NCBI RefSeq assembly: GCF_014192015.1
Contig: NZ_JACHXJ010000005.1
Span: forward strand, 248,001-312,000
Direction of reading: 5' to 3'
Length of the DNA: 64,000 nt
DNA from: Paenibacillus rhizosphaerae
Lineage (GTDB): Bacteria; Bacillota; Bacilli; Paenibacillales; Paenibacillaceae
This document shows, in pieces, positions 1-64,000 of the stretch (within the stretch, counting starts at the first letter, position 1; each line of letters begins with the position of its first letter). Below the pieces are notes generated by a model. The model was not told the origin of the DNA. It worked only from the letters and a program-made list of their open reading frames with translations, and did no database searches. Position numbers and translations under genes: made by a program.

Positions 1-178
1 TAAAAGGTGGACAGAAGTAATATATCTTCGCTCAAACGTTCGATTCCATATATGGGACACGTGTTGGATATTGACACTAGATATAGGGATTTTGAATCCA
101 ACCGCGTGCAGGAGAATATATATGTCTTGTCCTTCTTTTGTAGGACAAAACAAGGATATGTCCATTGGATAAGGACAG
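1..178. repeat. Dispersed ~190-bp repeat, copy R1 (cut by window edge)
   Basis: Shares blocks with two copies at 21091-21280 and 21550-21737. Common blocks are AAAAGGTGGACA near the left end, CCATATAT in the middle, TTTGTAGGACAAAA, and TGTCCATTGGATAAGGACA at the right end. TGGACA near the left end and TGTCCA near the right end are inverted relative to each other. In this copy TTGTCC/GGACAA and TGTCC/GGACA can form small hairpins. No credible protein is encoded. The remaining 160 bp up to the kinase stop codon show nothing recognisable. Confidence 0.75.
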
Positions 179-342
179 GCCCCGTTATTCATACGTTTGG
201 ATGGCCAATAGGCAAATGATCATCCTCATAAAAGGGAACCGGGCATAAAACATCAACCGTTCTCCACCAACTCGCATCTTCGTGTTCAAGACGTGAGGGA
301 TGGATGACATTTTTCCTGGGAAAACCGAGTAGAGGGAGGCAG

Positions 343-1644
343 CTATTTGGGCAGACGGATGCGGATAATGACCCCCTTCGGATGGTTATGAAGTGCCTGG
401 ATGGTGCCGTGATGGCTGTGCACGATCCACTGGGCGATCGAGAGCCCGAGACCGGAGCCGCCGTTTTCCCTGGAGCGTGCCCGATCTTCCCGATAGAACC
501 GGTCGAAGACGCGCTGAAGGCCCTCCTCGCTGATCCCGATGCCGGTGTCACTGACTTCGATAAACACCCGGTTTTCCTTGATATAGGTGCTGATGCCGAT
601 GCTGTCGTGCTCTTTCGTATACTTGAGGGCGTTGTCCAATAGAATGACCATCAGCTGGTGCAGCCGGGCGGGATCAGCCTGGATTCGGGCCTTGCTCGTC
701 AGCCGGAGCCAGATATGCTTGTCCGAAAGCTCGGCGATTTCGATATACGGGCTGCACATGTCGTGGATCAATTCGTCTATGTCGACCGGCTGCTTCTCCA
801 GCTGGGTTTCGGTGGAATCGGCCCTGGCGAGCGTAAGCAGGTCGGTCGTCAGCCGGGACAGCCGGCGGGTTTCCGAGAGGGATAAGGCGATGTTCTCGAA
901 TGTGTCCACGATTTTTTTATCCGGCATGGTCTGCAGCAATTCCAGTTTGTTCTGGATGATGGTGAGCGGGGTCCGCAGTTCGTGCGACGCGTTCTCCACA
1001 AACTCCACCTGCTTCTCCCAGGAGCGGATCACGGGTTTAATCGTTTTCCGGGACAGGATGATGCTGGCGGTGATCGACAGCAGAATAAACACGGCCGCGC
1101 AAATGATGATGATGCGCTTGAAGTTGCCCAGCAGATTATGCTCGGTATCGACATCGACCAGCAGCTGGATGTAGCTGTCCTTAAAAAGGGGGTCGGGAAC
1201 GGTCAGCGTGCGGAAGTGATACGTGCCCTTCATGGTCAGGTTGGAAATGACACCGATCGTGGACGGGTCGAATTTCAGGTTTTCCAAACCGTAATTTTCG
1301 TAGTTCAGCATGCCGATCTGCTGGATGTTGGCAATTTCACCTTTGGCGTTCCACTGGACGGGAATGATCCGGGGGCTTGGAGGGGGCATGACCCTGCCAA
1401 ACCGGAACCGTTCCGACGATCGTTCCGACGATCCATCCTTGAGCGGACTGCCGCCGAACCTGGATTCGATGATGCTTTTGTACATGGTCAGATCCCGGTC
1501 GGGTTTGGCGAACAGCGTTGTCCGCATTTGGCCGAATACGATCGCACCGAAGAGGCCGAAGAGCAGGGTGAATGCGATCAGGTTGTACAGAATCAGCCGG
1601 AGCTGCTGGTGGCGGATCACTTTGTTTTTATTCATGGTCTTCAC
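343..1644 (-). CDS. Two-component sensor histidine kinase
   Basis: Membrane sensor kinase of about 433 aa that autophosphorylates and passes phosphate to the response regulator encoded just upstream. Membrane helices lie at about residues 16-39 and 176-198, with an extracytoplasmic sensor loop of about 135 residues between them. The HisKA dimerisation helix carries the phospho-acceptor in SHELRTPLT (His221). The HATPase part has the N-box (DNALKYT), DTGIGI and GGSGLGLSIA. No clear HAMP domain is evident. It overlaps the 3' end of the regulator by up to 17 bp, so the two are translationally coupled. The start is GTG at 1644 or ATG at 1635. Architecture resembles CiaH/ArlS-type kinases; the stimulus is unknown. 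A 12-bp duplication near 1412-1433 gives a small SSER repeat in the sensor loop. Confidence 0.93.
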   Translation of the reverse strand: MKTMNKNKVIRHQQLRLILYNLIAFTLLFGLFGAIVFGQMRTTLFAKPDRDLTMYKSIIESRFGGSPLKDGSSERSSERFRFGRVMPPPSPRIIPVQWNAKGEIANIQQIGMLNYENYGLENLKFDPSTIGVISNLTMKGTYHFRTLTVPDPLFKDSYIQLLVDVDTEHNLLGNFKRIIIICAAVFILLSITASIILSRKTIKPVIRSWEKQVEFVENASHELRTPLTIIQNKLELLQTMPDKKIVDTFENIALSLSETRRLSRLTTDLLTLARADSTETQLEKQPVDIDELIHDMCSPYIEIAELSDKHIWLRLTSKARIQADPARLHQLMVILLDNALKYTKEHDSIGISTYIKENRVFIEVSDTGIGISEEGLQRVFDRFYREDRARSRENGGSGLGLSIAQWIVHSHHGTIQALHNHPKGVIIRIRLPK

Positions 1645-2314
1645 CGTTCTCCGACAGCATGTACCCCATGCCGCGGATCGTCTTAATGTACTTGTCGTAA
1701 CCAGCCGCTTTGAACTTTTTACGAAGGTTGCTGATGTAGACCTCGATCACCGTGTTGGTGGTACTGGAATCCATGCCCCAGACCCGGTCGAAAATTTGTT
1801 CTTTGGTCACGATGATGTTTTTGTTGTTCATCAGGTATTCCAGCAGGTCGATCTGCTTGCCGTTCAGCAGGATCGCTTCCTCGCCGATGCTGACTGTACG
1901 GCTCTTCAGATTGAGCCGCAGTTCCTTGAAGGAGAGGGTGTGCTCCCTGAACCCTCCGACAGAGCGCCGGACGATGGCCTCCAGGCGAAGCAGGAGCTCT
2001 TCGCGGTGGAACGGCTTGACCAGATAGTCGTCGGCCCCCTTCTTGAAGCCCTGAATCTTGTCGTCGATGCCGTCCTTGGCGGTCAGAATCAGCACCGGTG
2101 TGGTGATGTCGTATTCGCGAAGATGGCTTAACACTTCATACCCGTTCATACCCGGCATCATAATGTCCAGAATGATGACATCGTATATATTTTGCTGGGC
2201 GAGATACAGTCCCTCTTCACCGTCGAAGGCCTGATCGGCCTCAAACAGGTCCCGGGTCGTCTCGCATACCGTATCGGATAAATGCTTGTCGTCCTCAATG
2301 ACAAGAAGCCGCAT
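1628..2314 (-). CDS. OmpR/PhoB-family response regulator
   Basis: A 228-aa DNA-binding response regulator, partner of the kinase that follows it. The receiver domain (residues 1-115) has the acidic pair E7-D8-D9, the phospho-acceptor D50 in ILDIMMPG, the conserved Thr in LILTAKD and Lys in LVKPF. The C-terminal winged helix (about 130-225) ends in the typical TIRGMGYML motif. The stop codon lies inside the start of the kinase gene, the usual arrangement for a co-transcribed pair. Similar in layout to CiaR/ArlR regulators. The 150 bp upstream, before the cupin gene, should hold the promoter, but I cannot pick a convincing one. Confidence 0.95.
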   Translation of the reverse strand: MRLLVIEDDKHLSDTVCETTRDLFEADQAFDGEEGLYLAQQNIYDVIILDIMMPGMNGYEVLSHLREYDITTPVLILTAKDGIDDKIQGFKKGADDYLVKPFHREELLLRLEAIVRRSVGGFREHTLSFKELRLNLKSRTVSIGEEAILLNGKQIDLLEYLMNNKNIIVTKEQIFDRVWGMDSSTTNTVIEVYISNLRKKFKAAGYDKYIKTIRGMGYMLSENGEDHE

Positions 2315-2467
2315 GGCATGTTCACCTCAATTGACGTTTGATCCTAATCGAAACCTATTTTGTCAGGAATGTCAAATGGGTGAACGGCTTGCGGCTTGAC
2401 TGGTTCAGGGCTGTATTGCACTTCTGCTGCACAGGGCTCGTTCATCAAGTGGTCGTCAAAGGAAGGC

Positions 2468-2995
2468 TTAGGCGTGATGACCCGTCTGCTGCTGGGGTTT
2501 CCAGGCACTCATCAGCGGCCCCGCCGCACCGTACAGCGGATCGGTGTTCGGGAGCGGCACACGGGCAATATCCTCCAGTACCCCTGGACGCTCCCCGGGC
2601 TTGCCGGTGCACAGATTGTAATCCATGCCGTCCGGATAGGCTCCGACGACCCTGAAATCCTTGCTGGCGGAGCATCGCTTGTGCCCGGTTCCGGCCGGAA
2701 GGACGGCCACGTCACCGGCGGTCAGCTCGACCTTCTGGCCATGTTCGCCGCCGAGCTGAAGCACGGCGGAGCCGCGAATCACCCCCAGCACCTCATGCGC
2801 ATTGCTGTGATAATGATGGTAATCAAAGACGCCGTTCGTCCAGCTGTTCAGCCATCCGTTGCGGTTAAAGACGGCTTCCGCTTCCTCCGGTTCATCCTTA
2901 AGCGAGCCCAAGTATAGGATGACAGGCAGGTTAGGGTTGCCTGGAATGATACCGTCATCCTTAAACAATATCGTTTTGATCTCTGCACCGTTCAT
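2468..2995 (-). CDS. Cupin-domain protein (YjlB-like)
   Basis: A 175-aa soluble protein with a single cupin barrel. The metal-binding region shows YHHYHSNAHEVLGVIRG (two spaced histidines and a Glu), followed by the second cupin motif with a late His in AVLPAGTGHK. This matches the YjlB-type cupins of Bacillus, whose substrate is not known, so no reaction is proposed. The start ATG at 2995 is preceded by GGAGG at good spacing. It lies on the same strand as the downstream response regulator, about 150 bp away, and is divergent from the leader and MpsC-like gene. Confidence 0.8.
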   Translation of the reverse strand: MNGAEIKTILFKDDGIIPGNPNLPVILYLGSLKDEPEEAEAVFNRNGWLNSWTNGVFDYHHYHSNAHEVLGVIRGSAVLQLGGEHGQKVELTAGDVAVLPAGTGHKRCSASKDFRVVGAYPDGMDYNLCTGKPGERPGVLEDIARVPLPNTDPLYGAAGPLMSAWKPQQQTGHHA

Positions 2996-3065
2996 GCCGT
3001 CAACCTCCGCTCTTCCGCTTTAATTTGGAGTATAAATAAACATATTCGCACTTTATGAAACGCGG

Positions 3066-3095
3066 TTGTTCTTAGAACGATACCTATGCTATAAT
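3066..3095 (+). promoter_or_regulatory. Extended -10 promoter of the mpsC-like leader
   Basis: A perfect TATAAT lies at 3090-3095, preceded by TG one base upstream (extended -10, TGCTATAAT). A weak -35 TTGTTC sits at 3066-3071 with an 18-bp spacer. Transcription would start near 3102, about 265 bp upstream of the proposed start codon. Confidence 0.6.
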
Positions 3096-3101
3096 CAAGA
3101 C

Positions 3102-3211
3102 TGGTAAACGTCAATTTCATATTGTCGGGTAAATGAATGAATATATCCTTGGATAAAAGTCATTTATGGCCTAACTTTTTCTTGCTGTTAAAGGGAAAGT
3201 TAGGCCTTTTT
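3102..3211 (+). ncRNA. Leader RNA ending in an intrinsic terminator (possible attenuator or sRNA)
   Basis: Downstream of the promoter the RNA can form TAAATGA/TCATTTA (3130-3136 with 3160-3166) enclosing TATCC/GGATA (3144-3148 with 3151-3155). Next comes a perfect 11-bp stem, GGCCTAACTTT (3168-3178) with AAAGTTAGGCC (3196-3206), followed by five T. This is a textbook Rho-independent terminator placed before the coding region. The transcript is therefore either a small RNA or an attenuated leader. I do not recognise it as a known riboswitch class. Confidence 0.5.
3168..3211 (+). terminator. Intrinsic terminator in the leader of the mpsC-like gene
   Basis: An 11-bp perfect stem (3168-3178 with 3196-3206), 17-nt loop and T5 tail. 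It is about 155 bp upstream of the proposed start codon of the downstream gene, so readthrough would be needed for expression from the promoter at 3066-3095. Confidence 0.8.
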
Positions 3212-3285
3212 GTTTTGCTGAGGACCCGGGGGTTGTGCCGGGGACAGGGAAACACCCGCTTATTTCGTAATCAGGAGGGATATAA

Positions 3286-3360
3286 AGACACGCTTTTGCG
3301 GACACATGATTTGGCGGCTTGCCGAGATCATGTTTAGCAGCGTACCGCAACGACGCGTCT
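3286..3360 (+). promoter_or_regulatory. Structured 5' UTR immediately before the mpsC-like gene
   Basis: A long imperfect stem pairs 3286-3301 with 3345-3360 (13 of 16 positions pair, counting one G-T). It encloses a hairpin CATGAT/ATCATG (3305-3310 with 3327-3332, extendable). The stem ends six bases before the ATG at 3367, and no Shine-Dalgarno sequence is visible next to that ATG. The only strong one, AGGAGGG, lies just outside the stem at 3272-3278. The fold could control translation. No known class was recognised. Confidence 0.4.
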
Positions 3361-3366
3361 AATTCA

Positions 3367-4074
3367 ATGGATCAATTACATAACCAACAACCATTTCATC
3401 AGCTCTTTGCCAGCTATACCAGCAAGCTATTAAGAGACCACTTTGGCAAAGGACCTGAATCTGTGGTGGTTTCTGTCGGTCACACCTTTATTACGATATA
3501 TTTGCGCAACTTCCTGACGCCGTCTGAACGCATCCTGCTGGAACAGGAGCAGGAGGACATGATTGTGCAGACCAGAGCCAATCTGATGCAGGCGGTAATT
3601 CCCGAAATTATCAATTATCTTGAAATCATGAACGGATCGAAACCGGAAGAGGTGTATTATGACTGGAATCTCCATAAAGGCTCGGGGATGATCGTGGTCG
3701 TGTCGGCAGAGGCGGGCAGACAGGGCGCCGCGCTGAACAGGGAATACCCTGTGAAATCCGAAGTCGAAGCGGAAATACTCCACATTTGCCAGCGAATTCA
3801 AAAATCGCCCGAGCAGATTGACACTTATGAGCTTAATCCCAGAACGCTGCTGGTGGTGCGAAGCGGTGTGTGCCTGGAAATGGAGAAGGCGCTGATCCGG
3901 CTGGGCCATGGCCGCTTGCTGAAGTCGGTAAAGAGCAGGCTGGAAAAAGAGTATATTATGGGCAGCAAGCGCCTGAACGGCCTGCTGCATCAGCCGGTAT
4001 CCGATTGCTTTATAGACTGGAATGATACGCTGGATAAGAGCATTCTTCTGCTGATCATGAATCCGCCCCGATAA
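3367..4074 (+). CDS. MpsC/DUF2294 domain protein, two domain copies
   Basis: A 235-aa soluble protein made of two related DUF2294 (MpsC) halves, about residues 10-110 and 125-235. The first half has the typical YTSKLLRDHFGKGPESV start and the conserved TIYLRNFLTPSE segment. In Staphylococcus aureus, MpsC belongs to the MpsABC inorganic-carbon/cation uptake system. Many Firmicutes carry stand-alone DUF2294 proteins of unknown role, and no mpsA or mpsB neighbour is present here. I chose ATG 3367 over an upstream TTG at 3319 because family similarity starts here; neither start has an obvious ribosome binding site. The gene follows a long structured leader with an early terminator. Confidence 0.75.
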   Translation: MDQLHNQQPFHQLFASYTSKLLRDHFGKGPESVVVSVGHTFITIYLRNFLTPSERILLEQEQEDMIVQTRANLMQAVIPEIINYLEIMNGSKPEEVYYDWNLHKGSGMIVVVSAEAGRQGAALNREYPVKSEVEAEILHICQRIQKSPEQIDTYELNPRTLLVVRSGVCLEMEKALIRLGHGRLLKSVKSRLEKEYIMGSKRLNGLLHQPVSDCFIDWNDTLDKSILLLIMNPPR

Positions 4075-4109
4075 GTTTCGCGGGCGGATTTTGCTTGTTT
4101 GGAGTAGTC

Positions 4110-4955
4110 TTACGGCGTTCGGGGCGTGTAACGGTGCATCAGCTTGACCGTCATTTCCCGGATTTCCTCCTCGCTCGGCAGGTGGAGGCGGCTTGCCGCC
4201 TCGTTTACTCCGGCAGCTGTCTGGAGGCTCCGGACCACTTCCTTGACGGAGGCGGCAAATGTGTCGGCCGCCTCAGGCCCCATGCCGGTCAGCTCTTCCA
4301 GCGAAGCCATGGAATCGGGCACAACGGACGGGTAATCCCCGTCTTTGGCCCCGGCGGAAGCCAGGTCGTAGAACGACTTGACCAGCTGCCCGCGCTCCCG
4401 CCCGGATCCGCCCGCGATGACAAAGGCCTGGATCACGTAGGCATGGGCCTGGCGCCGCTGCGCAATGCCGCAGAACTTGCGCCCGCCGATGCTCAGATCA
4501 TAGTCACCCGGGCAGTAAGCCCCGGCAATTTCCCCTTTGTCCACCGGCAGTCCGGTGGCGGCTAGCGCCTGCCGGATCAGCGCATACATCCGCTCGAAGT
4601 CCCGGTGGAAGTGGAGATCGCCCGCGCCCCGCTTCGGCAGGATGAGCGACACGTTGACCACATCCGGATCGAGCGGAACGGCGGCGCCGCCCGAATTGCG
4701 GATGGCCGTGCGGTATCCGAGCGATTCCAGCCAAGTCCGCGCTGGCTCTGCTCCGGGAAGCCGGCTGTCCCTTAGACCGATAATAAAGGAGCGCGGGTGG
4801 CGCCAAATATGACACAACGGCGGTCCTCCTTCTCCTGTGCGCCGGCACAGCAGCTCGTCCATCGCAAATGGATACAGGGCATCCACATCCTCCAGGTGTG
4901 CCGTCCGGTCCAAAATGAGCATCTGCCCCGCTATTTCCGTAATATCTTCAAACAT
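4110..4955 (-). CDS. lipL: LipL-type octanoyl-[GcvH]:protein N-octanoyltransferase
   Basis: Lipoate-pathway amidotransferase. In Bacillus, LipL moves octanoyl groups from GcvH to E2 subunits. From ATG 4955 the product is 281 aa, the usual LipL length, and that ATG has GAGGAAAAGG about 9-16 bp upstream. A GTG 39 bp further up (4994) would add 13 unlikely residues. Visible features are the biotin/lipoyl ligase fold, RNSGGAAV, and AYCPGDYDLSIGG with the putative catalytic Cys148, followed by GRKFCGIAQRR containing the Lys. The YCPGDYDLSI motif separates LipL from lipoate ligases. Single gene with no operon partners. Confidence 0.88.
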   Translation of the reverse strand: MFEDITEIAGQMLILDRTAHLEDVDALYPFAMDELLCRRTGEGGPPLCHIWRHPRSFIIGLRDSRLPGAEPARTWLESLGYRTAIRNSGGAAVPLDPDVVNVSLILPKRGAGDLHFHRDFERMYALIRQALAATGLPVDKGEIAGAYCPGDYDLSIGGRKFCGIAQRRQAHAYVIQAFVIAGGSGRERGQLVKSFYDLASAGAKDGDYPSVVPDSMASLEELTGMGPEAADTFAASVKEVVRSLQTAAGVNEAASRLHLPSEEEIREMTVKLMHRYTPRTP

Positions 4956-5039
4956 GCGCACCGCTTCCTTTTCCTCAGCTGATACCGTGACCACCGGTTC
5001 CTCAATCGTTTATTCCGTACCCTTTAAAATCTCTCTGAT

Positions 5040-5492
5040 CCTGATTATGACATAACCGATCCGGCGTGGCTACTCAGGGGAGAGATCATCATAACGATCG
5101 ACGCCGACAGCTGGGTGACGGACAACATGCGATCGGAGATCGACCGCCTGCTGGCAACCGTGCGATTGATCAGCGGCGGGGTGAAAAGCCAGTTTGAACG
5201 GGTGTCGCCCGGTATCATCGTCTCCGGAATGCTGCTGATCGTGCCGCTTCTGTTCACATACGGACTGGTCACCGTCGGACTGTTCTGGGGGGACAAGAAG
5301 GGTAAGTACGGGGACTGGGGCGTCGTCAAGAACCCGAAAATTATATTGGCGTATCTGAAAGGAACCGACCGTTTAAGCACTCGGACGAAACGTACTACGA
5401 AATCCAGCGGTAACGTGCCGTCCGGATCATCAGGCGATTTTTATCATAAATATATATTTCTGGGGCATACTAAGCGGACACCGATGAACTGA
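5040..5492 (+). pseudogene. Possible gene remnant with one membrane segment
   Basis: An open frame runs from an in-frame stop near 5019 to a stop at 5490-5492. The stretch from about 5040 to 5390 reads like protein (DITDPAWLLRGEIIITIDAD, then one hydrophobic helix, then WGDKKGKYGDWGVVKNPK), but no ATG/GTG with a ribosome binding site precedes it. The first start-like codons (GTG 5115, ATG 5127) fall in the middle of the coding-looking part. The last 35 residues are low-quality, Ser/Thr/Lys-rich sequence. This suggests a truncated membrane protein gene. I do not recognise the family. Confidence 0.3.
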
Positions 5493-5515
5493 GGTAAATA
5501 ACGGGAGGGTTCGCG

Positions 5516-5740
5516 ATGTATTTCGGAAAAAAAGTGGTCGAGGAAATTCCCGAGGCCGATACCTTGATCTGGTCATGCGTTAACGATGATTGCAACGGCT
5601 GGATGAGAGACAACTTTGCTTTTGAAACGGAGCCGGTTTGCGTCCAGTGCAACTCTCCGATGGTGAGCAGCATGAAAATGCTGCCGCTGGTCGTCAACGA
5701 CCATCCGACGAAAATGCTGAAGAAAGGGACGCTCATTTAA
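5516..5740 (+). CDS. ydjO: Cold-inducible protein YdjO-like
   Basis: A 74-aa protein with two Cys pairs, CVNDDC and CVQC, a probable zinc ribbon, and a C-terminal segment NDHPTKMLKKGTLI. This is the pattern of the small YdjO family, described in Bacillus as cold-inducible; its molecular role is unknown. The start is preceded by GGGAGGG at normal spacing. A strong terminator follows at 5778, so it is a monocistronic unit. Confidence 0.85.
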   Translation: MYFGKKVVEEIPEADTLIWSCVNDDCNGWMRDNFAFETEPVCVQCNSPMVSSMKMLPLVVNDHPTKMLKKGTLI

Positions 5741-5777
5741 GGGCGCCTCGTTCGGTCAGTTAAAAAACACAGTATGA

Positions 5778-5803
5778 AGAGGTCCTGCGGGGACCTCTTT
5801 TTC
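5778..5803 (+). terminator. Terminator after ydjO
   Basis: An 8-bp perfect stem AGAGGTCC/GGACCTCT with a 5-nt loop, running into a T-rich tail. Confidence 0.85.
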
Positions 5804-5859
5804 GTTTTTCAGCGGATGTTTTGCATATGGGTCTTTGGATGGAGCCGTAGTCGAATATG

Positions 5860-5888
5860 CCCCCTATGAAGAATGATACATATAGGGG
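5860..5888. repeat. Inverted repeat upstream of the phosphoesterase gene
   Basis: CCCCTAT (5861-5867) and ATAGGGG (5882-5888) form a perfect 7-bp inverted repeat with a 14-nt spacer, in the 270-bp gap before the secreted phosphoesterase. No T-run follows, so it is an operator or hairpin candidate rather than a terminator. Confidence 0.35.
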
Positions 5889-5931
5889 TTTGGAATTATT
5901 TTCATCCGCTTAATCAGATACGTCGTTTCTT

Positions 5932-5949
5932 TTTACATAGGCGTTACAT
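5932..5949 (+). promoter_or_regulatory. Possible PhoP-box-like direct repeat
   Basis: TTTACA (5932-5937) and TTACAT (5944-5949), 12 bp apart, resemble part of the TT(A/C/T)ACA direct repeats bound by PhoP in Bacillus. Two further units are not clear. The downstream gene encodes a secreted phosphoesterase, which makes phosphate control plausible but unproven. Confidence 0.25.
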
Positions 5950-6009
5950 TCCCTTCTTAATATCTAACCTGCAGGACGATTGAAATCGATAGCAGAGGAG
6001 AGGGAATGA

Positions 6010-8754
6010 ATGAGACGGAAGAAGTTAGGCAAGAAAAGGGGCGTGGCTTTGATTTCACTGGCGTCTTTGCTGCTCGGCGCTGGAAGCGTATACGCGGCGG
6101 TAGGAAACCCCTTTGACAAAGATCTGGTCGGACGGCAGGCGAACGGTTCGGTGTTAACACCGGTCAATCAATACGTCACACCGGCAGGCCAGCAAGTTGA
6201 ATTCGGAGGTAACCCGATTTCGGTGAAGGTGCGTCCGGACGGAAAAACAGCAGCCGCCATTATCGGCAGAAGCGATTATGGCGGCAACGGCATCAACATT
6301 GTAGATTTGGAAACGGGAGCACTGATCAAAAATAACATCCCGTTAAGCCTTTCGCATATGTGGGGCCTGGCTTATTCTGCCGATGGCACCCGGCTGTATG
6401 CAACAGGTTCGTCCGGGACGACGGGCAAAGTCGTCATCATGTCGGTCGCCGATGACGGCACCCCGTCGATTCTCCAAACCGTGAGCCTTCCTTTGGCAGC
6501 CGTAGGCGGTAACATTAATCCTCAAGATATTGCACTTGGGCCGGACGGGAAGACCCTTCTCGTGGCGCTTAGCCGTGATAACAGCCTGGGCGTGATTGAC
6601 TTGGAGTCGGGCCAACTCACCGATCGAATCCCCGTAGGCAACGCACCGACCAGCGTCGTGGTCAGCGGCAATACGGCTTATGTGACGAACACAGGCGGAA
6701 GAGCCGCCGAGCCCGGCGACCTCACGGTGGACTCATCCGGAACGCCTATCGTAGCGGAGCAAACGGGAAGCTCGGCCAGCGGCACCGTGTCCGTGGTGGA
6801 CCTGTCCGGGAAAACGGTCAGCACAACGGTCGAAGTGGGACTGCAGCCTGCACGGATGGATGTCTCCGGTTCGTATGTATTTGTCGCCAACACGAACAGC
6901 GACACGGTGTCGGTCATCGATACAAATACAAACCATGTTGTACAGACGATCGACGTCAAGCCTTACCCTGATGCACCCAAAGGATCGGCGCCCAATGCGG
7001 TTAAGATGATTAACAAGAACCAGCTTGCGGTCAGTCTCGGACGCAACAACGCGCTGGCTGTCTATGACTGGAACGGGCCGTCTAAAGAACCGAGACTTCG
7101 CGGACTGGTGCCGACCGCATGGTTCCCGGTCGATATCGCAACGGATCAAGCCCATAACCGGCTGCTCGTGGCGAATGCCGACGGGGTCGGTTCCCTCGGA
7201 CCAGAGCGCAATTTGAAAATACAGGGTATCAGCGTGACGGGACATTCCTCCTATGCCCAGCAAGGGTCTCTCTCCATCATTCCAGCTTCGCTTTCCAACA
7301 AGGAGCTTGTCCAATGGACGGATGACGTCTATGCCAACAACAATTGGTTCGAAATCGCCGGCCGTAATGCCAAGCCGCGCAACAACAAGAAGCCGGTGGC
7401 CATGCCTGAGCGGATTGGCGAGCCTTCGCCGATCAAGCATATTTTCTACATCATCAAAGAGAACCGAACCTATGACCAGGTCCACGGGGATATGGGCAAA
7501 GGCAACTCGGACCCCGCTTTAACCCAATTCGGAAAAGACGTAACCCCCAACTTCCACAAAATCGCCAATACTTACCCGCTTCTCGATAACTTCTACGTAT
7601 CCGGCATTCAGTCGGCCAGCGGACACCAGTGGGTCATGCAGGCAACCAACACCGATTATGAAGACAAGGAAACGGATGTAGGCAACGTACGGAGTTATCC
7701 GGGGGGTGCGGGAGATTCTTTGGCTTACGCATCGACCGGACACCTGTGGGACAATGCCTTGAAGCATGGAGTATCTGTCGTCAACTTCGGGGAAGACACC
7801 ACGGCATTCAGCGGCCCTCAGGCATTCGGTACATGGACGGACTGGTATAACGACTACTTGATCCTGTCGGGGCAAAAGCAGGGAGAGCTTCATGTGCCGA
7901 TCGGGGATTACACGGCAAAGACCGATATTCCGTCGCTTGACCCGATCACCTATAAGCCGTTTCCGACGTTCGACTCGGGCATTCCGGATCAGTACCGGTA
8001 CGAAATCTTCAAGCAAAAGTTTGAGGACTATGTGAAAAACGGCGACCTGCCGCAACTCGTGCAAATGTGGGTCATGAACGACCATACGGCGGGAACATCC
8101 ACCGGCTTCCCGACTCCGCAGGCCCAGGTGGCCGATAATGATCTGGCGGTCGGCAAGATCGTCGATTTGATCTCCCACAGCCCGTATTGGAAAGACTCTT
8201 TGATTCTGGTGACCGAGGATGACGCACAGAACGGAGTGGATCATGTGGACGGCCACCGTGCACCTGCTTACGTCATCAGCCCTTGGGTCAAGAAAGGCGT
8301 GACCGACAGCCATTATTGGACGGTGATTAACATGGTCCGGAGCATCGAGCAAATTTTGGGCCTGCCACCGATGAATCAGAACGATGCAGCCGCCGTTCCA
8401 ATGAGCGAGCTCTTTACCGACAAGCCGGACTTTACGCCGTACGAGTTCGTGCCGAACCAGATTCCGCTCGATACGTTAAACGGCCAGCCTGGGTCCAATG
8501 CTGCGGCACTGGCCAATACAGCAGAAGTGACAACGGAAGCAAAGGAAATCGAGAAGGCGTGGACGGCCTGGTCGAACGAAAATAAGGTTCATTTCAGCGG
8601 GGAAAAGGCTTCTCCGGACGAGACAAATGCCAATATGCTGAACCATGTGACGTGGTATGCAACCAAAGGGTTTGACACGCCGTATCCGGGCGAAGACAAG
8701 GTGCTTACGCCTGCGGAAGTTGCAAGTCAGCCGGACAGCAAAGCGGTTCAATAA
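6010..8754 (+). CDS. Secreted beta-propeller/phosphoesterase fusion protein
   Basis: A 914-aa exported protein. Residues 1-30 form a signal peptide (basic MRRKKLGKKR start, hydrophobic core, AYA-like end). Residues about 45-420 form a YVTN/YncE-like beta-propeller with repeated units such as TVSVVDLS, TVSVIDTNTNHVV and GVIDLESGQL. Residues about 475-800 form a phosphoesterase (PF04185-type) domain beginning with IFYIIKENRTYDQ and containing the metal-site-like VTEDDAQNGVDHVDGHR. The family includes phospholipase C and acid phosphatase-like enzymes; the substrate cannot be told from sequence. The start has AGAGGAGAGGG upstream. An RND exporter follows after 115 bp with a hairpin between. Confidence 0.9.
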   Translation: MRRKKLGKKRGVALISLASLLLGAGSVYAAVGNPFDKDLVGRQANGSVLTPVNQYVTPAGQQVEFGGNPISVKVRPDGKTAAAIIGRSDYGGNGINIVDLETGALIKNNIPLSLSHMWGLAYSADGTRLYATGSSGTTGKVVIMSVADDGTPSILQTVSLPLAAVGGNINPQDIALGPDGKTLLVALSRDNSLGVIDLESGQLTDRIPVGNAPTSVVVSGNTAYVTNTGGRAAEPGDLTVDSSGTPIVAEQTGSSASGTVSVVDLSGKTVSTTVEVGLQPARMDVSGSYVFVANTNSDTVSVIDTNTNHVVQTIDVKPYPDAPKGSAPNAVKMINKNQLAVSLGRNNALAVYDWNGPSKEPRLRGLVPTAWFPVDIATDQAHNRLLVANADGVGSLGPERNLKIQGISVTGHSSYAQQGSLSIIPASLSNKELVQWTDDVYANNNWFEIAGRNAKPRNNKKPVAMPERIGEPSPIKHIFYIIKENRTYDQVHGDMGKGNSDPALTQFGKDVTPNFHKIANTYPLLDNFYVSGIQSASGHQWVMQATNTDYEDKETDVGNVRSYPGGAGDSLAYASTGHLWDNALKHGVSVVNFGEDTTAFSGPQAFGTWTDWYNDYLILSGQKQGELHVPIGDYTAKTDIPSLDPITYKPFPTFDSGIPDQYRYEIFKQKFEDYVKNGDLPQLVQMWVMNDHTAGTSTGFPTPQAQVADNDLAVGKIVDLISHSPYWKDSLILVTEDDAQNGVDHVDGHRAPAYVISPWVKKGVTDSHYWTVINMVRSIEQILGLPPMNQNDAAAVPMSELFTDKPDFTPYEFVPNQIPLDTLNGQPGSNAAALANTAEVTTEAKEIEKAWTAWSNENKVHFSGEKASPDETNANMLNHVTWYATKGFDTPYPGEDKVLTPAEVASQPDSKAVQ

Positions 8755-8801
8755 AGAATTGTACGACAGTAGACAAGCGTAAAACCAAAGGTGCGGCACA
8801 T

Positions 8802-8833
8802 TCCCCCATCGTTCCGTTTAGGAGCATGGGGGA
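8802..8833. repeat. Hairpin between the phosphoesterase and RND genes
   Basis: TCCCCCAT (8802-8809) and ATGGGGGA (8826-8833) form a perfect 8-bp stem with a 16-nt loop. The following ATTGTCTG is only weakly T-rich, so it could be a partial terminator or an mRNA processing/stability hairpin. Confidence 0.4.
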
Positions 8834-8869
8834 TTGTCTGCATTCGTCTATCCCACAAGGAGCTGAGTA

Positions 8870-11800
8870 ATGATGAACAGACTCATCGAGGCGGCGATGA
8901 AACGAACGGTGCTGATTCTGATCCTGCTGGCCATCATCTTGGTCTGGGGGGGGACATCCGCTTACCGGATGCATCGGGACTATCTCCCGCCAATCAACAA
9001 TCCTACACTCATGATTACGGTTCATGCCCCGAGTTTCCTGGCCGAGGAGATCCAACAAGCCGTGTCGAGGCCGATTGAGCAGGCGGTCCGCGGCGTGGAA
9101 GAATTGCAATCGGTGGAGACGAACAGTTTTAACGGCGGACTCCTGATCAGCTTGTATTTTCCCTTGAATTACACCATGGATCGTGCCGAGCGGGACGTAA
9201 CCGATGCTTTACGGGATGTAGCCTTGCCAGCGGGCGCGGGCGAACCGACCGTCACCCGCGTTAGCACGAGCTCTTTTCCGATCATGAGGCTGAACATAAC
9301 AAGTCCTTCAGGAAAAGTGGATGAGGATGCGCTGAGAACGACCGTTCAGGCTCAAATCGCCGATGAACTGCTGCATACACCGGGCGTAAGCGAAGTCCGG
9401 GCTACCGGCTCCGCGAAGAACGGTTATGTTCTGTCGGTCCGGATGGAAGACCTCACCAAGTACGGATTAACGGTCGATAACGTCAAGCAGTCCCTGGCCG
9501 GGGTGAGCTTTCCTTCGGTCCAAGGCAAGCTGACGGACAGCATCATGTCCATTCCTCTCGAGGCCTCGGGCTGGAGTCCGAATGCGACGGATTGGATGGA
9601 CCTTCCCATCCAAGGGGCCAACGGGCAGAGCGAGCCTCTCTCCTCGGTTGCAACCTTGTCCCCATCCTTGGTCGACAAGCAGACGATCTCCAGAACCGGA
9701 GGAGCCGCGAGCGTTGTACTGGACATTCTCAAAAAACCGTCGGCCAACATCACGGAAGTATCGGAGGGCATTCACAGCCGTCTCTCAGGCATGACCGGCT
9801 ACCCGCCGGAGGATGTGAAACTTTCCGTCATGTTTGACCAGGGAGCGCAGGTTCACTCTTCCCTGAACAGGCTATTTCGGGAAGGGCTGTTAGGATGTTT
9901 ATTTTCCATGGTCAGCGTATTTCTCTTTTTCCGCAACATCCGGTCGACGCTGCTCATTGCGCTGTCGCTGCCGATTTGCATTCTGGTAACCACGGGGCTG
10001 CTCCACGTGATGGGATTCAGCCTCAATATTCTCACCGTTTCTGGTCTCGTCGTAGCGATGGGGCGGGTGATCGACGACACGATCGTGATCCTCGACAATA
10101 TCCACCGCAAGCAGAGCCAAGCCAAATCTTCGTCTTCCGGGCGGATATCTGAAGCAGCCAAGGAAATGCTGCCCGCCATCGTATCGTCGACGGCGACGAC
10201 TGTTGCGGTGTTTGTTCCCATCGCTTTGGTCGGTGGGATGATTGGTGCCGCGTTCTCGGGGTTCGCGTGGTCGGTGGTCATTGCTCTGCTGACCTCGCTG
10301 CTGGTGGCGGCTTTGGTTGTTCCTGCTTTGTATCATGTATGGCAAAAAGACCGCCCAGGCGCTTCCGGTGTGGCACTCGAACCCGTTACCCGGCGTGTCC
10401 TCCAGTGGGCCTTCTCCCGTAAAGGGAGGTTGATATCCGTCTTTGCGGTGCTGTTGGCAGGTGCCGTCGCTGGAGGCTTCCTGCTGCCGGTGAACTTTTT
10501 GCCTGCCAACGCTACGGGTCAAATGAACGTCCAGTTGGAATTTCCCGAACGGACGACGTTGTCTCAAGTGGATGCTGCTGTAAAGCGTATGGAACAGGTC
10601 CTGGCTTCCGACTCCGGAATTTCAGCCTATTCTTCGGTGCTGGGCTCCACGTTTACTCCTCAATTCGACGATGTGTTTGACGCGGGCGGAGGTTGGATCC
10701 AGGGCGCCAATATCGCCAATATTGCCGTGTCGGTTCAAAAGGGTGAGGACCTCGACGCGGTGACGACGAGGCTGAAAGAACGGCTGACCGCTTTGTCGGG
10801 CAGTGCCGTGGTGACCGTCACGAACCAGAATATATCCGGGGATGACTCCCAGGTAAAAATTGATCTAACCGGGGCCGACGGCGCCACGCTGGAGCAGGCC
10901 GCCGGAACGATCCGCAGCAGCCTCGAAGGGATGGAGAACTTGAGCGTTCTCGGAGCGGCCGATGATGAGGGCGGCCTTGCGGGTTACCGGGTCGAGCTGG
11001 ACCGGGCCAAGCTGGAACGCGCCGGGGTGAAGCCGGAGCAGGTGATGGAAAGAGTTCGGAATTATTTGGCCGGAGAGACGCTGGTCGAGATGAACGCCGG
11101 AAGGCAGGAAGCCGTTCCCCTTGAATTCCGGACCGAGCTCCCGGCCGCCCGCGATGACGCTTCCGGCATGGAACTGCCGGAAACGGAGGTGCTGGCCGTA
11201 CTTGGACGCGAAACGTTCCAAGGAAAGGACGGCAAGTCTGTGCCGCTGGAACAGCTGGCAACCTTGACGAGGGCTGCCGGGACGCAGGTCGTTCGGGAGC
11301 GGGATGGCGAGCCCTTCGCGGTGGTAACCGCGAATATTACATCCAGGGATATCGAGCGGGTCGCCGGACAAGTCAAGAAACGTCTGGGTGAGCTGACCCT
11401 GCCTGCCGGCGTGCATTATTCGATGAACGGCATTACCGCTCAAGTTGGACAAATGATCGGAGAAATGGCGATCGCTTTATCGGTTTCCGTTGTGCTGATC
11501 CTCTTGATTCTCAGCATGGTTTTCCGGGGTTGGAGGGCTCCTCTCTGCGTGCTGGCCGGTATTCCCTTCGCCTTTATCGGCTCTATTGCCGGAATGGTCC
11601 TGACCGGGGGAGAGTGGGATCTGGCCACGCTTGTCGGCCTGCTGATGATTACCGGCATTGCCGCAACGAACGGCATCGTGCTGGTGGACCGGGTCGAGCG
11701 CCATCTATCCGCAGGAATGGCCCCGAGGGAGGCGATTCTTCTCGGCGCTTCCTCCAGGGTACGCCCCGTATTGATGACGGCGGTGACCACCGTATTGACG

Positions 11801-11998
11801 CTGCTGCCTTTGTGCTTTTCGAGCGGCAGCGACACCGTTATCTCGAAAATGCTCGGCATCGTCGTCGTTTGCGGTATGATCAGTTCCACCCTGATCAGCC
11901 TGCTGCTCATCCCGCTTTTGTATGACTGGGTGCTAGTTCGGCGCTACCGGTCTGAGGCGGCAGACCGTGGGGCGAAGAGGCTGCTGAAAACGTCGTGA
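8870..11998 (+). CDS. RND-family efflux permease (SwrC/AcrB-like)
   Basis: A 1042-aa inner-membrane proton-driven exporter with the duplicated RND layout: one helix at the N-terminus, a large extracytoplasmic domain, helices 2-6, then a second such half. TM4 carries the proton-relay pair in VIDDTIVILDN (Asp402-Asp403). Residue stretches before TM10 contain the matching GIVLVD. Length and context fit Gram-positive RND pumps such as B. subtilis SwrC (YerP), which gives surfactin tolerance. No membrane-fusion partner is adjacent, which is common for this group. ATG 8870 or ATG 8873 can be the start; AAGGAG lies 7 bp upstream. Confidence 0.92.
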   Translation: MMNRLIEAAMKRTVLILILLAIILVWGGTSAYRMHRDYLPPINNPTLMITVHAPSFLAEEIQQAVSRPIEQAVRGVEELQSVETNSFNGGLLISLYFPLNYTMDRAERDVTDALRDVALPAGAGEPTVTRVSTSSFPIMRLNITSPSGKVDEDALRTTVQAQIADELLHTPGVSEVRATGSAKNGYVLSVRMEDLTKYGLTVDNVKQSLAGVSFPSVQGKLTDSIMSIPLEASGWSPNATDWMDLPIQGANGQSEPLSSVATLSPSLVDKQTISRTGGAASVVLDILKKPSANITEVSEGIHSRLSGMTGYPPEDVKLSVMFDQGAQVHSSLNRLFREGLLGCLFSMVSVFLFFRNIRSTLLIALSLPICILVTTGLLHVMGFSLNILTVSGLVVAMGRVIDDTIVILDNIHRKQSQAKSSSSGRISEAAKEMLPAIVSSTATTVAVFVPIALVGGMIGAAFSGFAWSVVIALLTSLLVAALVVPALYHVWQKDRPGASGVALEPVTRRVLQWAFSRKGRLISVFAVLLAGAVAGGFLLPVNFLPANATGQMNVQLEFPERTTLSQVDAAVKRMEQVLASDSGISAYSSVLGSTFTPQFDDVFDAGGGWIQGANIANIAVSVQKGEDLDAVTTRLKERLTALSGSAVVTVTNQNISGDDSQVKIDLTGADGATLEQAAGTIRSSLEGMENLSVLGAADDEGGLAGYRVELDRAKLERAGVKPEQVMERVRNYLAGETLVEMNAGRQEAVPLEFRTELPAARDDASGMELPETEVLAVLGRETFQGKDGKSVPLEQLATLTRAAGTQVVRERDGEPFAVVTANITSRDIERVAGQVKKRLGELTLPAGVHYSMNGITAQVGQMIGEMAIALSVSVVLILLILSMVFRGWRAPLCVLAGIPFAFIGSIAGMVLTGGEWDLATLVGLLMITGIAATNGIVLVDRVERHLSAGMAPREAILLGASSRVRPVLMTAVTTVLTLLPLCFSSGSDTVISKMLGIVVVCGMISSTLISLLLIPLLYDWVLVRRYRSEAADRGAKRLLKTS

Positions 11999-12026
11999 GT
12001 GAGGTCCTTTTAGGAACCTCGTGAGA

Positions 12027-12125
12027 ACCCCTGAGTACCCCTGAGTACTAGAAGAGTATCTTCTGAAAAATCTCCTGAGGGCTTTCTGAGAATCTCTCGA
12101 GGATCTTCTGACCATTTCCTAAGGA
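12027..12125. repeat. Short degenerate tandem repeat (10-12 bp units)
   Basis: Two exact copies of ACCCCTGAGT (12027-12046) are followed by about six imperfect units of 11-12 bp with a consensus near TCTTCTGAGGA from 12059 to 12125 (TCTTCTGAAAAA, TCTCCTGAGGG, CTTTCTGAGAA, TCTCTCGAGGA, TCTTCTGACCA, TTTCCTAAGGA). It lies in the 270-bp noncoding gap after the RND gene. Confidence 0.65.
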
Positions 12126-12267
12126 GCAGTCAAGAGGGGGATAGCGTTGTTTTCTGCACCCTAATTTTTCAAAAAAATTCCATAATCATGGTATGATAGG
12201 GCTAACCATTCTATATGTCTAATAAGTCCGAGAGGCATACAGATTTTCGGAAAAGAGGGTGCAGCAT

Positions 12268-13026
12268 ATGAGCAAATTATGGATGCGGGCAGGTGCGGTA
12301 ACCGTTCTGGCTGCCGCCGCATGGAGCTTATCCATCGCAGCTTATTCTTCCGATACGCTTCAGGTCAAGCCGGTTCAGCCGAGGCTGGTTTTTAATGGGG
12401 AAGAGGCGAAAGGCGGAACCGGTCCGATGTTCTCGTACCGGGACTCGACGTACGTCCCGCTGCGTGACGTTTCCACGGCGATGGGAGCCGAAGTTTCTTA
12501 CGACAAGGAGTTCAATACGGTGCATGTGGATACGCCTGTTCCGGTGACCGGCAAGTCGAAGGTTCATGCCTCGAAGACACTGGGGGATTTCAGGCTGTCC
12601 ATATATGCATCTGAAACGGAGGTTCCTTACGGCGAGCCAGTTCCGGTTTGGGCGCAGCTGGAGTATTTAGGGGAAAAGGACGCGGTTGTTAATCAGGGCT
12701 TTAAGCCGTTCTATTTTGAGATTCGCAACGAGGCGGGGGAGGGAGGAGGCGCCCTTATTCCAGCCATCCTGATCCCCACTACCTATTCGCCCGGCGATGT
12801 GTTTCTGGACCAGTTGGACTCATCCAATGATATCCCAAACTACAATTTTACGCTTTATCAAAAGGAGCACCCAAACGAGGAACTGCCCGCCCAGATGTTG
12901 AAGGACACCAGGTGGAGCACCCTTCCTTCCGGGAAGTACACGATTAGCGCGGGGGCTAGTTTTAGCCTGGAGTCCACTGGCGAGTCTATCGAGGGATCCG
13001 CCGAGATTCAAATCACCGTGAAGTAA
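12268..13026 (+). CDS. Secreted protein with copper-amine-oxidase N-terminal (stalk) domain
   Basis: A 252-aa exported protein. A signal peptide spans residues 1-28 (WMRAGAVTVLAAAAWSLSIA). A copper amine oxidase N-terminal-like domain follows at about 35-90, with FNGEEAK, SYRDSTYVPLRDVSTAMGAEVSYD and NTVHVDTP. This module is a common cell-surface stalk in Paenibacillus and carries no oxidase activity. The rest (about 100-250) is beta-rich and may be a BsuPI-like or Ig-like domain. ATG 12268 has GAGGGTG upstream at proper spacing; a GTG three codons earlier is less likely. A bidirectional terminator follows. Confidence 0.75.
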   Translation: MSKLWMRAGAVTVLAAAAWSLSIAAYSSDTLQVKPVQPRLVFNGEEAKGGTGPMFSYRDSTYVPLRDVSTAMGAEVSYDKEFNTVHVDTPVPVTGKSKVHASKTLGDFRLSIYASETEVPYGEPVPVWAQLEYLGEKDAVVNQGFKPFYFEIRNEAGEGGGALIPAILIPTTYSPGDVFLDQLDSSNDIPNYNFTLYQKEHPNEELPAQMLKDTRWSTLPSGKYTISAGASFSLESTGESIEGSAEIQITVK

Positions 13027-13045
13027 AGTAACTCAAGCGGAATAT

Positions 13046-13081
13046 AAAAACCGGCTCCTGCACATCAGGAAGCCGGTTTTT
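13046..13081. terminator. Bidirectional terminator between the stalk-domain gene and ald
   Basis: A stem built from ACCGGCT and AGCCGGT, extended by CCTG/CAGG around the CACAT loop, flanked by A- and T-runs on both sides. It serves the upstream plus-strand gene and ald on the minus strand. Confidence 0.8.
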
Positions 13082-13118
13082 GACATGAGTATCGATCCCA
13101 TAGGGATGAGTGGTACAA

Positions 13119-14246
13119 CTATACTTTAATGCGTCCGAGTGCTTTTTCCGCCGGCACGTAGTCGTAGCCGAGGTCGCGGGCCACCGCCTCGTAAGTGATG
13201 CTGCCGTTGACCACGTTCGCCCCGCTGCGGATGGCGCTGTTTGTCGCCAGCAGATGCTGCAGGTCCTCGCCGGCCAGCTTCAGGGCGAAAGGCATGGTGG
13301 CGTTCGTCAGCGCCAGGGTGGAGGTCTGCGGCACCGCGCCCGGCATGTTCGCCACCGCGTAGTGCACGACGCCGTGCTTCACGTACGTCGGGTTATCGTG
13401 CGTCGTGATATGGTCGATCGTTTCGACGATGCCGCCCTGGTCGATTGCCACGTCTACGATGACCGAGCCTTGCTTCATCGATTTGACCATCTTCTCGGTG
13501 ACGAGGCGCGGCGCTTTGGCGCCTGGAATCAGGACGGCGCAGATCAGGAGGTCCGCCTCCTGAACCGACTTCGCGATGTTCGACGGGCTGGACACCAGCG
13601 TCTTGATCTGGCTGCCGAAAATATCGTCCAGCTGGCGCAGACGCGGGATGCTGAGATCAAGCAGGGTGACGTCGGCGCCGAGGCCCACGGCAATTTTCGC
13701 CGCGTTCATGCCGACCGTACCGCCGCCGATGATCGTCACCTTGCCGCGCGATACGCCCGGAACGCCGGAGAGCAGGATGCCTTTGCCGCCATGAGGGCGC
13801 TCCAGCAGCTGGGCGCCGATCTGCGCCGCCATGCGTCCGGCCACCTCGCTCATCGGCGTGAGCAGCGGCAGGGTGCCGTTCACGTTCACGGTTTCGTAGG
13901 CGATGGCGGTAACGCCGGACTGCACCAGCGCCTCGGCCAGCTTCGGCTCGGCGGCCAGGTGCAGATACGTGAACAGGATGAGCCCTTTGCGGAAATACCC
14001 GTACTCGCTGGGAAGCGGCTCTTTGACTTTCATAATCATATCAGCCTGGGACCACACTTCCGATGCTTCCGTCAGAATGGTGGCTCCGGCCTGCTTGTAT
14101 TCTTCATCGGGAAACCCGCTTTCCGCTCCGGCCTGATGCTCGATATATACGGCATGTCCGTGCTGAATCAGTTCGAGGGCACCTGCCGGCGTGACGGCGA
14201 CACGATTTTCGTTGTTTTTAATTTCCTTGGGTACTCCGATTTTCAT
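13119..14246 (-). CDS. ald: Alanine dehydrogenase
   Basis: NAD-dependent L-alanine dehydrogenase (L-alanine + NAD+ + H2O to pyruvate + NH4+ + NADH), used for alanine catabolism and important during sporulation in Bacillus. At 375 aa it has nearly the family length. Visible motifs are the N-terminal [17 protein letters not shown], Arg15, Lys74 in MKVKEP and His96 in TYLHLA (active site), and the Rossmann GGGTVG at 174-179. Transcribed divergently from a PucR-type regulator over a 142-bp gap, the same layout as ald-adeR in B. subtilis. Confidence 0.96.
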
Positions 14247-14388
14247 GACAGATCACCTCACCTCATAATATATTAAAAGTGTACAATTGAATCGGCGCGT
14301 ATTCATCATACGTCTTGTCAATCCGTTTGCCGCAGCGGCAGGACATAATGTTCGGCTGGTGTTACCATAATTAACATAAGGGATGTGA

Positions 14389-16059
14389 ATGCCGATGAGC
14401 AGCGGCTTCAACCTGCATATCCGGGAAGTGCTGGAGCGCCCGGTGTTCAAGCGGGCCCGGCTGATTGCCGGAGCGAACGGCCTGGACCGTGAGGTGGGCT
14501 GGGTGCATATTCTCGAAATCACGAACGTGGCCCCGTTCGTGACGAAAAACGACCTGATCCTCACCACCGGCCTTTGGCTCCATCATTACGAGCAGGAGCG
14601 CCTGTCCTACATGCAGCAGCTCATCCGCCAGCAGGCGGCGGGGCTGTGCGTGGAGCTGGGCACGAGCATCGAGAACATTCCGGAGGAAATTATCGAGCTG
14701 GCGGACCAGTGTGATTTTCCGCTGCTCGTGTTCGAGCAGCCTGTCCGCTTCGTTGAAATCACCCAGGATATTCACGGGCTGCTGATCAACCAGCAGCATC
14801 AGCTGCTGAAGGATCTGGAGGCCTTTTCCCGCCGGCTGCAGCAAATTACCCTGCAGAGTACGGATGTTCATGCCGTTCTCCATGTATTATATGAATACAC
14901 GGGTTATCAAATTGTGTATCATTCGTCCGTGGAGACGAATAAATTTTGTCCGAAGCCGGCTGCAGCGGAGGAGGCCGACGAGCTGACCTTCTTCTACCGC
15001 AAGGAGGTGGAGGGCAATGAAGCGGCCGCCCAGGAGCCCAGCCGCTTCCCGATGCCGGGCGACCGGCTGCTGCTCTCGCAGCCCGTCATCTGTCTCGGCG
15101 AGACCTTGGCGTACGTGGGGATGATCCTTCCAGGCCAGCAGCCGCTGGACCGGATCGTCCTGCTGCTGGACTACACGGCCAAATCGCTGGCCACGCTGCT
15201 GCTGCGGATGCTGTTCCTGGAGGAGAAGCATCTGCGGGATCAGAACCAGCTGATCCAGGACATTCTGTCCCACCAGCTGGATGATGAAGAGGCGGCGCGT
15301 TCCCGGATGGGCGTACGTCCGGCCAAGCAGGGAGAGGTCCACTTCATCGGCGGCATTGTCGAGATGGAGTATCCGGACAGCGCCCTGCGGCCCGACCGGG
15401 ACCGGATCGAAGCGGAGGAGCAGGATCTCCTCGTCCGGCTGCGCGCCCTGCTCAAGAAGCACGGGCTGCGCAATCTGTTGATGCAGAAGGGACACCGCAT
15501 CTATATTTTGTGCGGGAGGGAGCGATCTGCTTCGGGAGACAACGCGGCGGCCCTGAAGCAGGCGGTGCGCCGGATTGTGGAGAGCTTGCGCCTGACCGGC
15601 GTGGGCTTGTCCCAGCCGTTCAGCCTGCACGCAGGCTTTGGCAACATCCGCCCGCGGATGACCGACATGCACAAGAGCTTCAAGGAAGCGGAGCAGGTGA
15701 TGGAGGTGTCCCGCACGGTGGAGCTGATGCGCAGCAGCCTGTTCTACGAGCGGATCGGCGTCTACCAGCTGCTGAAGGCCATCCCGGACAAGGCGTTCCT
15801 CGAATCGTTCGTCGAGGAGCAGCTTGGGGCGCTGACGGCTTACGACAAGGAGCATCACCTGCATTTAGTACAGACGCTCGACGTCTATTTGCAGTACATG
15901 GGCTCGAAGAACGATACGGCCAAGGCGCTGTTCATTCACCGGCAGACGCTGTACAACCGTCTGGACAAACTAAACGAAATTCTCGGGGAGGACTTTTTGG
16001 AGCCGGAACGCCGCATATGCCTGGAAATGGCGCTGCTAGCCTGCCCGCTCTTGTCCTGA
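14389..16059 (+). CDS. PucR-family transcriptional regulator, probable AdeR-type activator of ald
   Basis: A 556-aa cytoplasmic regulator. The N-terminal PucR ligand-sensing domain spans about residues 10-130 (REVLERPVFKRARLIAGANGLDREVGWVHILEI). A middle GGDEF-like region follows, and a C-terminal PucR-type helix-turn-helix lies at about 495-550 (DTAKALFIHRQTLYNRLDKL). Divergent from ald, which matches AdeR, the PucR-type activator of ald in B. subtilis, so control of ald by alanine is the likely role (inference from synteny). The start is ATG 14389 or ATG 14395, with AAGGGATG upstream. Confidence 0.88.
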   Translation: MPMSSGFNLHIREVLERPVFKRARLIAGANGLDREVGWVHILEITNVAPFVTKNDLILTTGLWLHHYEQERLSYMQQLIRQQAAGLCVELGTSIENIPEEIIELADQCDFPLLVFEQPVRFVEITQDIHGLLINQQHQLLKDLEAFSRRLQQITLQSTDVHAVLHVLYEYTGYQIVYHSSVETNKFCPKPAAAEEADELTFFYRKEVEGNEAAAQEPSRFPMPGDRLLLSQPVICLGETLAYVGMILPGQQPLDRIVLLLDYTAKSLATLLLRMLFLEEKHLRDQNQLIQDILSHQLDDEEAARSRMGVRPAKQGEVHFIGGIVEMEYPDSALRPDRDRIEAEEQDLLVRLRALLKKHGLRNLLMQKGHRIYILCGRERSASGDNAAALKQAVRRIVESLRLTGVGLSQPFSLHAGFGNIRPRMTDMHKSFKEAEQVMEVSRTVELMRSSLFYERIGVYQLLKAIPDKAFLESFVEEQLGALTAYDKEHHLHLVQTLDVYLQYMGSKNDTAKALFIHRQTLYNRLDKLNEILGEDFLEPERRICLEMALLACPLLS

Positions 16060-16119
16060 CCCGTAAACTTGTTGATTTTCCAACTCAGAAAGGCAGTGCA
16101 GATAAAGGATGATGAAGTT

Positions 16120-17121
16120 ATGAACAAAGTCGGACTGGTCATGAGAAAGATCCAATTTACCGAGAGGCAGGGGCCGCGCGTCTTTGCGGACCGCCTGCAG
16201 GCCATCGGCCGCGAGCTGGGGGTGGATATCGTCTTTATATCTCCGGAGCGCCATGTGAGCGGGTATGACTGGGTGCCGGGATATGAGCATGAGAAGGGCG
16301 ACCTGGTGAACTATGACATTGTGCTGGACCAGATTTATGCCAACGGCATCGATCACGTGATCTATACCGTATCCGGATTTACTTATCTGAAAATGTTTCT
16401 GAAAAACAGCGTGCTCTTTCCGCACAGCTTTCCCGACCCGGCCCTGACGGGGTATGACATGATGAAGCCCTTTTATCAAATGGTGGACAAGGCGATCGTG
16501 CAGACCGAATTTTTGAAAGGCGAGCTTGCCCGCAATTTTGGGGTTACTGACGTGGATGTGATCCCGATCGGCTTCAGTGAGGATTTGGCGGAGCGGCACT
16601 TTGACCCGTCGCAGATTGTGCACAACCGCATTCTATGGATCGGACGGGACGAGGAGAACCGCCGGCCGGATCTCGTGCTGGAGTACGCCCGTCAAAATCC
16701 GGACAAGGAGGTGTATATGGTCTTCGGGGGCGAACGATACCGGGAGAGCATGAAGAAGTACGACATTCCGCTCAATGTCCGGCTGCAGTTTGCGCTGAGC
16801 CAGGACGATATTTTTAAACTGATGAACACGGCGAAGGTGTACTGGAACTGTTCGAAATTCGATACGTTCGCCATGCCGCTGACCGAGGCGCTCGCCATGG
16901 GTAAAATCGTCGTAAAGCCCGAGCACCCTTGTTACGGTCATATCAGCGCAAGGCACTCCTTTTCAGGAAACGAAAAAAATTGGTTTGAGCTGGTCAACAT
17001 GGCGGCGGCATCGCCGTCTTCTTATTCCTGGGACAACCGGAGCTATGCGTTTGAGAGCTTTTCCAGCCGGATTATGAAGGAAGGGTACCGCGAGTTTTTC
17101 GACAAGTGGCTTAGGGAATAA
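16120..17121 (+). CDS. Glycosyltransferase family 4-like protein
   Basis: A 333-aa protein with a GT-B-type layout. The C-terminal half has RILWIGRDEENRRPDLVLEY (donor-domain start) and the acidic region FDTFAMPLTEALAMGKIVV, a variant of the E-x7-E motif with the first Glu replaced. No membrane segment or signal peptide. The acceptor and sugar are unknown. ATG 16120 is preferred (AAAGGA upstream); an in-frame TTG at 16069 adds 17 unconvincing residues. It follows the PucR gene by 60 bp on the same strand but the functions look unrelated. Confidence 0.7.
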   Translation: MNKVGLVMRKIQFTERQGPRVFADRLQAIGRELGVDIVFISPERHVSGYDWVPGYEHEKGDLVNYDIVLDQIYANGIDHVIYTVSGFTYLKMFLKNSVLFPHSFPDPALTGYDMMKPFYQMVDKAIVQTEFLKGELARNFGVTDVDVIPIGFSEDLAERHFDPSQIVHNRILWIGRDEENRRPDLVLEYARQNPDKEVYMVFGGERYRESMKKYDIPLNVRLQFALSQDDIFKLMNTAKVYWNCSKFDTFAMPLTEALAMGKIVVKPEHPCYGHISARHSFSGNEKNWFELVNMAAASPSSYSWDNRSYAFESFSSRIMKEGYREFFDKWLRE

Positions 17122-17182
17122 ATTGATTTTGCCGGATATTGGTCGTGACAGATGACCGAAAAAGGAGTAATCTTCACTAGTG

Positions 17183-17204
17183 TATATGTCTTAAATTACA
17201 TATA
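17183..17204. promoter_or_regulatory. Palindrome upstream of the ABC exporter operon
   Basis: TATATGT (17183-17189) and ACATATA (17198-17204) form a perfect 7-bp inverted repeat with an 8-nt AT-rich spacer, about 55 bp before the exporter start codon. It is a plausible operator in the only gap of this stretch. No regulator gene is adjacent. Confidence 0.35.
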
Positions 17205-17258
17205 GGTGAACATGAACATGTAGCTCTACCTAAAATAAGCGTAAAAGGTGATGCAGCC

Positions 17259-19004
17259 ATGTCCTTTTTCAACAAGTATGTCAAGAAATACTGGAAACTG
17301 TTTTGCGTAGCCGTATTGTTTCTGGCGGTAGAGTCGCTGTGCGATCTGCTGCAGCCGACGATGATGTCCAAGGTCATCGATGTCGGGGTGGCCCAGAGCC
17401 GGATGGATCAAGTCCTTCATTACGGAGGGCTCATGCTCCTGATCACTGCCGTCGGCGCGGTGTCGGCCTCCACCCGAAACATCATTTCAAGCCATGTGTC
17501 ACAGCGGTTCGGGGCGGAAATGCGGTCGGATTTGTTCCGGAAAATCCAGTCCCTGTCGTTCGAGGACATGGATAAGTTCGACCGGGCCTCGCTCATCACG
17601 CGGCTGACGAATGACGTCACCCAGGTGCAGAACTTCGTGAACGGAATGATGCGGTTCTTCGTGAAGGCGCCGCTGCTGTGCGTGGGTAGCCTCATTATGG
17701 CCATCCGTTTGGATGTGCATTTGTCGCTCGTGCTGGCGGTGGTGGTGCCGGTTGTGGCCGTCCTGATCGTGCTGAACATGAAGATCGGTTTTCCATTCTT
17801 TATCCGGGTGCAGCGGGCGCTGGATAAAGTGAACGGCGTCATGCGCGAGTACTTGTCGGGCGTAAGGGTGGTCAAGGCGTTCAACCGCTTTGATTACGAA
17901 GTAGGAAAATTTGAAAGCGCCAACACAGAGCTGTCCAGCCGCTCGGTCCTGTCGATGAGGGTCATGTCCGTTTTCGGACCGGGTATTTCGCTCTTCCTCA
18001 ATTTCGGCATCATCGCCGTCCTTTGGATTGGCGGAATTCGGGTCGACAACGGGCAGATGCAGGTCGGCAGCATCATTGCGTTCATCAACTACATGACGCA
18101 AATGCTGTTCTCGTTGATGATGATCAGCAACGTCTTCAACATGTTCGTCCGGGCCAAAGCGTCCGCCGGCCGGATTGGCGAGGTGTTTGCCGAAGGAAGC
18201 GGGCTGGATCATGGAGGCCAGTCGGCGGCGAAACGCGTTACCCAGCACGGACGTATCGACTTTGAGCAAGTGAGCTTCTCCTATGCGGGCACTCAAGGCG
18301 ACCCGGTCATTCGCGACTTTACACTGACCTGCCTTCCCGGAGAGACGGTGGGCATTATTGGCTCGACCGGTTCGGGTAAAAGCACGCTGGTCAGCCTGAT
18401 TCCGCGCTTTTACGACGCCAGCGAGGGGTGTGTCAAAGTGGCCGGCACCGATGTGCGGGACATGGACCCGCATGCGCTGCGCGAGATGATCGCCGTCGTT
18501 CCGCAGAAGATCATGCTCTTCACCGGCACGGTAGAAGACAATTTGAAATGGGGCAAGGAAGACGCGAGCCAAGATGAAATGGAGGAGGCGTGCCGGATTG
18601 CCGAAGCGCATGACTTCATCATGGCTTCGCCTGAAGGCTACGCCAGCCGGATCGGCCAAGGCGGCGTCAACTTCTCGGGCGGACAAAAGCAGCGCTTGTC
18701 CATTGCCAGGGCGCTGGTGAAGAAGCCGGAGATTTTGATTCTCGACGACTGCACGAGCGCGGTGGACGTTGCGACCGAGGCGAGAATCAAGGAAGCGCTG
18801 CGGACGTATGCCAGCGAGCTGACCTGCATCCTGATCGCCCAGCGGATCACGTCGGTCATGGATGCCGACCGGATCGTGGTGATGGACCGCGGGGAGATGG
18901 TCGGCACGGGCACGCATGAAGAGCTGATGGAGACGTGCCGGGTCTACCAGGAGATTTACCAGTCCCAGATGGGAAAGGAGATGCATCAGCATGCCGCAGA
19001 ATGA
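17259..19004 (+). CDS. Heterodimeric ABC exporter, half with degenerate Walker B
   Basis: A 581-aa membrane half-transporter: six-helix domain (about 1-310) then ATPase domain. The Walker A GSTGSGKST lies at about 368, the signature is canonical FSGGQKQR, and Walker B reads LILDDCTSA, with Asp (about 497) in place of the catalytic Glu. It overlaps the next exporter half by 14 bp, so the two are co-translated. The combination is typical of heterodimeric type IV exporters such as BmrCD or TM287/288, where one ATP site is degenerate. Related B. subtilis pairs are YfiBC and YheIH. Substrate unknown; multidrug or peptide export is likely. AAAGGTG precedes the ATG. Confidence 0.93.
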   Translation: MSFFNKYVKKYWKLFCVAVLFLAVESLCDLLQPTMMSKVIDVGVAQSRMDQVLHYGGLMLLITAVGAVSASTRNIISSHVSQRFGAEMRSDLFRKIQSLSFEDMDKFDRASLITRLTNDVTQVQNFVNGMMRFFVKAPLLCVGSLIMAIRLDVHLSLVLAVVVPVVAVLIVLNMKIGFPFFIRVQRALDKVNGVMREYLSGVRVVKAFNRFDYEVGKFESANTELSSRSVLSMRVMSVFGPGISLFLNFGIIAVLWIGGIRVDNGQMQVGSIIAFINYMTQMLFSLMMISNVFNMFVRAKASAGRIGEVFAEGSGLDHGGQSAAKRVTQHGRIDFEQVSFSYAGTQGDPVIRDFTLTCLPGETVGIIGSTGSGKSTLVSLIPRFYDASEGCVKVAGTDVRDMDPHALREMIAVVPQKIMLFTGTVEDNLKWGKEDASQDEMEEACRIAEAHDFIMASPEGYASRIGQGGVNFSGGQKQRLSIARALVKKPEILILDDCTSAVDVATEARIKEALRTYASELTCILIAQRITSVMDADRIVVMDRGEMVGTGTHEELMETCRVYQEIYQSQMGKEMHQHAAE

Positions 19005-20880
19005 AGCCGCACAGGCACAGCAGGCGCCGCCTCCGGGAGCTCCGGGTCCTGCGGGGCGTCCCGGCGGGATGATGAGGGGACCCGGGAGCGGGGGCATGGG
19101 CCGGGGCAAGCCGGTCAAGCCCAAAAACTTCCGGAGAACGATGGGGCGCCTGTGGCGCTATTTTGGACGCGAGCGCAAGCTGCTCAGCCTGATCATGGTG
19201 TTCATCATCATTGATGCCGGCGTGACCCTGATCGGGCCGTTCCTGATCGGCAAATCGATCGACGCCATGTCCGCGAACCATGGACGCGTTGCTTTCGATC
19301 TGCTTCAGTCGTTTATTATCGTGCTGGCAACTGCTTATATCACGGACGTCGTGCTCGTCTTCCTGCAGGGCTGGCTGATGGCCGGCGTATCGCAGCGAAT
19401 CGTTGCGGGGCTGCGCCGTTCGTTGTTTCAGAAGCTGCAGAAGCTTCCGGTCTCGTATTTCGACGCCCGGTCGCACGGGGAAGTGATGAGCCGGCTGACC
19501 AACGATATCGACAATGTGAGCCAGACCGTTTCCCAATCCACCACGCAGCTGATGGCCGGCGGCATTGCCATTATCGGATCGCTGGTGATGATGATCGTGC
19601 TCAGCCCGATCCTGACCCTGGCGAGCCTTATTACCGTGCCGATTCTGTATTTGCTGACGCGTACGGTTACCCGCAAAACGTCGGTGCTGTTCAAGGAGCA
19701 GCAGGTTCAGCTCGGCATGCTGAACGGACATATCGAAGAGACGATTTCCGGCATAGAAGTCGTCAAGGCGTTCAATCATGAGCATCAGGCGATTAACGAG
19801 TTTGAGACGGTCAACGGCCGCTTGTTTGAAGTCGGGCTCAAAGCGCAGATCCGTTCCGGCTTCATGATGCCGCTGATGAACGTCATCAACAATATCGGCT
19901 TCGCTGCAGTCGCGCTTGTCGGCGGGATTCTCGCTGTCAAGAGCCTCATTACCGTCGGCGTGATCGCGAGCTTCCTGAGCTACTCCCGCCAGTTTGTTCG
20001 CCCGCTGAACGACCTGGCCAACATCTATAATCTGCTCCAGTCCGGCGTGGCCGGTGCGGAGCGGGTGTTCGAGGTGCTGGACGAGAGGGAGGAGCCGGAC
20101 GATTTGCCGGATGCGGTACGACTTGACCGCACCAAAGGCCACGTCGTATTCGAGAACGTAAGCTTCGGATACCGGCCAGAGGTGCCGATCCTGAAGAAGG
20201 TCAGCTTCGAATCGAAGCCGGGGACCAGTACGGCTTTGGTGGGGCCGACAGGGGCGGGTAAGACGACGATCGTTAATCTGCTGACGCGGTTCTATGACGT
20301 GACCGGAGGCTCCATTCAGATCGACGGCGTCGATATCCGCCATTACACCCGCGACAGCCTGCGCCGCACGTTCGGGATCGTGCTGCAGGATACGTACCTG
20401 TTCTCCGGCACGATTAAGGAGAACATCAAGTATGGCAAGCCAGATGCCACGGATGAGGAGATCCGCGAAGCCGCCGTGATGGCCAACGCCGACGTGTTCA
20501 TCCGCCGCCTGCCGGACGGCTATGAAACGGAGCTGTCGGAGAATGGCGGGAACCTCAGCCAGGGTCAGCGTCAGCTGCTCGCCATCACCCGCGTCATCCT
20601 GGCGAAGCCCTCGATCCTCATCCTCGACGAGGCGACGAGCAGCATTGACACCCGGACCGAGCTGCATATCCAGGATGCGCTGCTCCAAATCATGAAGGAT
20701 CGCACGACCTTCATTATCGCGCATCGGCTCAACACGATCCGGGAAGCCGACAACATCATGGTCATCGATCATGGCGAGATTGTGGAGCAGGGCAGCCATG
20801 ATGAATTGATCGGACGCCAAGGCTTCTACGCCCGGATGTTCGAGAGCCAGTTCAAAAACCTGGAAAGCGCAGGAGAGTAG
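18991..20880 (+). CDS. Heterodimeric ABC exporter, half with catalytic Glu
   Basis: A 629-aa partner of the preceding gene. It begins with a 45-residue Gln/Ala/Pro/Gly-rich cytoplasmic tail (APPPGAPGPAGRPGG) before the first helix. The ATPase domain has Walker A GPTGAGKTT at about 419, a non-canonical signature LSQGQRQ at about 520, and Walker B ILDEATSS with the catalytic Glu at about 546. Its LSQGQ signature would face the degenerate Walker B of the partner, so both defects fall in one composite ATP site, as in known asymmetric exporters. The start ATG overlaps the partner's 3' end and has GGAAAGGAG upstream. Confidence 0.93.
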   Translation: MPQNEAAQAQQAPPPGAPGPAGRPGGMMRGPGSGGMGRGKPVKPKNFRRTMGRLWRYFGRERKLLSLIMVFIIIDAGVTLIGPFLIGKSIDAMSANHGRVAFDLLQSFIIVLATAYITDVVLVFLQGWLMAGVSQRIVAGLRRSLFQKLQKLPVSYFDARSHGEVMSRLTNDIDNVSQTVSQSTTQLMAGGIAIIGSLVMMIVLSPILTLASLITVPILYLLTRTVTRKTSVLFKEQQVQLGMLNGHIEETISGIEVVKAFNHEHQAINEFETVNGRLFEVGLKAQIRSGFMMPLMNVINNIGFAAVALVGGILAVKSLITVGVIASFLSYSRQFVRPLNDLANIYNLLQSGVAGAERVFEVLDEREEPDDLPDAVRLDRTKGHVVFENVSFGYRPEVPILKKVSFESKPGTSTALVGPTGAGKTTIVNLLTRFYDVTGGSIQIDGVDIRHYTRDSLRRTFGIVLQDTYLFSGTIKENIKYGKPDATDEEIREAAVMANADVFIRRLPDGYETELSENGGNLSQGQRQLLAITRVILAKPSILILDEATSSIDTRTELHIQDALLQIMKDRTTFIIAHRLNTIREADNIMVIDHGEIVEQGSHDELIGRQGFYARMFESQFKNLESAGE

Positions 20881-20899
20881 CTGGTCGACTTGCGCCCTC

Positions 20900-21100
20900 G
20901 GAGCTTGTTCACGATTATATTGAGTTTATCTTACTTATAAGAACGACTTCAGATGATTTTTCATAGAAATAGGTTTACTTGTAAGAGCAACTTTAGATAT
21001 TACCTTTCAATGGTGTTGGTTCACTTATAACGAACAAAACTTAGATTTGTATCGTTCCAGGATTTTGTTCACTGATGACGAACAGATCGCGATTTTGTCT
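20900..21100. repeat. Degenerate ~45-bp direct repeats
   Basis: Four loosely similar units start with TTACTTATAAGAACGACTTC, TTACTTGTAAGAGCAACTTT, TTCACTTATAACGAAC and TTCACTGATGACGAACAGAT, each about 33-48 bp long and AT-rich. The last unit runs into repeat copy R2. A fifth related segment (CTACTGATAAAGATACAAAT) precedes copy R3. No ORF is supported here. Confidence 0.45.
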
Positions 21101-21280
21101 TTCAAAAGGTGGACAAACGCACCCTATCTTTGCTCTCAGTCCTCTTCCCATATATCGGTTAGAATGTAGATGTTAATACAAGATGTAGAGATCTCTGCTT
21201 TTAAGCCGCCTATAGAAGAATATAGTGTCGTGTCCATCTTTTGTAAAACAAAACAAAAGTATGTCCATTGGATAAGGACA
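21091..21280. repeat. Dispersed ~190-bp repeat, copy R2
   Basis: Begins GATTTTGTCTTTCAAAAGG and ends TGTCCATTGGATAAGGACA. The end is identical to copy R1 over TATGTCCATTGGATAAGGACAG, and the start matches copy R3 over GATTTTGTCTTT plus AAAAGGTGGACA. Same orientation as R1 and R3. Confidence 0.75.
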
Positions 21281-21307
21281 GAGAAAGAGAAAAACAGATT
21301 GATTTGA

Positions 21308-21490
21308 GATTTGCGGAGTGCCGGGGAGCAGTTGATTGGTGTAAGATCTGGAGAGTGTCATAGAAAGGCTGTTTGGTTTGAGATCGGGAGAGTGTCACAG
21401 AAGGGCCGTTTGGTTTGAGATCTGGCGTATGTCGGTGAACAGTGGCGGGTTTGAAACCAGGAGAAAAACGGAAAAGGCTGAACGGTTTGC
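21308..21490. repeat. 37-bp imperfect tandem repeat array
   Basis: Five consecutive units of 36-37 bp, each ending in a variant of GGTTTG and (mostly) beginning AGATCTGG. Units two and three (AGATCTGGAGAGTGTCATAG and AGATCGGGAGAGTGTCACAG starts) are nearly identical over 37 bp; the outer ones are more diverged. The units abut without unique spacers, so this is not a CRISPR. It is flanked by repeat copies R2 and R3. Confidence 0.65.
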
Positions 21491-21549
21491 ACCCTCATGC
21501 TGGTTCCCGATTAGAGTGGGGCTTGTCTACTGATAAAGATACAAATTTG

Positions 21550-21737
21550 GATTTTGTCTTTTAAAAGGTGGACACTAGTACCCTATCTTTGGTCCAAGTT
21601 TCACTTCCATATATAGGTGGTTGGTGAATATCAACACTAAATATAGGGGCATCCTCTTCAATTTGCAGGCTGGTGAATATAAGTTCCGTGTCTTCCTTTG
21701 TAGGACAAAATAGAGATGTGTCCATGGGGTGAGGACG
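21550..21737. repeat. Dispersed ~190-bp repeat, copy R3
   Basis: Begins GATTTTGTCTTTTAAAAGG and ends TGTCCATGGGGTGAGGACG. Shares TTGTAGGACAAAA with R1 and ACCCTATCTTTG with R2. The terminal GTCC/GGAC pairing is kept although the loop differs from R1 and R2. Confidence 0.75.
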
Positions 21738-21796
21738 AATTTTATATTCCTGGCGGTTATGAAAATACTAGCTACGCGCCCGGAGATAACCCTCGT

Positions 21797-21836
21797 AAAA
21801 AAGCAGCCATTCCCCAAAGGGAAGGCTGCTTTTTAT
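21797..21836 (-). terminator. Terminator of the Tat/dehydrogenase operon
   Basis: AAGCAGCC/GGCTGCTT stem extended by TTCCC/GGGAA, flanked by A- and T-runs on both sides, 29 bp after the tatA stop codon. Confidence 0.85.
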
Positions 21837-21864
21837 TTGTTTAATGGGCGCTGCTTTGGGCAAA

Positions 21865-22065
21865 TCAGCGCTTCTCGGCGAGCTGCTTCACCGAAGAGTC
21901 GGAGGAATTCTCTTCTTCCTCAACGATTCCGCGCGTGGAGCTCCGGAACTCACGGAGCGTGTCCCCGAACGCTCTTCCGAGCTGCGGGAGCTTCGATGGC
22001 CCGAACAGGACGAGGGCGATGGCCAGAATAATGACCAGGCCGGATACACCAATGTTGTTCAGCAT
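21865..22065 (-). CDS. tatA: Twin-arginine translocase subunit TatA
   Basis: A 66-aa TatA/TatE-family protein that forms the translocation channel of the Tat system. It has one N-terminal membrane helix (GVSGLVIILAIALVLFG), the FGPSKLPQLGRAFGDTLREF hinge and amphipathic helix typical of TatA, and a charged tail. Last gene of an operon with tatC and a Tat-dependent dehydrogenase. The 148-bp gap to tatC is the largest in the operon; AGAGGTG precedes the ATG. In Firmicutes, TatA-TatC alone makes a working minimal translocase. Confidence 0.95.
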   Translation of the reverse strand: MLNNIGVSGLVIILAIALVLFGPSKLPQLGRAFGDTLREFRSSTRGIVEEEENSSDSSVKQLAEKR

Positions 22066-22213
22066 AGCATGTACACCTCTTTTCTGGATTAGCGTCCTAG
22101 CCCAGATGACTGGACACTGGACGGATGACGGCTGTCGTCTGGTCAGGAATGTAACATCCGAGTTACCAGACTTTGGGGCTGCTGCAGTTGCTTATGGGCA
22201 GGACTGAAACGGC

Positions 22214-22942
22214 CTAGCTGCCGGAAGGGCTGGACTGCATTTTCCGCCACTGGCGGCCGGATACGTATACGCTGATCTCAAACAGCAGGATGAGCGGAAT
22301 GGTGACGGACAGGTGCGAGACGAAGTCCGGCGGCGAAATGCAGGAGCCGAGGATCGCCAGTCCCAGATACGCGTATTTGCGCGTCTTTTTCAGCGAATCG
22401 GGCGTCAGGAGCCCGATTCGGGTCAGGAACAGGATGACCACAGGAAGCTCGAAGGCGATGGCCATCGGGATGACCAGATCGAACAGGAACCCGAAGTACC
22501 GGTCAATCCCATACGTTTCGATCGCCCCGATCGTTTGGTTCATGCGCTTCATGAACTTCAGCATCATTGGAAACACGACGTAGTAGCTGAACGACAGCCC
22601 GGCCAGAAAAAGCATGAATGCGACCGGAATGAAGGGAAACGCGCTCTTAGCTTCATGCTCTGTGAGCCCCGGCTTCACAAACGCCCACAGCTGGTACAGC
22701 AGGACGGGGACCGTGAACATGAGTGCGAAGATGAGCGCGCATTTCATGTAGATCAGAATGCCGTCCGTAAAGGAGAACACGTTCCAGGCGATCGGCTCCG
22801 CCAAGGGCTGCGACTTGAGATAGAGCAGGATGCCGGGTGCGGCATATAATCCGGCGGCAAACGTCACCATGAAGCAGATGCCGACGATGATCAGCCGCTT
22901 CCGCGCCTCGGCGACATGAACAATCCAGTTGTCTTGATCCAT
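22214..22942 (-). CDS. tatC: Twin-arginine translocase subunit TatC
   Basis: A 242-aa multi-helix membrane protein (about six helices), the Tat signal-peptide receptor. Recognisable TatC landmarks are the N-terminal HVAEARKRLI, the FVKPGLTEHE loop after helix 2 (Glu-rich, signal binding), LTRIGLLTPDSLKKTRKYA, and SCISPPDFVSHLSVTIPLILLFE. It lies 44 bp after the GMC oxidoreductase gene and on the same strand, so it is co-expressed with its presumed substrate. Confidence 0.95.
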   Translation of the reverse strand: MDQDNWIVHVAEARKRLIIVGICFMVTFAAGLYAAPGILLYLKSQPLAEPIAWNVFSFTDGILIYMKCALIFALMFTVPVLLYQLWAFVKPGLTEHEAKSAFPFIPVAFMLFLAGLSFSYYVVFPMMLKFMKRMNQTIGAIETYGIDRYFGFLFDLVIPMAIAFELPVVILFLTRIGLLTPDSLKKTRKYAYLGLAILGSCISPPDFVSHLSVTIPLILLFEISVYVSGRQWRKMQSSPSGS

Positions 22943-22986
22943 TTGATTCCCTCCGCTTTTTCCTTGCCCAAAGGCGGTGTTTTCGC

Positions 22987-24708
22987 TTAAACGAGAGATC
23001 CGCCCGATTTCAAATATTTCGCAATGCCTTCCGCAGCCCGGTAAGCGAGGGCGCCAACAGTGCCTGTCGGGTTATAGCCGCTGTTATGCGGGAAGGCGGA
23101 TGCGCCGACGACAAACACATTTTCGGCATCCCACATTTGGAGATAGTTGTTGACGACCGAAGTCGAAGGGTCCGATCCCATTATCGCGCCGCCGGTGTTG
23201 TGCGTGGATTGATACGGCACGATATTGAACGGCCCCAGCTCCTTGGAGGAGCCGATGGACGAAGGCTTCATTTCCTTCATGATGGCCTCGGTTTTGCCTG
23301 CCATGAAGGTGATCATCTGCCGGTCCTGCTCCTCAAAGTCGAACGTGATCCGGATCATCGGTTTGCCGTAAGCGTCCTTGTAGGTCGGATCCAGATCGAG
23401 ATAGTGGTGCCTCCAAGGCATACTCGATCCTTGCGCCGCCACGGTCAAGTAGTTGTTCGCGTATTTCAGCGAGGTCGCTTTAAAGTCTTTGCCCCACGTT
23501 GGCGTCCCTTTCGGAACCGAATTGTTCGCGATCGGGCGGAGCCCAGTTTGCGAAATCCGGATGCCGGCACCGTGGATGAAATTCAGATCGCTGTGGTCAA
23601 AGTTGTCGCCGTTGAAGTCCGGGATTTCCATGCCAAGCGCGCCGGCTCCGGCAAACAGGTTGAACTGCTTGTCGTCATAAAATCCCGTCGCCGATCCGCC
23701 ATTCGTTTGGTAAGCGTAGTTTTTGCCCACCACGCCTGTTCCCGTATTCGGATCGTACGGCTTGCCAAGCTTGGACGTCAGCAGCAAGCGAACGTTGTTG
23801 AACACGTAGCTTGCCAGAATGACGACATCCGCCGGCTGCTCATATTCCTGACCGGTCAACGGATTGACGTATTTCACCCCGGTGGCCTTTTTCCCGTCAT
23901 GCAGAATATCCGTTACGTTGGCATACTCACGGAGCTCGAAATGCCCCGATTTCTGTGCGACCGGAAGGACGGTCACGACCGGATCGGCCTTAGCGCCGTA
24001 TTCGCAGCCGAAGCGCTCGCAATAGCCGCAGTACTGGCAAGGGGCCCGGGTAATGCCATCCGGGTTCGTATATTGCTCGGACAGGTTGGCCGACGGCATC
24101 ATATACGGATGGTAGCCAAGCTTTTTGGTCGCTTCCTCGAACATTTTGATCATCGGCGTCTTGATCATCGGCTTGGTCGGGAACGGTTTGGAGCGCTTGC
24201 CGACCATCGCCGCCTGTTCCTGATCCCCGGAAATGCCCGCGACCTCCTCGAACTTGTAGAAATAGGGCTCCAGCTCGTCGTATGTAATGCCCCAGTCCTG
24301 AATGGTCATGCCGTCCGGAATTTTTTTCTTTCCATAGCGCTCGATCGTTTTGCTCCGGATTTCGAAATCGTACGGCAGGAACCGGTATGTTTGTCCGTTC
24401 CAGTGGATGCCCGCGCCTCCGAGGCCCTCCCCGAGCAGGAAGGCCCCGTATTGGCGCATCGGCAGGGCCGTCATTTTCGACGTGTTCCGAAAGGTGATCG
24501 TTTCCTTGGATAAATCCTGCATCAGCTCATAGCGCTGGGCGTAACGGAGCTCGTCATGGACCATGTAATAATCCTCAGTGGAACGGGGTTTGCCGCGCTC
24601 CAGGCCGACGACCTTGATTCCCTGCTTGCTTAATTCGGCGGCGATAATGCCGCCGATCCATCCCATCCCGACGATCAATACGGGGACACTTGGCAATTTC
24701 GTAGCCAT
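22987..24708 (-). CDS. GMC-family FAD dehydrogenase, large subunit (gluconate 2-dehydrogenase-like)
   Basis: A 573-aa flavoprotein. The FAD-binding dinucleotide motif is IVGMGWIGG (residues 12-20) and a second FAD loop is LGGAGIHWNG (96-105). The C-terminal GMC region has TGGAIMG and HNSGYNPTGTVGALAYRAAEGI. A cysteine cluster C224-x2-C227-x2-C230-x4-C235 may hold an iron-sulfur centre, as reported for FAD-dependent glucose/gluconate dehydrogenase complexes. It has no signal peptide. The small-subunit gene just upstream encodes a Tat signal, so co-export of the folded complex is likely. Oxidises a sugar, sugar acid or alcohol; the exact substrate is not visible. Confidence 0.85.
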   Translation of the reverse strand: MATKLPSVPVLIVGMGWIGGIIAAELSKQGIKVVGLERGKPRSTEDYYMVHDELRYAQRYELMQDLSKETITFRNTSKMTALPMRQYGAFLLGEGLGGAGIHWNGQTYRFLPYDFEIRSKTIERYGKKKIPDGMTIQDWGITYDELEPYFYKFEEVAGISGDQEQAAMVGKRSKPFPTKPMIKTPMIKMFEEATKKLGYHPYMMPSANLSEQYTNPDGITRAPCQYCGYCERFGCEYGAKADPVVTVLPVAQKSGHFELREYANVTDILHDGKKATGVKYVNPLTGQEYEQPADVVILASYVFNNVRLLLTSKLGKPYDPNTGTGVVGKNYAYQTNGGSATGFYDDKQFNLFAGAGALGMEIPDFNGDNFDHSDLNFIHGAGIRISQTGLRPIANNSVPKGTPTWGKDFKATSLKYANNYLTVAAQGSSMPWRHHYLDLDPTYKDAYGKPMIRITFDFEEQDRQMITFMAGKTEAIMKEMKPSSIGSSKELGPFNIVPYQSTHNTGGAIMGSDPSTSVVNNYLQMWDAENVFVVGASAFPHNSGYNPTGTVGALAYRAAEGIAKYLKSGGSLV

Positions 24709-24741
24709 GGATAACTCTCCTTCTCTGTCAGCATGTAGAAA

Positions 24742-25518
24742 TTAATGTGTGGCCAAATGGTCATGCAGGCTGAGTGGATCCGTTTTGGCAAAAGCGTCCT
24801 CACCGACGATTTTGGCATAGGACATCTGGTTGCCCGGATAATTCCGCATCTTCCAGCCCTCCATGTTGACGTTGCCGCCATAGAGCGGGTCCGCATATAC
24901 GCCTTCGAGCGTCATGTTGCGAAGCAGATCGAAGAAGCTTTTGCCGGTAATGCCGTTAATCACTTCAATGTCACCTTTTTCCAGCGAAGTCAGAATGGCG
25001 TCTTTTTCTTCGTCGGCGAGGTCGGTAAATCCCTTTTGGTATTTTTTCTGGCTGGCGTTGTCCATGGCGGTAAGCCCCAGCAGGAAGACTTCGTTGCGGT
25101 TAATGCTCTGATAGTCGCCCTGCGTGGCTTCTCCTTTAACAAAAGGTCCCATGCGGTATTCGCGGGCGTTGAAACCCCAGTGACCCGCTAACTGATGGTC
25201 AATATAATAAGCGACGCCCAGATCGTTAGCTCCAGGGCCGTTATCATCCTTCGGAAAAATGCGCTCTGTCGCTGCCTGGGTAATTTGCAGCTGGCGCTGG
25301 TTGAAGTACATGGTCGCATGGTTATAATCTGCAGCAGGCTGCGTTCCGGTCTGCGGCGATGTCGGCGCGTTCGTGGCCGGTTTCTTTTTGTTGAAGCCGC
25401 CGGTAATGGCCCCGCCGATCACGCCCCCGACGACCAGACCGCCGATCGCCGTCCCTGAATATTTCAGGAACTGGCGCCTGGACCCGCTAGGTGGTTGTTC
25501 TTTTTGTTGTTCTGCCAT
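24742..25518 (-). CDS. Gluconate 2-dehydrogenase subunit 3-like protein with Tat signal
   Basis: A 258-aa small subunit. The N-terminus carries a twin-arginine signal, SRRQFLKYSG (residues 12-21), followed by a Gly/Ala/Val hydrophobic stretch GGLVVGGVIGGAITGG. The mature part resembles gluconate 2-dehydrogenase subunit 3 (DUF/PF13618 type): RIFPKDDNGPGANDLGVAYYIDHQLAG and FFDLLRNMTLEGVYADPLYGGN. In that family this subunit guides the flavoprotein through the Tat pore. First gene of the operon, 33 bp before the GMC gene, divergent from a cytochrome c lipoprotein. AAGGAGG precedes the ATG. Confidence 0.88.
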   Translation of the reverse strand: MAEQQKEQPPSGSRRQFLKYSGTAIGGLVVGGVIGGAITGGFNKKKPATNAPTSPQTGTQPAADYNHATMYFNQRQLQITQAATERIFPKDDNGPGANDLGVAYYIDHQLAGHWGFNAREYRMGPFVKGEATQGDYQSINRNEVFLLGLTAMDNASQKKYQKGFTDLADEEKDAILTSLEKGDIEVINGITGKSFFDLLRNMTLEGVYADPLYGGNVNMEGWKMRNYPGNQMSYAKIVGEDAFAKTDPLSLHDHLATH

Positions 25519-25689
25519 GGTTTCATTCCTCCTTGTGGGATATGTTCCCCTTTGCTGGGTATATTATGCACATGCCAAGCCCGGTCTGGAGAGCATAAAT
25601 ATATGAAAAACCGTGTACATGAAAAGCCTATTCCTGGGGCATCGTAGCTGTATAGGCAAATTTGAATAAGTTGAAGGGAGACAACCTCA

Positions 25690-26067
25690 ATGAAAAAATC
25701 GATCATTTTCGTGAGCCTGCTGCTTGTTCTTTCCCTGTCCGCCTGCGGCAAGAGCAGCGACAATAACAACAACGAAGGCGCAGCCAATAACAACGCCGGG
25801 AATACGGGGACAACGACCGGTCAAACCGGCGGCAACGCAGCAGCCGGTAACGGGGAAGCGATCTTTAAAGCCAACTGCGTCAGCTGCCACGGCAACAACC
25901 TCGAAGGCGCTGTAGGACCGAACCTGCAAAAGGTCGGAGCCAAATACTCCGCGGACGAAATCGCCGGGATCGTATCGAACGGCCGCGGCGGCATGCCGGC
26001 TTTCAAAGGCCAACTGTCCGATGCTGACATTCAAGGTGTAGCCCAATGGCTGGCCGCCAAAAAATAA
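25690..26067 (+). CDS. Cytochrome c lipoprotein (c551-like)
   Basis: A 125-aa lipid-anchored monohaem cytochrome c. The signal ends in lipobox LSAC (Cys19). An Asn/Gly/Thr-rich linker spans 24-50. The haem site is CVSCH (Cys63, Cys66, His67) with the distal Met in GGMPAF. Similar in design to Bacillus CccB. Divergent from the Tat-exported dehydrogenase operon over 170 bp, so it is the likely electron acceptor of that enzyme, passing electrons to the respiratory chain (inference from context). GAAGGGAG ribosome binding site upstream. Confidence 0.9.
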
Positions 26068-26087
26068 GCTCTTCGGTCAAGCCATGC

Positions 26088-26122
26088 AAAAAGCAGCCTT
26101 TCCGTCAGGGGGCTGCTTTTTT
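26088..26122 (+). terminator. Terminator after the cytochrome c gene
   Basis: AAAAAGCAGCC (26088-26098) pairs with GGCTGCTTTTTT (26111-26122). Confidence 0.88.
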
Positions 26123-26257
26123 ACTACGACAGGAAACGGCGCTTCATTCGCAGGTTCGCTGCAAGCCTGCTTGCTTGGCGGCTTGTTTATTTTTCGACAA
26201 AATCGGGTAATTTTAGAGAAAATTCAACATCAAGAATTTCGATATGGGGGGTTTCGC

Positions 26258-27481
26258 ATGAAGATGGGAAGAATCCTTTTGGCCTGCCTGCTGCTCGCGT
26301 CAATACTGACGGCCTGTGGAAATAACGGGGAGAACGCCGGGAAGGTCAAGCTGGAGTTTTTTCAAAACAAACCGGAGGCCAAAGGCTCCTTTGATAAGCT
26401 GGTAGCCAAGTTTAACGCTTCGCATCCCGGAATTCAGGTCACCCAGGTGAATCCGCCGGATGCCGAAACGGTCTTGAAGACAAGGGTTGTCAAAAACGAC
26501 ATTCCCGACGTCATTGGCATGGGTGCGACCGATACGTATTCGATCCTGGCAAAGAGCGATATTTTCGCCGATCTGACCCAGAGCAAGCTGGTCGAAGCCA
26601 TTGATCCGAACTACATAAAAATGCTTAAGGACGTAACGGGGCTGAGTAAAATTACCGGTATCCCTTACGCGACCAACGCCAACGGCATTATGTACAACAA
26701 GGACATCTTCAAGCAGCTGGGGCTGAGCGTTCCGAAAACGTGGGATGAGCTGATTGCGACCGCCCAAAAGGTGAAGGACAGCGGCATCATTCCGTTTTAT
26801 TTTACATACAAGGACGACTGGCAGACGAATCTGCCGTTTAACGCGCTCGCACCGAACCTGGTCGGCATCGACTTCTTCAAGCAGCGCCGGGAGAACCAAG
26901 TTACCTTCCAGGAGAAATTCCGCGAGGTGGCGGAGAAGCAGCTGAAGCTGCTCGATTACGGCCACGGGGACAACTTCGGCAAGACGTATGCGGACGGCAA
27001 CCGCGCCTTTGCCCGCGGGGAATCAGCCATGTACATCCAGGGCAGCTGGGCCATTCCGGAAATCCGGAAGTCCAATCCGAAAGCGAACATCGGCTTCTTC
27101 CCGTTCCCAACCGGAAACGACCCGGACAAGAACAAGCTGATCTCCGGGGTGGACACGCTGCTGACCATCTCCGAGAGCACCCAGCATAAGAAAGAATCGG
27201 AGGAATTCATCGCTTTTCTCCTCGAGCCGGACAACATCGGCCAGTACATCCAAGAGCAAACCGCGTTCTCGGCCGTCAAGGGTGTGACGCAGAACGACCC
27301 GGCGGTTGCCGAGCTCGAGCCTTATTTCAAGGCGGGCAGAGTCGTCGATTTTGCCGACCACTATATCCCGGCCGCCGTGCAGCTGAACGCGATCGTGCAG
27401 GGATTCCTGCAGAACCGGAATATCGACGCCTATCTGAAAACGCTCGATACCGAGTGGGACAAAGTCCAGAGCCGGAAATAA
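26258..27481 (+). CDS. Sugar ABC transporter substrate-binding lipoprotein
   Basis: A 407-aa extracellular binding protein of the family 1 (MalE/UgpB-like) type, anchored by lipobox LTAC after a short signal peptide. Typical sequences are KLEFFQNKPEAKGSFDKLVAKF at the N-terminus, IPYATNANGIMYNKDIFKQLGL and GESAMYIQGSWAIPEI. ATG 26258 is the start (GGGGGG just upstream, signal peptide begins here); a longer frame from 26084 would begin inside the preceding terminator. Two permease genes follow. The ligand is probably an oligosaccharide, but cannot be named. Confidence 0.9.
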   Translation: MKMGRILLACLLLASILTACGNNGENAGKVKLEFFQNKPEAKGSFDKLVAKFNASHPGIQVTQVNPPDAETVLKTRVVKNDIPDVIGMGATDTYSILAKSDIFADLTQSKLVEAIDPNYIKMLKDVTGLSKITGIPYATNANGIMYNKDIFKQLGLSVPKTWDELIATAQKVKDSGIIPFYFTYKDDWQTNLPFNALAPNLVGIDFFKQRRENQVTFQEKFREVAEKQLKLLDYGHGDNFGKTYADGNRAFARGESAMYIQGSWAIPEIRKSNPKANIGFFPFPTGNDPDKNKLISGVDTLLTISESTQHKKESEEFIAFLLEPDNIGQYIQEQTAFSAVKGVTQNDPAVAELEPYFKAGRVVDFADHYIPAAVQLNAIVQGFLQNRNIDAYLKTLDTEWDKVQSRK

Positions 27482-27510
27482 CACCATGATCAAAAGAGGA
27501 GGATGAAGGG

Positions 27511-28377
27511 ATGTCCAAGCGACTTACGGCGTATTATTGGATGACCGTGCCGGCGGTCGTACTGTTCTTCGTATTTATGACACTGCCCGCCCTGCAGGGC
27601 ATTTACTATTCGTTCACGAACTGGAACGGGTTCGGCAAGCATTACGACTTTATCGGATTCCGCAACTATGCAAACCTGTTTACGGACAGCAATGTGGGGA
27701 ACGCCTATCTGTTCACCTTCAAGTTCGCCATCGTCGTCACCATTCTGATCAATGTGCTCAGTCTGCTGATCGCCCTTGGCCTGAATGCGCGGATCAAGGC
27801 GCGCAACTTCTTCCGCGGCATTTATTTTCTGCCGAACATTTTGAGCGTGCTGATCGTCGGATATATTTTCAACTACCTGTTCTCCAACGTCTTTACGATT
27901 TGGGGGCAAAACCTGGGCATCCATGCGTTCTCAACGAACATTTTAGGTAACGAAAATCTGGCTTGGATCGGGGTTGTGATCGTAGCGGTATGGCAGGGGA
28001 TTGCGTTCAATACGATCCTGTATCTGGCGGGGCTCCAGACCATCCCGGCTTCGCTGTATGAAGCTTCGAATTTGGACGGGGCCAGCCGCTGGCAGGAATT
28101 CTGGAGAATTACCTTTCCGCTCATTTCCCCGTTCTTCACGATCAATATGGTGCTTGCGATGAAAAACTCGCTGATGGTTTTCGATCAGATTGTCGCCTTG
28201 ACCAATGGCGGGCCCGGCCGGGCGACGCAGTCCATTTCGCATCTGATCTACATCGGCGGGTTCCAGGGCGGCGAGTTTGCTTACCAGTCTGCCAACTCGG
28301 TCATTTATTTTATCGTCATTGCGATCATCTCCATCCTGCAGCTTAAGTTTCTTCAAGGAAGGGAGAGCGATATGTAA
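27511..28377 (+). CDS. Sugar ABC transporter permease (MalF/UgpA type)
   Basis: A 288-aa membrane permease with six predicted helices and the EAA loop (YEASNLDGASRWQEFWRITF) that docks the ATPase. First helix WMTVPAVVLFFVFMTLPALQGIYYSFTNW is typical of MalF-like carbohydrate permeases. The stop codon overlaps the next permease start (TAATG). GAGGATGAAGGG precedes the ATG. Confidence 0.93.
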   Translation: MSKRLTAYYWMTVPAVVLFFVFMTLPALQGIYYSFTNWNGFGKHYDFIGFRNYANLFTDSNVGNAYLFTFKFAIVVTILINVLSLLIALGLNARIKARNFFRGIYFLPNILSVLIVGYIFNYLFSNVFTIWGQNLGIHAFSTNILGNENLAWIGVVIVAVWQGIAFNTILYLAGLQTIPASLYEASNLDGASRWQEFWRITFPLISPFFTINMVLAMKNSLMVFDQIVALTNGGPGRATQSISHLIYIGGFQGGEFAYQSANSVIYFIVIAIISILQLKFLQGRESDM

Positions 28378-29195
28378 TGAGAACCAAAACGAACTGGGCC
28401 GTCATGATCCTGATAGCCCTGGGGACACTGTTGATTCTGTTCCCGCTGTACATGACCTTGACCATTGCGCTGAAAAATCCCGAGGAAATGACGCGGTCGG
28501 TCTTCGCCATTCCAACGACTTTCCACTGGGAAAACTTCTCAAACGCGGTGGAGATGACCAACTTCTTCCGCGCTTTCCGCAACAGCGCGCTGGTGACCAT
28601 CTCGACGGTGGTGCTGACGCTGCTGACCAACTCGCTCGTGGCGTACGCGATCGCCCGGAATATGCACCGGAAGTTCTTCAAAGGGCTGTATTTCTACTTC
28701 ATCAGCGCTATGTTCATTCCGTTCCCGATCATCATGCTGCCGATCGTCAAGCTGGCATCGGCGCTGCATATGACCAATCTGGTGGGCCTGACGATTCTGC
28801 ATACGGTCTATGCGCTGGCCTTCAACGTCTTTGTCTACGTCGGCTACATTCGCTCGATCCCGATGGCGCTGGAAGAAGCTGCTACGGTGGACGGGGCGAC
28901 GACGTGGGGCACGTTCTGGCGGGTCATCTTCCCGCTGATGGCGCCGATCAACGCCACCGTCGGCATCCTGATCTGCCTGTCGACCTACAACGACTTCCTG
29001 CTCCCGCTGATCATCATCAGCGACCAGTCGAGCTATACGCTGCCGCTCGTGCAGTACATTTTCCAGGGACAGTTCAACACGGACTACAACCTGGCTTTCG
29101 CCTCGTATCTGATGGCGATGCTGCCGATGATCATCATTTACCTGTTCGCACAAAAATGGATCATCAACGGCGTAACGCAGGGTGCCGTCAAATAA
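28377..29195 (+). CDS. Sugar ABC transporter permease (MalG/UgpE type)
   Basis: A 272-aa second permease of the importer with an EAA loop, EEAATVDGATTWGTFWRVIF, and the usual C-terminal FAQKWIINGVTQGAVK ending of this subfamily. Start ATG overlaps the stop of the first permease by one base. No ATPase gene follows. Many Firmicute sugar importers share a single remote MsmX-type ATPase, which is the likely arrangement here. Confidence 0.93.
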   Translation: MRTKTNWAVMILIALGTLLILFPLYMTLTIALKNPEEMTRSVFAIPTTFHWENFSNAVEMTNFFRAFRNSALVTISTVVLTLLTNSLVAYAIARNMHRKFFKGLYFYFISAMFIPFPIIMLPIVKLASALHMTNLVGLTILHTVYALAFNVFVYVGYIRSIPMALEEAATVDGATTWGTFWRVIFPLMAPINATVGILICLSTYNDFLLPLIIISDQSSYTLPLVQYIFQGQFNTDYNLAFASYLMAMLPMIIIYLFAQKWIINGVTQGAVK

Positions 29196-29209
29196 GGCGC
29201 AAGCATATA

Positions 29210-29248
29210 AGCCGCTCCCCGGACAAGCGCCGGCGGGGCGGCTTTTGA
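29210..29248 (+). terminator. Terminator after the sugar ABC operon
   Basis: AAGCCGC-TCCCCGG pairs with CCGGCGGGGCGGCTT, followed by four T. Confidence 0.85.
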
Positions 29249-29339
29249 CGTTAGAGACAGAAAGCCAGTGCTGTAAGCGTATGGTCATCGCGGCCGCCGG
29301 CTGTCCCACAGCTATTAGCTGCGCTATGTGCGGGTGGCC

Positions 29340-29966
29340 TTAGTCCTCCTGCCGCACTTCCGCTTTAACCCGAGGGGCCGCTGATTTTCTTCTCCGTTTC
29401 AGGTACACGACGAGAACCAGGATGGCAGCAGCCACCAGGATCGCGACGAGCGAATACTGGGAAATCAAATGCAGGAACTGCTCGATCTTCGAGCCGACCA
29501 GCCTGCCGATCATGACATAGACGATAACCCAGGCGAGTCCGCCGATGTAGTTATAGACAAAGAAGGTCCGTGCATTGATCCGGAGCACGCCGGACACATA
29601 TCCGGTAAAATGCCGAAGTCCAGGCACGAAGTAACAGATCAGAATGAGCTTGGTGCCGTACTGCTCAAACCAGCCGGTGATTTTGGCAATCCGGGCCGGG
29701 TTCAAGAGGACGTACTTGCCGTATTTTTCAAAAAAGGGCGTTCCCATACGATACCCGATAATATACGTCACCGTTGTGCCGATGATGGCGCCGATATACG
29801 AATACAAAATAATTTGCAGCAGGTGAAAACTCCCCAGCGTCGACATATGGCCGGAGATGGCCATGGCCAGCTCTCCCGGGAAGGGGATCGCCAAAGATTC
29901 GGCGAACAGACCGGCAAACAGCACCATATACCCGTATTGTTCAAACAGATGGATGATCCACTCCAT
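29340..29966 (-). CDS. DedA-family membrane protein
   Basis: A 208-aa DedA/SNARE-associated family protein. Features are the N-terminal re-entrant motif FAESLAIPFPGELAMAISG, and the conserved FVPGLRHFTGYVSG loop with its Arg and Gly spacing. DedA proteins are proposed lipid flippases or transporters that support membrane homeostasis (undecaprenyl phosphate or phosphatidylethanolamine scramblases in Bacillus). The C-terminal tail is strongly basic (KRRRKS). Single gene. Confidence 0.92.
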   Translation of the reverse strand: MEWIIHLFEQYGYMVLFAGLFAESLAIPFPGELAMAISGHMSTLGSFHLLQIILYSYIGAIIGTTVTYIIGYRMGTPFFEKYGKYVLLNPARIAKITGWFEQYGTKLILICYFVPGLRHFTGYVSGVLRINARTFFVYNYIGGLAWVIVYVMIGRLVGSKIEQFLHLISQYSLVAILVAAAILVLVVYLKRRRKSAAPRVKAEVRQED

Positions 29967-30260
29967 AGTTTCTCTCCTTACCGGCCCTCGCCGCCTGCGG
30001 TCAGATCAGACCTGAGGCCGAAGCCGTCTCATGCTTTCGTCCATCATAAAGGAGTGGCGGGTTATCCAGAAACTGTCTCTGGACCAGGATCAAACTGGAC
30101 TTTGGTCTTGGAGATTGCAGAAACTTTGCGAAAATCCCTGAAATATCAATTAGAAAAACGTCTATCGACGTACCTTCAAAGAAGACAGACCGCGTTTAAC
30201 TGAAGTTTTTCTTGCGAAATCCGGAAGCAGAAGCTCCGAATCCTATACTTTCTGCTCTCT
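29967..30260. other. Gap without an assignable gene
   Basis: About 350 bp separate the dedA start from the 42-aa ORF stop. The segment near 30078-30107 contains TCTGGACC and CTGGACTTTGGTC, which recur near 38814-38841. No ORF with start, ribosome binding site and protein-like composition was found. Confidence 0.5.
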
Positions 30261-30306
30261 AAAAAAAGGGCACTTCCTTTCGGTCGAAAGGAAGTGCCCT
30301 TTTTTA
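30261..30306 (-). terminator. Terminator after the 42-aa ORF
   Basis: A perfect GGGCACTTCCTTTCG stem with a very short loop and A/T runs on both sides, directly downstream of the small minus-strand ORF. Confidence 0.9.
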
Positions 30307-30317
30307 ATATTTGCTGG

Positions 30318-30446
30318 TTATTTCTTCGTGCCATGCTGCTTGGTCGGAAGCTTCGCGCTGGCTCCTTTGCTGATGCCGTCCTTGTGTTTGCGGACTTTTT
30401 CCTGAGTGTCGTGGAGCTTCTCCACATACTCATGCGTGCTGTCCAT
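30318..30446 (-). CDS. Small 42-aa hydrophilic protein, unknown
   Basis: A complete ORF too short for usual cut-offs: begins MDSTHEYVEKLHDTQEKVRK and ends QHGTKK, rich in Lys, Thr and His, with no hydrophobic segment. AAGGAGG lies 10 bp before the ATG and a strong terminator begins 12 bp after the stop, so it reads as a genuine single-gene transcript. Family not recognised. It could be a spore or stress small protein, but that is a guess. Confidence 0.7.
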   Translation of the reverse strand: MDSTHEYVEKLHDTQEKVRKHKDGISKGASAKLPTKQHGTKK

Positions 30447-30561
30447 GGCTGTTCAACCTCCTTGTGTTTGCAGTCGGCATTCCCTGTTACTATGACCACT
30501 CCGGGCGGCCTGCATTCATCTTCCGGGAGGGAGGCTGAAGAATAAAAATACCCAGAAACGT

Positions 30562-30589
30562 TTGACAAAAACCGGTCAGCTGTTAGAAT
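30562..30589 (+). promoter_or_regulatory. Promoter of the siderophore uptake operon
   Basis: A perfect -35 TTGACA (30562-30567), 16-bp spacer and -10 TAGAAT (30584-30589). The Fur box lies 20 bp downstream of the -10. Confidence 0.65.
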
Positions 30590-30609
30590 AATAACTAAGT
30601 CAGTTAATT

Positions 30610-30628
30610 GAGAATGAATATCATTATT
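30610..30628 (+). promoter_or_regulatory. Fur box
   Basis: GAGAATGAATATCATTATT matches 16 of 19 positions of the Fur consensus GATAATGATTATCATTATC. It lies between the promoter and the first permease gene, so iron-replete Fur should repress the operon. Confidence 0.85.
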
Positions 30629-30706
30629 ATTTAGATCGAAATTGACATATGCTTTTTCATAAGGATTTTCAATGACTGACCAGACTATAGAAAGCGTTGG
30701 ATCGCC

Positions 30707-31669
30707 ATGAAAAATACTTACCTGTGGACGCTGTGGATCCTGCTTATCGTATTCTCAGCCGCTTCTTTGTTTATCGGGGTAAAGGATATCTCCCCGCTGG
30801 ATCTGTTTCATCTCACAGCCGAACAGAAGCAGGTGCTCTGGATCAGCCGCCTGCCGCGCCTGATCAGCATTATCATCGCCGGCACGAGCATGAGCATTAT
30901 CGGCCTGATCATGCAGCAGCTGACGAGAAACAAATTCGTGTCGCCGACGACGGCCGGAACGATGGACTCGGCAAGGTTCGGCATATTGGTAGCCCTGATG
31001 GTGTTTGGTAATGCAACGCCGCTGGTGAAAATGCTGGTGGCTTTCGTTTTCGCCCTGCTGGGAACGATGATTTTCATGCGGATCCTGGATAAGGTCAAAT
31101 ACAAGGACGCGATTTTTATTCCGCTTGTCGGACTCATGTTCGGCAATATCGTAAGTTCAGTGACGACGTTTTTTGCCTATAAAAACGATCTGATCCAGAA
31201 CATGTCCTCCTGGCTGCAGGGCGACTTTTCCATGATCCTCAAGGGCCGCTACGAGATGCTGTACATCAGCATTCCGCTCCTGATCATCGCCTATCTGTTC
31301 GCGAACCGCTTTACGATTGCGGGCATGGGGGAGGAGTTCGCGGTGAACCTGGGGCTTAACTATAAAGCCGTCGTTAACATCGGACTGGTCATCGTCGCCG
31401 CCATCTCATCGGTCGTGATTTTAACCGTGGGCATGATTCCTTTTCTGGGCCTGGTCGTTCCGAATATCGTCACGATGTATCTGGGGGACCATCTGAAGAA
31501 AAGCCTGCTACATACCGCATTGCTGGGAGCCGTGTTCGTGCTGTTCTGCGACATCCTGGGCCGGGTCATCATCTATCCGTATGAAATCTCCATCGGCGTC
31601 ACCGTCGGAGTGATTGGCAGCGCGATCTTCATCTATTTACTGCTGAGAAGAAGGGCGTACACGACATGA
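30707..31669 (+). CDS. yclN: Petrobactin-type siderophore ABC permease YclN
   Basis: A 320-aa FecCD-family permease with about nine helices. Segments such as SRLPRLISIIIAGTSMSIIGLIMQQLTRNKFVSPTTAGTMD correspond closely to B. subtilis YclN. With the next three genes it forms an iron-siderophore importer (YclNOPQ imports petrobactin in B. subtilis). Its 3' end overlaps the next gene by ATGA. The ribosome binding site is weak. Under Fur control from the upstream box. Confidence 0.92.
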   Translation: MKNTYLWTLWILLIVFSAASLFIGVKDISPLDLFHLTAEQKQVLWISRLPRLISIIIAGTSMSIIGLIMQQLTRNKFVSPTTAGTMDSARFGILVALMVFGNATPLVKMLVAFVFALLGTMIFMRILDKVKYKDAIFIPLVGLMFGNIVSSVTTFFAYKNDLIQNMSSWLQGDFSMILKGRYEMLYISIPLLIIAYLFANRFTIAGMGEEFAVNLGLNYKAVVNIGLVIVAAISSVVILTVGMIPFLGLVVPNIVTMYLGDHLKKSLLHTALLGAVFVLFCDILGRVIIYPYEISIGVTVGVIGSAIFIYLLLRRRAYTT

Positions 31670-32622
31670 GCAAATCCAACCTGACCAAGCTGATCGTTTT
31701 AACCGTTACCGCACTTGTCGTGATCGCTGTCTTTATGGTGATCCAGTCCGGGGGCAATTGGGATTATATCCTTCCGCGCAGGGGCAAAAAAGTGCTGGCC
31801 ATGGTCCTGACCGGCGGAGCGATCGCCTTCTCGACGGTCGTGTTTCAGACGATTACCAACAACCGCATTTTGACACCGAGCATTATGGGGCTGGATTCCC
31901 TGTATATGCTGTTTCAGACCTTCATGGTCTATGTTTTCGGCTCGATCAGCCTGACGATGATGGGCAAAAACGTGAACTTTCTCATTTCCGTCGGCATGAT
32001 GGCCGTGTTCTCGGTCGTGTTCTACAAGCTCCTGTTCAAAAGGGAAGGGCAGAACATTTACTTTCTGCTTCTGCTCGGTCTGATCTTTGGTACATTATTT
32101 CAGAGCCTGTCCTCCTTTATGGAGGTGCTCATCGATCCGAACGAGTTCCAAATCGTCCAGGATAAAATGTTCGCCAGCTTCAACAACGTCAATTCAGACC
32201 TGCTGCTGGTGTCGGCGGCCGGGATCGTGCTGGTGACCGTCTATTTCACCCGCTATACCAAGTATCTCGATGTTATTGCTATGGGAAGGGATCATGCCGT
32301 TAATCTCGGCGTCGATTACGACCGGGTGGTAAAAAGGCTGCTGATTGTTGTGGCGGTGCTCATATCGATCGCGACGGCTCTCGTCGGGCCGATCACGTTC
32401 CTTGGGCTGCTTGTAGCCAACGTGGCCTATCAGCTGATGCGGACCTACCGGCACGTCCTGCTGATTCCGGCTGCAGTGCTGATCAGCATCATCGCCCTTG
32501 TCGGCGGGCAGCTGCTGGTGGAGCGGGTGTTTACCTTCTCCACGACGCTGAGCGTCATCATCAACCTGGTCGGCGGCGTGTACTTTATCTATCTTTTGCT
32601 AAAGGGGAGTAAATCATCGTGA
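31666..32622 (+). CDS. yclO: Siderophore ABC permease YclO
   Basis: A 318-aa FecCD permease, partner of YclN. It shows the family segment TGGAIAFSTVVFQTITNNRILTPSIMGLDSLY and the ATPase-docking GPITFLGLLVANVAYQLMRTYRH. The start overlaps the yclN stop (ATGA) and its stop overlaps the GTG start of the ATPase gene, so the three genes are translationally coupled. Confidence 0.92.
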   Translation: MSKSNLTKLIVLTVTALVVIAVFMVIQSGGNWDYILPRRGKKVLAMVLTGGAIAFSTVVFQTITNNRILTPSIMGLDSLYMLFQTFMVYVFGSISLTMMGKNVNFLISVGMMAVFSVVFYKLLFKREGQNIYFLLLLGLIFGTLFQSLSSFMEVLIDPNEFQIVQDKMFASFNNVNSDLLLVSAAGIVLVTVYFTRYTKYLDVIAMGRDHAVNLGVDYDRVVKRLLIVVAVLISIATALVGPITFLGLLVANVAYQLMRTYRHVLLIPAAVLISIIALVGGQLLVERVFTFSTTLSVIINLVGGVYFIYLLLKGSKSS

Positions 32623-33377
32623 TCGAGGTTAAAGGAGTTTCCAAACAATATGGCGGCAAAACAGTGGTCGACAACGTCTCGGTGAACATCGCCAAAGGAA
32701 AAATCACCTCCTTTATCGGTGCCAACGGGGCGGGCAAAAGCACGCTTCTCTCCATGATCAGCCGCCTCATTTCCTGTGACGGCGGTGAAATCCTCATCGA
32801 AGGGGAGCGGGTGGACCGCTGCAAGAGCAGCGAACTCGCCAAGAAGATTTCGATTCTGAAGCAGTCCAATCACATTAACGTCCGCCTGACGGTCAAGGAG
32901 CTCGTAAGCTTCGGACGATTCCCTTACTCGCAGGGCCGGCTGAAGCCGGAGGACTGGAAATACGTTCAGGAAGCCATCGATTACATGGAGCTTGGCGATC
33001 TGCAGGACCAGTTCCTGGACCGGCTCAGCGGAGGGCAGCAGCAGCGGGCGTATATCGCCATGGTCATTGCCCAGAACACCGACTATGTTCTGCTGGATGA
33101 ACCGCTGAACAACCTGGACATGAAGCACTCGGTGCAGATCATGAAGGTGCTGCGGCGGATGGTGGATGAGCTGGGTAAGACGGTCATTATCGTCATTCAT
33201 GATATCAATTTTGCCTCCGTCTATTCGGACGACATCGTTGCCTTAAAGAACGGCCGGGTCGTGAAGGAAGGAACGGCGGACGAGATCATCGATACGCCGG
33301 TGCTGAAGCAGGTCTACGGGATGGATATCCCCATTGAGAACATTAACAACAACAAAATTTGCGTTTATTTTGCCTAA
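32619..33377 (+). CDS. yclP: Siderophore ABC transporter ATPase YclP
   Basis: A 252-aa ATPase of the FepC/YclP type. Walker A GANGAGKST, Q-loop region ISILKQSNHINVRLTVKELV, signature LSGGQQQRAY, Walker B VLLDEPLNNLD and switch His in VIHDINFA. GTG start overlaps the stop of yclO. Powers the YclN/YclO permease pair. Confidence 0.95.
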   Translation: MIEVKGVSKQYGGKTVVDNVSVNIAKGKITSFIGANGAGKSTLLSMISRLISCDGGEILIEGERVDRCKSSELAKKISILKQSNHINVRLTVKELVSFGRFPYSQGRLKPEDWKYVQEAIDYMELGDLQDQFLDRLSGGQQQRAYIAMVIAQNTDYVLLDEPLNNLDMKHSVQIMKVLRRMVDELGKTVIIVIHDINFASVYSDDIVALKNGRVVKEGTADEIIDTPVLKQVYGMDIPIENINNNKICVYFA

Positions 33378-33589
33378 AGTCTGAGGCCCGGGAGAGGTAT
33401 GAGTCAGCATGATCCAAAAGCAATATTCTCCCGAAGTTGATCGGGTCAGATAAAGAACTTAGCAACGCCAACCAAGGGAAATTATATGCGTGGACTAGCG
33501 ACAGCCAGGCGCCGGCGGGTAGTTCATCACATAATTTTATACATTGACGGCTTGAATCAAGCTGAAAACCAAATCAGAACATGGGGTGG

Positions 33590-34588
33590 ATGAAGTTGAA
33601 AACAAGAAAGATGATGCTGTTCATCATAACAGCCGTATTGGTTGTCGTGCTGGCGGCCTGCGGTAATAAAAATACGGCAGAACCTGCCAAAGAGGCGTCT
33701 GCTGAATCGACCAACACATCGGCGGCTGCCGGTTCCGAGGAGCTGACGATTAAACATAAGCTGGGAGAGACCAAGGTCAAGAAAAATCCGCACAAGGTCG
33801 TCGTGTTCGACTTTGGCATTCTGGATACATTGGATAAATTGGGCGTTCAGGTCACCGGGGTTCCGCAGGCGAACATTCCTCCGTACCTGTCCAAATACGC
33901 CGACAAGGATGCATACAGCAACGTGGGGAGCCTGAAAGAACCCGATTTTGAAAAAATCAATGCGCTGAGCCCGGATCTGATTATTATCTCCGGCCGCCAA
34001 TCCGAGGCGTACGAGGAGCTCAGCAAGATCGCGCCGACGGTCTACCTGGGCCTGGATACGGCACGGTACATGGAATCGTTCAAGGAGAACATGAACACCG
34101 TCGGCCAGATCTTTGGCAAAGAAGACGAGATCAAAACGGAGCTGGACAATGTCGACAAGACGATCGCGGAAATTCACGATAAAGCCGCCGCTTCGGGCAA
34201 AAACGCCCTGATCGTGCTGGCGAACGAAGGCAAGCTGAGCGCTTACGGCGCGGGCTCCCGCTTCGGCCTGATCCACGATGTGCTGGGCTTTACGCCGGTG
34301 GATGCGAACATTGAAGCTTCTACGCACGGTCAAAGCGTCACTTCCGAATACGTAGCCGAGAAGAATCCCGACTACCTGTTCGTCGTGGACCGCGGCGCGG
34401 CTGTGGCCGGAGAAGGCGGAGAATCCGTGTCCGCCAAGCAGACGGTGGAGAACGATCTGATCAAAAACACGAAGGCCTTCAAAGACGGGCACATCGTATA
34501 TCTCGATCCGAACTACTGGTACCTCTCCGGCGGCGGACTGCTGTCCGTGCAGGAAATGGTCAAGGAAGTCGGAGCAAGCATTCAATAG
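33590..34588 (+). CDS. yclQ: Siderophore-binding lipoprotein YclQ
   Basis: A 332-aa extracellular binding protein of the helical-backbone (class III) type, anchored by lipobox LAAC. Typical parts are KKNPHKVVVFDFGILDTLDKLG, SPDLIIISGRQSEAY and VHGQSVTSEYV-like segments before the C-terminus. Start is ATG 33590, or ATG 33581, three codons upstream; both have poor ribosome binding sites. A 200-bp gap without a terminator separates it from yclP, so it may also use its own promoter. The last gene of the iron-uptake operon. Confidence 0.9.
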   Translation: MKLKTRKMMLFIITAVLVVVLAACGNKNTAEPAKEASAESTNTSAAAGSEELTIKHKLGETKVKKNPHKVVVFDFGILDTLDKLGVQVTGVPQANIPPYLSKYADKDAYSNVGSLKEPDFEKINALSPDLIIISGRQSEAYEELSKIAPTVYLGLDTARYMESFKENMNTVGQIFGKEDEIKTELDNVDKTIAEIHDKAAASGKNALIVLANEGKLSAYGAGSRFGLIHDVLGFTPVDANIEASTHGQSVTSEYVAEKNPDYLFVVDRGAAVAGEGGESVSAKQTVENDLIKNTKAFKDGHIVYLDPNYWYLSGGGLLSVQEMVKEVGASIQ

Positions 34589-34631
34589 TTTGGCAAAAAG
34601 TACGAGGCCGTTCAGGCGCGTACGACCAGAA

Positions 34632-34672
34632 GCTGTCGCGGAGGTCCGTAAGGACGCCGCGGCAGCCTTTTT
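34632..34672 (+). terminator. Terminator after yclQ
   Basis: GCTGTCGCGG (34632-34641) pairs with CCGCGGCAGC (34657-34666) with one mismatch, followed by five T. Confidence 0.8.
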
Positions 34673-34707
34673 GCGTTGGGCGGGGTGAGTCGCCTGAAGG
34701 GAGCAGT

Positions 34708-34736
34708 GGGGGAGGTGGGGATGGGTAAACCGGGGG
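34708..34736 (+). other. G-quadruplex-type motif
   Basis: Four G-runs (34708-34712, 34717-34720, 34723-34725, 34732-34736) separated by loops of 4, 2 and 6 nt fit the G3+N1-7 consensus. It is in the 315-bp gap between the yclQ terminator and the next minus-strand gene; nothing else is seen there. Confidence 0.45.
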
Positions 34737-34904
34737 AGGCGGATGAATGCGGGAGCCCGAAGCTGGTATGTAAAGGCACATGATAAGACAGCCGCACGCG
34801 GGGGTCGGTATGCTAGCCCTAATGCCCCTGGCTCCGGCCTGTCGCCCTGCGGCTCGCCTGCCGCTCCCGGCCAACCCTTTGCACTTACTGCATCCTCAGT
34901 CCCC

Positions 34905-35243
34905 TTATCGCCGCATTTCCGCCAGCATCAGGAAGTAGGAGACCAGATAAGCGCAAGAAGTGGCGCCAAACAGCGCAAATATGCCCGGGGTCATCGCGAG
35001 GTACAAACTAATGGGCAGGGACCAAAGGAAAGCGATCAACAAAAGTGTTCTACGGCGAAACCAAGCGGACACGATCGCTAGGGCGGCAGGCACGCACAGC
35101 GTAAAGAAGGTGATTTGAAGGGGGCGGGTCTCGAGACTGGATGAATACGGATTAAAAAAAACCAGCATCATCCAAAGCAGGATGGCGGCTGTACCGGCAG
35201 TCGTTGCGAGCAGAGCCGACGGGCGTTTGAGTTGACATATCAC
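34905..35243 (-). CDS. Small four-helix membrane protein, unknown
   Basis: A 112-aa hydrophobic protein with about four membrane helices (including LLATTAGTAAILLWMMLVFF and GATSCAYLVSYFLMLA). I chose GTG 35243 because AGAGGTG sits 10 bp upstream and the membrane part starts there. The longer frame (to 35435) would overlap the upstream lipoprotein gene by 170 bp with an Arg-rich, unlikely N-terminus. Transcribed with the lipoprotein gene upstream (20-bp gap). Function unknown. Confidence 0.6.
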   Translation of the reverse strand: MICQLKRPSALLATTAGTAAILLWMMLVFFNPYSSSLETRPLQITFFTLCVPAALAIVSAWFRRRTLLLIAFLWSLPISLYLAMTPGIFALFGATSCAYLVSYFLMLAEMRR

Positions 35244-35262
35244 CGTTGAAACACCTCTTTCG

Positions 35263-35826
35263 TCAATGGAATGAATCGGGGTGACCGACCGCCCCCGCCG
35301 CCAGAACCGGAGTGACCTCCAATTCAGAAAAAGGCGACTGGTGGACCGTAAAGAAGAAACGGGAACGCCCCGTAATGGACAGCTCTTGGGCCTCATGATC
35401 CCCTTGTACGGACATCCCGGTAATCTTCGGGTCAAACACTTTTCCGGCCAGAATGTTCACGTCCTGTCCTTTAGAAGTCCGAACGGTAAAACCTCCTGTC
35501 ATATAAGGGGTATCCTCTCCTTCAAAATTCAGATAGGGAGAAGATCGGTACCACTGATACCCGCTAGGTCCTTCATTCACCCCACCCACACCGAAGGCGC
35601 CGTCTTTTTCGTAAAAAATGAGCTCCTCCCCGTCGACCGTGATGGTCGTGAGTACGTTGGACAGCTCGACCTGCTCTTCATGAAGTCCATATTCTACGGC
35701 TTGTTCAGCACTGCGAAACGATGGAGTGCCGGAAGACGCCGACGACGCATGGCTGCATCCTATCAACAGGCAGATGACGTATAACATCACCGGTACCATG
35801 ACCAGTCTGGTATGAATTTTGCTCAA
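35263..35826 (-). CDS. Lipoprotein of unknown function
   Basis: A 187-aa secreted lipoprotein: signal peptide with lipobox LIGC (Cys24), then a Ser/Ala-rich linker and a soluble domain beginning SAEQAVEYGLHEEQVELSNVLTTI. The FYEKDGAFGVGGVNEGPSGYQWYRSSPY stretch resembles small Bacillus stress or antibiotic-response lipoproteins, but I cannot name the family. AAGGAGG precedes the start. It leads a two-gene unit with a membrane protein and is divergent from the wHTH-TPR regulator. Confidence 0.75.
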   Translation of the reverse strand: MSKIHTRLVMVPVMLYVICLLIGCSHASSASSGTPSFRSAEQAVEYGLHEEQVELSNVLTTITVDGEELIFYEKDGAFGVGGVNEGPSGYQWYRSSPYLNFEGEDTPYMTGGFTVRTSKGQDVNILAGKVFDPKITGMSVQGDHEAQELSITGRSRFFFTVHQSPFSELEVTPVLAAGAVGHPDSFH

Positions 35827-36038
35827 GATTGTACCTCCTTCTCATATCCCAAACCCGAAGGTCTTTTTCTCTAAAAACGTTTAGGCGTGGTAAAAGTTGG
35901 CTTATCAGCTTCATATCAATAGTACGCCATTTCGCCACCGGATTTCCTCCCTATTGTGCGGCAAATCGGGAATATGCTTAAATAACAGAAAGGGTTACAA
36001 ACGGTCACCGAGATGCACGGCTGAAGAAAGGAGGGAGG

Positions 36039-37199
36039 ATGGTGGCCCAGCTGGATTTTGATCCTAGTGGATATATGGTCAGCTACCAGGAGGAGCACAT
36101 TCCGCTGCTTGCCAAAGAATATGCGCTGCTGCAATTTTTATACAGTCACCGCGGTCAGGCTTTCAGCCGGGAGCAGCTGCTGGACCGGGTATGGCCGATG
36201 GAATATCCGGTGGAGCGGACGGTGGACGACCATATTTACCGTCTGCGCAAGAAGCTGCGTCCCTGGAGTGCCCGCATCTTTCTGAACACGGTGCGCGGCT
36301 ATGGCTACAGCCTGACGGTCAAAGAGCCGGATCTCCGCAATCCTTCGATGCAGGATACCGAGCTGCAGGCCCAAATGCGGCAGCTGATGAACAAATACCT
36401 TATGTACGGCCAATGCAAGTCGATGATTACGCTGGCGAGCCAGCAGGATCTGCTCGGCTTTGAGCTCCCGCCATCCCACCTGATTTTTATCCGGTACGCG
36501 CAGGCGGATATCAACTGGTTTTTAACGGATAATGAATTCCCGCCGTCGAGCAAGCTGTATTATTTGCTGCATTTTTATTTGTACTTTTACCATGAACCGG
36601 GAAAATGCCTGGATTACTTCGAGCGAACCATGGCCGCTAATATTGGTCCGGAAGATCATCAGCGGGAGCTGAGGATTTTAAATATCATCGGACTGTACAC
36701 CGACAACGGCCGGGTCGAAGAAGATCTGTCCAGGATTAGGGCGGCATACGAAGCCGTTCGCGAAGCGGGGGGAGATTTGGAATTTTTCAACGTCCATATC
36801 AAAATGGCAGAGATGTACGTCCACCTGGGTGCAGACAACCTGCCCGAAGCCGAACGCTGCGCTGGCGAAGTCGAACGGATGCTGGAAGAAACCCCGTATT
36901 TACGGGAAATCTGCTTTTACCACGGTCTTAAAGGGCGAATGCTGCTCCGGCAGGGAAAACGCGCCGAGGCCGCGGCTGCCTTGAACTACGGGATCGAGGT
37001 CGGAGAGATGACGCACAACGTGCCGCTGATCGTCGGATCGATCCGGGAGACGCTGGTCTTTCTGGAGCAAAAAGTGCAGGATCCCCAGCTTCACCGCCAA
37101 TTTTCCGCGAAGTACGCCGAATATAACCGGAATTTTCAACTGGAAGCCTATAAAGCGCCGATTGAAGAAAAAATCGAAAGCATTCTGGATGCGGTCTGA
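36039..37199 (+). CDS. Winged-helix transcriptional regulator with C-terminal TPR-like domain
   Basis: A 386-aa one-component regulator. Residues about 10-95 form an OmpR/PhoB-type winged helix (LAKEYALLQFLYSHRGQAFSREQLLDRVWP, VDDHIYRLRKKL, VRGYGYSL) without any receiver domain. Residues about 105-380 are all-helical and look like tetratricopeptide repeats, for example KMAEMYVHLGADNLPEAERCAGE and GLKGRMLLRQGKRAEAAAALNYG. The architecture is SARP-like. The effector is unknown. A GGAGGGAGG ribosome binding site abuts the ATG. An MFS transporter follows after 67 bp and is the obvious target (inference). Confidence 0.82.
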   Translation: MVAQLDFDPSGYMVSYQEEHIPLLAKEYALLQFLYSHRGQAFSREQLLDRVWPMEYPVERTVDDHIYRLRKKLRPWSARIFLNTVRGYGYSLTVKEPDLRNPSMQDTELQAQMRQLMNKYLMYGQCKSMITLASQQDLLGFELPPSHLIFIRYAQADINWFLTDNEFPPSSKLYYLLHFYLYFYHEPGKCLDYFERTMAANIGPEDHQRELRILNIIGLYTDNGRVEEDLSRIRAAYEAVREAGGDLEFFNVHIKMAEMYVHLGADNLPEAERCAGEVERMLEETPYLREICFYHGLKGRMLLRQGKRAEAAAALNYGIEVGEMTHNVPLIVGSIRETLVFLEQKVQDPQLHRQFSAKYAEYNRNFQLEAYKAPIEEKIESILDAV

Positions 37200-37266
37200 T
37201 GTTCCTCTGATATTCCTTCGTTACAGTGAGAGTACGCCACATTCTGACTTAACGGAGGAATTTATC

Positions 37267-38583
37267 ATGTCTCAATCCCTGAATACTGAGCCGCGGCCGT
37301 CCGCACAATCGGTGTGGACCAACCGCATCTATGCCAAAATGTTTACGGCTTACGCCATCTCCTCGTTCGGCGAATGGTTCGACGCCTTTGCGATCCAGGT
37401 CCTGGTCGCCTACCGCTGGCAGGCCGATCCCTTAATGATTGCGCTGATCCCGGTCATGATGGCCCTGCCGGGCATCCTTCTCGGATCGCTCGCGGGGGTG
37501 GTCGCCGACCGCTGGAAAAAGGTCAACCTGATGCTGATCGCCGATGCGGCCGAGACTGTTCTGACGGTCCTGCTGCTGTTTGCTCCCGGCATGTACTGGC
37601 TGCTGCCGATTCTGGCTCTGCGTGCCGCCATGGGCGTATTCCGCGTCCCGTCGCATCAGGCGCTGACACGCCAGGTGGTCCACGAGGATCAGCTGCTGAA
37701 GGCGACTTCCTACAACGGTCTGGTCAACCAGTTCTCCAAAATCGCCGGTCCGCTGCTGGGCGCAGTCGTCCTGACCGTACTGTCCCCGCAGCTCTGCATT
37801 CTGGTGAATGCCGTAACGCGGCTGATCTCGTGCCTGCTGCTGTTTACGCTGCGCCGTATCGAGGCCAATCACACGGTTCCTCGGGCGGATTCGCGTCCGG
37901 ATGGGGATTCCGGTCCGGAGCACGGGCCGGGTTTCATCGAACAATGGAGGCAGGGCTGGGCGGTGCTGCTGCAGCGCCGGATTCTGCTCACTACGATGAT
38001 CGTGAATATGACCATCATCCTGGTTATTCTAATGATCGATTTCCAGTTTCCCACGCTCTACAGAGAGATCGCGCCGGGTAACGAATCTCTTCTGGGGTGG
38101 ATGGTCTCCTCTACCGGCGTGGGTGCCGTAGCCACGATCATGATATTGAACCGCCGGAATCGGATCGGTTACGGCATAGGGATCGGGGGCGGCATTGTCC
38201 TGGTAGGCGCGGCGATCGGGGCGATGGGGCTGCTGAGACCCGGTTCTCCGGAGATCTGGAGCATCGTGCTCGGCCTTGTCATCGGGATCGGCAACGGGCT
38301 GTTCATGGTGACGAACAATTACGCGCTGCAAAAGGAAACGCCTGAAGGTATGACCGGACGGATTTTCGGCATTCAGAACATGATGTCCAGTACGATTATG
38401 ATCATAGCTCCATTAGCCGGCGGTCTGCTGATCAAGGGATTTGGCGTGGGAGAGGTGTTCTGCATCATGGGTCTGCTTCTTCTTGCCTTTGGTATCATCT
38501 GTCTTCTCCTGCAGAGGATTCTTTGGCCGACAGACGGCAAGAAACGCGCTCATGAAGAACCTCTGCGGCAGGTATCCGGATAG
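37267..38583 (+). CDS. MFS efflux transporter
   Basis: A 438-aa transporter with about 12 helices of the macrolide-efflux/enterobactin-exporter-like MFS group (PF05977/MFS_3 type): WTNRIYAKMFTAYAISSFGEWFDAFAIQVL at the start and the cytoplasmic LAGVVADRWKKVNLM loop (motif A) after helix 2. A charged central loop of about 45 residues separates the halves. ATG 37267 has GGAGGA upstream; a frame extension to 37162 lies within the preceding gene. Substrate unknown. Terminator at 38694. Confidence 0.9.
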   Translation: MSQSLNTEPRPSAQSVWTNRIYAKMFTAYAISSFGEWFDAFAIQVLVAYRWQADPLMIALIPVMMALPGILLGSLAGVVADRWKKVNLMLIADAAETVLTVLLLFAPGMYWLLPILALRAAMGVFRVPSHQALTRQVVHEDQLLKATSYNGLVNQFSKIAGPLLGAVVLTVLSPQLCILVNAVTRLISCLLLFTLRRIEANHTVPRADSRPDGDSGPEHGPGFIEQWRQGWAVLLQRRILLTTMIVNMTIILVILMIDFQFPTLYREIAPGNESLLGWMVSSTGVGAVATIMILNRRNRIGYGIGIGGGIVLVGAAIGAMGLLRPGSPEIWSIVLGLVIGIGNGLFMVTNNYALQKETPEGMTGRIFGIQNMMSSTIMIIAPLAGGLLIKGFGVGEVFCIMGLLLLAFGIICLLLQRILWPTDGKKRAHEEPLRQVSG

Positions 38584-38693
38584 ACGGCAGCGTTGATCCT
38601 GTGCAGGCTTGATAGCTCACGGACATGAGCGCTCTTTCTGCGAGCTCAACCAGAAGCGGCTCGGCAGCCAGACAAACAAAGCCTTAACCAATA

Positions 38694-38729
38694 CAGCCCT
38701 GAGCAGGTTCGACCGGTTCAGGGCTGTTT
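38694..38729 (+). terminator. Terminator after the MFS gene
   Basis: CAGCCCTGA pairs with TCAGGGCTG, 14-nt loop, weak T tail (TTTGT). Confidence 0.65.
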
Positions 38730-38792
38730 GTCCTTGCTGAAGTTCGTCCCCGTTTATTCTGGCAGCACGCTGAATAAGAGCTTGTATCCCGC

Positions 38793-38822
38793 ACTTTGGT
38801 CGGGGACGGCATCGACCAAAGT
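38793..38822. promoter_or_regulatory. Perfect 9-bp inverted repeat, operator candidate
   Basis: ACTTTGGTC (38793-38801) and GACCAAAGT (38814-38822) with a 12-nt spacer, about 100 bp upstream of the membrane protein gene. The same CTGGACTTTGGTC core is found at 30095-30107. Confidence 0.45.
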
Positions 38823-38922
38823 CCAGGGAAAAGTCTGGACCCTGGATAGAATTCCCGGAACCTCCTTCTCTGTACAATAAGACGTAATCAAAGCCAAAAC
38901 GTTCGGATGGAGGAGATTATGA

Positions 38923-39798
38923 ATGGAAATGGTCACTGTAAGGAGCGTGGGCGCCCGGCCGGCGTTCCGTTGGTTTGAAGGGGAAAAGTGGCTGGTCCTG
39001 ACTGCTGTCTTGGGATTTCTGCTGTCGGCCTTCTGCGGGATCTGGACCCTTGTGAACGGGGCGGAGGTAGCTCCCGGCGGCAATGTTCAAAGCGCGTTTT
39101 CCTTTAACGCCGCGATCGGGATGTTTTTGCTGACAACGGCACTGATGATCCCATATTCAGGTTTGGGGCCAAGAGGCAGAGCCTTTTACCGCTATCCCTA
39201 CATTGCGCTTGCACTGTATTCCTATTTTGCCGAAACGGTGCAAAACTTCCGGGGGGTCAATCCCCGGTTTGTCAAAGACGGATCCGCCTTTGATTCGGCA
39301 GTGGGCAACATTTTTGCGTCCGTCGCGCTGCTGCTCGTCGTTTTTTATCTGTTCCTGGCCGCGCAGTTTTTCCGTCGCAAAGTATACGCGGCTCATCCCG
39401 AGCTGGTGACGGGCATCCGTTATGCCATGGTGGCCGTAATGCTGTCTTTTGCGGCGGGGATCTGGATTTCGGTTAACCAAGGCCGTATCGTGGGGGGCCA
39501 TGGCAACATTATCTGGCTGCATGGCCTGGGATTCCACGCGCTTCAGGCTGTCCCGCTCGTCGCCTGGCTGAGTACCCGGACATCTCTCTCCATTTGGGTT
39601 CGTCTCCGGATGATTCACCTGACGGGCATTTGCTACGTGCTTGGCTTGGTCTTTATCGGATGGCAGACGATGCTGGGTCATCCAATACTTGAATGGTCAA
39701 CGCTCACGGTCGCTGCCGGCTTCTGCTTCCTGCTCTCCTTGGCTGCCGGTGCTTTGATGCTGCGCAACGCGGACGGATTGTTGAGAAAAAGGCAATGA
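38923..39798 (+). CDS. Multi-helix membrane protein, unknown
   Basis: A 291-aa integral membrane protein with about seven or eight helices and no enzyme motif that I recognise. Conserved-looking polar spots within helices include NVQSAFSFNAAIG, FAETVQNFRGVNPRF and NIIWLHGLGFHALQ, where the two histidines near the membrane might bind haem or metal. ATG 38923 has GGAGGAG upstream. It converges on a spore-coat-type glycosyltransferase gene. Probably monocistronic. Confidence 0.75.
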   Translation: MEMVTVRSVGARPAFRWFEGEKWLVLTAVLGFLLSAFCGIWTLVNGAEVAPGGNVQSAFSFNAAIGMFLLTTALMIPYSGLGPRGRAFYRYPYIALALYSYFAETVQNFRGVNPRFVKDGSAFDSAVGNIFASVALLLVVFYLFLAAQFFRRKVYAAHPELVTGIRYAMVAVMLSFAAGIWISVNQGRIVGGHGNIIWLHGLGFHALQAVPLVAWLSTRTSLSIWVRLRMIHLTGICYVLGLVFIGWQTMLGHPILEWSTLTVAAGFCFLLSLAAGALMLRNADGLLRKRQ

Positions 39799-39832
39799 GC
39801 CAAAGTGTCCCCAGCAGCCAGAGCAGAACCTT

Positions 39833-40918
39833 TTAGGAGTACAGCGCCGCGAGTTTCTCGGCGGTCCGGCCCCATGTGAAATACTGAAGTACCATGCTGC
39901 GTCCGCTGCCTCCGAGGCTGCGCCGCAGCTCTTTGCTTTGCCCCAGTGTTACGAGATACTCCGCAAAGCCTTCCGGACGCCAGTAGTCATCCACCAGGTA
40001 ACCGTTGACCCCGTGCTTAATAATCTCGGGAATGCCGCCGATCTGCGAAGCGATAACCGGAAGTCCGGATGCCATCGCCTCGACGTTAACGAGACCGAAG
40101 GCTTCGTGCCGCTGGGAGGGACAGACAAAGCAGTCGGCCATGCGGTAGATGCTGTGGATTTCGCTGTGATTTTTGTTGCCGGTCCAGGTGACCGATACCT
40201 TCAGCCTGGCAGCCTCGGCTTTCAGCTTCCGGATATATCCCTCCTTGCTGCGGCCTGCAATGACTAGATGCAGAGGGACCTGCTTCCCTGCGATTTGAGC
40301 GGCTTTCAGCAGAACGGGCACGCCTTTTCTCGGTATGATCCGTCCAGTGAACAGCACGGTGAAGACATCCCCGATTCCATACCGGCTGCGCGCCTGCGCC
40401 CGTTCAAAATCGGTTGGCGGGCGAAACCGGTCGGTGTCGACGCCAAGCTCGATCGTACGTATTTTGTGCGCTTGCGAGGGAAACCGCACGGACAGCTTCT
40501 GTTTCAGCGAAGCGCTGTTGGCGACGATCCACCAGGCATGCTTCAGGCTAGCGGCAACGAGCCGTGTCGAAGGCACGAAAGTGAGCGAATGGAGAAACAG
40601 GGTTACCTTGGCCTGGGGAAAAGCCCGCCGAATAGCGGCCATATAATGGGGACGGTTATCCACCTGGACGACGTCGTAAGTTTTCCCTTGAATGAATCGA
40701 AGCACCGAAGCGAGGTAGACTTTGGAGCTGCCGGAACGGACCCTGACAATGTGAACCCCCTCATCCGTGCTCTCCATAGGCAATCCCGCGGAGGCTCTGC
40801 TTAAGACGGTTACCGCATGCTTCTTGGCAAGCTGCCTGGCGACGGATAATATGCAGATTTCCACCGAGCCGCTGCCGGGAACAGGGAGCCGTTCGGGGGC
40901 TACGATCAGTATGTTCAA
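39833..40918 (-). CDS. Family 4 glycosyltransferase, CotSA/YtcC-like (spore coat)
   Basis: A 361-aa GT4 enzyme. The donor-binding half has LFTGRIIPRKGVPVLLKAA and the E-x7-E type motif in HEAFGLVNVEAMASGLPVIAS. It resembles the CotSA/YtcC proteins associated with the Bacillus spore coat, where the acceptor is not known. Transcribed divergently from a YheC/YheD-type coat gene, which supports a spore-envelope role (inference). GGGAGG precedes the start. Confidence 0.82.
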   Translation of the reverse strand: MNILIVAPERLPVPGSGSVEICILSVARQLAKKHAVTVLSRASAGLPMESTDEGVHIVRVRSGSSKVYLASVLRFIQGKTYDVVQVDNRPHYMAAIRRAFPQAKVTLFLHSLTFVPSTRLVAASLKHAWWIVANSASLKQKLSVRFPSQAHKIRTIELGVDTDRFRPPTDFERAQARSRYGIGDVFTVLFTGRIIPRKGVPVLLKAAQIAGKQVPLHLVIAGRSKEGYIRKLKAEAARLKVSVTWTGNKNHSEIHSIYRMADCFVCPSQRHEAFGLVNVEAMASGLPVIASQIGGIPEIIKHGVNGYLVDDYWRPEGFAEYLVTLGQSKELRRSLGGSGRSMVLQYFTWGRTAEKLAALYS

Positions 40919-41088
40919 GCCGTTTTCCTCCCTTACAGCAAAGATGCTTATCCCCGCACCTGCTGCTTCAATTGTTCCATTCTATTATTTATGCGTGCCC
41001 CCATAAGGGAGTACAGGATTCCAGCCCAGAAACGGAACCTATTGTTCCGCCTGCGGGATGAATGTCCTGTCCAGTCCGCCGTGCCGTG

Positions 41089-41097
41089 CATAGAATA
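41089..41097 (+). promoter_or_regulatory. Possible sporulation sigma (SigK/SigE-like) -10 element
   Basis: CATAGAATA fits the CATANNNTA -10 pattern of SigK promoters, 60 bp before the coat-associated gene. No convincing -35 is visible. Confidence 0.25.
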
Positions 41098-41156
41098 CAC
41101 AGGTTTTGCTAGCGCGCTACAATCAATTTTGAAGACAGGACAGGAGAGATCGGTGG

Positions 41157-41906
41157 ATGGGGGAGAAGAACCGCACGGCAGTCGTCAGCAAGTGGATTAA
41201 AACGAAAGTGCTGCTTGGCAGCAAGGAAGTCCGGCCGTTCATGCTGGATACCCGCAAAATCAGCAAATCCGACCTGAAGGAAATGCTGAAGTCGTACCGT
41301 ATGGTCTATGTCAAACCGGAAAACGGAACCCACGGCAAAGGGGTTATTCGCGCCGAACAGCTGGAGAACGGAGATTATACGTATCAGGTGGAGACGGTAA
41401 AAAAGACCTTCAGCAGCTATGACCCGTTCTATCAATCGCTGCAGAAGCTGACCGGGAAGAGAAGCTATCTGATTCAAAAAGGGATTCACCTCGTAAAGTA
41501 CCATAAGCGTCGTTTCGATATCCGGGTGATGGTGCAGCGGCGTCCTGGAGGAGATTGGGAGGCGACCGGCTTGATCGGAAGAGTCGCCCGTGAAGGCAAG
41601 ATCGTGACCAATTACCACAGCGGGGGCACGCCGATGGACGTCAAAACGCTGCTCGGGGCCCATTTGAATGAGATAGAGACGGCTAGAGTCATCCAATCCC
41701 TGAACAAGCTCGGGGTGACGACCGCAAAGCACTTACACAAAAAGTACCCCGGTTTCCGGCAGATCGGCCTGGACATCGGCTTTGACCGGACGTGGACTCC
41801 GTGGATCATTGAAGTGAACACGATGCCCGATCCGTACATTTTTAACCAGCTGAAGGACAAATCCATATTCCGAAGAGTGATGAACTTCAGACGGGCTTGG
41901 AAGTAA
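41157..41906 (+). CDS. YheC/YheD-family coat-associated ATP-grasp protein
   Basis: A 249-aa protein of the YheC/YheD family found in the endospore coat of Bacillus. ATP-grasp-like features are YVKPENGTHGKGV (nucleotide lysine loop), LIQKGIHL, FDIRVMVQR and the metal-site end WIIEVNTMPDP. Compared with full-length YheC/YheD (about 360-450 aa) it lacks an N-terminal domain, a frequent short form in Paenibacillus. CAGGAGAG is upstream of the ATG. Divergent from the CotSA-like gene; terminator at 41949. Confidence 0.85.
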   Translation: MGEKNRTAVVSKWIKTKVLLGSKEVRPFMLDTRKISKSDLKEMLKSYRMVYVKPENGTHGKGVIRAEQLENGDYTYQVETVKKTFSSYDPFYQSLQKLTGKRSYLIQKGIHLVKYHKRRFDIRVMVQRRPGGDWEATGLIGRVAREGKIVTNYHSGGTPMDVKTLLGAHLNEIETARVIQSLNKLGVTTAKHLHKKYPGFRQIGLDIGFDRTWTPWIIEVNTMPDPYIFNQLKDKSIFRRVMNFRRAWK

Positions 41907-41948
41907 GAGCGTATCTACCCGAAGCCGTTAATAAGCAGTTTATGCGGG

Positions 41949-41983
41949 GAAGGGCCCGGCTGAAGCGCCGGCCTTCTTTTTTT
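41949..41983 (+). terminator. Terminator after the YheC/YheD gene
   Basis: GAAGGGCCCGGC pairs with GCCGGCCTTC (one bulge) and runs into seven T. Confidence 0.88.
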
Positions 41984-42170
41984 GTTCGATCAGACCAGGT
42001 CGAAAAATCAGCCTTCGCGTCCTCAGCCGGAGAGGTGTATAATCATAAAAATTATTCCTATGGAGGGCTGCTGGAGTAACACGGCATCCGTGCAGGACGA
42101 AGGAGATGAAGGAGATGGGACTGCTCTTTGTCCTGCGATGAAACCCGCGGTCAAGGCTGCTTTGACCGTT

Positions 42171-42602
42171 TTAGGGCGTTTGCCCGACCTCCCGTTCAAA
42201 ACCGACGATCCAATCGCCCTGGACCGCGGCATAACCCTCGTCTCCTTCGGTAACCAGGCCGTACAGATGCTTCACATCCAAATATTCCTTCCGCTCCCCG
42301 TTATCCAATTCCAGGGTGATGTAGTAGTACGTTCTGGAGGAGCCGCTGGAATTGACAAAGCCGCTGCCGTTATCATGATGGCTGCCGCTGTGATGGCGGA
42401 TGTCCATCCGTTTGGAAATAACACGGGCGTACATGGACGACCGGGGCGTACGGGCATTTTTGAAATAACGGGCACCATTCATAATGAAGCTGGCAACTAT
42501 GATAATGAACACGATGCCGAAAATAAAGGGGAAAATTCTAAACATAAAATCGAAGAAGTCAAAGCCTCCTCCGCCAAAGGGCGGTGGCCCGGGAGTCATC
42601 AT
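42171..42602 (-). CDS. DUF2500 membrane protein
   Basis: A 143-aa protein with one membrane helix (about 19-42: FMFRIFPFIFGIVFIIIVASFIM) after a Pro/Gly/Phe-rich start. A cytoplasmic beta-rich domain follows with ARVISKRMDIR, TYYYITLELDNGERKEYLDV and GLVTEGDEGYAAVQGDWIVGFER, the DUF2500 pattern. Function unknown. AAAGGAG precedes the two candidate ATGs (42602 and 42599). Confidence 0.88.
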   Translation of the reverse strand: MMTPGPPPFGGGGFDFFDFMFRIFPFIFGIVFIIIVASFIMNGARYFKNARTPRSSMYARVISKRMDIRHHSGSHHDNGSGFVNSSGSSRTYYYITLELDNGERKEYLDVKHLYGLVTEGDEGYAAVQGDWIVGFEREVGQTP

Positions 42603-42791
42603 AACGTGTCAATCTCCTTTCATTGTGCCGGTTTGGAGTGCATTCAACCGGACATTGTGTAGAACGCGTAAAATGAAGGAAAGTTGTCGCATGTCGGCAA
42701 AAAATACGGCGATTGTAGGATTCATGGTCCGCTTCCATCCTTATATCTGCTATGCTAGTATTTGGAAAATAGGATCATAGGAGGAGCTGCG

Positions 42792-43589
42792 ATGTCAGAA
42801 TCGAACCATGAACCGATCATCTCCATCCAAGGACTCGAAATGAACTATGGGGGAAAGCAGGTTCTGAAGGGCATCAACCTGGATGTGTATGAAGGGCAAA
42901 TCATCGGATATATCGGCCCGAACGGCGCTGGAAAAAGTACGACGGTCAAAATCATGCTGGGCCTTGTCAAAGGCTACAGCGGCCGGGTTCGTATCTTCGG
43001 CAAGGATATTTCGAACGGAGAGGTAGAGTATAAAGCCAGGATCGGCTATGTTCCGGAGGTCGCCGAGATGTACGATAGCCTGACCCCCCAGGAATATCTG
43101 ACGTTCGTTGGTGAGCTGTACGGTCTTGAGCGGCGGCTTGCCGATCACAAGGCGCAACGGCTGATGGAGCAGTTTGGCTTGGAAGAGGTGTACTTTAACC
43201 GGATCTCCTCTTTAAGCAAAGGCATGCGCCAGAAAGTGCTGCTGATCTCAAGCCTCCTGCATAATCCGGACATTCTTTTTTTGGATGAGCCGCTGAGCGG
43301 ACTGGATGCAAACAGCGTTATGGTGGTTAAGGAGATGCTGGCGAACCTTGCAGCCGAAGGCAAAACGATCTTTTATTCGTCGCATATTATGGAGGTTGTG
43401 GAGAAGATCAGCAGCCGGATCATTTTGCTGAATGAGGGGAACGTTGTCGCCGACGGCAGCTTCGAGCAGCTTCAAGAACAGCTGCATGAAGGAACACTGG
43501 AAGAGATTTTTACAGAGCTGACCGGTTATCATGAACATAAAGATACGGCGGCCCGAATCGTGTCCATTGTGAAAGAGGTACAGCGATGA
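42792..43589 (+). CDS. ABC transporter ATP-binding protein
   Basis: A 265-aa exporter-type ATPase. Walker A GPNGAGKST, signature variant LSKGMRQKVLL, Walker B ILFLDEPLSGLD, and the switch His in YSSHIMEVVE. ATG 42792 has AGGAGGAG immediately upstream. It overlaps the following permease gene by 4 bp. Resembles EcsA/YthP-type ATPases of two-gene exporters. Substrate unknown. Confidence 0.92.
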   Translation: MSESNHEPIISIQGLEMNYGGKQVLKGINLDVYEGQIIGYIGPNGAGKSTTVKIMLGLVKGYSGRVRIFGKDISNGEVEYKARIGYVPEVAEMYDSLTPQEYLTFVGELYGLERRLADHKAQRLMEQFGLEEVYFNRISSLSKGMRQKVLLISSLLHNPDILFLDEPLSGLDANSVMVVKEMLANLAAEGKTIFYSSHIMEVVEKISSRIILLNEGNVVADGSFEQLQEQLHEGTLEEIFTELTGYHEHKDTAARIVSIVKEVQR

Positions 43590-45220
43590 GTGATTTCAAA
43601 ACGCTGATCCTGCTGGACCGCTGCAAAGGTCTGTTCGAAAAAGCAGGGATGGATTATGTGCAGATGCGCCGAATACTGCAGGTCAAACTCACAATGGATG
43701 GCCGCCGGGCCTCGACACTCATCGGCAAAACCTCCCGCTCTGCCGACCCGGAAGAGCTGTCCAACCAGTTTATGAAGTCGCTGTGGATTTATGCCGTCAT
43801 GGGGGTGGTTATGATCCCGCTAGTGGTCATGGGCCACAACCTTATTTTTCAGATGAGCTTCGTATTCGGTATCTTGATGTTTATGATTATGACGTCGCTG
43901 ATTTCCGACTTTTCCTCTGTGCTGTTGGATGTTCGGGACCATACCATTTTGGGCTCCAAACCGGTGAACGTTAAGACGATCAATATGGCCAAGGCCATTC
44001 ATATCATGATTTATTTGTTTTTTATTACAGGCTCGCTTACGGCCGCACCGCTCGCTGGCGCCCTGTTCCGTTATGGTATCTTGTTCTTTTTGGTATTTGT
44101 GCTGGAAATCTGCCTGATGGATCTGCTGATCGTCGCGATAACAGCATTATTGTACTGGCTCGTCCTCCGCTTCTTCGACGGAGAAAAGCTGAAGGACATC
44201 ATTAATTATGTGCAAATCAGCCTGACGATGGTGATGGCGGTGGGTTACCAGCTCCTCGCCAGAGTGTTCAATTTGGTGGATTTGCAGATTGGATATGAAG
44301 CCCATTGGTGGCATGTATTTCTGTTCCCGGTCTGGTTTGCGGCTCCGTTTGAAATGTTGTTCGGTGGACATAGGGGAGAGGCGATCATCGTTTTCAGCCT
44401 ATTGTCGGTCTTTCTGCCGCTCCTGGCTGTATGGATTTATGTACGGACGATCCCTTCGTTTGAAGCCAATTTGCGGAAACTGTCCAACCAGACTGCCCGG
44501 AAGAAGGGGAGGGGTGGCCAGTGGCCGGATGTTCTGGGGCGCTGGATCTGCAGAAGCCGGGAAGAGCAGGTGTTTTTCCGCTTTGCACTGGGCATGATCA
44601 GGAAGGAGCGGGATTATAAATTGAAGGTATACCCTTCGCTGGGACTCTCACTCATCGTTCCGTTTATTTTCATGTTTAATACCTTTCATTCGGGCAGCAG
44701 CTGGGAGGACATTCGTTCCGGTAACTCTTATTTACTTCTCTATTTCTGTGGCCTGGTGGTACCCAGCGCCGTCATGATGCTGCAGTACACCAGCTCGCCG
44801 AAAGGGGCGTGGATTTTCGATACCGTACCGCTGCGTGATCATGTGCCTGTCTATAAAGGCACGCTTAAAGCATGCATTGTCCAGCTTATTCTGCCGATCT
44901 TCGTCGTGGAGAGCATCGTCTTTACCTTGATTTTCGGCGTCAGGATTTTGCCGGATCTGCTGGTCATACTCGTCATGACCCTGCTCTATACCGTAATCAG
45001 CTTCCGGCTGATGGGTTTGGAAATGCCGTTTACCGAACCCGCACAGGCAGGAACGCAATCTGGAAAAGCCGGCCTGATGCTCCTTCTATTTTTGATATTG
45101 GGGGCCATGGCGGGGCTTCATCTAGCATTCCGTTTCTCGACTTCCGGTGTCTATGTGCTGCTGGCCGTGGCATTCATCGCCAATATTACTGTATGGAAGT
45201 TGGCTTTCCGTAACCTTTAA
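43586..45220 (+). CDS. ABC exporter permease
   Basis: A 544-aa membrane protein with about 12 hydrophobic helices, partner of the preceding ATPase (ATGA overlap). It resembles large Bacillus permeases of the YthQ/EcsB sort rather than the usual 6-helix exporters. Notable conserved-looking segments are SDFSSVLLDVRDHTILGSKPVN and YTSSPKGAWIFDTVPL, typical of this permease family. Substrate unknown. Confidence 0.85.
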   Translation: MSDFKTLILLDRCKGLFEKAGMDYVQMRRILQVKLTMDGRRASTLIGKTSRSADPEELSNQFMKSLWIYAVMGVVMIPLVVMGHNLIFQMSFVFGILMFMIMTSLISDFSSVLLDVRDHTILGSKPVNVKTINMAKAIHIMIYLFFITGSLTAAPLAGALFRYGILFFLVFVLEICLMDLLIVAITALLYWLVLRFFDGEKLKDIINYVQISLTMVMAVGYQLLARVFNLVDLQIGYEAHWWHVFLFPVWFAAPFEMLFGGHRGEAIIVFSLLSVFLPLLAVWIYVRTIPSFEANLRKLSNQTARKKGRGGQWPDVLGRWICRSREEQVFFRFALGMIRKERDYKLKVYPSLGLSLIVPFIFMFNTFHSGSSWEDIRSGNSYLLLYFCGLVVPSAVMMLQYTSSPKGAWIFDTVPLRDHVPVYKGTLKACIVQLILPIFVVESIVFTLIFGVRILPDLLVILVMTLLYTVISFRLMGLEMPFTEPAQAGTQSGKAGLMLLLFLILGAMAGLHLAFRFSTSGVYVLLAVAFIANITVWKLAFRNL

Positions 45221-45311
45221 AAGCTCCGCTCCAACCGGCTTAGGAAATAGCCTTCCGTCCCGGCTCCCTTCGTCCCAACTGGAATAAGCTGGGGTGAAGG
45301 GGGTGAGACGC

Positions 45312-45614
45312 ATGGCGAAATCTAAGCATTACTCGGCAGCCAAGAAGTATATGAACCGCCGGGTAAAGATCAAGACGAAGTACGGAAGCACGTTCTACGG
45401 TAAAATCGTCAAGGTCAGCGGTACCAAGGTATACCTGAGAGTTTCCTCGGTCTCGAGCAGTCCGGGAAAGGCGCATATCTCGTTTTTTCCTTTTATCCTG
45501 CCGCTCGTTCTGTTCGATCTGCTGGTGATTGTACTGGCGGACGGCCGTCATCGCCCGGTTCCGTATTATCCGCATGAACCGTATCCCGGCCCCGGCCCAT
45601 ATCGTCGTCTATAG
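45312..45614 (+). CDS. Small basic protein with a hydrophobic segment, unknown
   Basis: A 100-aa protein: basic N-terminus (MAKSKHYSAAKKYMNRRVKIKTKYG), a short beta-rich stretch that looks like an SH3/LSm-like strand pattern (VKIKTKYGSTFYGKIVKVSGTKVYLRV), a hydrophobic helix (SFFPFILPLVLFDLLVIVLA) and a Pro/Tyr-rich tail. ATG 45312 has AGGGGGTGAGA upstream. Similar small proteins with Pro/Tyr/Gly tails occur among spore coat proteins in Bacillales, but the family is not certain. Confidence 0.65.
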   Translation: MAKSKHYSAAKKYMNRRVKIKTKYGSTFYGKIVKVSGTKVYLRVSSVSSSPGKAHISFFPFILPLVLFDLLVIVLADGRHRPVPYYPHEPYPGPGPYRRL

Positions 45615-45778
45615 ACCGCCTTGTTCCTGCGGCTAACAACCGCTTACACCAGGCGGATTTCGACAAAAGGGCTGTTAAAAGGTATTTGTTTGTCGTAATT
45701 TCATACAAAAAATGAAGCCGCACGCATGCCGCAGTAAAGCGCTCTACATCCGGCAGCTGCGGGTTTCACGCTTTGGAA

Positions 45779-45801
45779 GGCCCCCGAAAGGGGGCTTTTT
45801 T
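45779..45801 (+). terminator. Orphan intrinsic terminator
   Basis: GGCCCCC-GAAA-GGGGGC stem with tetraloop and six T. It is 165 bp after the last coding sequence, so either that transcript has a long 3' UTR or a small RNA ends here. The 45615-45894 gap holds no other recognised feature. Confidence 0.85.
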
Positions 45802-45894
45802 ATGTTTCCGGCACTTGGCACTATTTCTCACTTTGATTCTGTCCCTCAGAAGTAGTACATTAATAATTGAAATCATAAGGAGGTTTCCGAATTA

Positions 45895-46377
45895 ATGTTC
45901 TATGAAGACAATGAGAATTTGAGCATCATGACCTACACCTTGAATAGCGGCATTAAAGGAACTGTACCTTTATCCAATAAGCAGATTCAGGAATGGATCG
46001 AGTGCTATCGCACGGATGCGAAATTCATCACAGCGATCGGTAAGGAGTTTTTCGGCCTGAATCCGGAGCTGGTCGCCGATTTTAAAGTGCATAATCGGTT
46101 CTCCAATTACGCTGAACTGATCAAGCCCGTGGTTTCTTCTTCGGAGCCCGACAACACGGATCAGCTCTCGAAGGCGTATGAAGAAAATCGGGTGTACTTC
46201 AAGGTCGATTGCAAATGCGGTACGACTTACACGACCTTTTCCCAATACTACACGACCAAATGGTATTGTTCCAAGTGCAAGGAAATCGTATTTTTGGACA
46301 AGAAGAAGGGCAGAGTGCCGACCGATAAGGGCGATGCCTGGTACATGACCAATAAATACTATGTGGCACGGGACTAG
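45895..46377 (+). CDS. Zinc-ribbon-like hypothetical protein
   Basis: A 160-aa soluble protein with a probable C-terminal zinc ribbon: CKCGTTY and YCSKCKE (Cys pairs about 27 residues apart), followed by DKKKGRVPTDKGDAWYMTNKYYV. The N-terminal 95 residues contain no motif that I recognise. AAGGAGG lies 13 bp before the ATG. A terminator follows at 46435. Looks like a monocistronic conserved hypothetical of Paenibacillaceae; function unknown. Confidence 0.78.
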   Translation: MFYEDNENLSIMTYTLNSGIKGTVPLSNKQIQEWIECYRTDAKFITAIGKEFFGLNPELVADFKVHNRFSNYAELIKPVVSSSEPDNTDQLSKAYEENRVYFKVDCKCGTTYTTFSQYYTTKWYCSKCKEIVFLDKKKGRVPTDKGDAWYMTNKYYVARD

Positions 46378-46434
46378 CATGATTTCACGAACGAACCTGA
46401 AGCAGGCAACATATATAGAGGAACCGAAGAATTG

Positions 46435-46468
46435 GACGGCTGCGCCGAAAGGTGCGGGCGTCTTTTTT
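46435..46468 (+). terminator. Terminator before the cyd control region
   Basis: A 12-position stem GACGGCTGCGCC/GGTGCGGGCGTC with a GAAA loop and one mismatch, then six T. Confidence 0.82.
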
Positions 46469-46496
46469 GTACTTGAAGGGCTCATTTTTTAATATT

Positions 46497-46514
46497 TTGT
46501 GACTAATTTCACAA
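46497..46514 (+). promoter_or_regulatory. Rex/Fnr-type site 1 upstream of cydA
   Basis: TTGTGACTAATTTCACAA is a near-perfect palindrome that fits the Rex consensus TTGTGAAN4TTCACAA and the TGTGA-N6-TCACA pattern of the Crp/Fnr family. Rex controls cydABCD in B. subtilis and is the more likely binder. Confidence 0.8.
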
Positions 46515-46536
46515 AATCAACGATTTGGGCTGTGTA

Positions 46537-46554
46537 TTGTGACATAAATCACAA
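46537..46554 (+). promoter_or_regulatory. Rex/Fnr-type site 2 upstream of cydA
   Basis: TTGTGACATAAATCACAA, the same pattern as site 1, exactly 40 bp downstream (about four helical turns), so both sites face the same side of the DNA. Confidence 0.8.
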
Positions 46555-46661
46555 TATTCGGAATCAAAGTCTGCCATGATACAGGAAGAAACGATGAAGC
46601 CAAGTTATCGGAACCTGTTAGGCGGGTTTTAAGAATAACGACAGGAAAGAGGGAAGAGACG

Positions 46662-48077
46662 ATGGATGTAGTTATGCTGTCACGTATCCAGTTTGCCGCG
46701 ACGACGATTTTTCACTTTTTCTTCGTGCCGCTGTCCATTGGGCTGGTGTTCACGATTGCGATCATGGAAACAATGTATGTCGTCAAGGGCAAAGAAGAGT
46801 ACAAACGAATGGCTAAATTTTGGGGGAAGCTGTTCCTGATCAACTTCGCCGTCGGCGTGGTGACGGGGATCTTGCAGGAGTTCCAGTTCGGCATGAACTG
46901 GTCGGCTTACTCCCGCTTTGTGGGTGATGTGTTCGGGGCGCCGCTGGCGATCGAAGCGCTGCTTGCGTTTTTCCTCGAATCGACGTTTATCGGCCTGTGG
47001 ATTTTCGGATGGGAACGCCTGTCCAAAAAGGTCCACATGATCTGCATCTGGCTGGTCGCGTTCGGCACGGTGATGTCGGCGTTCTGGATTTTGGCGGCCA
47101 ATTCCTTTATGCAGCGTCCGGTCGGTTATACGATCCATAACGGCCGCGCGGAGATGAACGACTTCCTTGCTTTGATTACGAACGGCCAGCTGCTGCTGGA
47201 GTTCCCGCACACGATTCTGGCGGCTTTTATGACCGGGGCCTTTCTGGTCACCGGGGTCAGCGCCTATAAGCTGCTGAAGAAGCAGGATACCGCCTTTTTC
47301 AAAAAATCTTTTGCCATCGCGGTGATCATCGGGCTTGTATCCTCGATTGGCGTGGCACTGGTGGGCCACCAGCAGGCGCAATACTTGGTGAAGACCCAGC
47401 CGATGAAAATGGCTGCGACCGAAGCGCTCTGGGAAACGAGCAGCGATCCCGCGCCGTGGACGGTTACGGCGTTTATCGATACGAAAAATCAGACCAACAC
47501 CGGGGAATTCCAGATTCCCTACCTGCTCAGCTTTTTGTCTTACAGCAAGTTTTCCGGCGAAGTGACGGGGATGAAGGAGCTGCAGTCCCAGTATGAGCAG
47601 CAGTACGGCCCCGGGGATTACATTCCTCCGGTGCGCACGACCTTCTGGAGCTTCCGCATCATGGTGGCCAGCGGCTCCCTGCTGATTGTGCTCAGCTTGT
47701 ACGGCGTCTATCTTGCGGCACGCAAAAAGCTCGACAACCGCAACACCTGGTTTATGCGCCTGATGCTGTTTGCTATTTCACTGCCGTTTATCGCCAATAC
47801 GTCGGGCTGGATCATGACGGAGATTGGACGCCAGCCTTGGACCGTATTCGGGCTGATGACCACCGCCGACGGGGTGTCGCCGAGCGTCACGGCCGGCCAG
47901 GTACTGTTCTCCATCATTGCTTTTACGGCCATATACGCCATTCTGGCGGTGGTCATGGTGTATCTGTTCGTCCGCGTCATCAAGAAAGGGCCGTACGCCG
48001 ACAACGCCACTCAAAAATCGTATGAGTCGGCCGATCCATTTGATAAGGAGGGAGTTCCGCATGCTGTCTCTCAATGA
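46662..48077 (+). CDS. cydA: Cytochrome bd quinol oxidase subunit I
   Basis: A 471-aa subunit of the bd-type terminal oxidase, which oxidises quinol and reduces O2 without pumping protons. His18 in TIFHFFFVPLSIG is the haem b595 ligand by family alignment. The Q-loop is short, as in Firmicutes. GRQPWTVFG near the C-terminus is the family signature. Controlled by two upstream Rex/Fnr-type palindromes. Overlaps cydB by 17 bp. Confidence 0.97.
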   Translation: MDVVMLSRIQFAATTIFHFFFVPLSIGLVFTIAIMETMYVVKGKEEYKRMAKFWGKLFLINFAVGVVTGILQEFQFGMNWSAYSRFVGDVFGAPLAIEALLAFFLESTFIGLWIFGWERLSKKVHMICIWLVAFGTVMSAFWILAANSFMQRPVGYTIHNGRAEMNDFLALITNGQLLLEFPHTILAAFMTGAFLVTGVSAYKLLKKQDTAFFKKSFAIAVIIGLVSSIGVALVGHQQAQYLVKTQPMKMAATEALWETSSDPAPWTVTAFIDTKNQTNTGEFQIPYLLSFLSYSKFSGEVTGMKELQSQYEQQYGPGDYIPPVRTTFWSFRIMVASGSLLIVLSLYGVYLAARKKLDNRNTWFMRLMLFAISLPFIANTSGWIMTEIGRQPWTVFGLMTTADGVSPSVTAGQVLFSIIAFTAIYAILAVVMVYLFVRVIKKGPYADNATQKSYESADPFDKEGVPHAVSQ

Positions 48078-49080
48078 GCTGTGGTTTGTCCTTGTAGCTG
48101 TCCTGTTTATCGGGTTTTTCTTTCTGGAGGGTTTTGACTTCGGGGTGGGGATGTCTACGGGCATCCTGGCCAAAAACGATACCGAGCGCCGGGTGCTGAT
48201 CAATTCGATCGGCCCCTTCTGGGATGCCAACGAGGTGTGGCTGCTGACGGCCGGCGGCGCGATGTTCGCCGCGTTCCCGAACTGGTACGCAACGCTGTTC
48301 AGCGGTTTTTACACGCCGCTGGTGCTCCTGCTGCTCGCCCTGATCGGGCGCGGGGTGGCTTTTGAATTCCGCGGCAAAGTGCAGACCGCTGCTTGGAAAA
48401 AAACATGGGATGTCGTCATCTTCACCGGCAGTCTGCTGCCGCCGCTGCTGCTCGGCGTCGTCTTCGCCGACCTGATCCGGGGGCTGCCGATCGATCAGGC
48501 GATGGAGATGAAAGCCGGTTTCTTCGGCGACATCGTTAACCTGTATTCCGTGGTCGGCGGGCTCACCATGGTGGTGCTCTGCCTCGTGCACGGACTGATG
48601 TTCACGACGCTCCGGGTCACGGGTGACCTGCAGGCGCGGGCCCGCCGTTTGGCGGAGATGCTGCTCGCACCGCTGGCGGTACTGATCGCCGCATTCGGAG
48701 CGATGACCTATTTCGAAACGGACATTTTTGAGGGCCGTGCGTTCCTGCTGACCGTCATGGGCGTGGTGATCGCTGCCGCTTACGTGCTGGCCGCCGTCTT
48801 CATCGCCAAGCGCCGTGACGGCTGGGCATTCGGCATGACGGGCGCCGTTATCGCGCTGACGATTGCCTTCTTCTTTACCGGATTGTTCCCGAACGTCATG
48901 ATCAGCTCGATCGATCAGGCGTTCAACCTGACGCTGACCAACGCCGCATCGGGCCCGTATTCCCTGAAAGTTATGACGATCGTGGCTTTATCCCTGCTGC
49001 CGTTCGTGCTTGGCTATCAGATCTGGAGTTATTTCGTCTTTCATAAACGGGTTCACGAGCAGAGCCATCTGGAGTACTGA
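48061..49080 (+). CDS. cydB: Cytochrome bd quinol oxidase subunit II
   Basis: A 339-aa CydB with eight to nine helices and the N-terminal signature LEGFDFGVGMSTGIL. DANEVWLLTAGGAMFAAFPNWYA is a family hallmark. ATG 48061 is chosen over an upstream in-frame start at 47917, as GGAGGGAG lies just before it. 17-bp overlap with cydA; 5 bp before the first cyd ABC gene. Confidence 0.97.
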   Translation: MLSLNELWFVLVAVLFIGFFFLEGFDFGVGMSTGILAKNDTERRVLINSIGPFWDANEVWLLTAGGAMFAAFPNWYATLFSGFYTPLVLLLLALIGRGVAFEFRGKVQTAAWKKTWDVVIFTGSLLPPLLLGVVFADLIRGLPIDQAMEMKAGFFGDIVNLYSVVGGLTMVVLCLVHGLMFTTLRVTGDLQARARRLAEMLLAPLAVLIAAFGAMTYFETDIFEGRAFLLTVMGVVIAAAYVLAAVFIAKRRDGWAFGMTGAVIALTIAFFFTGLFPNVMISSIDQAFNLTLTNAASGPYSLKVMTIVALSLLPFVLGYQIWSYFVFHKRVHEQSHLEY

Positions 49081-49085
49081 GAACC

Positions 49086-50948
49086 ATGGATAAGCAGCTG
49101 CTGGGTTACAAAGGGATAAAGCCCGTTTTCGCCGTCATGCTGCTCCTGACGGTTCTGCAAGGCGTCTCCATCCTGATCATGGCCAAGGGGCTGGCTGAGG
49201 CCGTATCGGCCTTGTTCGCGGGGGCACCGCTATCCGGGCAGACCGGCAGGATCGCGATGTTCCTGGGTGCCTTCCTGCTCCGGCACGGGCTCGGACTGCT
49301 GCAGCAGAGAATCGGCAGCGCGTTTGCCGACCGCACCGCAGCCGAGGTCCGGGGGCGGGTGCTGCGGAAGCTGTTCCGGCTCGGCCCGCGGTTTGCGAGA
49401 ACCGAGGGCACGGGCCATCTGGTCACGCTGGCGCTCGAAGGAACGGAGAAGTTCCGGAAATACCTGGAGCTGATCCTGCCCCGAATGGCCGGCATGTCCA
49501 TCATTCCTTGGCTGATTCTGGCCTACGTCTTTTTCCGTGACATCACGTCCGGCGTCATTCTGCTGGTCTCCATGCCGATCCTGATCGCCTTCATGATTCT
49601 CATCGGGCTGGCGGCCCGCAAGCAGGCCGAGAAGCAGATGGACACCTTCCGGGTACTGTCCAACCACTTCGTCGATTCGCTGCGCGGCCTGGAGACACTG
49701 AAGCTGCTGGGGCAGAGCCGGGAGCACGGCGCATCGGTAGCCAAGGTGAGCGACCGCTACCGGACGGCGACGATGCGTACGCTGCGCGTCGCCTTCCTGT
49801 CCTCGTTCGCGCTCGACTTCTTCACGATGCTGTCGGTGGCCGTCGTCGCCGTCGGCCTTGGCCTGCGGCTCGTGAACGGGCAGCTTGAGCTGGTCACCGC
49901 GCTGACGGTGCTGATTCTGGCGCCGGAATATTTCCTGCCCGTCCGGCAGGTCGGTACGGACTTCCATGCGACGCAGGACGGCAAGGAGGCGGGTGCCGTG
50001 ATGCAGTCCATCCTGGATCGCCCGGCAGGAGGACCGGCTGACTCCGATGGAGCGCCGGGTCCGGGCGCCGACTGGCGTTGGACGCCGTTCAGCCGGCTGA
50101 CGCTGTCGGGGGTGACTGTGCAGCACCAGGCTGAAGCGTATGGTTCAGCACCGGAGACGGATGGTGCTGAAAGCGGACGGGAGGCTGGAGCTGACCGGCC
50201 TACTGAGCGCCGTACGGATGGAGCCGGGCAGGAGGAGCGGAGCCCTCAGAGCCCTCAGAGCCCTCGTGCGCTGGATAGCGCGTCCTTTGAGGTTCAGGGC
50301 ATGCAGACCATCGGCATTATCGGCGCCAGCGGTGCGGGCAAATCCACGCTGATCGACGTGTTGGGCGGGTTCCTCGCACCCGATGCGGGCGAGATTTGCC
50401 TGAACGGCACGCCGGTCGATTCGCTGGCCGGTGAAGCCTGGCGGAGCCAGATCACCTACATCCCGCAGCACCCGTACCTGTTCAGCAGCTCCCTGCTGGA
50501 CAACATCCGGTTCTACTCGCCGGAGGCGTCCCGGGAGGAGGCGTGGCAGGCTGTGGAAGCAGCCGGACTGGCCGGGCTGGTCCGCAGCCTGCCGGGAGGC
50601 CTGGATGAGCCGATCGGCGCGGGCGGGCGCCAGCTGAGCGGCGGGCAGGCGCAGCGTGTGGCGCTCGCTAGAGCTTTTCTGAGCGACCGGCCGATGATTT
50701 TGCTTGATGAGCCGACGGCCCATCTTGATATTGAAACCGAGTATGAACTGAAGCAAACGATGCTGCGCCTGTTCCGGGGCAAGCTTGTTTTTCTGGCCAC
50801 CCACCGCCTGCACTGGATGCCCGATATGGACCGTGTATTGGTGATGGAGCAGGGCAGGATCGTCGAGGAGGGCACCCATTCGGGGCTGCTCGGCAAGGGC
50901 GGGGCGTATGACGCTTTGATTCGGTCGCAAATGGAGGGAGTAAGGTGA
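49086..50948 (+). CDS. cydD: Thiol reductant ABC exporter subunit CydD
   Basis: A 620-aa ABC half-transporter (named CydC in some Bacillus annotations) that exports cysteine/glutathione-type thiols needed to assemble cytochrome bd. A six-helix domain spans about 1-310, Walker A GASGAGKS 413-420, signature LSGGQAQRVALA, Walker B MILLDEPTAHLD. Between about residues 349 and 396, at the front of the ATPase domain, lies a hydrophilic Glu/Arg/Asp/Gly-rich insertion that includes SPQSPQSPR, encoded by a 9-bp triplication (50241-50267). Overlaps the next half by 4 bp. Confidence 0.94.
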   Translation: MDKQLLGYKGIKPVFAVMLLLTVLQGVSILIMAKGLAEAVSALFAGAPLSGQTGRIAMFLGAFLLRHGLGLLQQRIGSAFADRTAAEVRGRVLRKLFRLGPRFARTEGTGHLVTLALEGTEKFRKYLELILPRMAGMSIIPWLILAYVFFRDITSGVILLVSMPILIAFMILIGLAARKQAEKQMDTFRVLSNHFVDSLRGLETLKLLGQSREHGASVAKVSDRYRTATMRTLRVAFLSSFALDFFTMLSVAVVAVGLGLRLVNGQLELVTALTVLILAPEYFLPVRQVGTDFHATQDGKEAGAVMQSILDRPAGGPADSDGAPGPGADWRWTPFSRLTLSGVTVQHQAEAYGSAPETDGAESGREAGADRPTERRTDGAGQEERSPQSPQSPRALDSASFEVQGMQTIGIIGASGAGKSTLIDVLGGFLAPDAGEICLNGTPVDSLAGEAWRSQITYIPQHPYLFSSSLLDNIRFYSPEASREEAWQAVEAAGLAGLVRSLPGGLDEPIGAGGRQLSGGQAQRVALARAFLSDRPMILLDEPTAHLDIETEYELKQTMLRLFRGKLVFLATHRLHWMPDMDRVLVMEQGRIVEEGTHSGLLGKGGAYDALIRSQMEGVR

Positions 50949-52714
50949 GAAAAGAAGGGTGGATATTACCGTACGTCCGAGCGAACTGGGGACGCTGCCT
51001 GGTGATTATCGGGCTTGGCAGTCTCGCGCTGCTGTTCGCGGCAGGCCTGATGTTCACCTCCGGACTGCTGATCTCCAAATCGGCGCTGCGCCCGGACAAC
51101 ATTCTGATGGTGTACGTGCCGATCGTGCTCGTCCGCACGTTCGGCATCGGGCGGGCCGTCCTGTTCTACGCCGAGCGGTTGGCGGGCCATGATACGGTCC
51201 TTCGGATCGTTTCCTCCATGCGCGAGCGGCTGTACCGGATCCTTGAGCCGCAGGCGCTCTGGATCCAGTCGCGTTTTCGCGCCGGCGACATATTGGGCGT
51301 GCTGTCCGCCGACATCGAGCATCTGCAGGACGTGTACCTGCGGACCGTGTTTCCCGGAGCGTCGGCGCTGGTCATGTACGCGGCAGCCGCAGCGGCGGTA
51401 GGCCGCTGGGATCTTCGTTTTGCCCTGCTCCTGGCGCTGTATATGTTCGTCCTGGTCGGCATTCTGCCGTGGGTATCCCTGCTGATGACCAAGGCCAAAA
51501 CGAAGCTGGCCAAAACGCAGAAAGCCGGCATGTACCGGCAGCTGACCGATGCCGTGCTGGGCATGGGCGACTGGGTGATCAGCGGCCGGGAGGCGCAGTT
51601 CCTGGCGGATTACGAGGCGAAAGCCGGGGAAGCCGCCCGAACAGACGCCAAGCTCCGCGCCTGGGTACGCTTCAGACAGCTGGCCGGCCAGTGCGTAGCC
51701 GGCCTGATCCTGCTGACGATGCTGGTCTGGGCGGCAGGGATGCATGCGGACGGAAAGCTGCCGGCCGTGCTGATCGCGGCCTTTGTGCTCGTCGTGTTCC
51801 CGGTAACGGATGCCCTGCTCCCGGTTTCGGAAGCCGTGGAGCATCTACCGCGCTATCGGGATTCCCTGCGGCGGCTCTCGGATTTGGAAGGGGAGGAGTC
51901 CAGCGTGAAAGGATACGAAAACGGACAGTTGAGCGAAGATCAAGCCGCGGCGATGGCCGGCGGCGCCGTCCATATTCGGGTAGACCGCGCCGGCTTTCGC
52001 TATGAAGGCGAGTCGTCCTGGACGCTGCGGGATATATCCCTCGATATTCCGCAAGGCAAAAAGATCGCTATCATCGGCCGCAGCGGTGCGGGCAAATCGA
52101 CTTTGCTCAAGCTGCTGGAGGGCGCGCTGGCCCCTGGCGAGGGCGAGGTCACGCTGAACGGCGTTCCGGCCGCGGCGATCGGGGAGCATATGCCCCATAT
52201 CGTTTCGGTGCTGAACCAGAACCCGCACCTGTTCGATACGAGCGTGGCCAACAATATCCGGCTCGGAAGCCAGGATGCCGGCGAGGAGGATATCGTGCGG
52301 GCAGCCCGGCAGGTGAAGCTTGACCGGCTGATCGAATCGCTGCCGGACCGCTACCATACCCGGATGCACGAGACCGGACAGCGGTTCTCCGGAGGCGAGC
52401 GCCAGCGGATCGCTTTGGCCCGGATTTGGCTGCGGAACAATCCGGTGGTTCTTCTGGACGAACCGACGGTTGGCCTGGACCCCCGCACGGAGAATGAACT
52501 GATCCGGATCATGCTCGATTCGCTGCAGGGGAAGTCGCTGATCTGGGTGACCCATCATTTGGCCGGTGCCGAGCACATGGACGAAATCGTGTTTGTGGAG
52601 GACGGAAAGATCGTAATGCGCGGCAGTCATGCCGAGCTGATAGAGAACGAGCCCCGCTACCGCAGCTTGTACCAGCTGGACCGGCCGGAGGCGCTGTTGA
52701 CCAAGGCCAATTAA
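50945..52714 (+). CDS. cydC: Thiol reductant ABC exporter subunit CydC
   Basis: A 589-aa partner half-transporter. Six-helix domain, then Walker A GRSGAGKST, signature FSGGERQRIALA and Walker B VVLLDEPTVGLD, His in VTHHLAGAEH. Start GTG 50945 overlaps the stop of the preceding gene. Last gene of the cydABDC operon. An imperfect hairpin with a T-run at 52790-52832 may end the transcript. Confidence 0.94.
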   Translation: MRKEGWILPYVRANWGRCLVIIGLGSLALLFAAGLMFTSGLLISKSALRPDNILMVYVPIVLVRTFGIGRAVLFYAERLAGHDTVLRIVSSMRERLYRILEPQALWIQSRFRAGDILGVLSADIEHLQDVYLRTVFPGASALVMYAAAAAAVGRWDLRFALLLALYMFVLVGILPWVSLLMTKAKTKLAKTQKAGMYRQLTDAVLGMGDWVISGREAQFLADYEAKAGEAARTDAKLRAWVRFRQLAGQCVAGLILLTMLVWAAGMHADGKLPAVLIAAFVLVVFPVTDALLPVSEAVEHLPRYRDSLRRLSDLEGEESSVKGYENGQLSEDQAAAMAGGAVHIRVDRAGFRYEGESSWTLRDISLDIPQGKKIAIIGRSGAGKSTLLKLLEGALAPGEGEVTLNGVPAAAIGEHMPHIVSVLNQNPHLFDTSVANNIRLGSQDAGEEDIVRAARQVKLDRLIESLPDRYHTRMHETGQRFSGGERQRIALARIWLRNNPVVLLDEPTVGLDPRTENELIRIMLDSLQGKSLIWVTHHLAGAEHMDEIVFVEDGKIVMRGSHAELIENEPRYRSLYQLDRPEALLTKAN

Positions 52715-52856
52715 TGGGAGGCCGGCATTGTACAATTGGCAGTACACAGCGTGCTGCCGTCCGCTTTTCGTTGAAACCTGCCATGCATAAAAAAACCGGA
52801 CTGGTGCATCCTACCACTTGGGCAGTTTTTTGTAATTAAAGGAGGTGCACCCGGAC

Positions 52857-53018
52857 ATGACGAATCACAATGATCAAGAGCTTAGCAAACACGAAGTCCA
52901 AAGAACCGAGCTGAACAAAATGCCGGTACCGGACAAACAAAGAGAAGAGTTCGCCAAAGAAATGGTGGAGGACGCCAAAGAAGCGTTCAGCCAGCAGCCA
53001 GCCCAGGATAACGAATAA
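52857..53018 (+). CDS. Small 53-aa acidic hydrophilic protein, unknown
   Basis: A short ORF that begins MTNHNDQELSKHEVQRTEL and continues with a helical, Glu/Lys-rich segment REEFAKEMVEDAKEAF, ending QDNE. AAAGGAGGTG lies 7-9 bp upstream of the ATG, a nearly perfect Shine-Dalgarno. No Cys and no hydrophobic part. It could be a small spore- or stress-related protein. No family was recognised. Confidence 0.72.
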   Translation: MTNHNDQELSKHEVQRTELNKMPVPDKQREEFAKEMVEDAKEAFSQQPAQDNE

Positions 53019-53139
53019 TCGTCCCCCGGGCTTTGGCCACAAAAACCATATTCCATTCATAGCTGTGATAAGACGTCGGGGCGTCCCTAATGAGATCGTG
53101 AAGATCGGGGGTGTCCCGCCTGTTTTTTGCGCAAAATAC

Positions 53140-53168
53140 TTGACTGTACGTTCAAAAAAATGTTATCC
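53140..53168 (+). promoter_or_regulatory. tetR promoter with overlapping operator
   Basis: -35 TTGACT (53140-53145), 17-bp spacer, -10 TTATCC (53163-53168). The imperfect palindrome GACTGTACGTTC (53142-53153) covers the -35 and spacer, and resembles the two operators upstream of the MFS gene, so autorepression is likely. Confidence 0.5.
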
Positions 53169-53201
53169 TCACATCAAGATCAGGAAAGGGGCGTTTACGG
53201 T

Positions 53202-53789
53202 ATGGGCAGACACAAGGAATTCGACCAGGAGAAAGCCGTCGACCAGGCGCTGGACCTGTTCTGGGAGAAGGGCTATGAGAGCACCTCAATCCAGGATTTG
53301 TGCGATCATCTCGGGATTCACCGGGGCAGCCTGTACGATACGTTCGGCGACAAGCATGAGCTGTTTTTGGCTTGCCTGGACCGTTTCAGCGCAAGGGCGG
53401 ACGAGAATTATAACCATATTTTAAAAGAGGACAGCGACTCGCCCAAGGAACAACTGGAGCGTTATTTCTCCAGAGTGATGGACGTTTCGTTGAGTAACGC
53501 GGCCCGGGGGCGCGGCTGCCTCATGACGAACACGACCTTGGGAGCGGTAGCTTTTGTCCCGAACGTTGCCAGCCGGATCGATGCGCACTATATGCATACC
53601 GAAGCGCTGCTGTTCAGCTTTTTGATGCGGGCGCAGAACAAAGGGCTGCTGCGGAGCAAGCAAAGTCCGCGCCAGTTGGCCCGTTTTTTGAACGGCGTTA
53701 AGCAGGGCATCCATGTCATGGCCCGGACGACGGCCGATCGCGGTGTGCTGGAGGATATTTGTGCCGTCGCAGTGTCTACGGTTTTTTAA
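53202..53789 (+). CDS. TetR-family repressor
   Basis: A 195-aa TetR/AcrR regulator. The N-terminal helix-turn-helix spans about 25-50 (TSIQDLCDHLGIHRGSLYDTFGDKHELF). The C-terminal half resembles the TetR_C_16/YxaF-like ligand domain with GRGCLMTNTT. ATG 53202 has AGGAAAGGGG upstream; a longer frame starts inside the promoter. It precedes an MFS pump by 180 bp and shares palindromic operators with it, so it probably represses both. Confidence 0.9.
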   Translation: MGRHKEFDQEKAVDQALDLFWEKGYESTSIQDLCDHLGIHRGSLYDTFGDKHELFLACLDRFSARADENYNHILKEDSDSPKEQLERYFSRVMDVSLSNAARGRGCLMTNTTLGAVAFVPNVASRIDAHYMHTEALLFSFLMRAQNKGLLRSKQSPRQLARFLNGVKQGIHVMARTTADRGVLEDICAVAVSTVF

Positions 53790-53850
53790 AGTTAAATAGA
53801 AATGGGTAAGTTTTCAGCGAGTCTGGACCCTATTTTTTTGATATTTTCTT

Positions 53851-53862
53851 GAACGATCGTTC
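53851..53862. promoter_or_regulatory. TetR operator 1 upstream of the MFS gene
   Basis: A perfect 12-bp palindrome GAACGATCGTTC preceded by TTTCTT. TTGAAC inside it could be the -35 hexamer. Confidence 0.6.
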
Positions 53863-53933
53863 TGATAAATTTTAGTTACAGCTCCGGCTGCTTCACCCAT
53901 TTGTAGGAGGGCCGATTTTTATACCTTTTTCTT

Positions 53934-53945
53934 GAACGAACATTC
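53934..53945. promoter_or_regulatory. TetR operator 2 upstream of the MFS gene
   Basis: GAACGAACATTC, also preceded by TTTCTT. TTTCTTGAACGA is identical in both sites. It ends about 21 bp before the proposed start codon. Confidence 0.55.
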
Positions 53946-53966
53946 CAATAAGTGAGGGTGATCATC

Positions 53967-55223
53967 TTGAAACGCATGCTTTGGATGATTTTAATGATGT
54001 CGATCGGGGCGACGTTTACGTCCCCGTTATTTCCGCTCTACCAGGAGCGTTATCATTTAAGCAGCTTGCAGATCACGATTCTATTTGCGGTGTACGCCCT
54101 GTTTCTGCTGCCGTCACTGCTGATCTCCGGATCCCGTGGAAGCGGTTGGGGCCTCAAGCGGGTGCTCCGGATCAGCGTGTGGATTTCCATCCTTGCCACT
54201 CTGGTTTTTATGGGCAGTCAGCAGGCGTGGCTTGTGTATGCCGCAAGAATTCTGGAGGGCATCGCTTACGGAACGTTTACCGGTACCGCGGTGGCATTTC
54301 TGCTGAAACAGACGCCGGGTGACAAAGTCCCTCTGGCCATCACCTTGTCGGGTATAACGGTATCGGTCGGATTTGGTCTGGGTCCGGCTTTGACGGGACT
54401 CGTCATTCAGTATCTGCACTTGATGCCGCTGCGCGTTCCTTTCTGGCTGCTGACGGCATTATTGGTGACCGCGTGGATGGCTCTTGAAACGCTAAAGGAC
54501 GCCGATTTTCTGGCGCAAAAAGGCAAACCTAAAGCGGCACCTGCACCGATATCGCTGGGCGTGCCATCCGAGATCAGCCCGCATTTCTGGTCATTCAGCG
54601 CCCTGCCGATTTTTACGCTGTTTACGCTGAACGGCATTATTTTGTCCCTGATCCCTTCCTTCGTGAAAAGCGTGCTGCACACGTCCAACCTGTCCGTCTC
54701 CGGCCTGCTGATCCTGCTCCTGCTGGGAGGAGGGGCACTGCTGCAATTGATGCCGCTGGCGAGCGAACCGGTCACCCGTCTGCGGCTGGGCATCGCGCTG
54801 CTGTCGATCGGAGCCTGGCTGGTCGTCTTCTCGGGATCGACCGGAAGCATTGGCTTGCTGTGGATCGGTGTGCTGGTTCAGGCCCTTGGCAGCGGCTGGA
54901 CGTTCCAAATCAGCTTGCGGCTGGCAGGCGAGCTGCCGCACGCCGAAGTCCGGTCAAAGGTCATCACGACCTTTTACCTCGCCGGGTATGCCGGATTTAT
55001 CGTACCGGTTGTCGGCACGGGGGTGCTGACGTACTTTTTCGATCTGCATGTGTCGCTCGTGGTACTGAACTCGCTGGCCTCGCTGCTGGTGCTGTATATG
55101 CTCGGTTATTCCATCCGCTTCCGGCGTTACTACGCCGCTAGAAAGCAGGAGGAAATCCGGTCGGAACACGCCAAAGCCAAACTTGCCGCCGCTGGGGCAG
55201 ACCAAGGGTCCATGTCGAGCTAA
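53967..55223 (+). CDS. MFS multidrug/sugar efflux transporter
   Basis: A 418-aa MFS pump with about 12 helices: SIGATFTSPLFPLYQERYHLSSLQITILF at the N-terminus, then SGSRGSGWGLKRVLRISVWIS as the motif A region, and GIAYGTFTGTAVAFLLKQTPGDK. The start is placed at TTG 53967 (GAGGGTG 8 bp upstream; family similarity starts here); GTG 53952 is the alternative. Transcribed downstream of a TetR gene with its own operator pair. Substrate unknown. Confidence 0.85.
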   Translation: MKRMLWMILMMSIGATFTSPLFPLYQERYHLSSLQITILFAVYALFLLPSLLISGSRGSGWGLKRVLRISVWISILATLVFMGSQQAWLVYAARILEGIAYGTFTGTAVAFLLKQTPGDKVPLAITLSGITVSVGFGLGPALTGLVIQYLHLMPLRVPFWLLTALLVTAWMALETLKDADFLAQKGKPKAAPAPISLGVPSEISPHFWSFSALPIFTLFTLNGIILSLIPSFVKSVLHTSNLSVSGLLILLLLGGGALLQLMPLASEPVTRLRLGIALLSIGAWLVVFSGSTGSIGLLWIGVLVQALGSGWTFQISLRLAGELPHAEVRSKVITTFYLAGYAGFIVPVVGTGVLTYFFDLHVSLVVLNSLASLLVLYMLGYSIRFRRYYAARKQEEIRSEHAKAKLAAAGADQGSMSS

Positions 55224-55335
55224 GGGGAGCGAGGTGAGGAAACTGTTTTTAGATGGGCGGTTGAGCCGAATGCAGTTGCCTTTTGCAACTATTGAACATA
55301 TGGAGTGGTGCGGGTGCCACTGATCTACCTAATAT

Positions 55336-55386
55336 AAAAAAAGTCGAGTAAGCCAGGAAGATTCCTGGCTATCACTCGACTTTTTT
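55336..55386. terminator. Bidirectional terminator between the MFS and fumC genes
   Basis: AAAAAAGTCGAGT and ACTCGACTTTTTT form the outer stem, AGCCAGGAA/TTCCTGGCT the inner stem. Serves both converging genes. Confidence 0.9.
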
Positions 55387-55401
55387 GCTTCTATATTCAA
55401 A

Positions 55402-56790
55402 CTATTCCTTCGGATGGATCATTTCCTCCGGACGTACGACGGCATCGAACTGCTCTTCGGTGAGCAGGTTGCTCTTCAGGGCCGCCTCTTTCAGCGTCAG
55501 GCCTTCTTTGTGCGCCAGCTTGGCGACCGCGGCGGCGTTTTCGTAGCCGATGTGCGGGTTGAGCGCCGTCACGAGCATGAGCGACTGATTCAGGTTGCGC
55601 TCAATGACTGCGTGGTTCGGCTCAATGCCGACGGCGCAGTGGTCGTTGAATGAGCGCATGGCGTCTCCCAGCAGGCGGGCGGACTGCAGGAAGTTATAGA
55701 TGATGACCGGCTTGAACACGTTCAGCTCGAAGTTGCCTTGGCTCGCCGCGAAGCCGATCGCCGCGTCGTTGCCCATCACCTGGCAGACGACCATCGTCAG
55801 CGCTTCGCTTTGCGTCGGGTTGACCTTGCCCGGCATGATGGAGCTGCCCGGTTCATTGGCCGGGATCGTGAGCTCGCCGATGCCGCAGCGCGGACCGCTG
55901 GCCAGCCAGCGCACATCGTTGGCGATTTTCATGAGATCGGCGGCAAGCGCTTTCAGCGCGCCGTGAACATAGACGATCTCGTCATGGCTCGTGAGCGCGT
56001 GGAACTTGTTTTCCGCCGATGTGAACGTTTTGCCGGTCAGTTTGCTGATATTGGCTGCCGTCATCTCGCCGAACTTCGGATGGGCGTTAATCCCGGTTCC
56101 TACCGCGGTGCCGCCGATCGCCAGCTCGCGCAGGGATTCCAGGCTGCTGCGGATCATGCTTTCGCTTTTCTCCAGCATCCGGTGCCATCCGCTGATTTCC
56201 TGGCCCAGGGTCAGCGGAGTTGCGTCCTGGAGGTGAGTCCGGCCGATCTTGATGATATCCATAAACTGCTCGCTCTTCGCGCGGAAGGTCTCCTTCAGCT
56301 TCACGAGGGAAGGCAGGACTTGATCCTCCACGGCGATCAGGGCGGCAATATGCATTGCGGTCGGGAACGTGTCATTGGAGCTTTGCGACTTATTGACGTC
56401 GTCGTTCGGGTGGATACGCTGGTCGCTGCCTTGTTCCTGAAGGAGCTGGTTCCCCCGGTTGGCAATGACCTCGTTCACGTTCATGTTGGACTGGGTGCCG
56501 CTTCCGGTCTGCCATACGGCGAGCGGGAAATGATCGTCCAGTTTGCCGGCGATCACTTCGTCGGCCGCTGCGACAATGGCGCCCGCTTTCTCCGCGTTCA
56601 GCTTGCCGAGCTCTTTATTGGCGAGGGCTGCGCTTTTTTTAAGGATGGCGAATTCACGAATCAGCTCAAGAGGCATTTTCTCCGTGCCGATTTCAAAATT
56701 TTCAAAGCTGCGCTGGGTTTGCGCCGCCCAGAGCTTGTCCGCCGGAACCTTGATCTCGCCGATGGTGTCTTTCTCAATTCTGAATTCCAA
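55402..56790 (-). CDS. fumC: Class II fumarate hydratase
   Basis: TCA-cycle fumarase (fumarate + H2O to L-malate), cytoplasmic homotetramer. From TTG 56790 (AAGGAGG 7 bp upstream) the product is 462 aa, the same as B. subtilis CitG; a GTG at 56811 would add 7 residues that overlap the ribosome binding site. Family signature [16 protein letters not shown] (with the catalytic Ser on the mobile loop), [20 protein letters not shown] (active-site His) and GTGINAHP are all present. Confidence 0.96.
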
Positions 56791-56923
56791 TTGTGTTTCC
56801 TCCTTCTCCACTTCTACTAAAAATAGGTCTTCCTGATATGAAATATATCATAATCCGGGGACCAGAAGAAAACAGATTTCACCCGCGGCCTGTTTGAGCC
56901 TGTCTGGTCTGTTCCCCTGCTTC

Positions 56924-56986
56924 TTCACAAAGATGAAATACATTTTACAAACTCCGCCATCTCGTTTAACAATCGGCTCCTATAAT
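56924..56986 (+). promoter_or_regulatory. Possible PhoP-controlled promoter of the alkaline phosphatase gene
   Basis: TATAAT at 56981-56986 without a good -35. Upstream are TTCACA (56924), TTTACA (56944) and TTTAAC (56965), spaced by 20-21 bp. PhoP boxes are TT(A/C/T)ACA-like units every 11 bp, so the pattern could be every other unit. Suggestive only. Confidence 0.35.
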
Positions 56987-57024
56987 GGGGACATGCTAGA
57001 ATCCTTTAAAGGAGTGAATGATGA

Positions 57025-58284
57025 ATGAAACGCAGTAAACGTCTGGTTCAAACCGCTTTCTGCCTGAGCGCGGCGGCAAGTTTAATTTTTACGGGCTCGG
57101 TCAGCGCCCAAGGAAACTCGAAAGCCCCTTCGCAAAATGCGGGCAAAGCCAAAAACGTGATTCTATTCGTCGGTGACGGCATGGGCACCGCAGCGCGCGA
57201 CGCCATCCGTCTGAGCACCGTTGGCGTCAACGGCAAGCTGCAAATGGACGATATGCCATATGTTGGACTTCTTCGCACCCATTCCACGACTACGGTTACG
57301 GATTCCGCCGCAGCGGGAACGGCCATTGCCAGCGGCGTGAAGACTTATAATGGAGCCGTCGGTGTGGACGCCAACAAAAAACCGGTCAAAACGCTGCTTG
57401 AAATCGCCAAGGAGAAAGGCAAATCCACGGGTCTCGTGACGACAAGCCAAATTACCGACGCAACGCCAGCGGCATTCGCATCCCATGTGGAAGACCGCTC
57501 CAAGCAAAGTGATATCGCCAAGCAGTATCTGGAGAAAAAAGTAGACGTTCTGCTCGGGGGCGGTGAGGACTTCTGGTATCCGCAAGGCACGCCAGGCCCA
57601 CATCCGGACCAGCCGGCTGAAGATCCGACAGAAGGCAGCAAGGGCACTCAGGGCAACCTGGTGGAGAAAGCCAAGCAGCTCGGATATCAATATGTAACGA
57701 ACAAAGAAGAGTTGAGCAAAGCGAAGAACGGCAGAATTCTCGGCCTGTTTGCGAATGAAGAAATGTTCCAGCAAAGAGAGGAAGGGCAAGGTGACCTGTA
57801 CAATCCAACGGTACCGCTCGTGGACATGACGAAAAAAGCGCTGGATACTCTCTCTACCAATAAAAAGGGCTTTTTCCTGATGGTTGAGGAAGAAGGCACG
57901 GATGAATTCGCCCACAATGACAATGCCAAGCTGACGATCAAAGCCGGCCAGGAGCTGGACAAAGCCGTTGGCGCAGCTAAGGAATTCGCGAAGAAGCATC
58001 CCGATACACTGGTGCTTGTGCTGGCCGACCATGAGACAGGCGGCTTGACGATCGAAGAGCCGGATGACAAGGACGAGTCCGGAGACGGCATTTCTAAGGA
58101 AGACGGTCCGTTCGCCATCGCGAACTCCAAGGATCAGTTCTATGTGGACTGGACGACTTCCGGCCACTCCGGCGTGGACGTGCCGCTGACGGCTATGGGC
58201 AGCGGAGCCGAGCTGTTTGCAGGCGTCTACGAAAACACGTATGTGCATGATGCCATTTTGAAGGCTTGGGGAATCAAAAAATAA
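57025..58284 (+). CDS. Secreted alkaline phosphatase
   Basis: A 419-aa secreted phosphomonoesterase of the PhoA/PhoB type. Signal peptide at residues 1-28 (SLIFTGSVSAQ). Metal ligand in FVGDGMG (Asp51), nucleophile Ser94 in VTDSAAAGTA, then DATPAAFASHVEDR, LLGGGEDFWYP, EEEGTDEFAHNDN and LADHETGGL (zinc His/Asp ligands), with a late His in SGHSG. AAGGAGTG precedes the ATG. Likely Pho-regulated scavenging of phosphate, together with the secreted phosphoesterase at 6010. Confidence 0.94.
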   Translation: MKRSKRLVQTAFCLSAAASLIFTGSVSAQGNSKAPSQNAGKAKNVILFVGDGMGTAARDAIRLSTVGVNGKLQMDDMPYVGLLRTHSTTTVTDSAAAGTAIASGVKTYNGAVGVDANKKPVKTLLEIAKEKGKSTGLVTTSQITDATPAAFASHVEDRSKQSDIAKQYLEKKVDVLLGGGEDFWYPQGTPGPHPDQPAEDPTEGSKGTQGNLVEKAKQLGYQYVTNKEELSKAKNGRILGLFANEEMFQQREEGQGDLYNPTVPLVDMTKKALDTLSTNKKGFFLMVEEEGTDEFAHNDNAKLTIKAGQELDKAVGAAKEFAKKHPDTLVLVLADHETGGLTIEEPDDKDESGDGISKEDGPFAIANSKDQFYVDWTTSGHSGVDVPLTAMGSGAELFAGVYENTYVHDAILKAWGIKK

Positions 58285-58316
58285 CGAATCTTAAAAGGCA
58301 TCATTAGTCCATCACT

Positions 58317-58367
58317 CAAAACCGCGGTTCGCAGAATGACGGAAGTCTCTGCAGGGCTGCGGTTTTT
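58317..58367 (+). terminator. Terminator after the alkaline phosphatase gene
   Basis: AAAACCGC pairs with GCGGTTTT, with an inner GCAGA/TCTGC stem. Confidence 0.65.
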
Positions 58368-58456
58368 GGTATTCCGGAGCCCGCCATAAAGTACATAAAA
58401 TGTCACCTCCAGGGGATGATAACAGAGTTCGACCAATACGGTGGAGGGAATCATTT

Positions 58457-59896
58457 ATGGCACAGAATCAAGGCTCCCAGACGAAGGAAAAGAAACTGAA
58501 ATGGTGGCAGCTGTCGCTCCTTGGGGTGGCTTGCACGGTCGGTACGGGATTTTTCCTGGGCTCTCATATTGCCATTGAGATCGGCGGCCCTTCCGCGGTC
58601 GTTGCGTACGCCCTGGCGGCGTTCGGGGCTTACCTGGTCTACGACAAGCTGTCCCAAATGACGGCGGAGGATCCGATGGAGGGCTCGTTCCGCTCTTACG
58701 CCAAGAAGGCTTTCGGCCGGTGGGCAGGGTTCAGCAGCGGGTGGGTGTACTGGTCGTCGGAGCTGCTCATTATGGGGAGCCAATTAACGGCGCTTGCCTT
58801 GTTTTCGCGTTTCTGGTTTCCGCAGGTTCCGATGTGGTGCTTTGCGGCGGGATACGGTGTCCTCGGGCTCCTCATCATTTGGATTGGAACCAAGGGGTTT
58901 GAGCGGATGGAGAACATTTTTGCCGTGCTAAAAATTGCGGCGATCTTCATGTTTATGGTCATCGCTGTTCTAGCGGTAACCGGCGTACTTCCGACCAACG
59001 CCCACGGTCCCGCTTTTCCGCGGGATTGGATACCGGGCGGGCTCACAGGATTTTGGGCGGCGCTCATTTTCGCTTTCTACGGATACGGGGGATTGGAAGC
59101 GCTAGGTCTGATGACGATGAGGCTGAAGGAGCCCAAAGACGCGCCCAAAGCGGGCAAAATGATGCTGCTGCTGTTAGTGTCCATCTATGTCATTTCGATC
59201 GGACTGGCGCTTATTCTCGAGCCATGGAAATCTTATGCCGAGGAGGAGAGCCCGTTTGTGGTGGCCCTAGTTGATTATAAGCTGCCGTTTGTGCCGCATT
59301 TGTTTAACGCCGTACTCATTATTGCCGGCTTCTCGACGATGACGGCCTCGCTGTTTGCAGTGACGACGATGATCGTAACGCTGGCTAGCGACGGGGACGC
59401 ACCGCGCTTTTTCATCAAGGGCAAGAAGAAGGAAGGCAAAAAGCCCCTGCCGGCCATCGGTCTGACGGCTGTGGGGCTGCTCGCTTCGGTGGTATCCGCT
59501 CTGCTGATGCCAAAAAGCGTGTATGAGTACATTACGACGGCCGCGGGCATGATGCTGCTGTATAACTGGATGTTTATTCTCGTCACGTCCGGCAAGCTGC
59601 TGAAGCTGACCGGCTGGGGCAAAGTCAAGCGGTATATCGGCATGGCGCTGATCACTCTGACGCTGATCGGAACGCTGTTTCATAAAATCAGCCGACCCGG
59701 TTTTTTCATCAGCCTCGGATTTATCGTCGTGATCGGCTGCGTCACGCTGGTGATGCGCCATTTCTGGAACAAGACCGATGGGCCGAAGAAGGGCTCGTAC
59801 GATCATGCCGATCATGCCGAGTCCGGCCCAAGAACGATCAGGACCCGAACAAAATTCGGTATGCCTCGTATCCGAAGTAGAGGCCGAATCCGATAA
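58457..59896 (+). CDS. APC-family amino acid permease
   Basis: A 479-aa transporter with about 12 helices: first helix LGVACTVGTGFFLGSHIAIEIGGP, the amphipathic EDPMEGSFRSYAKKAFGRWAGFSSGWVYW stretch and GYGGLEALGLMTMRLKEPKDAPKAGK. Resembles B. subtilis YtnA-like permeases; the substrate is unclear. ATG 58457 has GGAGGG upstream. The C-terminal 30-40 residues are hydrophilic (SRGRIR end), and the last 59 bp overlap the convergent LysE gene. The extended tail may be recent. Confidence 0.88.
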   Translation: MAQNQGSQTKEKKLKWWQLSLLGVACTVGTGFFLGSHIAIEIGGPSAVVAYALAAFGAYLVYDKLSQMTAEDPMEGSFRSYAKKAFGRWAGFSSGWVYWSSELLIMGSQLTALALFSRFWFPQVPMWCFAAGYGVLGLLIIWIGTKGFERMENIFAVLKIAAIFMFMVIAVLAVTGVLPTNAHGPAFPRDWIPGGLTGFWAALIFAFYGYGGLEALGLMTMRLKEPKDAPKAGKMMLLLLVSIYVISIGLALILEPWKSYAEEESPFVVALVDYKLPFVPHLFNAVLIIAGFSTMTASLFAVTTMIVTLASDGDAPRFFIKGKKKEGKKPLPAIGLTAVGLLASVVSALLMPKSVYEYITTAAGMMLLYNWMFILVTSGKLLKLTGWGKVKRYIGMALITLTLIGTLFHKISRPGFFISLGFIVVIGCVTLVMRHFWNKTDGPKKGSYDHADHAESGPRTIRTRTKFGMPRIRSRGRIR

Positions 59897-60467
59897 GCGA
59901 AATGCCGGAAATGACCGAAATGGCGCTGACCAGGCGCTGCGTGAGCACCCGCCGGAACATGCTGGCTACCAGGGCCATCAGCACATCCCACAGCATGAGG
60001 CCGGCCATGATGGCACAGCTGTACAGGAACACTTCTTTGGCTTCGTACTTGGCGATCATGTCGGCGAGAACCGAACCGTAAATCCCCATCCAGAACAGGA
60101 TGGACAGCGGATTGGAGATGGACATGATAAAGCCGGCGCTGAAGGATTTCATATGCGATTCATTGCTGCTGCGGGTTTCCATACCCGCTTTTCCTGCAGT
60201 TAGGAGGCTTTCTACGCCGATATAAGTCAGGATAAAGAACCCGAACAGCAGCAGAAATGTTTTCATAAAGGGGATGTTGAGAAAATGAATGACACCGAAA
60301 TACACAAGCAGCATAAAAATACCGTCGGCCACCATGGCCCCGAGGCCCACCAGCCACGCGTGTAAAAAGCCTCCACGGAGCCCGCGGTCCATCTGTGCCG
60401 CATTGATGGGACCAATCGGAGCGGCCAGGGAAAGGCCAAGCAGGAAATGGCTGATCCATACACTCAT
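59838..60467 (-). CDS. LysE-family transporter
   Basis: A 209-aa exporter of the LysE/RhtB family with about six helices: LSLAAPIGPINAAQMDRGLRGGFLHAWLVGLGAMVADG at the N-terminus is the family signature. It exports amino acids or related small molecules (substrate not deducible). Convergent with the amino acid permease and overlapping it by 59 bp. Confidence 0.92.
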   Translation of the reverse strand: MSVWISHFLLGLSLAAPIGPINAAQMDRGLRGGFLHAWLVGLGAMVADGIFMLLVYFGVIHFLNIPFMKTFLLLFGFFILTYIGVESLLTAGKAGMETRSSNESHMKSFSAGFIMSISNPLSILFWMGIYGSVLADMIAKYEAKEVFLYSCAIMAGLMLWDVLMALVASMFRRVLTQRLVSAISVISGISLIGFGLYFGYEAYRILFGS

Positions 60468-60566
60468 TCAAAGAAAACCCCCTTCATCAATCTGTCGCAT
60501 TGTTACATCCTATGAGAGGGGCCCTGCTTGTACGACTAATACAACCAAATCTTGTCCTTAAAAATT

Positions 60567-60604
60567 AAAAAGCCTTTATCCCATGCGGGATAAAGGCTTT
60601 TTTT
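60567..60604. terminator. Terminator of the EmrAB-like operon
   Basis: AAAAAGCCTTTATCC pairs with GGGATAAAGGCTTTTTTT, 5-nt loop. Minus-strand terminator 70 bp after the transporter stop. Confidence 0.88.
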
Positions 60605-60674
60605 CGGTTGTGTATGGTGGACTCCAAGAATCCAATGTCCAATATAGTTGGTGCGGCAGCTTTGGGTCTGAGGC

Positions 60675-62219
60675 TTACGGCTGCTTGGCCGGGCTGCCTG
60701 ACTGTTTGCCCTTGTGCGCCCGGCGCAGAAAGAGGGAAAAGAACAAGGCGGCGATGGCGAACCAGGTCGCTACGATGAAAGCGTCATTGATGCCGTTGAT
60801 GCTTGCATTCGACGATACCAGCCCCAGCACCGACTGCAGGGCCAGCGATACGCCGCTTTCGGCGGGAACCCCTGCAGTGGCGGCCACTTCCTGCCCAAGT
60901 GCAGCGATATCCTGCATGATGAACGGATTGTCTTCGTTGTAGAGCGTGGCGGATTCCGCTATATGAAACGTGGTGCGCGTCGACATCACCGTTACAAGCA
61001 GCGCGGTCCCGATCGACCCGGCCACCTGCCGCATCGTGTTGGACATTGCCGTTCCGTGGCTTCCAAGGTAGTAGGGAAGCTGGTTGAGTCCCTCAGTCTG
61101 CACCGACATCATGATCAGCGACATGCCGAAGCTGCGGATGGTATAGAGCATCATCAGATGCGAATACGACGTGGCGTCGGTCAACCGGCTGAACTCGAAG
61201 GTCATGACCGCGGTGATGAGCAGGCCGATAATGGCCAGGGGCCGTGCGCCGATTTTATCGAAAATCGCTCCCGAGATCGGGGACATGATCCCCATCAGGA
61301 TCGCCCCTGGCAGAAGGAGCAAGCCGGACTGGAGCGGGGTGAACCCCCGGATATTTTGCAGGTAAATCGGGAGCAGCAGCATCGCACCGAACAGCATCAT
61401 GTTGACGAGGCCGCCGACAACCGTCGAGACCGAGAAGATGTCGTATTTAAACACGCGGAAATCCAGCATCGGCGAGTCCATGTTCAGCTCGCGCACGATA
61501 AACAGGATAATAAACACGGCGCCAGCAATCAGCGAGCCAAGTACCGTGAAGCTGGTCCAGCCCTTGTCTCCGGCGGAGCTGAATCCGTACAGCAGGATCC
61601 CGAAGCCCAGGGTAGAGAAGACGACGCCCCAGAAGTCGAATTTCGGTTTGGTCAGGCGGTTGATGTTTTTCAGCCACTTCAGGGCGAACAGAATGTCAAG
61701 AACGGCCAGCGGAATGACCATGAAGAACAAGATCCGCCACGTATAATGCTCCACGATCCATCCCGATAACGTGGGTCCGATCGCCGGTGCGAACATCAGG
61801 GCAATCCCCATCATGCCCATCGCGGTTCCGCGTTTTTCGGGCGGGAAAACCGTCAGGAACACATTCATGACGACGGGCATGATGATTCCCGCTCCGCTGG
61901 CCTGCACGACGCGGCCGAACAGCATCAGCGGAAAGTTGGTGCTGACGGCGCAGAGCACCGCGCCGACGGTGAAAAGGCTCATGGCCGTAATAAAGAGAAC
62001 CCGGGTCCCGTAGGACTCGATCAGAAAAGCGGTGACCGGAACGAGCACGCCGTTCACCAGCATGTAGGCGGTGGACAGCCACTGCACCGTCGTTGCGGAA
62101 ACATTAAAATCGATCATCAGGTGGGGGATCGCCACATTCAGCAGCGTCTGGTTCAGGATGGAGACGAACGCCCCAAGCATGAGCACCGTCAAGGTTCGCC
62201 CCATATGTATGTTTTCCAT
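60675..62219 (-). CDS. DHA2-family MFS drug exporter (EmrB-like)
   Basis: A 514-aa transporter with about 14 helices. Family features are GAFVSILNQTLLNVAIPHLM, the STAYMLVNGVLVPVTAFLIESYG motif A region, and motif C FAPAIGPTLSGWIVEHYTWR. It follows an adaptor gene by 12 bp, so it forms an EmrAB-like pair. The substrate is unknown; such pumps extrude drugs or lipids. Confidence 0.94.
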   Translation of the reverse strand: MENIHMGRTLTVLMLGAFVSILNQTLLNVAIPHLMIDFNVSATTVQWLSTAYMLVNGVLVPVTAFLIESYGTRVLFITAMSLFTVGAVLCAVSTNFPLMLFGRVVQASGAGIIMPVVMNVFLTVFPPEKRGTAMGMMGIALMFAPAIGPTLSGWIVEHYTWRILFFMVIPLAVLDILFALKWLKNINRLTKPKFDFWGVVFSTLGFGILLYGFSSAGDKGWTSFTVLGSLIAGAVFIILFIVRELNMDSPMLDFRVFKYDIFSVSTVVGGLVNMMLFGAMLLLPIYLQNIRGFTPLQSGLLLLPGAILMGIMSPISGAIFDKIGARPLAIIGLLITAVMTFEFSRLTDATSYSHLMMLYTIRSFGMSLIMMSVQTEGLNQLPYYLGSHGTAMSNTMRQVAGSIGTALLVTVMSTRTTFHIAESATLYNEDNPFIMQDIAALGQEVAATAGVPAESGVSLALQSVLGLVSSNASINGINDAFIVATWFAIAALFFSLFLRRAHKGKQSGSPAKQP

Positions 62220-62231
62220 TAGACAAGCCCC

Positions 62232-62867
62232 CTAAATATGAATTCGAACGGTCGCATTCATGCCTGGAACGAGCCCGAGGCCTTTATACCCCTCAATGGT
62301 CACGACAATAGGGATGACTTGCGTTACTTTGGTGTAGTTGGCATTGGAGTTGGTCGTTGGAAACAACGAGAACGTAGAGGCGGTAGCCAATCCGATTTGA
62401 TCGATTCTGCCGGTCAGCGTCGTATCCGGAAAGGCATCAACGTAAACGTCGACGGTTTGGCCGACCTTGATTTTATCCAGCTTGGTTTCTTCTATATTGG
62501 CCGTAATCCACAGGTTGTTCAGGTTGAAGGCTCTTGCCAGCGAAGTCCCTGGGGATACATAAGAATTGGGAACCGCCGTTTGCTGAACGATGGTGGAGTT
62601 CACAGGGAAGGTAATATCAAGCCGGGTACCTCCGGAGGTTACGCTTCCGACGACATCGCCGGAATTATAGTATTTACCGACGGATCCGTTCCAGGTCGTA
62701 AGCTTGCCGGCTGCCGGAGCGGTGATGGATACTCCCTGTCCGGTGACTTGGGCGTTGTCGGTTTTAATATAGCTGGAGGTCTGGTTGTAGTAATAAATGG
62801 CCGCGCCGCCCAAGACGAGCACAATGATGACGACTACAACGTTGACCAGCAGTGCACGCGAATTCAT
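62232..62867 (-). CDS. Short HlyD/EmrA-like adaptor
   Basis: A 211-aa membrane-anchored adaptor with one N-terminal helix (NVVVVIIVLVLGGAAIYYY), then a biotin-lipoyl-like region YIKTDNAQVTGQGVSITAPAAGKL and TVYVDAFPDT-type beta barrel with GQTVDVYVDAFPD. The usual long coiled-coil hairpin of EmrA is absent, as in many Gram-positive adaptors. ATG 62867 is chosen (GGAGGG about 11 bp upstream); the longer frame to 62921 contains an unlikely Cys/Glu start. First gene of the EmrAB-like pair. Confidence 0.85.
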   Translation of the reverse strand: MNSRALLVNVVVVIIVLVLGGAAIYYYNQTSSYIKTDNAQVTGQGVSITAPAAGKLTTWNGSVGKYYNSGDVVGSVTSGGTRLDITFPVNSTIVQQTAVPNSYVSPGTSLARAFNLNNLWITANIEETKLDKIKVGQTVDVYVDAFPDTTLTGRIDQIGLATASTFSLFPTTNSNANYTKVTQVIPIVVTIEGYKGLGLVPGMNATVRIHI

Positions 62868-63037
62868 AACAGCATATTCCCTCCTAAAGTTTGCTTCCTC
62901 AGTACAGATATACAAGAGCATCTCCTAATCGCCCCATTCATATTCGATAGAGGAATACCCCCGGACCATCGCAAGGATAAAGGAACGCCGCCCTGGGGAT
63001 AAATAAGAAATCCAGTTGATGAAGGGGGAGTTAAAGC

Positions 63038-63586
63038 ATGAAAGTGTACGTCGTTTATGACAGCGAAAACGGCCACACGGAAGCGTTGGCGCGTTCCGTT
63101 TGGGAAGGGGCTTCGAGCGTAGACGGAGCTGAGGCGGAAATCGCTCACGTTAATGAAGCGGACATTTATAAACTTGAAGATATGGATGCCATCGTATGGG
63201 GATGTCCTGGACATTTTGGAACCATCAGTTCAGGACTCAAAAATTGGATGGACAAGCTTGGCTACCTGTGGGCGCAGGGCAAGCTGGTCAACAAAGTCGG
63301 GGCCGTATTCTGCACGACGGCGACCGTGCACGGCGGGGTGGAATCCACCATGATCAACCTGCTGACGCCGATGCTCCACAACGGCATGATCGTTGTCGGC
63401 CTTCCCGGAAATATACCGGAGAACGCCCTGTACGGATCGTATTACGGCGTGGGCGTGACGTGTCCCGTGGAGCTTTCGGATGACGATCCCAAAAACCTGC
63501 CCAGCGAAAACGACCTCGCCCTGGGCCGTGCATTAGGCAAGCGCGTAGCCGAATTGTCCGGACGGTTCTCTACGGCAGCAAGGTAA
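63038..63586 (+). CDS. Flavodoxin / WrbA-like NAD(P)H:quinone oxidoreductase
   Basis: A 182-aa flavodoxin-fold protein. The FMN phosphate loop is [13 protein letters not shown], then [22 protein letters not shown] and [16 protein letters not shown], the WrbA/flavodoxin_2 pattern. Likely a two-electron quinone reductase that limits oxidative stress. GAAGGGGGAG lies 11 bp before the ATG. Divergent from the EmrAB-like genes. Confidence 0.88.
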
Positions 63587-63596
63587 GGTATAGGCT

Positions 63597-64000
63597 ATGG
63601 TTATCGCCTTTATCGTTCTGGCTGTCCTCGCCCTGGTCTTTCTTTTTATTTACAACGCCCGGATATCCAAGAAAACGGCGAAAAAGCAGGCTCAGGAACC
63701 TGTCCGGAACAACCAAGAAGCGGATCCAGCCGCTCATCTTGAACCTGTGAAGGCGAAGGAACCGCCGCCGGCGGCAGCCAAACCGGTGAACGCCCAACAG
63801 GTAAGAAAGCCTGAGCCGGTGCCGGTGCTAACCCGGAGGCCGCAGGCCGCGGAGCAGCAAGGCGACCGGGCCTACCGCGAGGCGATCCGGCAGTTCGCCG
63901 GAGGCACGCCGGCCAAGGAAGAGGAGCCGCCGGCGCCAAAGCCAGACTACAGCACGGACAACGCCTACCGGGAGGCGCTGCGGTCGATGGCGAAGAACAA
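63597..64000 (+). CDS. Membrane-anchored, Pro/Ala/Glu-rich protein (truncated by window)
   Basis: Open frame to the right edge: 134 codons without a stop. One N-terminal helix (VIAFIVLAVLALVFLFIY), then a long low-complexity stretch rich in Pro, Ala, Lys and Glu, with two related units DRAYREAIRQFA and DNAYREALRSMA. Start ATG 63597, 10 bp after the flavodoxin stop, with AAGGTA upstream, so likely an operon mate. Family unknown; the rest lies beyond the window. Confidence 0.75.
   Translation, partial: MVIAFIVLAVLALVFLFIYNARISKKTAKKQAQEPVRNNQEADPAAHLEPVKAKEPPPAAAKPVNAQQVRKPEPVPVLTRRPQAAEQQGDRAYREAIRQFAGGTPAKEEEPPAPKPDYSTDNAYREALRSMAKN

Follow-up and report, generated by a model that had tools for sequence, protein, structure and literature searches.

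Many Bacillales retain multiple Tat translocases for reasons that are still unsettled, and a locus of Paenibacillus rhizosphaerae raises the question of whether one of them may be tied to a single redox enzyme. In the 64-kb window (the whole stretch of DNA analysed), tatA, tatC and the genes for a GMC flavoprotein and a Gluconate_2-dh3 small subunit (dh3) lie on the minus strand, with a gene for a monohaem c551-type lipoprotein divergent from them (Table 1). All five parts listed in a preliminary description of this DNA were found in place, with domain and signal models scoring over their cut-offs. The product of tatA scored below the cut-off of the TatB model TIGR01410, and the cassette TatC with one TatA-type protein and no TatB is a minimal TatAC translocase. 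The dh3 protein begins with a Tat signal (GSRRQFLKYSG) that was recognised by the TAT signal model TIGR01409 (20.5; cut-off 16.7). The GMC flavoprotein has a GxGxxG-type motif close to its N-terminus and no visible signal peptide. By eye, the cytochrome contains the lipobox LSAC and a single CXXCH in 125 aa.

Table 1. Features of the dehydrogenase–Tat–cytochrome cassette (positions in the window).
Feature	Position	Strand	Evidence
Terminator hairpin with T-run past tatA, operon end	21798–21834	-	folding z -4.2; 0/200 shuffles as stable
tatA (66 aa)	21865–22065	-	TatA_B_E 69.3 bits; TIGR01411 59.7 (cut-off 53.9)
tatC (242 aa), TatC clade II	22214–22942	-	TIGR00945 196.2 (cut-off 132.7); trees
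GMC flavoprotein, catalytic subunit (573 aa)	22987–24708	-	GMC_oxred_C 70.4 and GMC_oxred_N 37.4, both above cut-off
dh3, Gluconate_2-dh3 small subunit (258 aa), likely carrier	24742–25518	-	PF13618 111.2 (cut-off 23.4)
Shared divergent intergenic stretch, 171 nt	25519–25689	.	coordinates
Monohaem c551-type lipoprotein, 125 aa, probable electron acceptor	25690–26067	+	NF045774 119.7 (cut-off 118)
Terminator hairpin with T-run past cytochrome	26088–26121	+	folding z -2.6; 4/200 shuffles as stable

Gaps of 33 nt (dh3/GMC), 44 nt (GMC/tatC) and 148 nt (tatC/tatA) separate the minus-strand genes, and a purine-rich stretch resembling a ribosome-binding site is found upstream of every cassette gene. 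Promoter-like matches numbered 5, against 5.3 expected by chance. Since hairpins bound the cassette, the downstream sugar ABC genes probably form a separate unit; with a terminator in between, their membership of the cassette is unlikely. The sugar ABC family, judged on first residues, was absent from the 45 most widespread neighbour clusters.

The closest solved structure to the GMC protein is the large subunit of fructose dehydrogenase (FDH; full-length match, E 5e-31), followed by Burkholderia FAD-glucose dehydrogenase (FAD-GDH). His503 and Asn546, which align with residues altered in solved FDH mutants, are kept in 83/85 rows, and Cys224, 227, 230 and 235 are invariant (85/85 GMC rows). 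Three of these, Cys224, 230 and 235, coincide with cysteines of FDH whose spacing resembles that of ligands 212, 218 and 222 in the Burkholderia enzyme. The GMC subunit probably carries an Fe-S cluster; because the fourth cysteine, Cys227, falls off the FDH cysteines, a 4Fe-4S cluster is possible. By kinship, the substrate would be a sugar, polyol or sugar acid, an assignment that we somewhat favour. The motif RRxF[LIMV] occurs in 79/80 dh3 proteins of the survey described below, the one exception (L027) being a frame extended upstream. The dh3 protein of the cassette had no sequence match to the solved FDH or GDH small subunits, and a fold search with its predicted structure (mean pLDDT 68) found nothing similar at E up to 0.001.

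In Burkholderia GDH, a 3Fe-4S cluster connects FAD with the haems of a trihaem subunit; the small subunit, termed a hitchhiker of Tat, forms a solved complex with the catalytic subunit (PMC6719666, available part). The same logic had been proposed for the present flavoprotein, and it stood up well: the GMC protein is signal-less, dh3 has the Tat signal, the two genes are adjacent in 80/80 loci, and a fusion of both occurs in the host genome. It is thus very likely, on the predicted proteins, that GMC hitchhikes on dh3 through Tat. The fusion, the third dh3 of the host (710 aa; L017 7028–9160), has no RR motif visible at its start, and single-chain fusions lacking a visible Tat signal were also seen at L188 4667–6799 and L189 4403–6535. 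As predicted proteins, such fusions are natural evidence that both subunits interact, and they are perhaps a cytoplasmic version of the enzyme.

Relatives were sought with two dh3 proteins of the host, and the best 80 of 117 were kept. By name, 78 of these 80 are Bacillales-type Firmicutes; L088 is a Halomonas, and L063 is named Pseudomonas but groups with Cytobacillus in the GMC tree. Among these best 80 of 117 loci, GMC adjoins dh3 in all 80, and 59 have tat genes no more than 2 kb from the pair. A tatC gene is present within this distance in 41/80 loci (40 of these also with tatA), tatA only in 18/80 (6 of these with a cupredoxin), and neither in 21/80. As the 80 loci are the most similar ones, an even draw of the host family was added, in which PF13618 was matched in 23/59 genomes (31 match rows, 10 of fusion length). 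With the host excluded, tatC was found within 3 kb in 15/18 non-fusion loci of this draw, the misses being L182, L184 and L186. No TatA or TatC was detected at 12 control loci from 149 genomes of the phylum (12 with a match besides the host), in stretches of 4.5–20 kb. The same was true of 12 control loci from 75 genomes of the Halomonas match's class, a group in which sensitivity may be lower with search models that come from Bacillales. Chance linkage of the tat genes is ruled out by 59/80 and 15/18 against 0/24 controls. The linkage of substrate and translocase is real, and the possibility raised in the preliminary description, that tat genes are rarely linked to the complex, is at odds with these counts. 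Besides dh3, GMC, TatA and TatC, the widest real-looking neighbour cluster is an ABC ATPase, found at scattered positions in 18/81 loci.

The TatC tree comprised 101 rows, representing the TatCs of 29 genomes together with those of the cassettes; the fragment L169 was left out of all TatC trees, and alignment A2 was made without L027 and L057. Cassette-linked labels were scripted from neighbours within 3 kb, with L107 labelled on dh3 alone. All 36 rows of clade I (SH-aLRT 99) are cassette-linked, mostly in the order GMC-tatA-tatC, and their hosts are Bacillaceae, Caryophanaceae and Salinicoccus. Clade II (SH-aLRT 100), to which the cassette of the host belongs, has 9/10 linked rows, or 22/23 with the family draw added in a tree without L142 and L153 (long branches) and 11 near-copies; its sole unlinked TatC is L123 of a Cohnella. 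A single clade for the 45 core cassette TatCs was rejected (AU p = 1.5e-4), the core rows having been chosen after the first tree, with L123, L146 and L167 off both sides and the long-branched L142 and L153 out. The two cassette TatC clades imply either two or more separate unions of tatC with dh3-GMC or a single one followed by replacement in one line. Clade II TatCs pair with two GMC lineages, for which a single GMC clade was rejected (AU p 2e-38), and they are found in two arrangements: the cytochrome gene divergent from dh3-GMC-tatC-tatA, or divergent from a tatC-tatA pair that converges with GMC-dh3. Gene orders thus vary between loci, and the parts remain together. More tentatively, Bacillales dh3-GMC may have gained a private, complex-specific TatC lineage at least twice, so that enzyme, proofreading exporter and acceptor would form one portable unit with an exchangeable acceptor slot (haem c551 or cupredoxin lipoprotein). 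A private lineage is meant for this sample only, as the trees were built with quick searches, the genomes were mostly picked for having dh3 and the groups tested were set after a first tree.

TatC and GMC distances were correlated in Mantel tests run without L077, L107, L146 and L167 (r 0.83 with 22 rows, 0.96 with 34 rows). Co-evolution of the two was nonetheless rejected as an explanation: in 14 genomes, GMC was tracked equally by their other TatCs (0.877 against 0.882), and descent explains the correlation. With clade I only, the corresponding values were 0.860 against 0.891 (10 genomes). A TatC lies beside dh3 in 17/29 genomes, each of which has one or more additional TatCs. Six of the 29 genomes have one TatC, unlinked to dh3, and each has tatA near a dh3-GMC pair (in L036, the contig ends right past tatA). 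If the complexes of these six are exported by Tat, the lone unlinked TatC must export them.

The host genome (7.55 Mb; nearest named relative Paenibacillus cellulositrophicus, with dh3 99% and GMC 99% identical) has four TatC and five TatA matches. A second tatA-tatC pair (L016) is located beside a gene that looks groEL-like by eye and a molybdopterin-binding-family gene, and a third (L014) near genes judged by eye to be pyrB-like and rluD-like. The fourth TatC (L013) is encoded by a tatC that, together with a tatA, brackets two genes, one of the L-PSP family and one of the amine-oxidase family whose product has a Tat-like RR signal. A paralogous dh3-GMC pair (L015), 52% and 74% identical to that of the cassette, has tatA and a cupredoxin lipoprotein gene (9791–10192) alongside and no tatC. 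The cassette had been called self-contained, a term that is not supported: the host has three further TatCs and a paralogous pair accompanied only by tatA and a cupredoxin lipoprotein, and six of the surveyed genomes must depend on a single TatC that is unlinked. Also considered had been a second tatAC locus exporting the complex: further loci do exist, one of the three additional TatCs being in the tatA-tatC pair beside the groEL-type gene, and they are candidate exporters of the complex.

Dedicated Tat loci are exemplified by phoD-tatAdCd of Bacillus subtilis, in which a Tat substrate gene adjoins its own minimal tatA-tatC (PMC3068169, available part). The present cassette likewise has a conserved substrate gene beside tatA and tatC, but here a redox complex of two subunits would be exported, and a likely acceptor is encoded alongside. 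Figure 3 of a 2013 map of tatC neighbourhoods in Bacilli names, in its legend, gluconate 2-dehydrogenase subunit 3 and a flavoprotein near tatC; the pair is not discussed in section 14, and no frequency, controls, two-lineage history or acceptor was found in the available part of that paper (PMC3827258). Nothing on such a cassette was found in the available part of PMC4148689. The neighbourhood was found in PMC3827258 only, in a literature search that judged other papers mostly by title or the start of the abstract and left subscription titles largely outside. The cassette, which the preliminary description singled out for a closer look, is not a singular one: it is found repeatedly within the family, and the genes next to tatC had already been named in the 2013 legend. 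What is added to that map is the linkage frequency with controls, the two TatC lineages, the reshuffled gene orders and the exchangeable acceptor, together with the observation that the cassette TatC is always an extra TatC in the genomes searched.

Among characterised enzymes, Burkholderia FAD-GDH, Gluconobacter FDH and gluconate 2-dehydrogenase (GADH) share with the cassette a signal-less GMC subunit, a small subunit with a Tat signal and the His/Asn pair. Cysteines at the 3Fe-4S positions are also shared, and electrons are expected to reach haem c. Unlike these systems, in which the acceptor is a trihaem subunit, the cassette has a separate monohaem lipoprotein and an extra invariant cysteine; it also includes tatC and tatA within its cluster, and its dh3 is unmatched to solved small subunits by sequence or by a low-pLDDT fold model. 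The replacement of a multihaem subunit by a monohaem lipoprotein, already noted in the preliminary description, agrees with the one CXXCH and with an NF045774 score over the cut-off. As the linked cytochrome has one CXXCH in its 125 aa and a trihaem cytochrome c subunit is absent, the system was not filed as a member of GADH/FDH/FAD-GDH. The protein resembles Bacillus cytochrome c551 (NF045774) in its lipobox and single CXXCH, and differs from it in being encoded divergently beside a dehydrogenase operon.

A c551-type lipoprotein is found at 9/18 loci of the family draw and a cupredoxin lipoprotein at 2/18, with the stretches of L176 and L181 stopping just past tatC, where the cytochrome would sit. 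Divergent c551-type lipoproteins are also present at L018–L021, L024 and L031. The c551-like neighbour cluster has eight loci, and most of the 80 loci are without such a gene by the model used. Cupredoxin lipoproteins where relatives of the host cassette have the cytochrome were seen in L015, L022, L023, L025, L026, L028, L029, L177 and L179. Another c551-like protein of the host genome (L191) shares 41–58% BLAST identity with several cassette cytochromes, which are consequently not clearly apart from it. The host also encodes what we take to be subunit II of a caa3-type oxidase, bearing a haem c domain (L193), and, presumably, a QcrC-type cytochrome (L192), which together would offer a path to oxygen.

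The cassette is probably best explained as encoding, in a bacterium with one membrane, a respiratory FAD dehydrogenase of the membrane side that functions in the manner of the gluconate and fructose dehydrogenases, hitchhikes through Tat, favours its own TatAC and feeds a monohaem lipoprotein. The signal-less GMC subunit would fold in the cytoplasm with FAD and a probable Fe-S cluster and bind dh3, and the folded complex would cross the membrane on the twin-arginine signal of dh3, with the adjoining minimal TatAC pair predicted to be co-expressed and to serve as its preferred exporter. On the outer side, a sugar, polyol or sugar acid would be oxidised; the electrons would leave FAD via the Fe-S cluster, reach the lipid-anchored monohaem c551 and finally arrive at an oxidase that uses cytochrome c. 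A GMC subunit that stays in the cytoplasm while dh3 is exported alone would agree with the missing signal peptide and with the fusion lacking an RR motif at its N-terminus; it is nevertheless highly improbable, because the constant adjacency of the two genes and the fusion itself argue for a complex, and the Burkholderia GDH subunits form one that has been solved (PMC6719666, available part).

As to the exporter, a general TatAC may do most of the export, with the linked tat genes adding capacity or travelling along without substrate specificity. This would suit the further TatC kept by all 17 genomes with a cassette TatC, the six genomes with a single unlinked TatC, the host paralogue without adjoining tatC, the 21/80 loci without a tat gene within 2 kb and a co-evolution signal that does not exceed descent; moreover, the specificities of B. 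subtilis TatAdCd and TatAyCy overlap (PMC3068169, available part). We consider it unlikely, however, in view of the recurrent linkage in differing gene orders, the two cassette-bound TatC clades and the 0/24 control loci, and lean towards the cassette TatAC as the predicted preferred exporter. For the acceptor, transfer from dh3-GMC to the cassette cytochrome appears reasonably likely from gene content. It is rather doubtful that the cytochrome is a general c551 neighbour with another partner and that dh3-GMC donates its electrons to something else, such as quinone or a different cytochrome. Such an arrangement would be consistent with the many loci without a c551-like neighbour, the cupredoxin lipoprotein of the paralogue and the second c551-like protein, L191, from which the cassette cytochromes are not clearly apart, whereas the divergent placement of the cytochrome next to the module, in either of two gene orders, at 9/18 family loci and in the six further loci given above argues for the cassette cytochrome as acceptor.

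A redox complex repeatedly tied to tatC, in genomes that in this survey always keep another TatC, provides natural replicates for the study of Tat specificity. Versions that are tatC-linked, tatA-only or unlinked allow direct comparison, and the first two are both present in the host genome. The locus further directs attention to extracellular FAD dehydrogenases of Gram-positive bacteria whose acceptor is a monohaem or copper protein and which might find use in bioelectrodes.

Several variants of Tat and dh3-GMC loci were also observed. L070 (10001–18070) has three tandem dh3-GMC pairs. In L077 (9959–17870), two dh3-GMC-tatC sets face each other; both include a tatC of their own, and no tatA was detected. 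Planococcaceae-type cassette TatCs (L056, L057, L058, L068, L074, L081 and L083; tatC at ~12.7 kb) are 293–303 aa long versus 242 in the window, and the TatC of L082 (272 aa) has its extra length at the N-terminus. The amine-oxidase frame of L013 (6227–10116; G000:C5 ~117–121 kb) looks split in two in the assembly, and similar neighbours adjoin TatC in L100, L112 and L120. In two other Paenibacillus genomes (L103 3458–6167 and L110 3186–5894), tatC-tatA adjoins the gene for a PhoX-type phosphatase that carries a Tat-like signal, PhoX being identified by Pfam in L103 and by a similar protein start in L110; this PhoX-tatC-tatA arrangement is likely another dedicated Tat locus.
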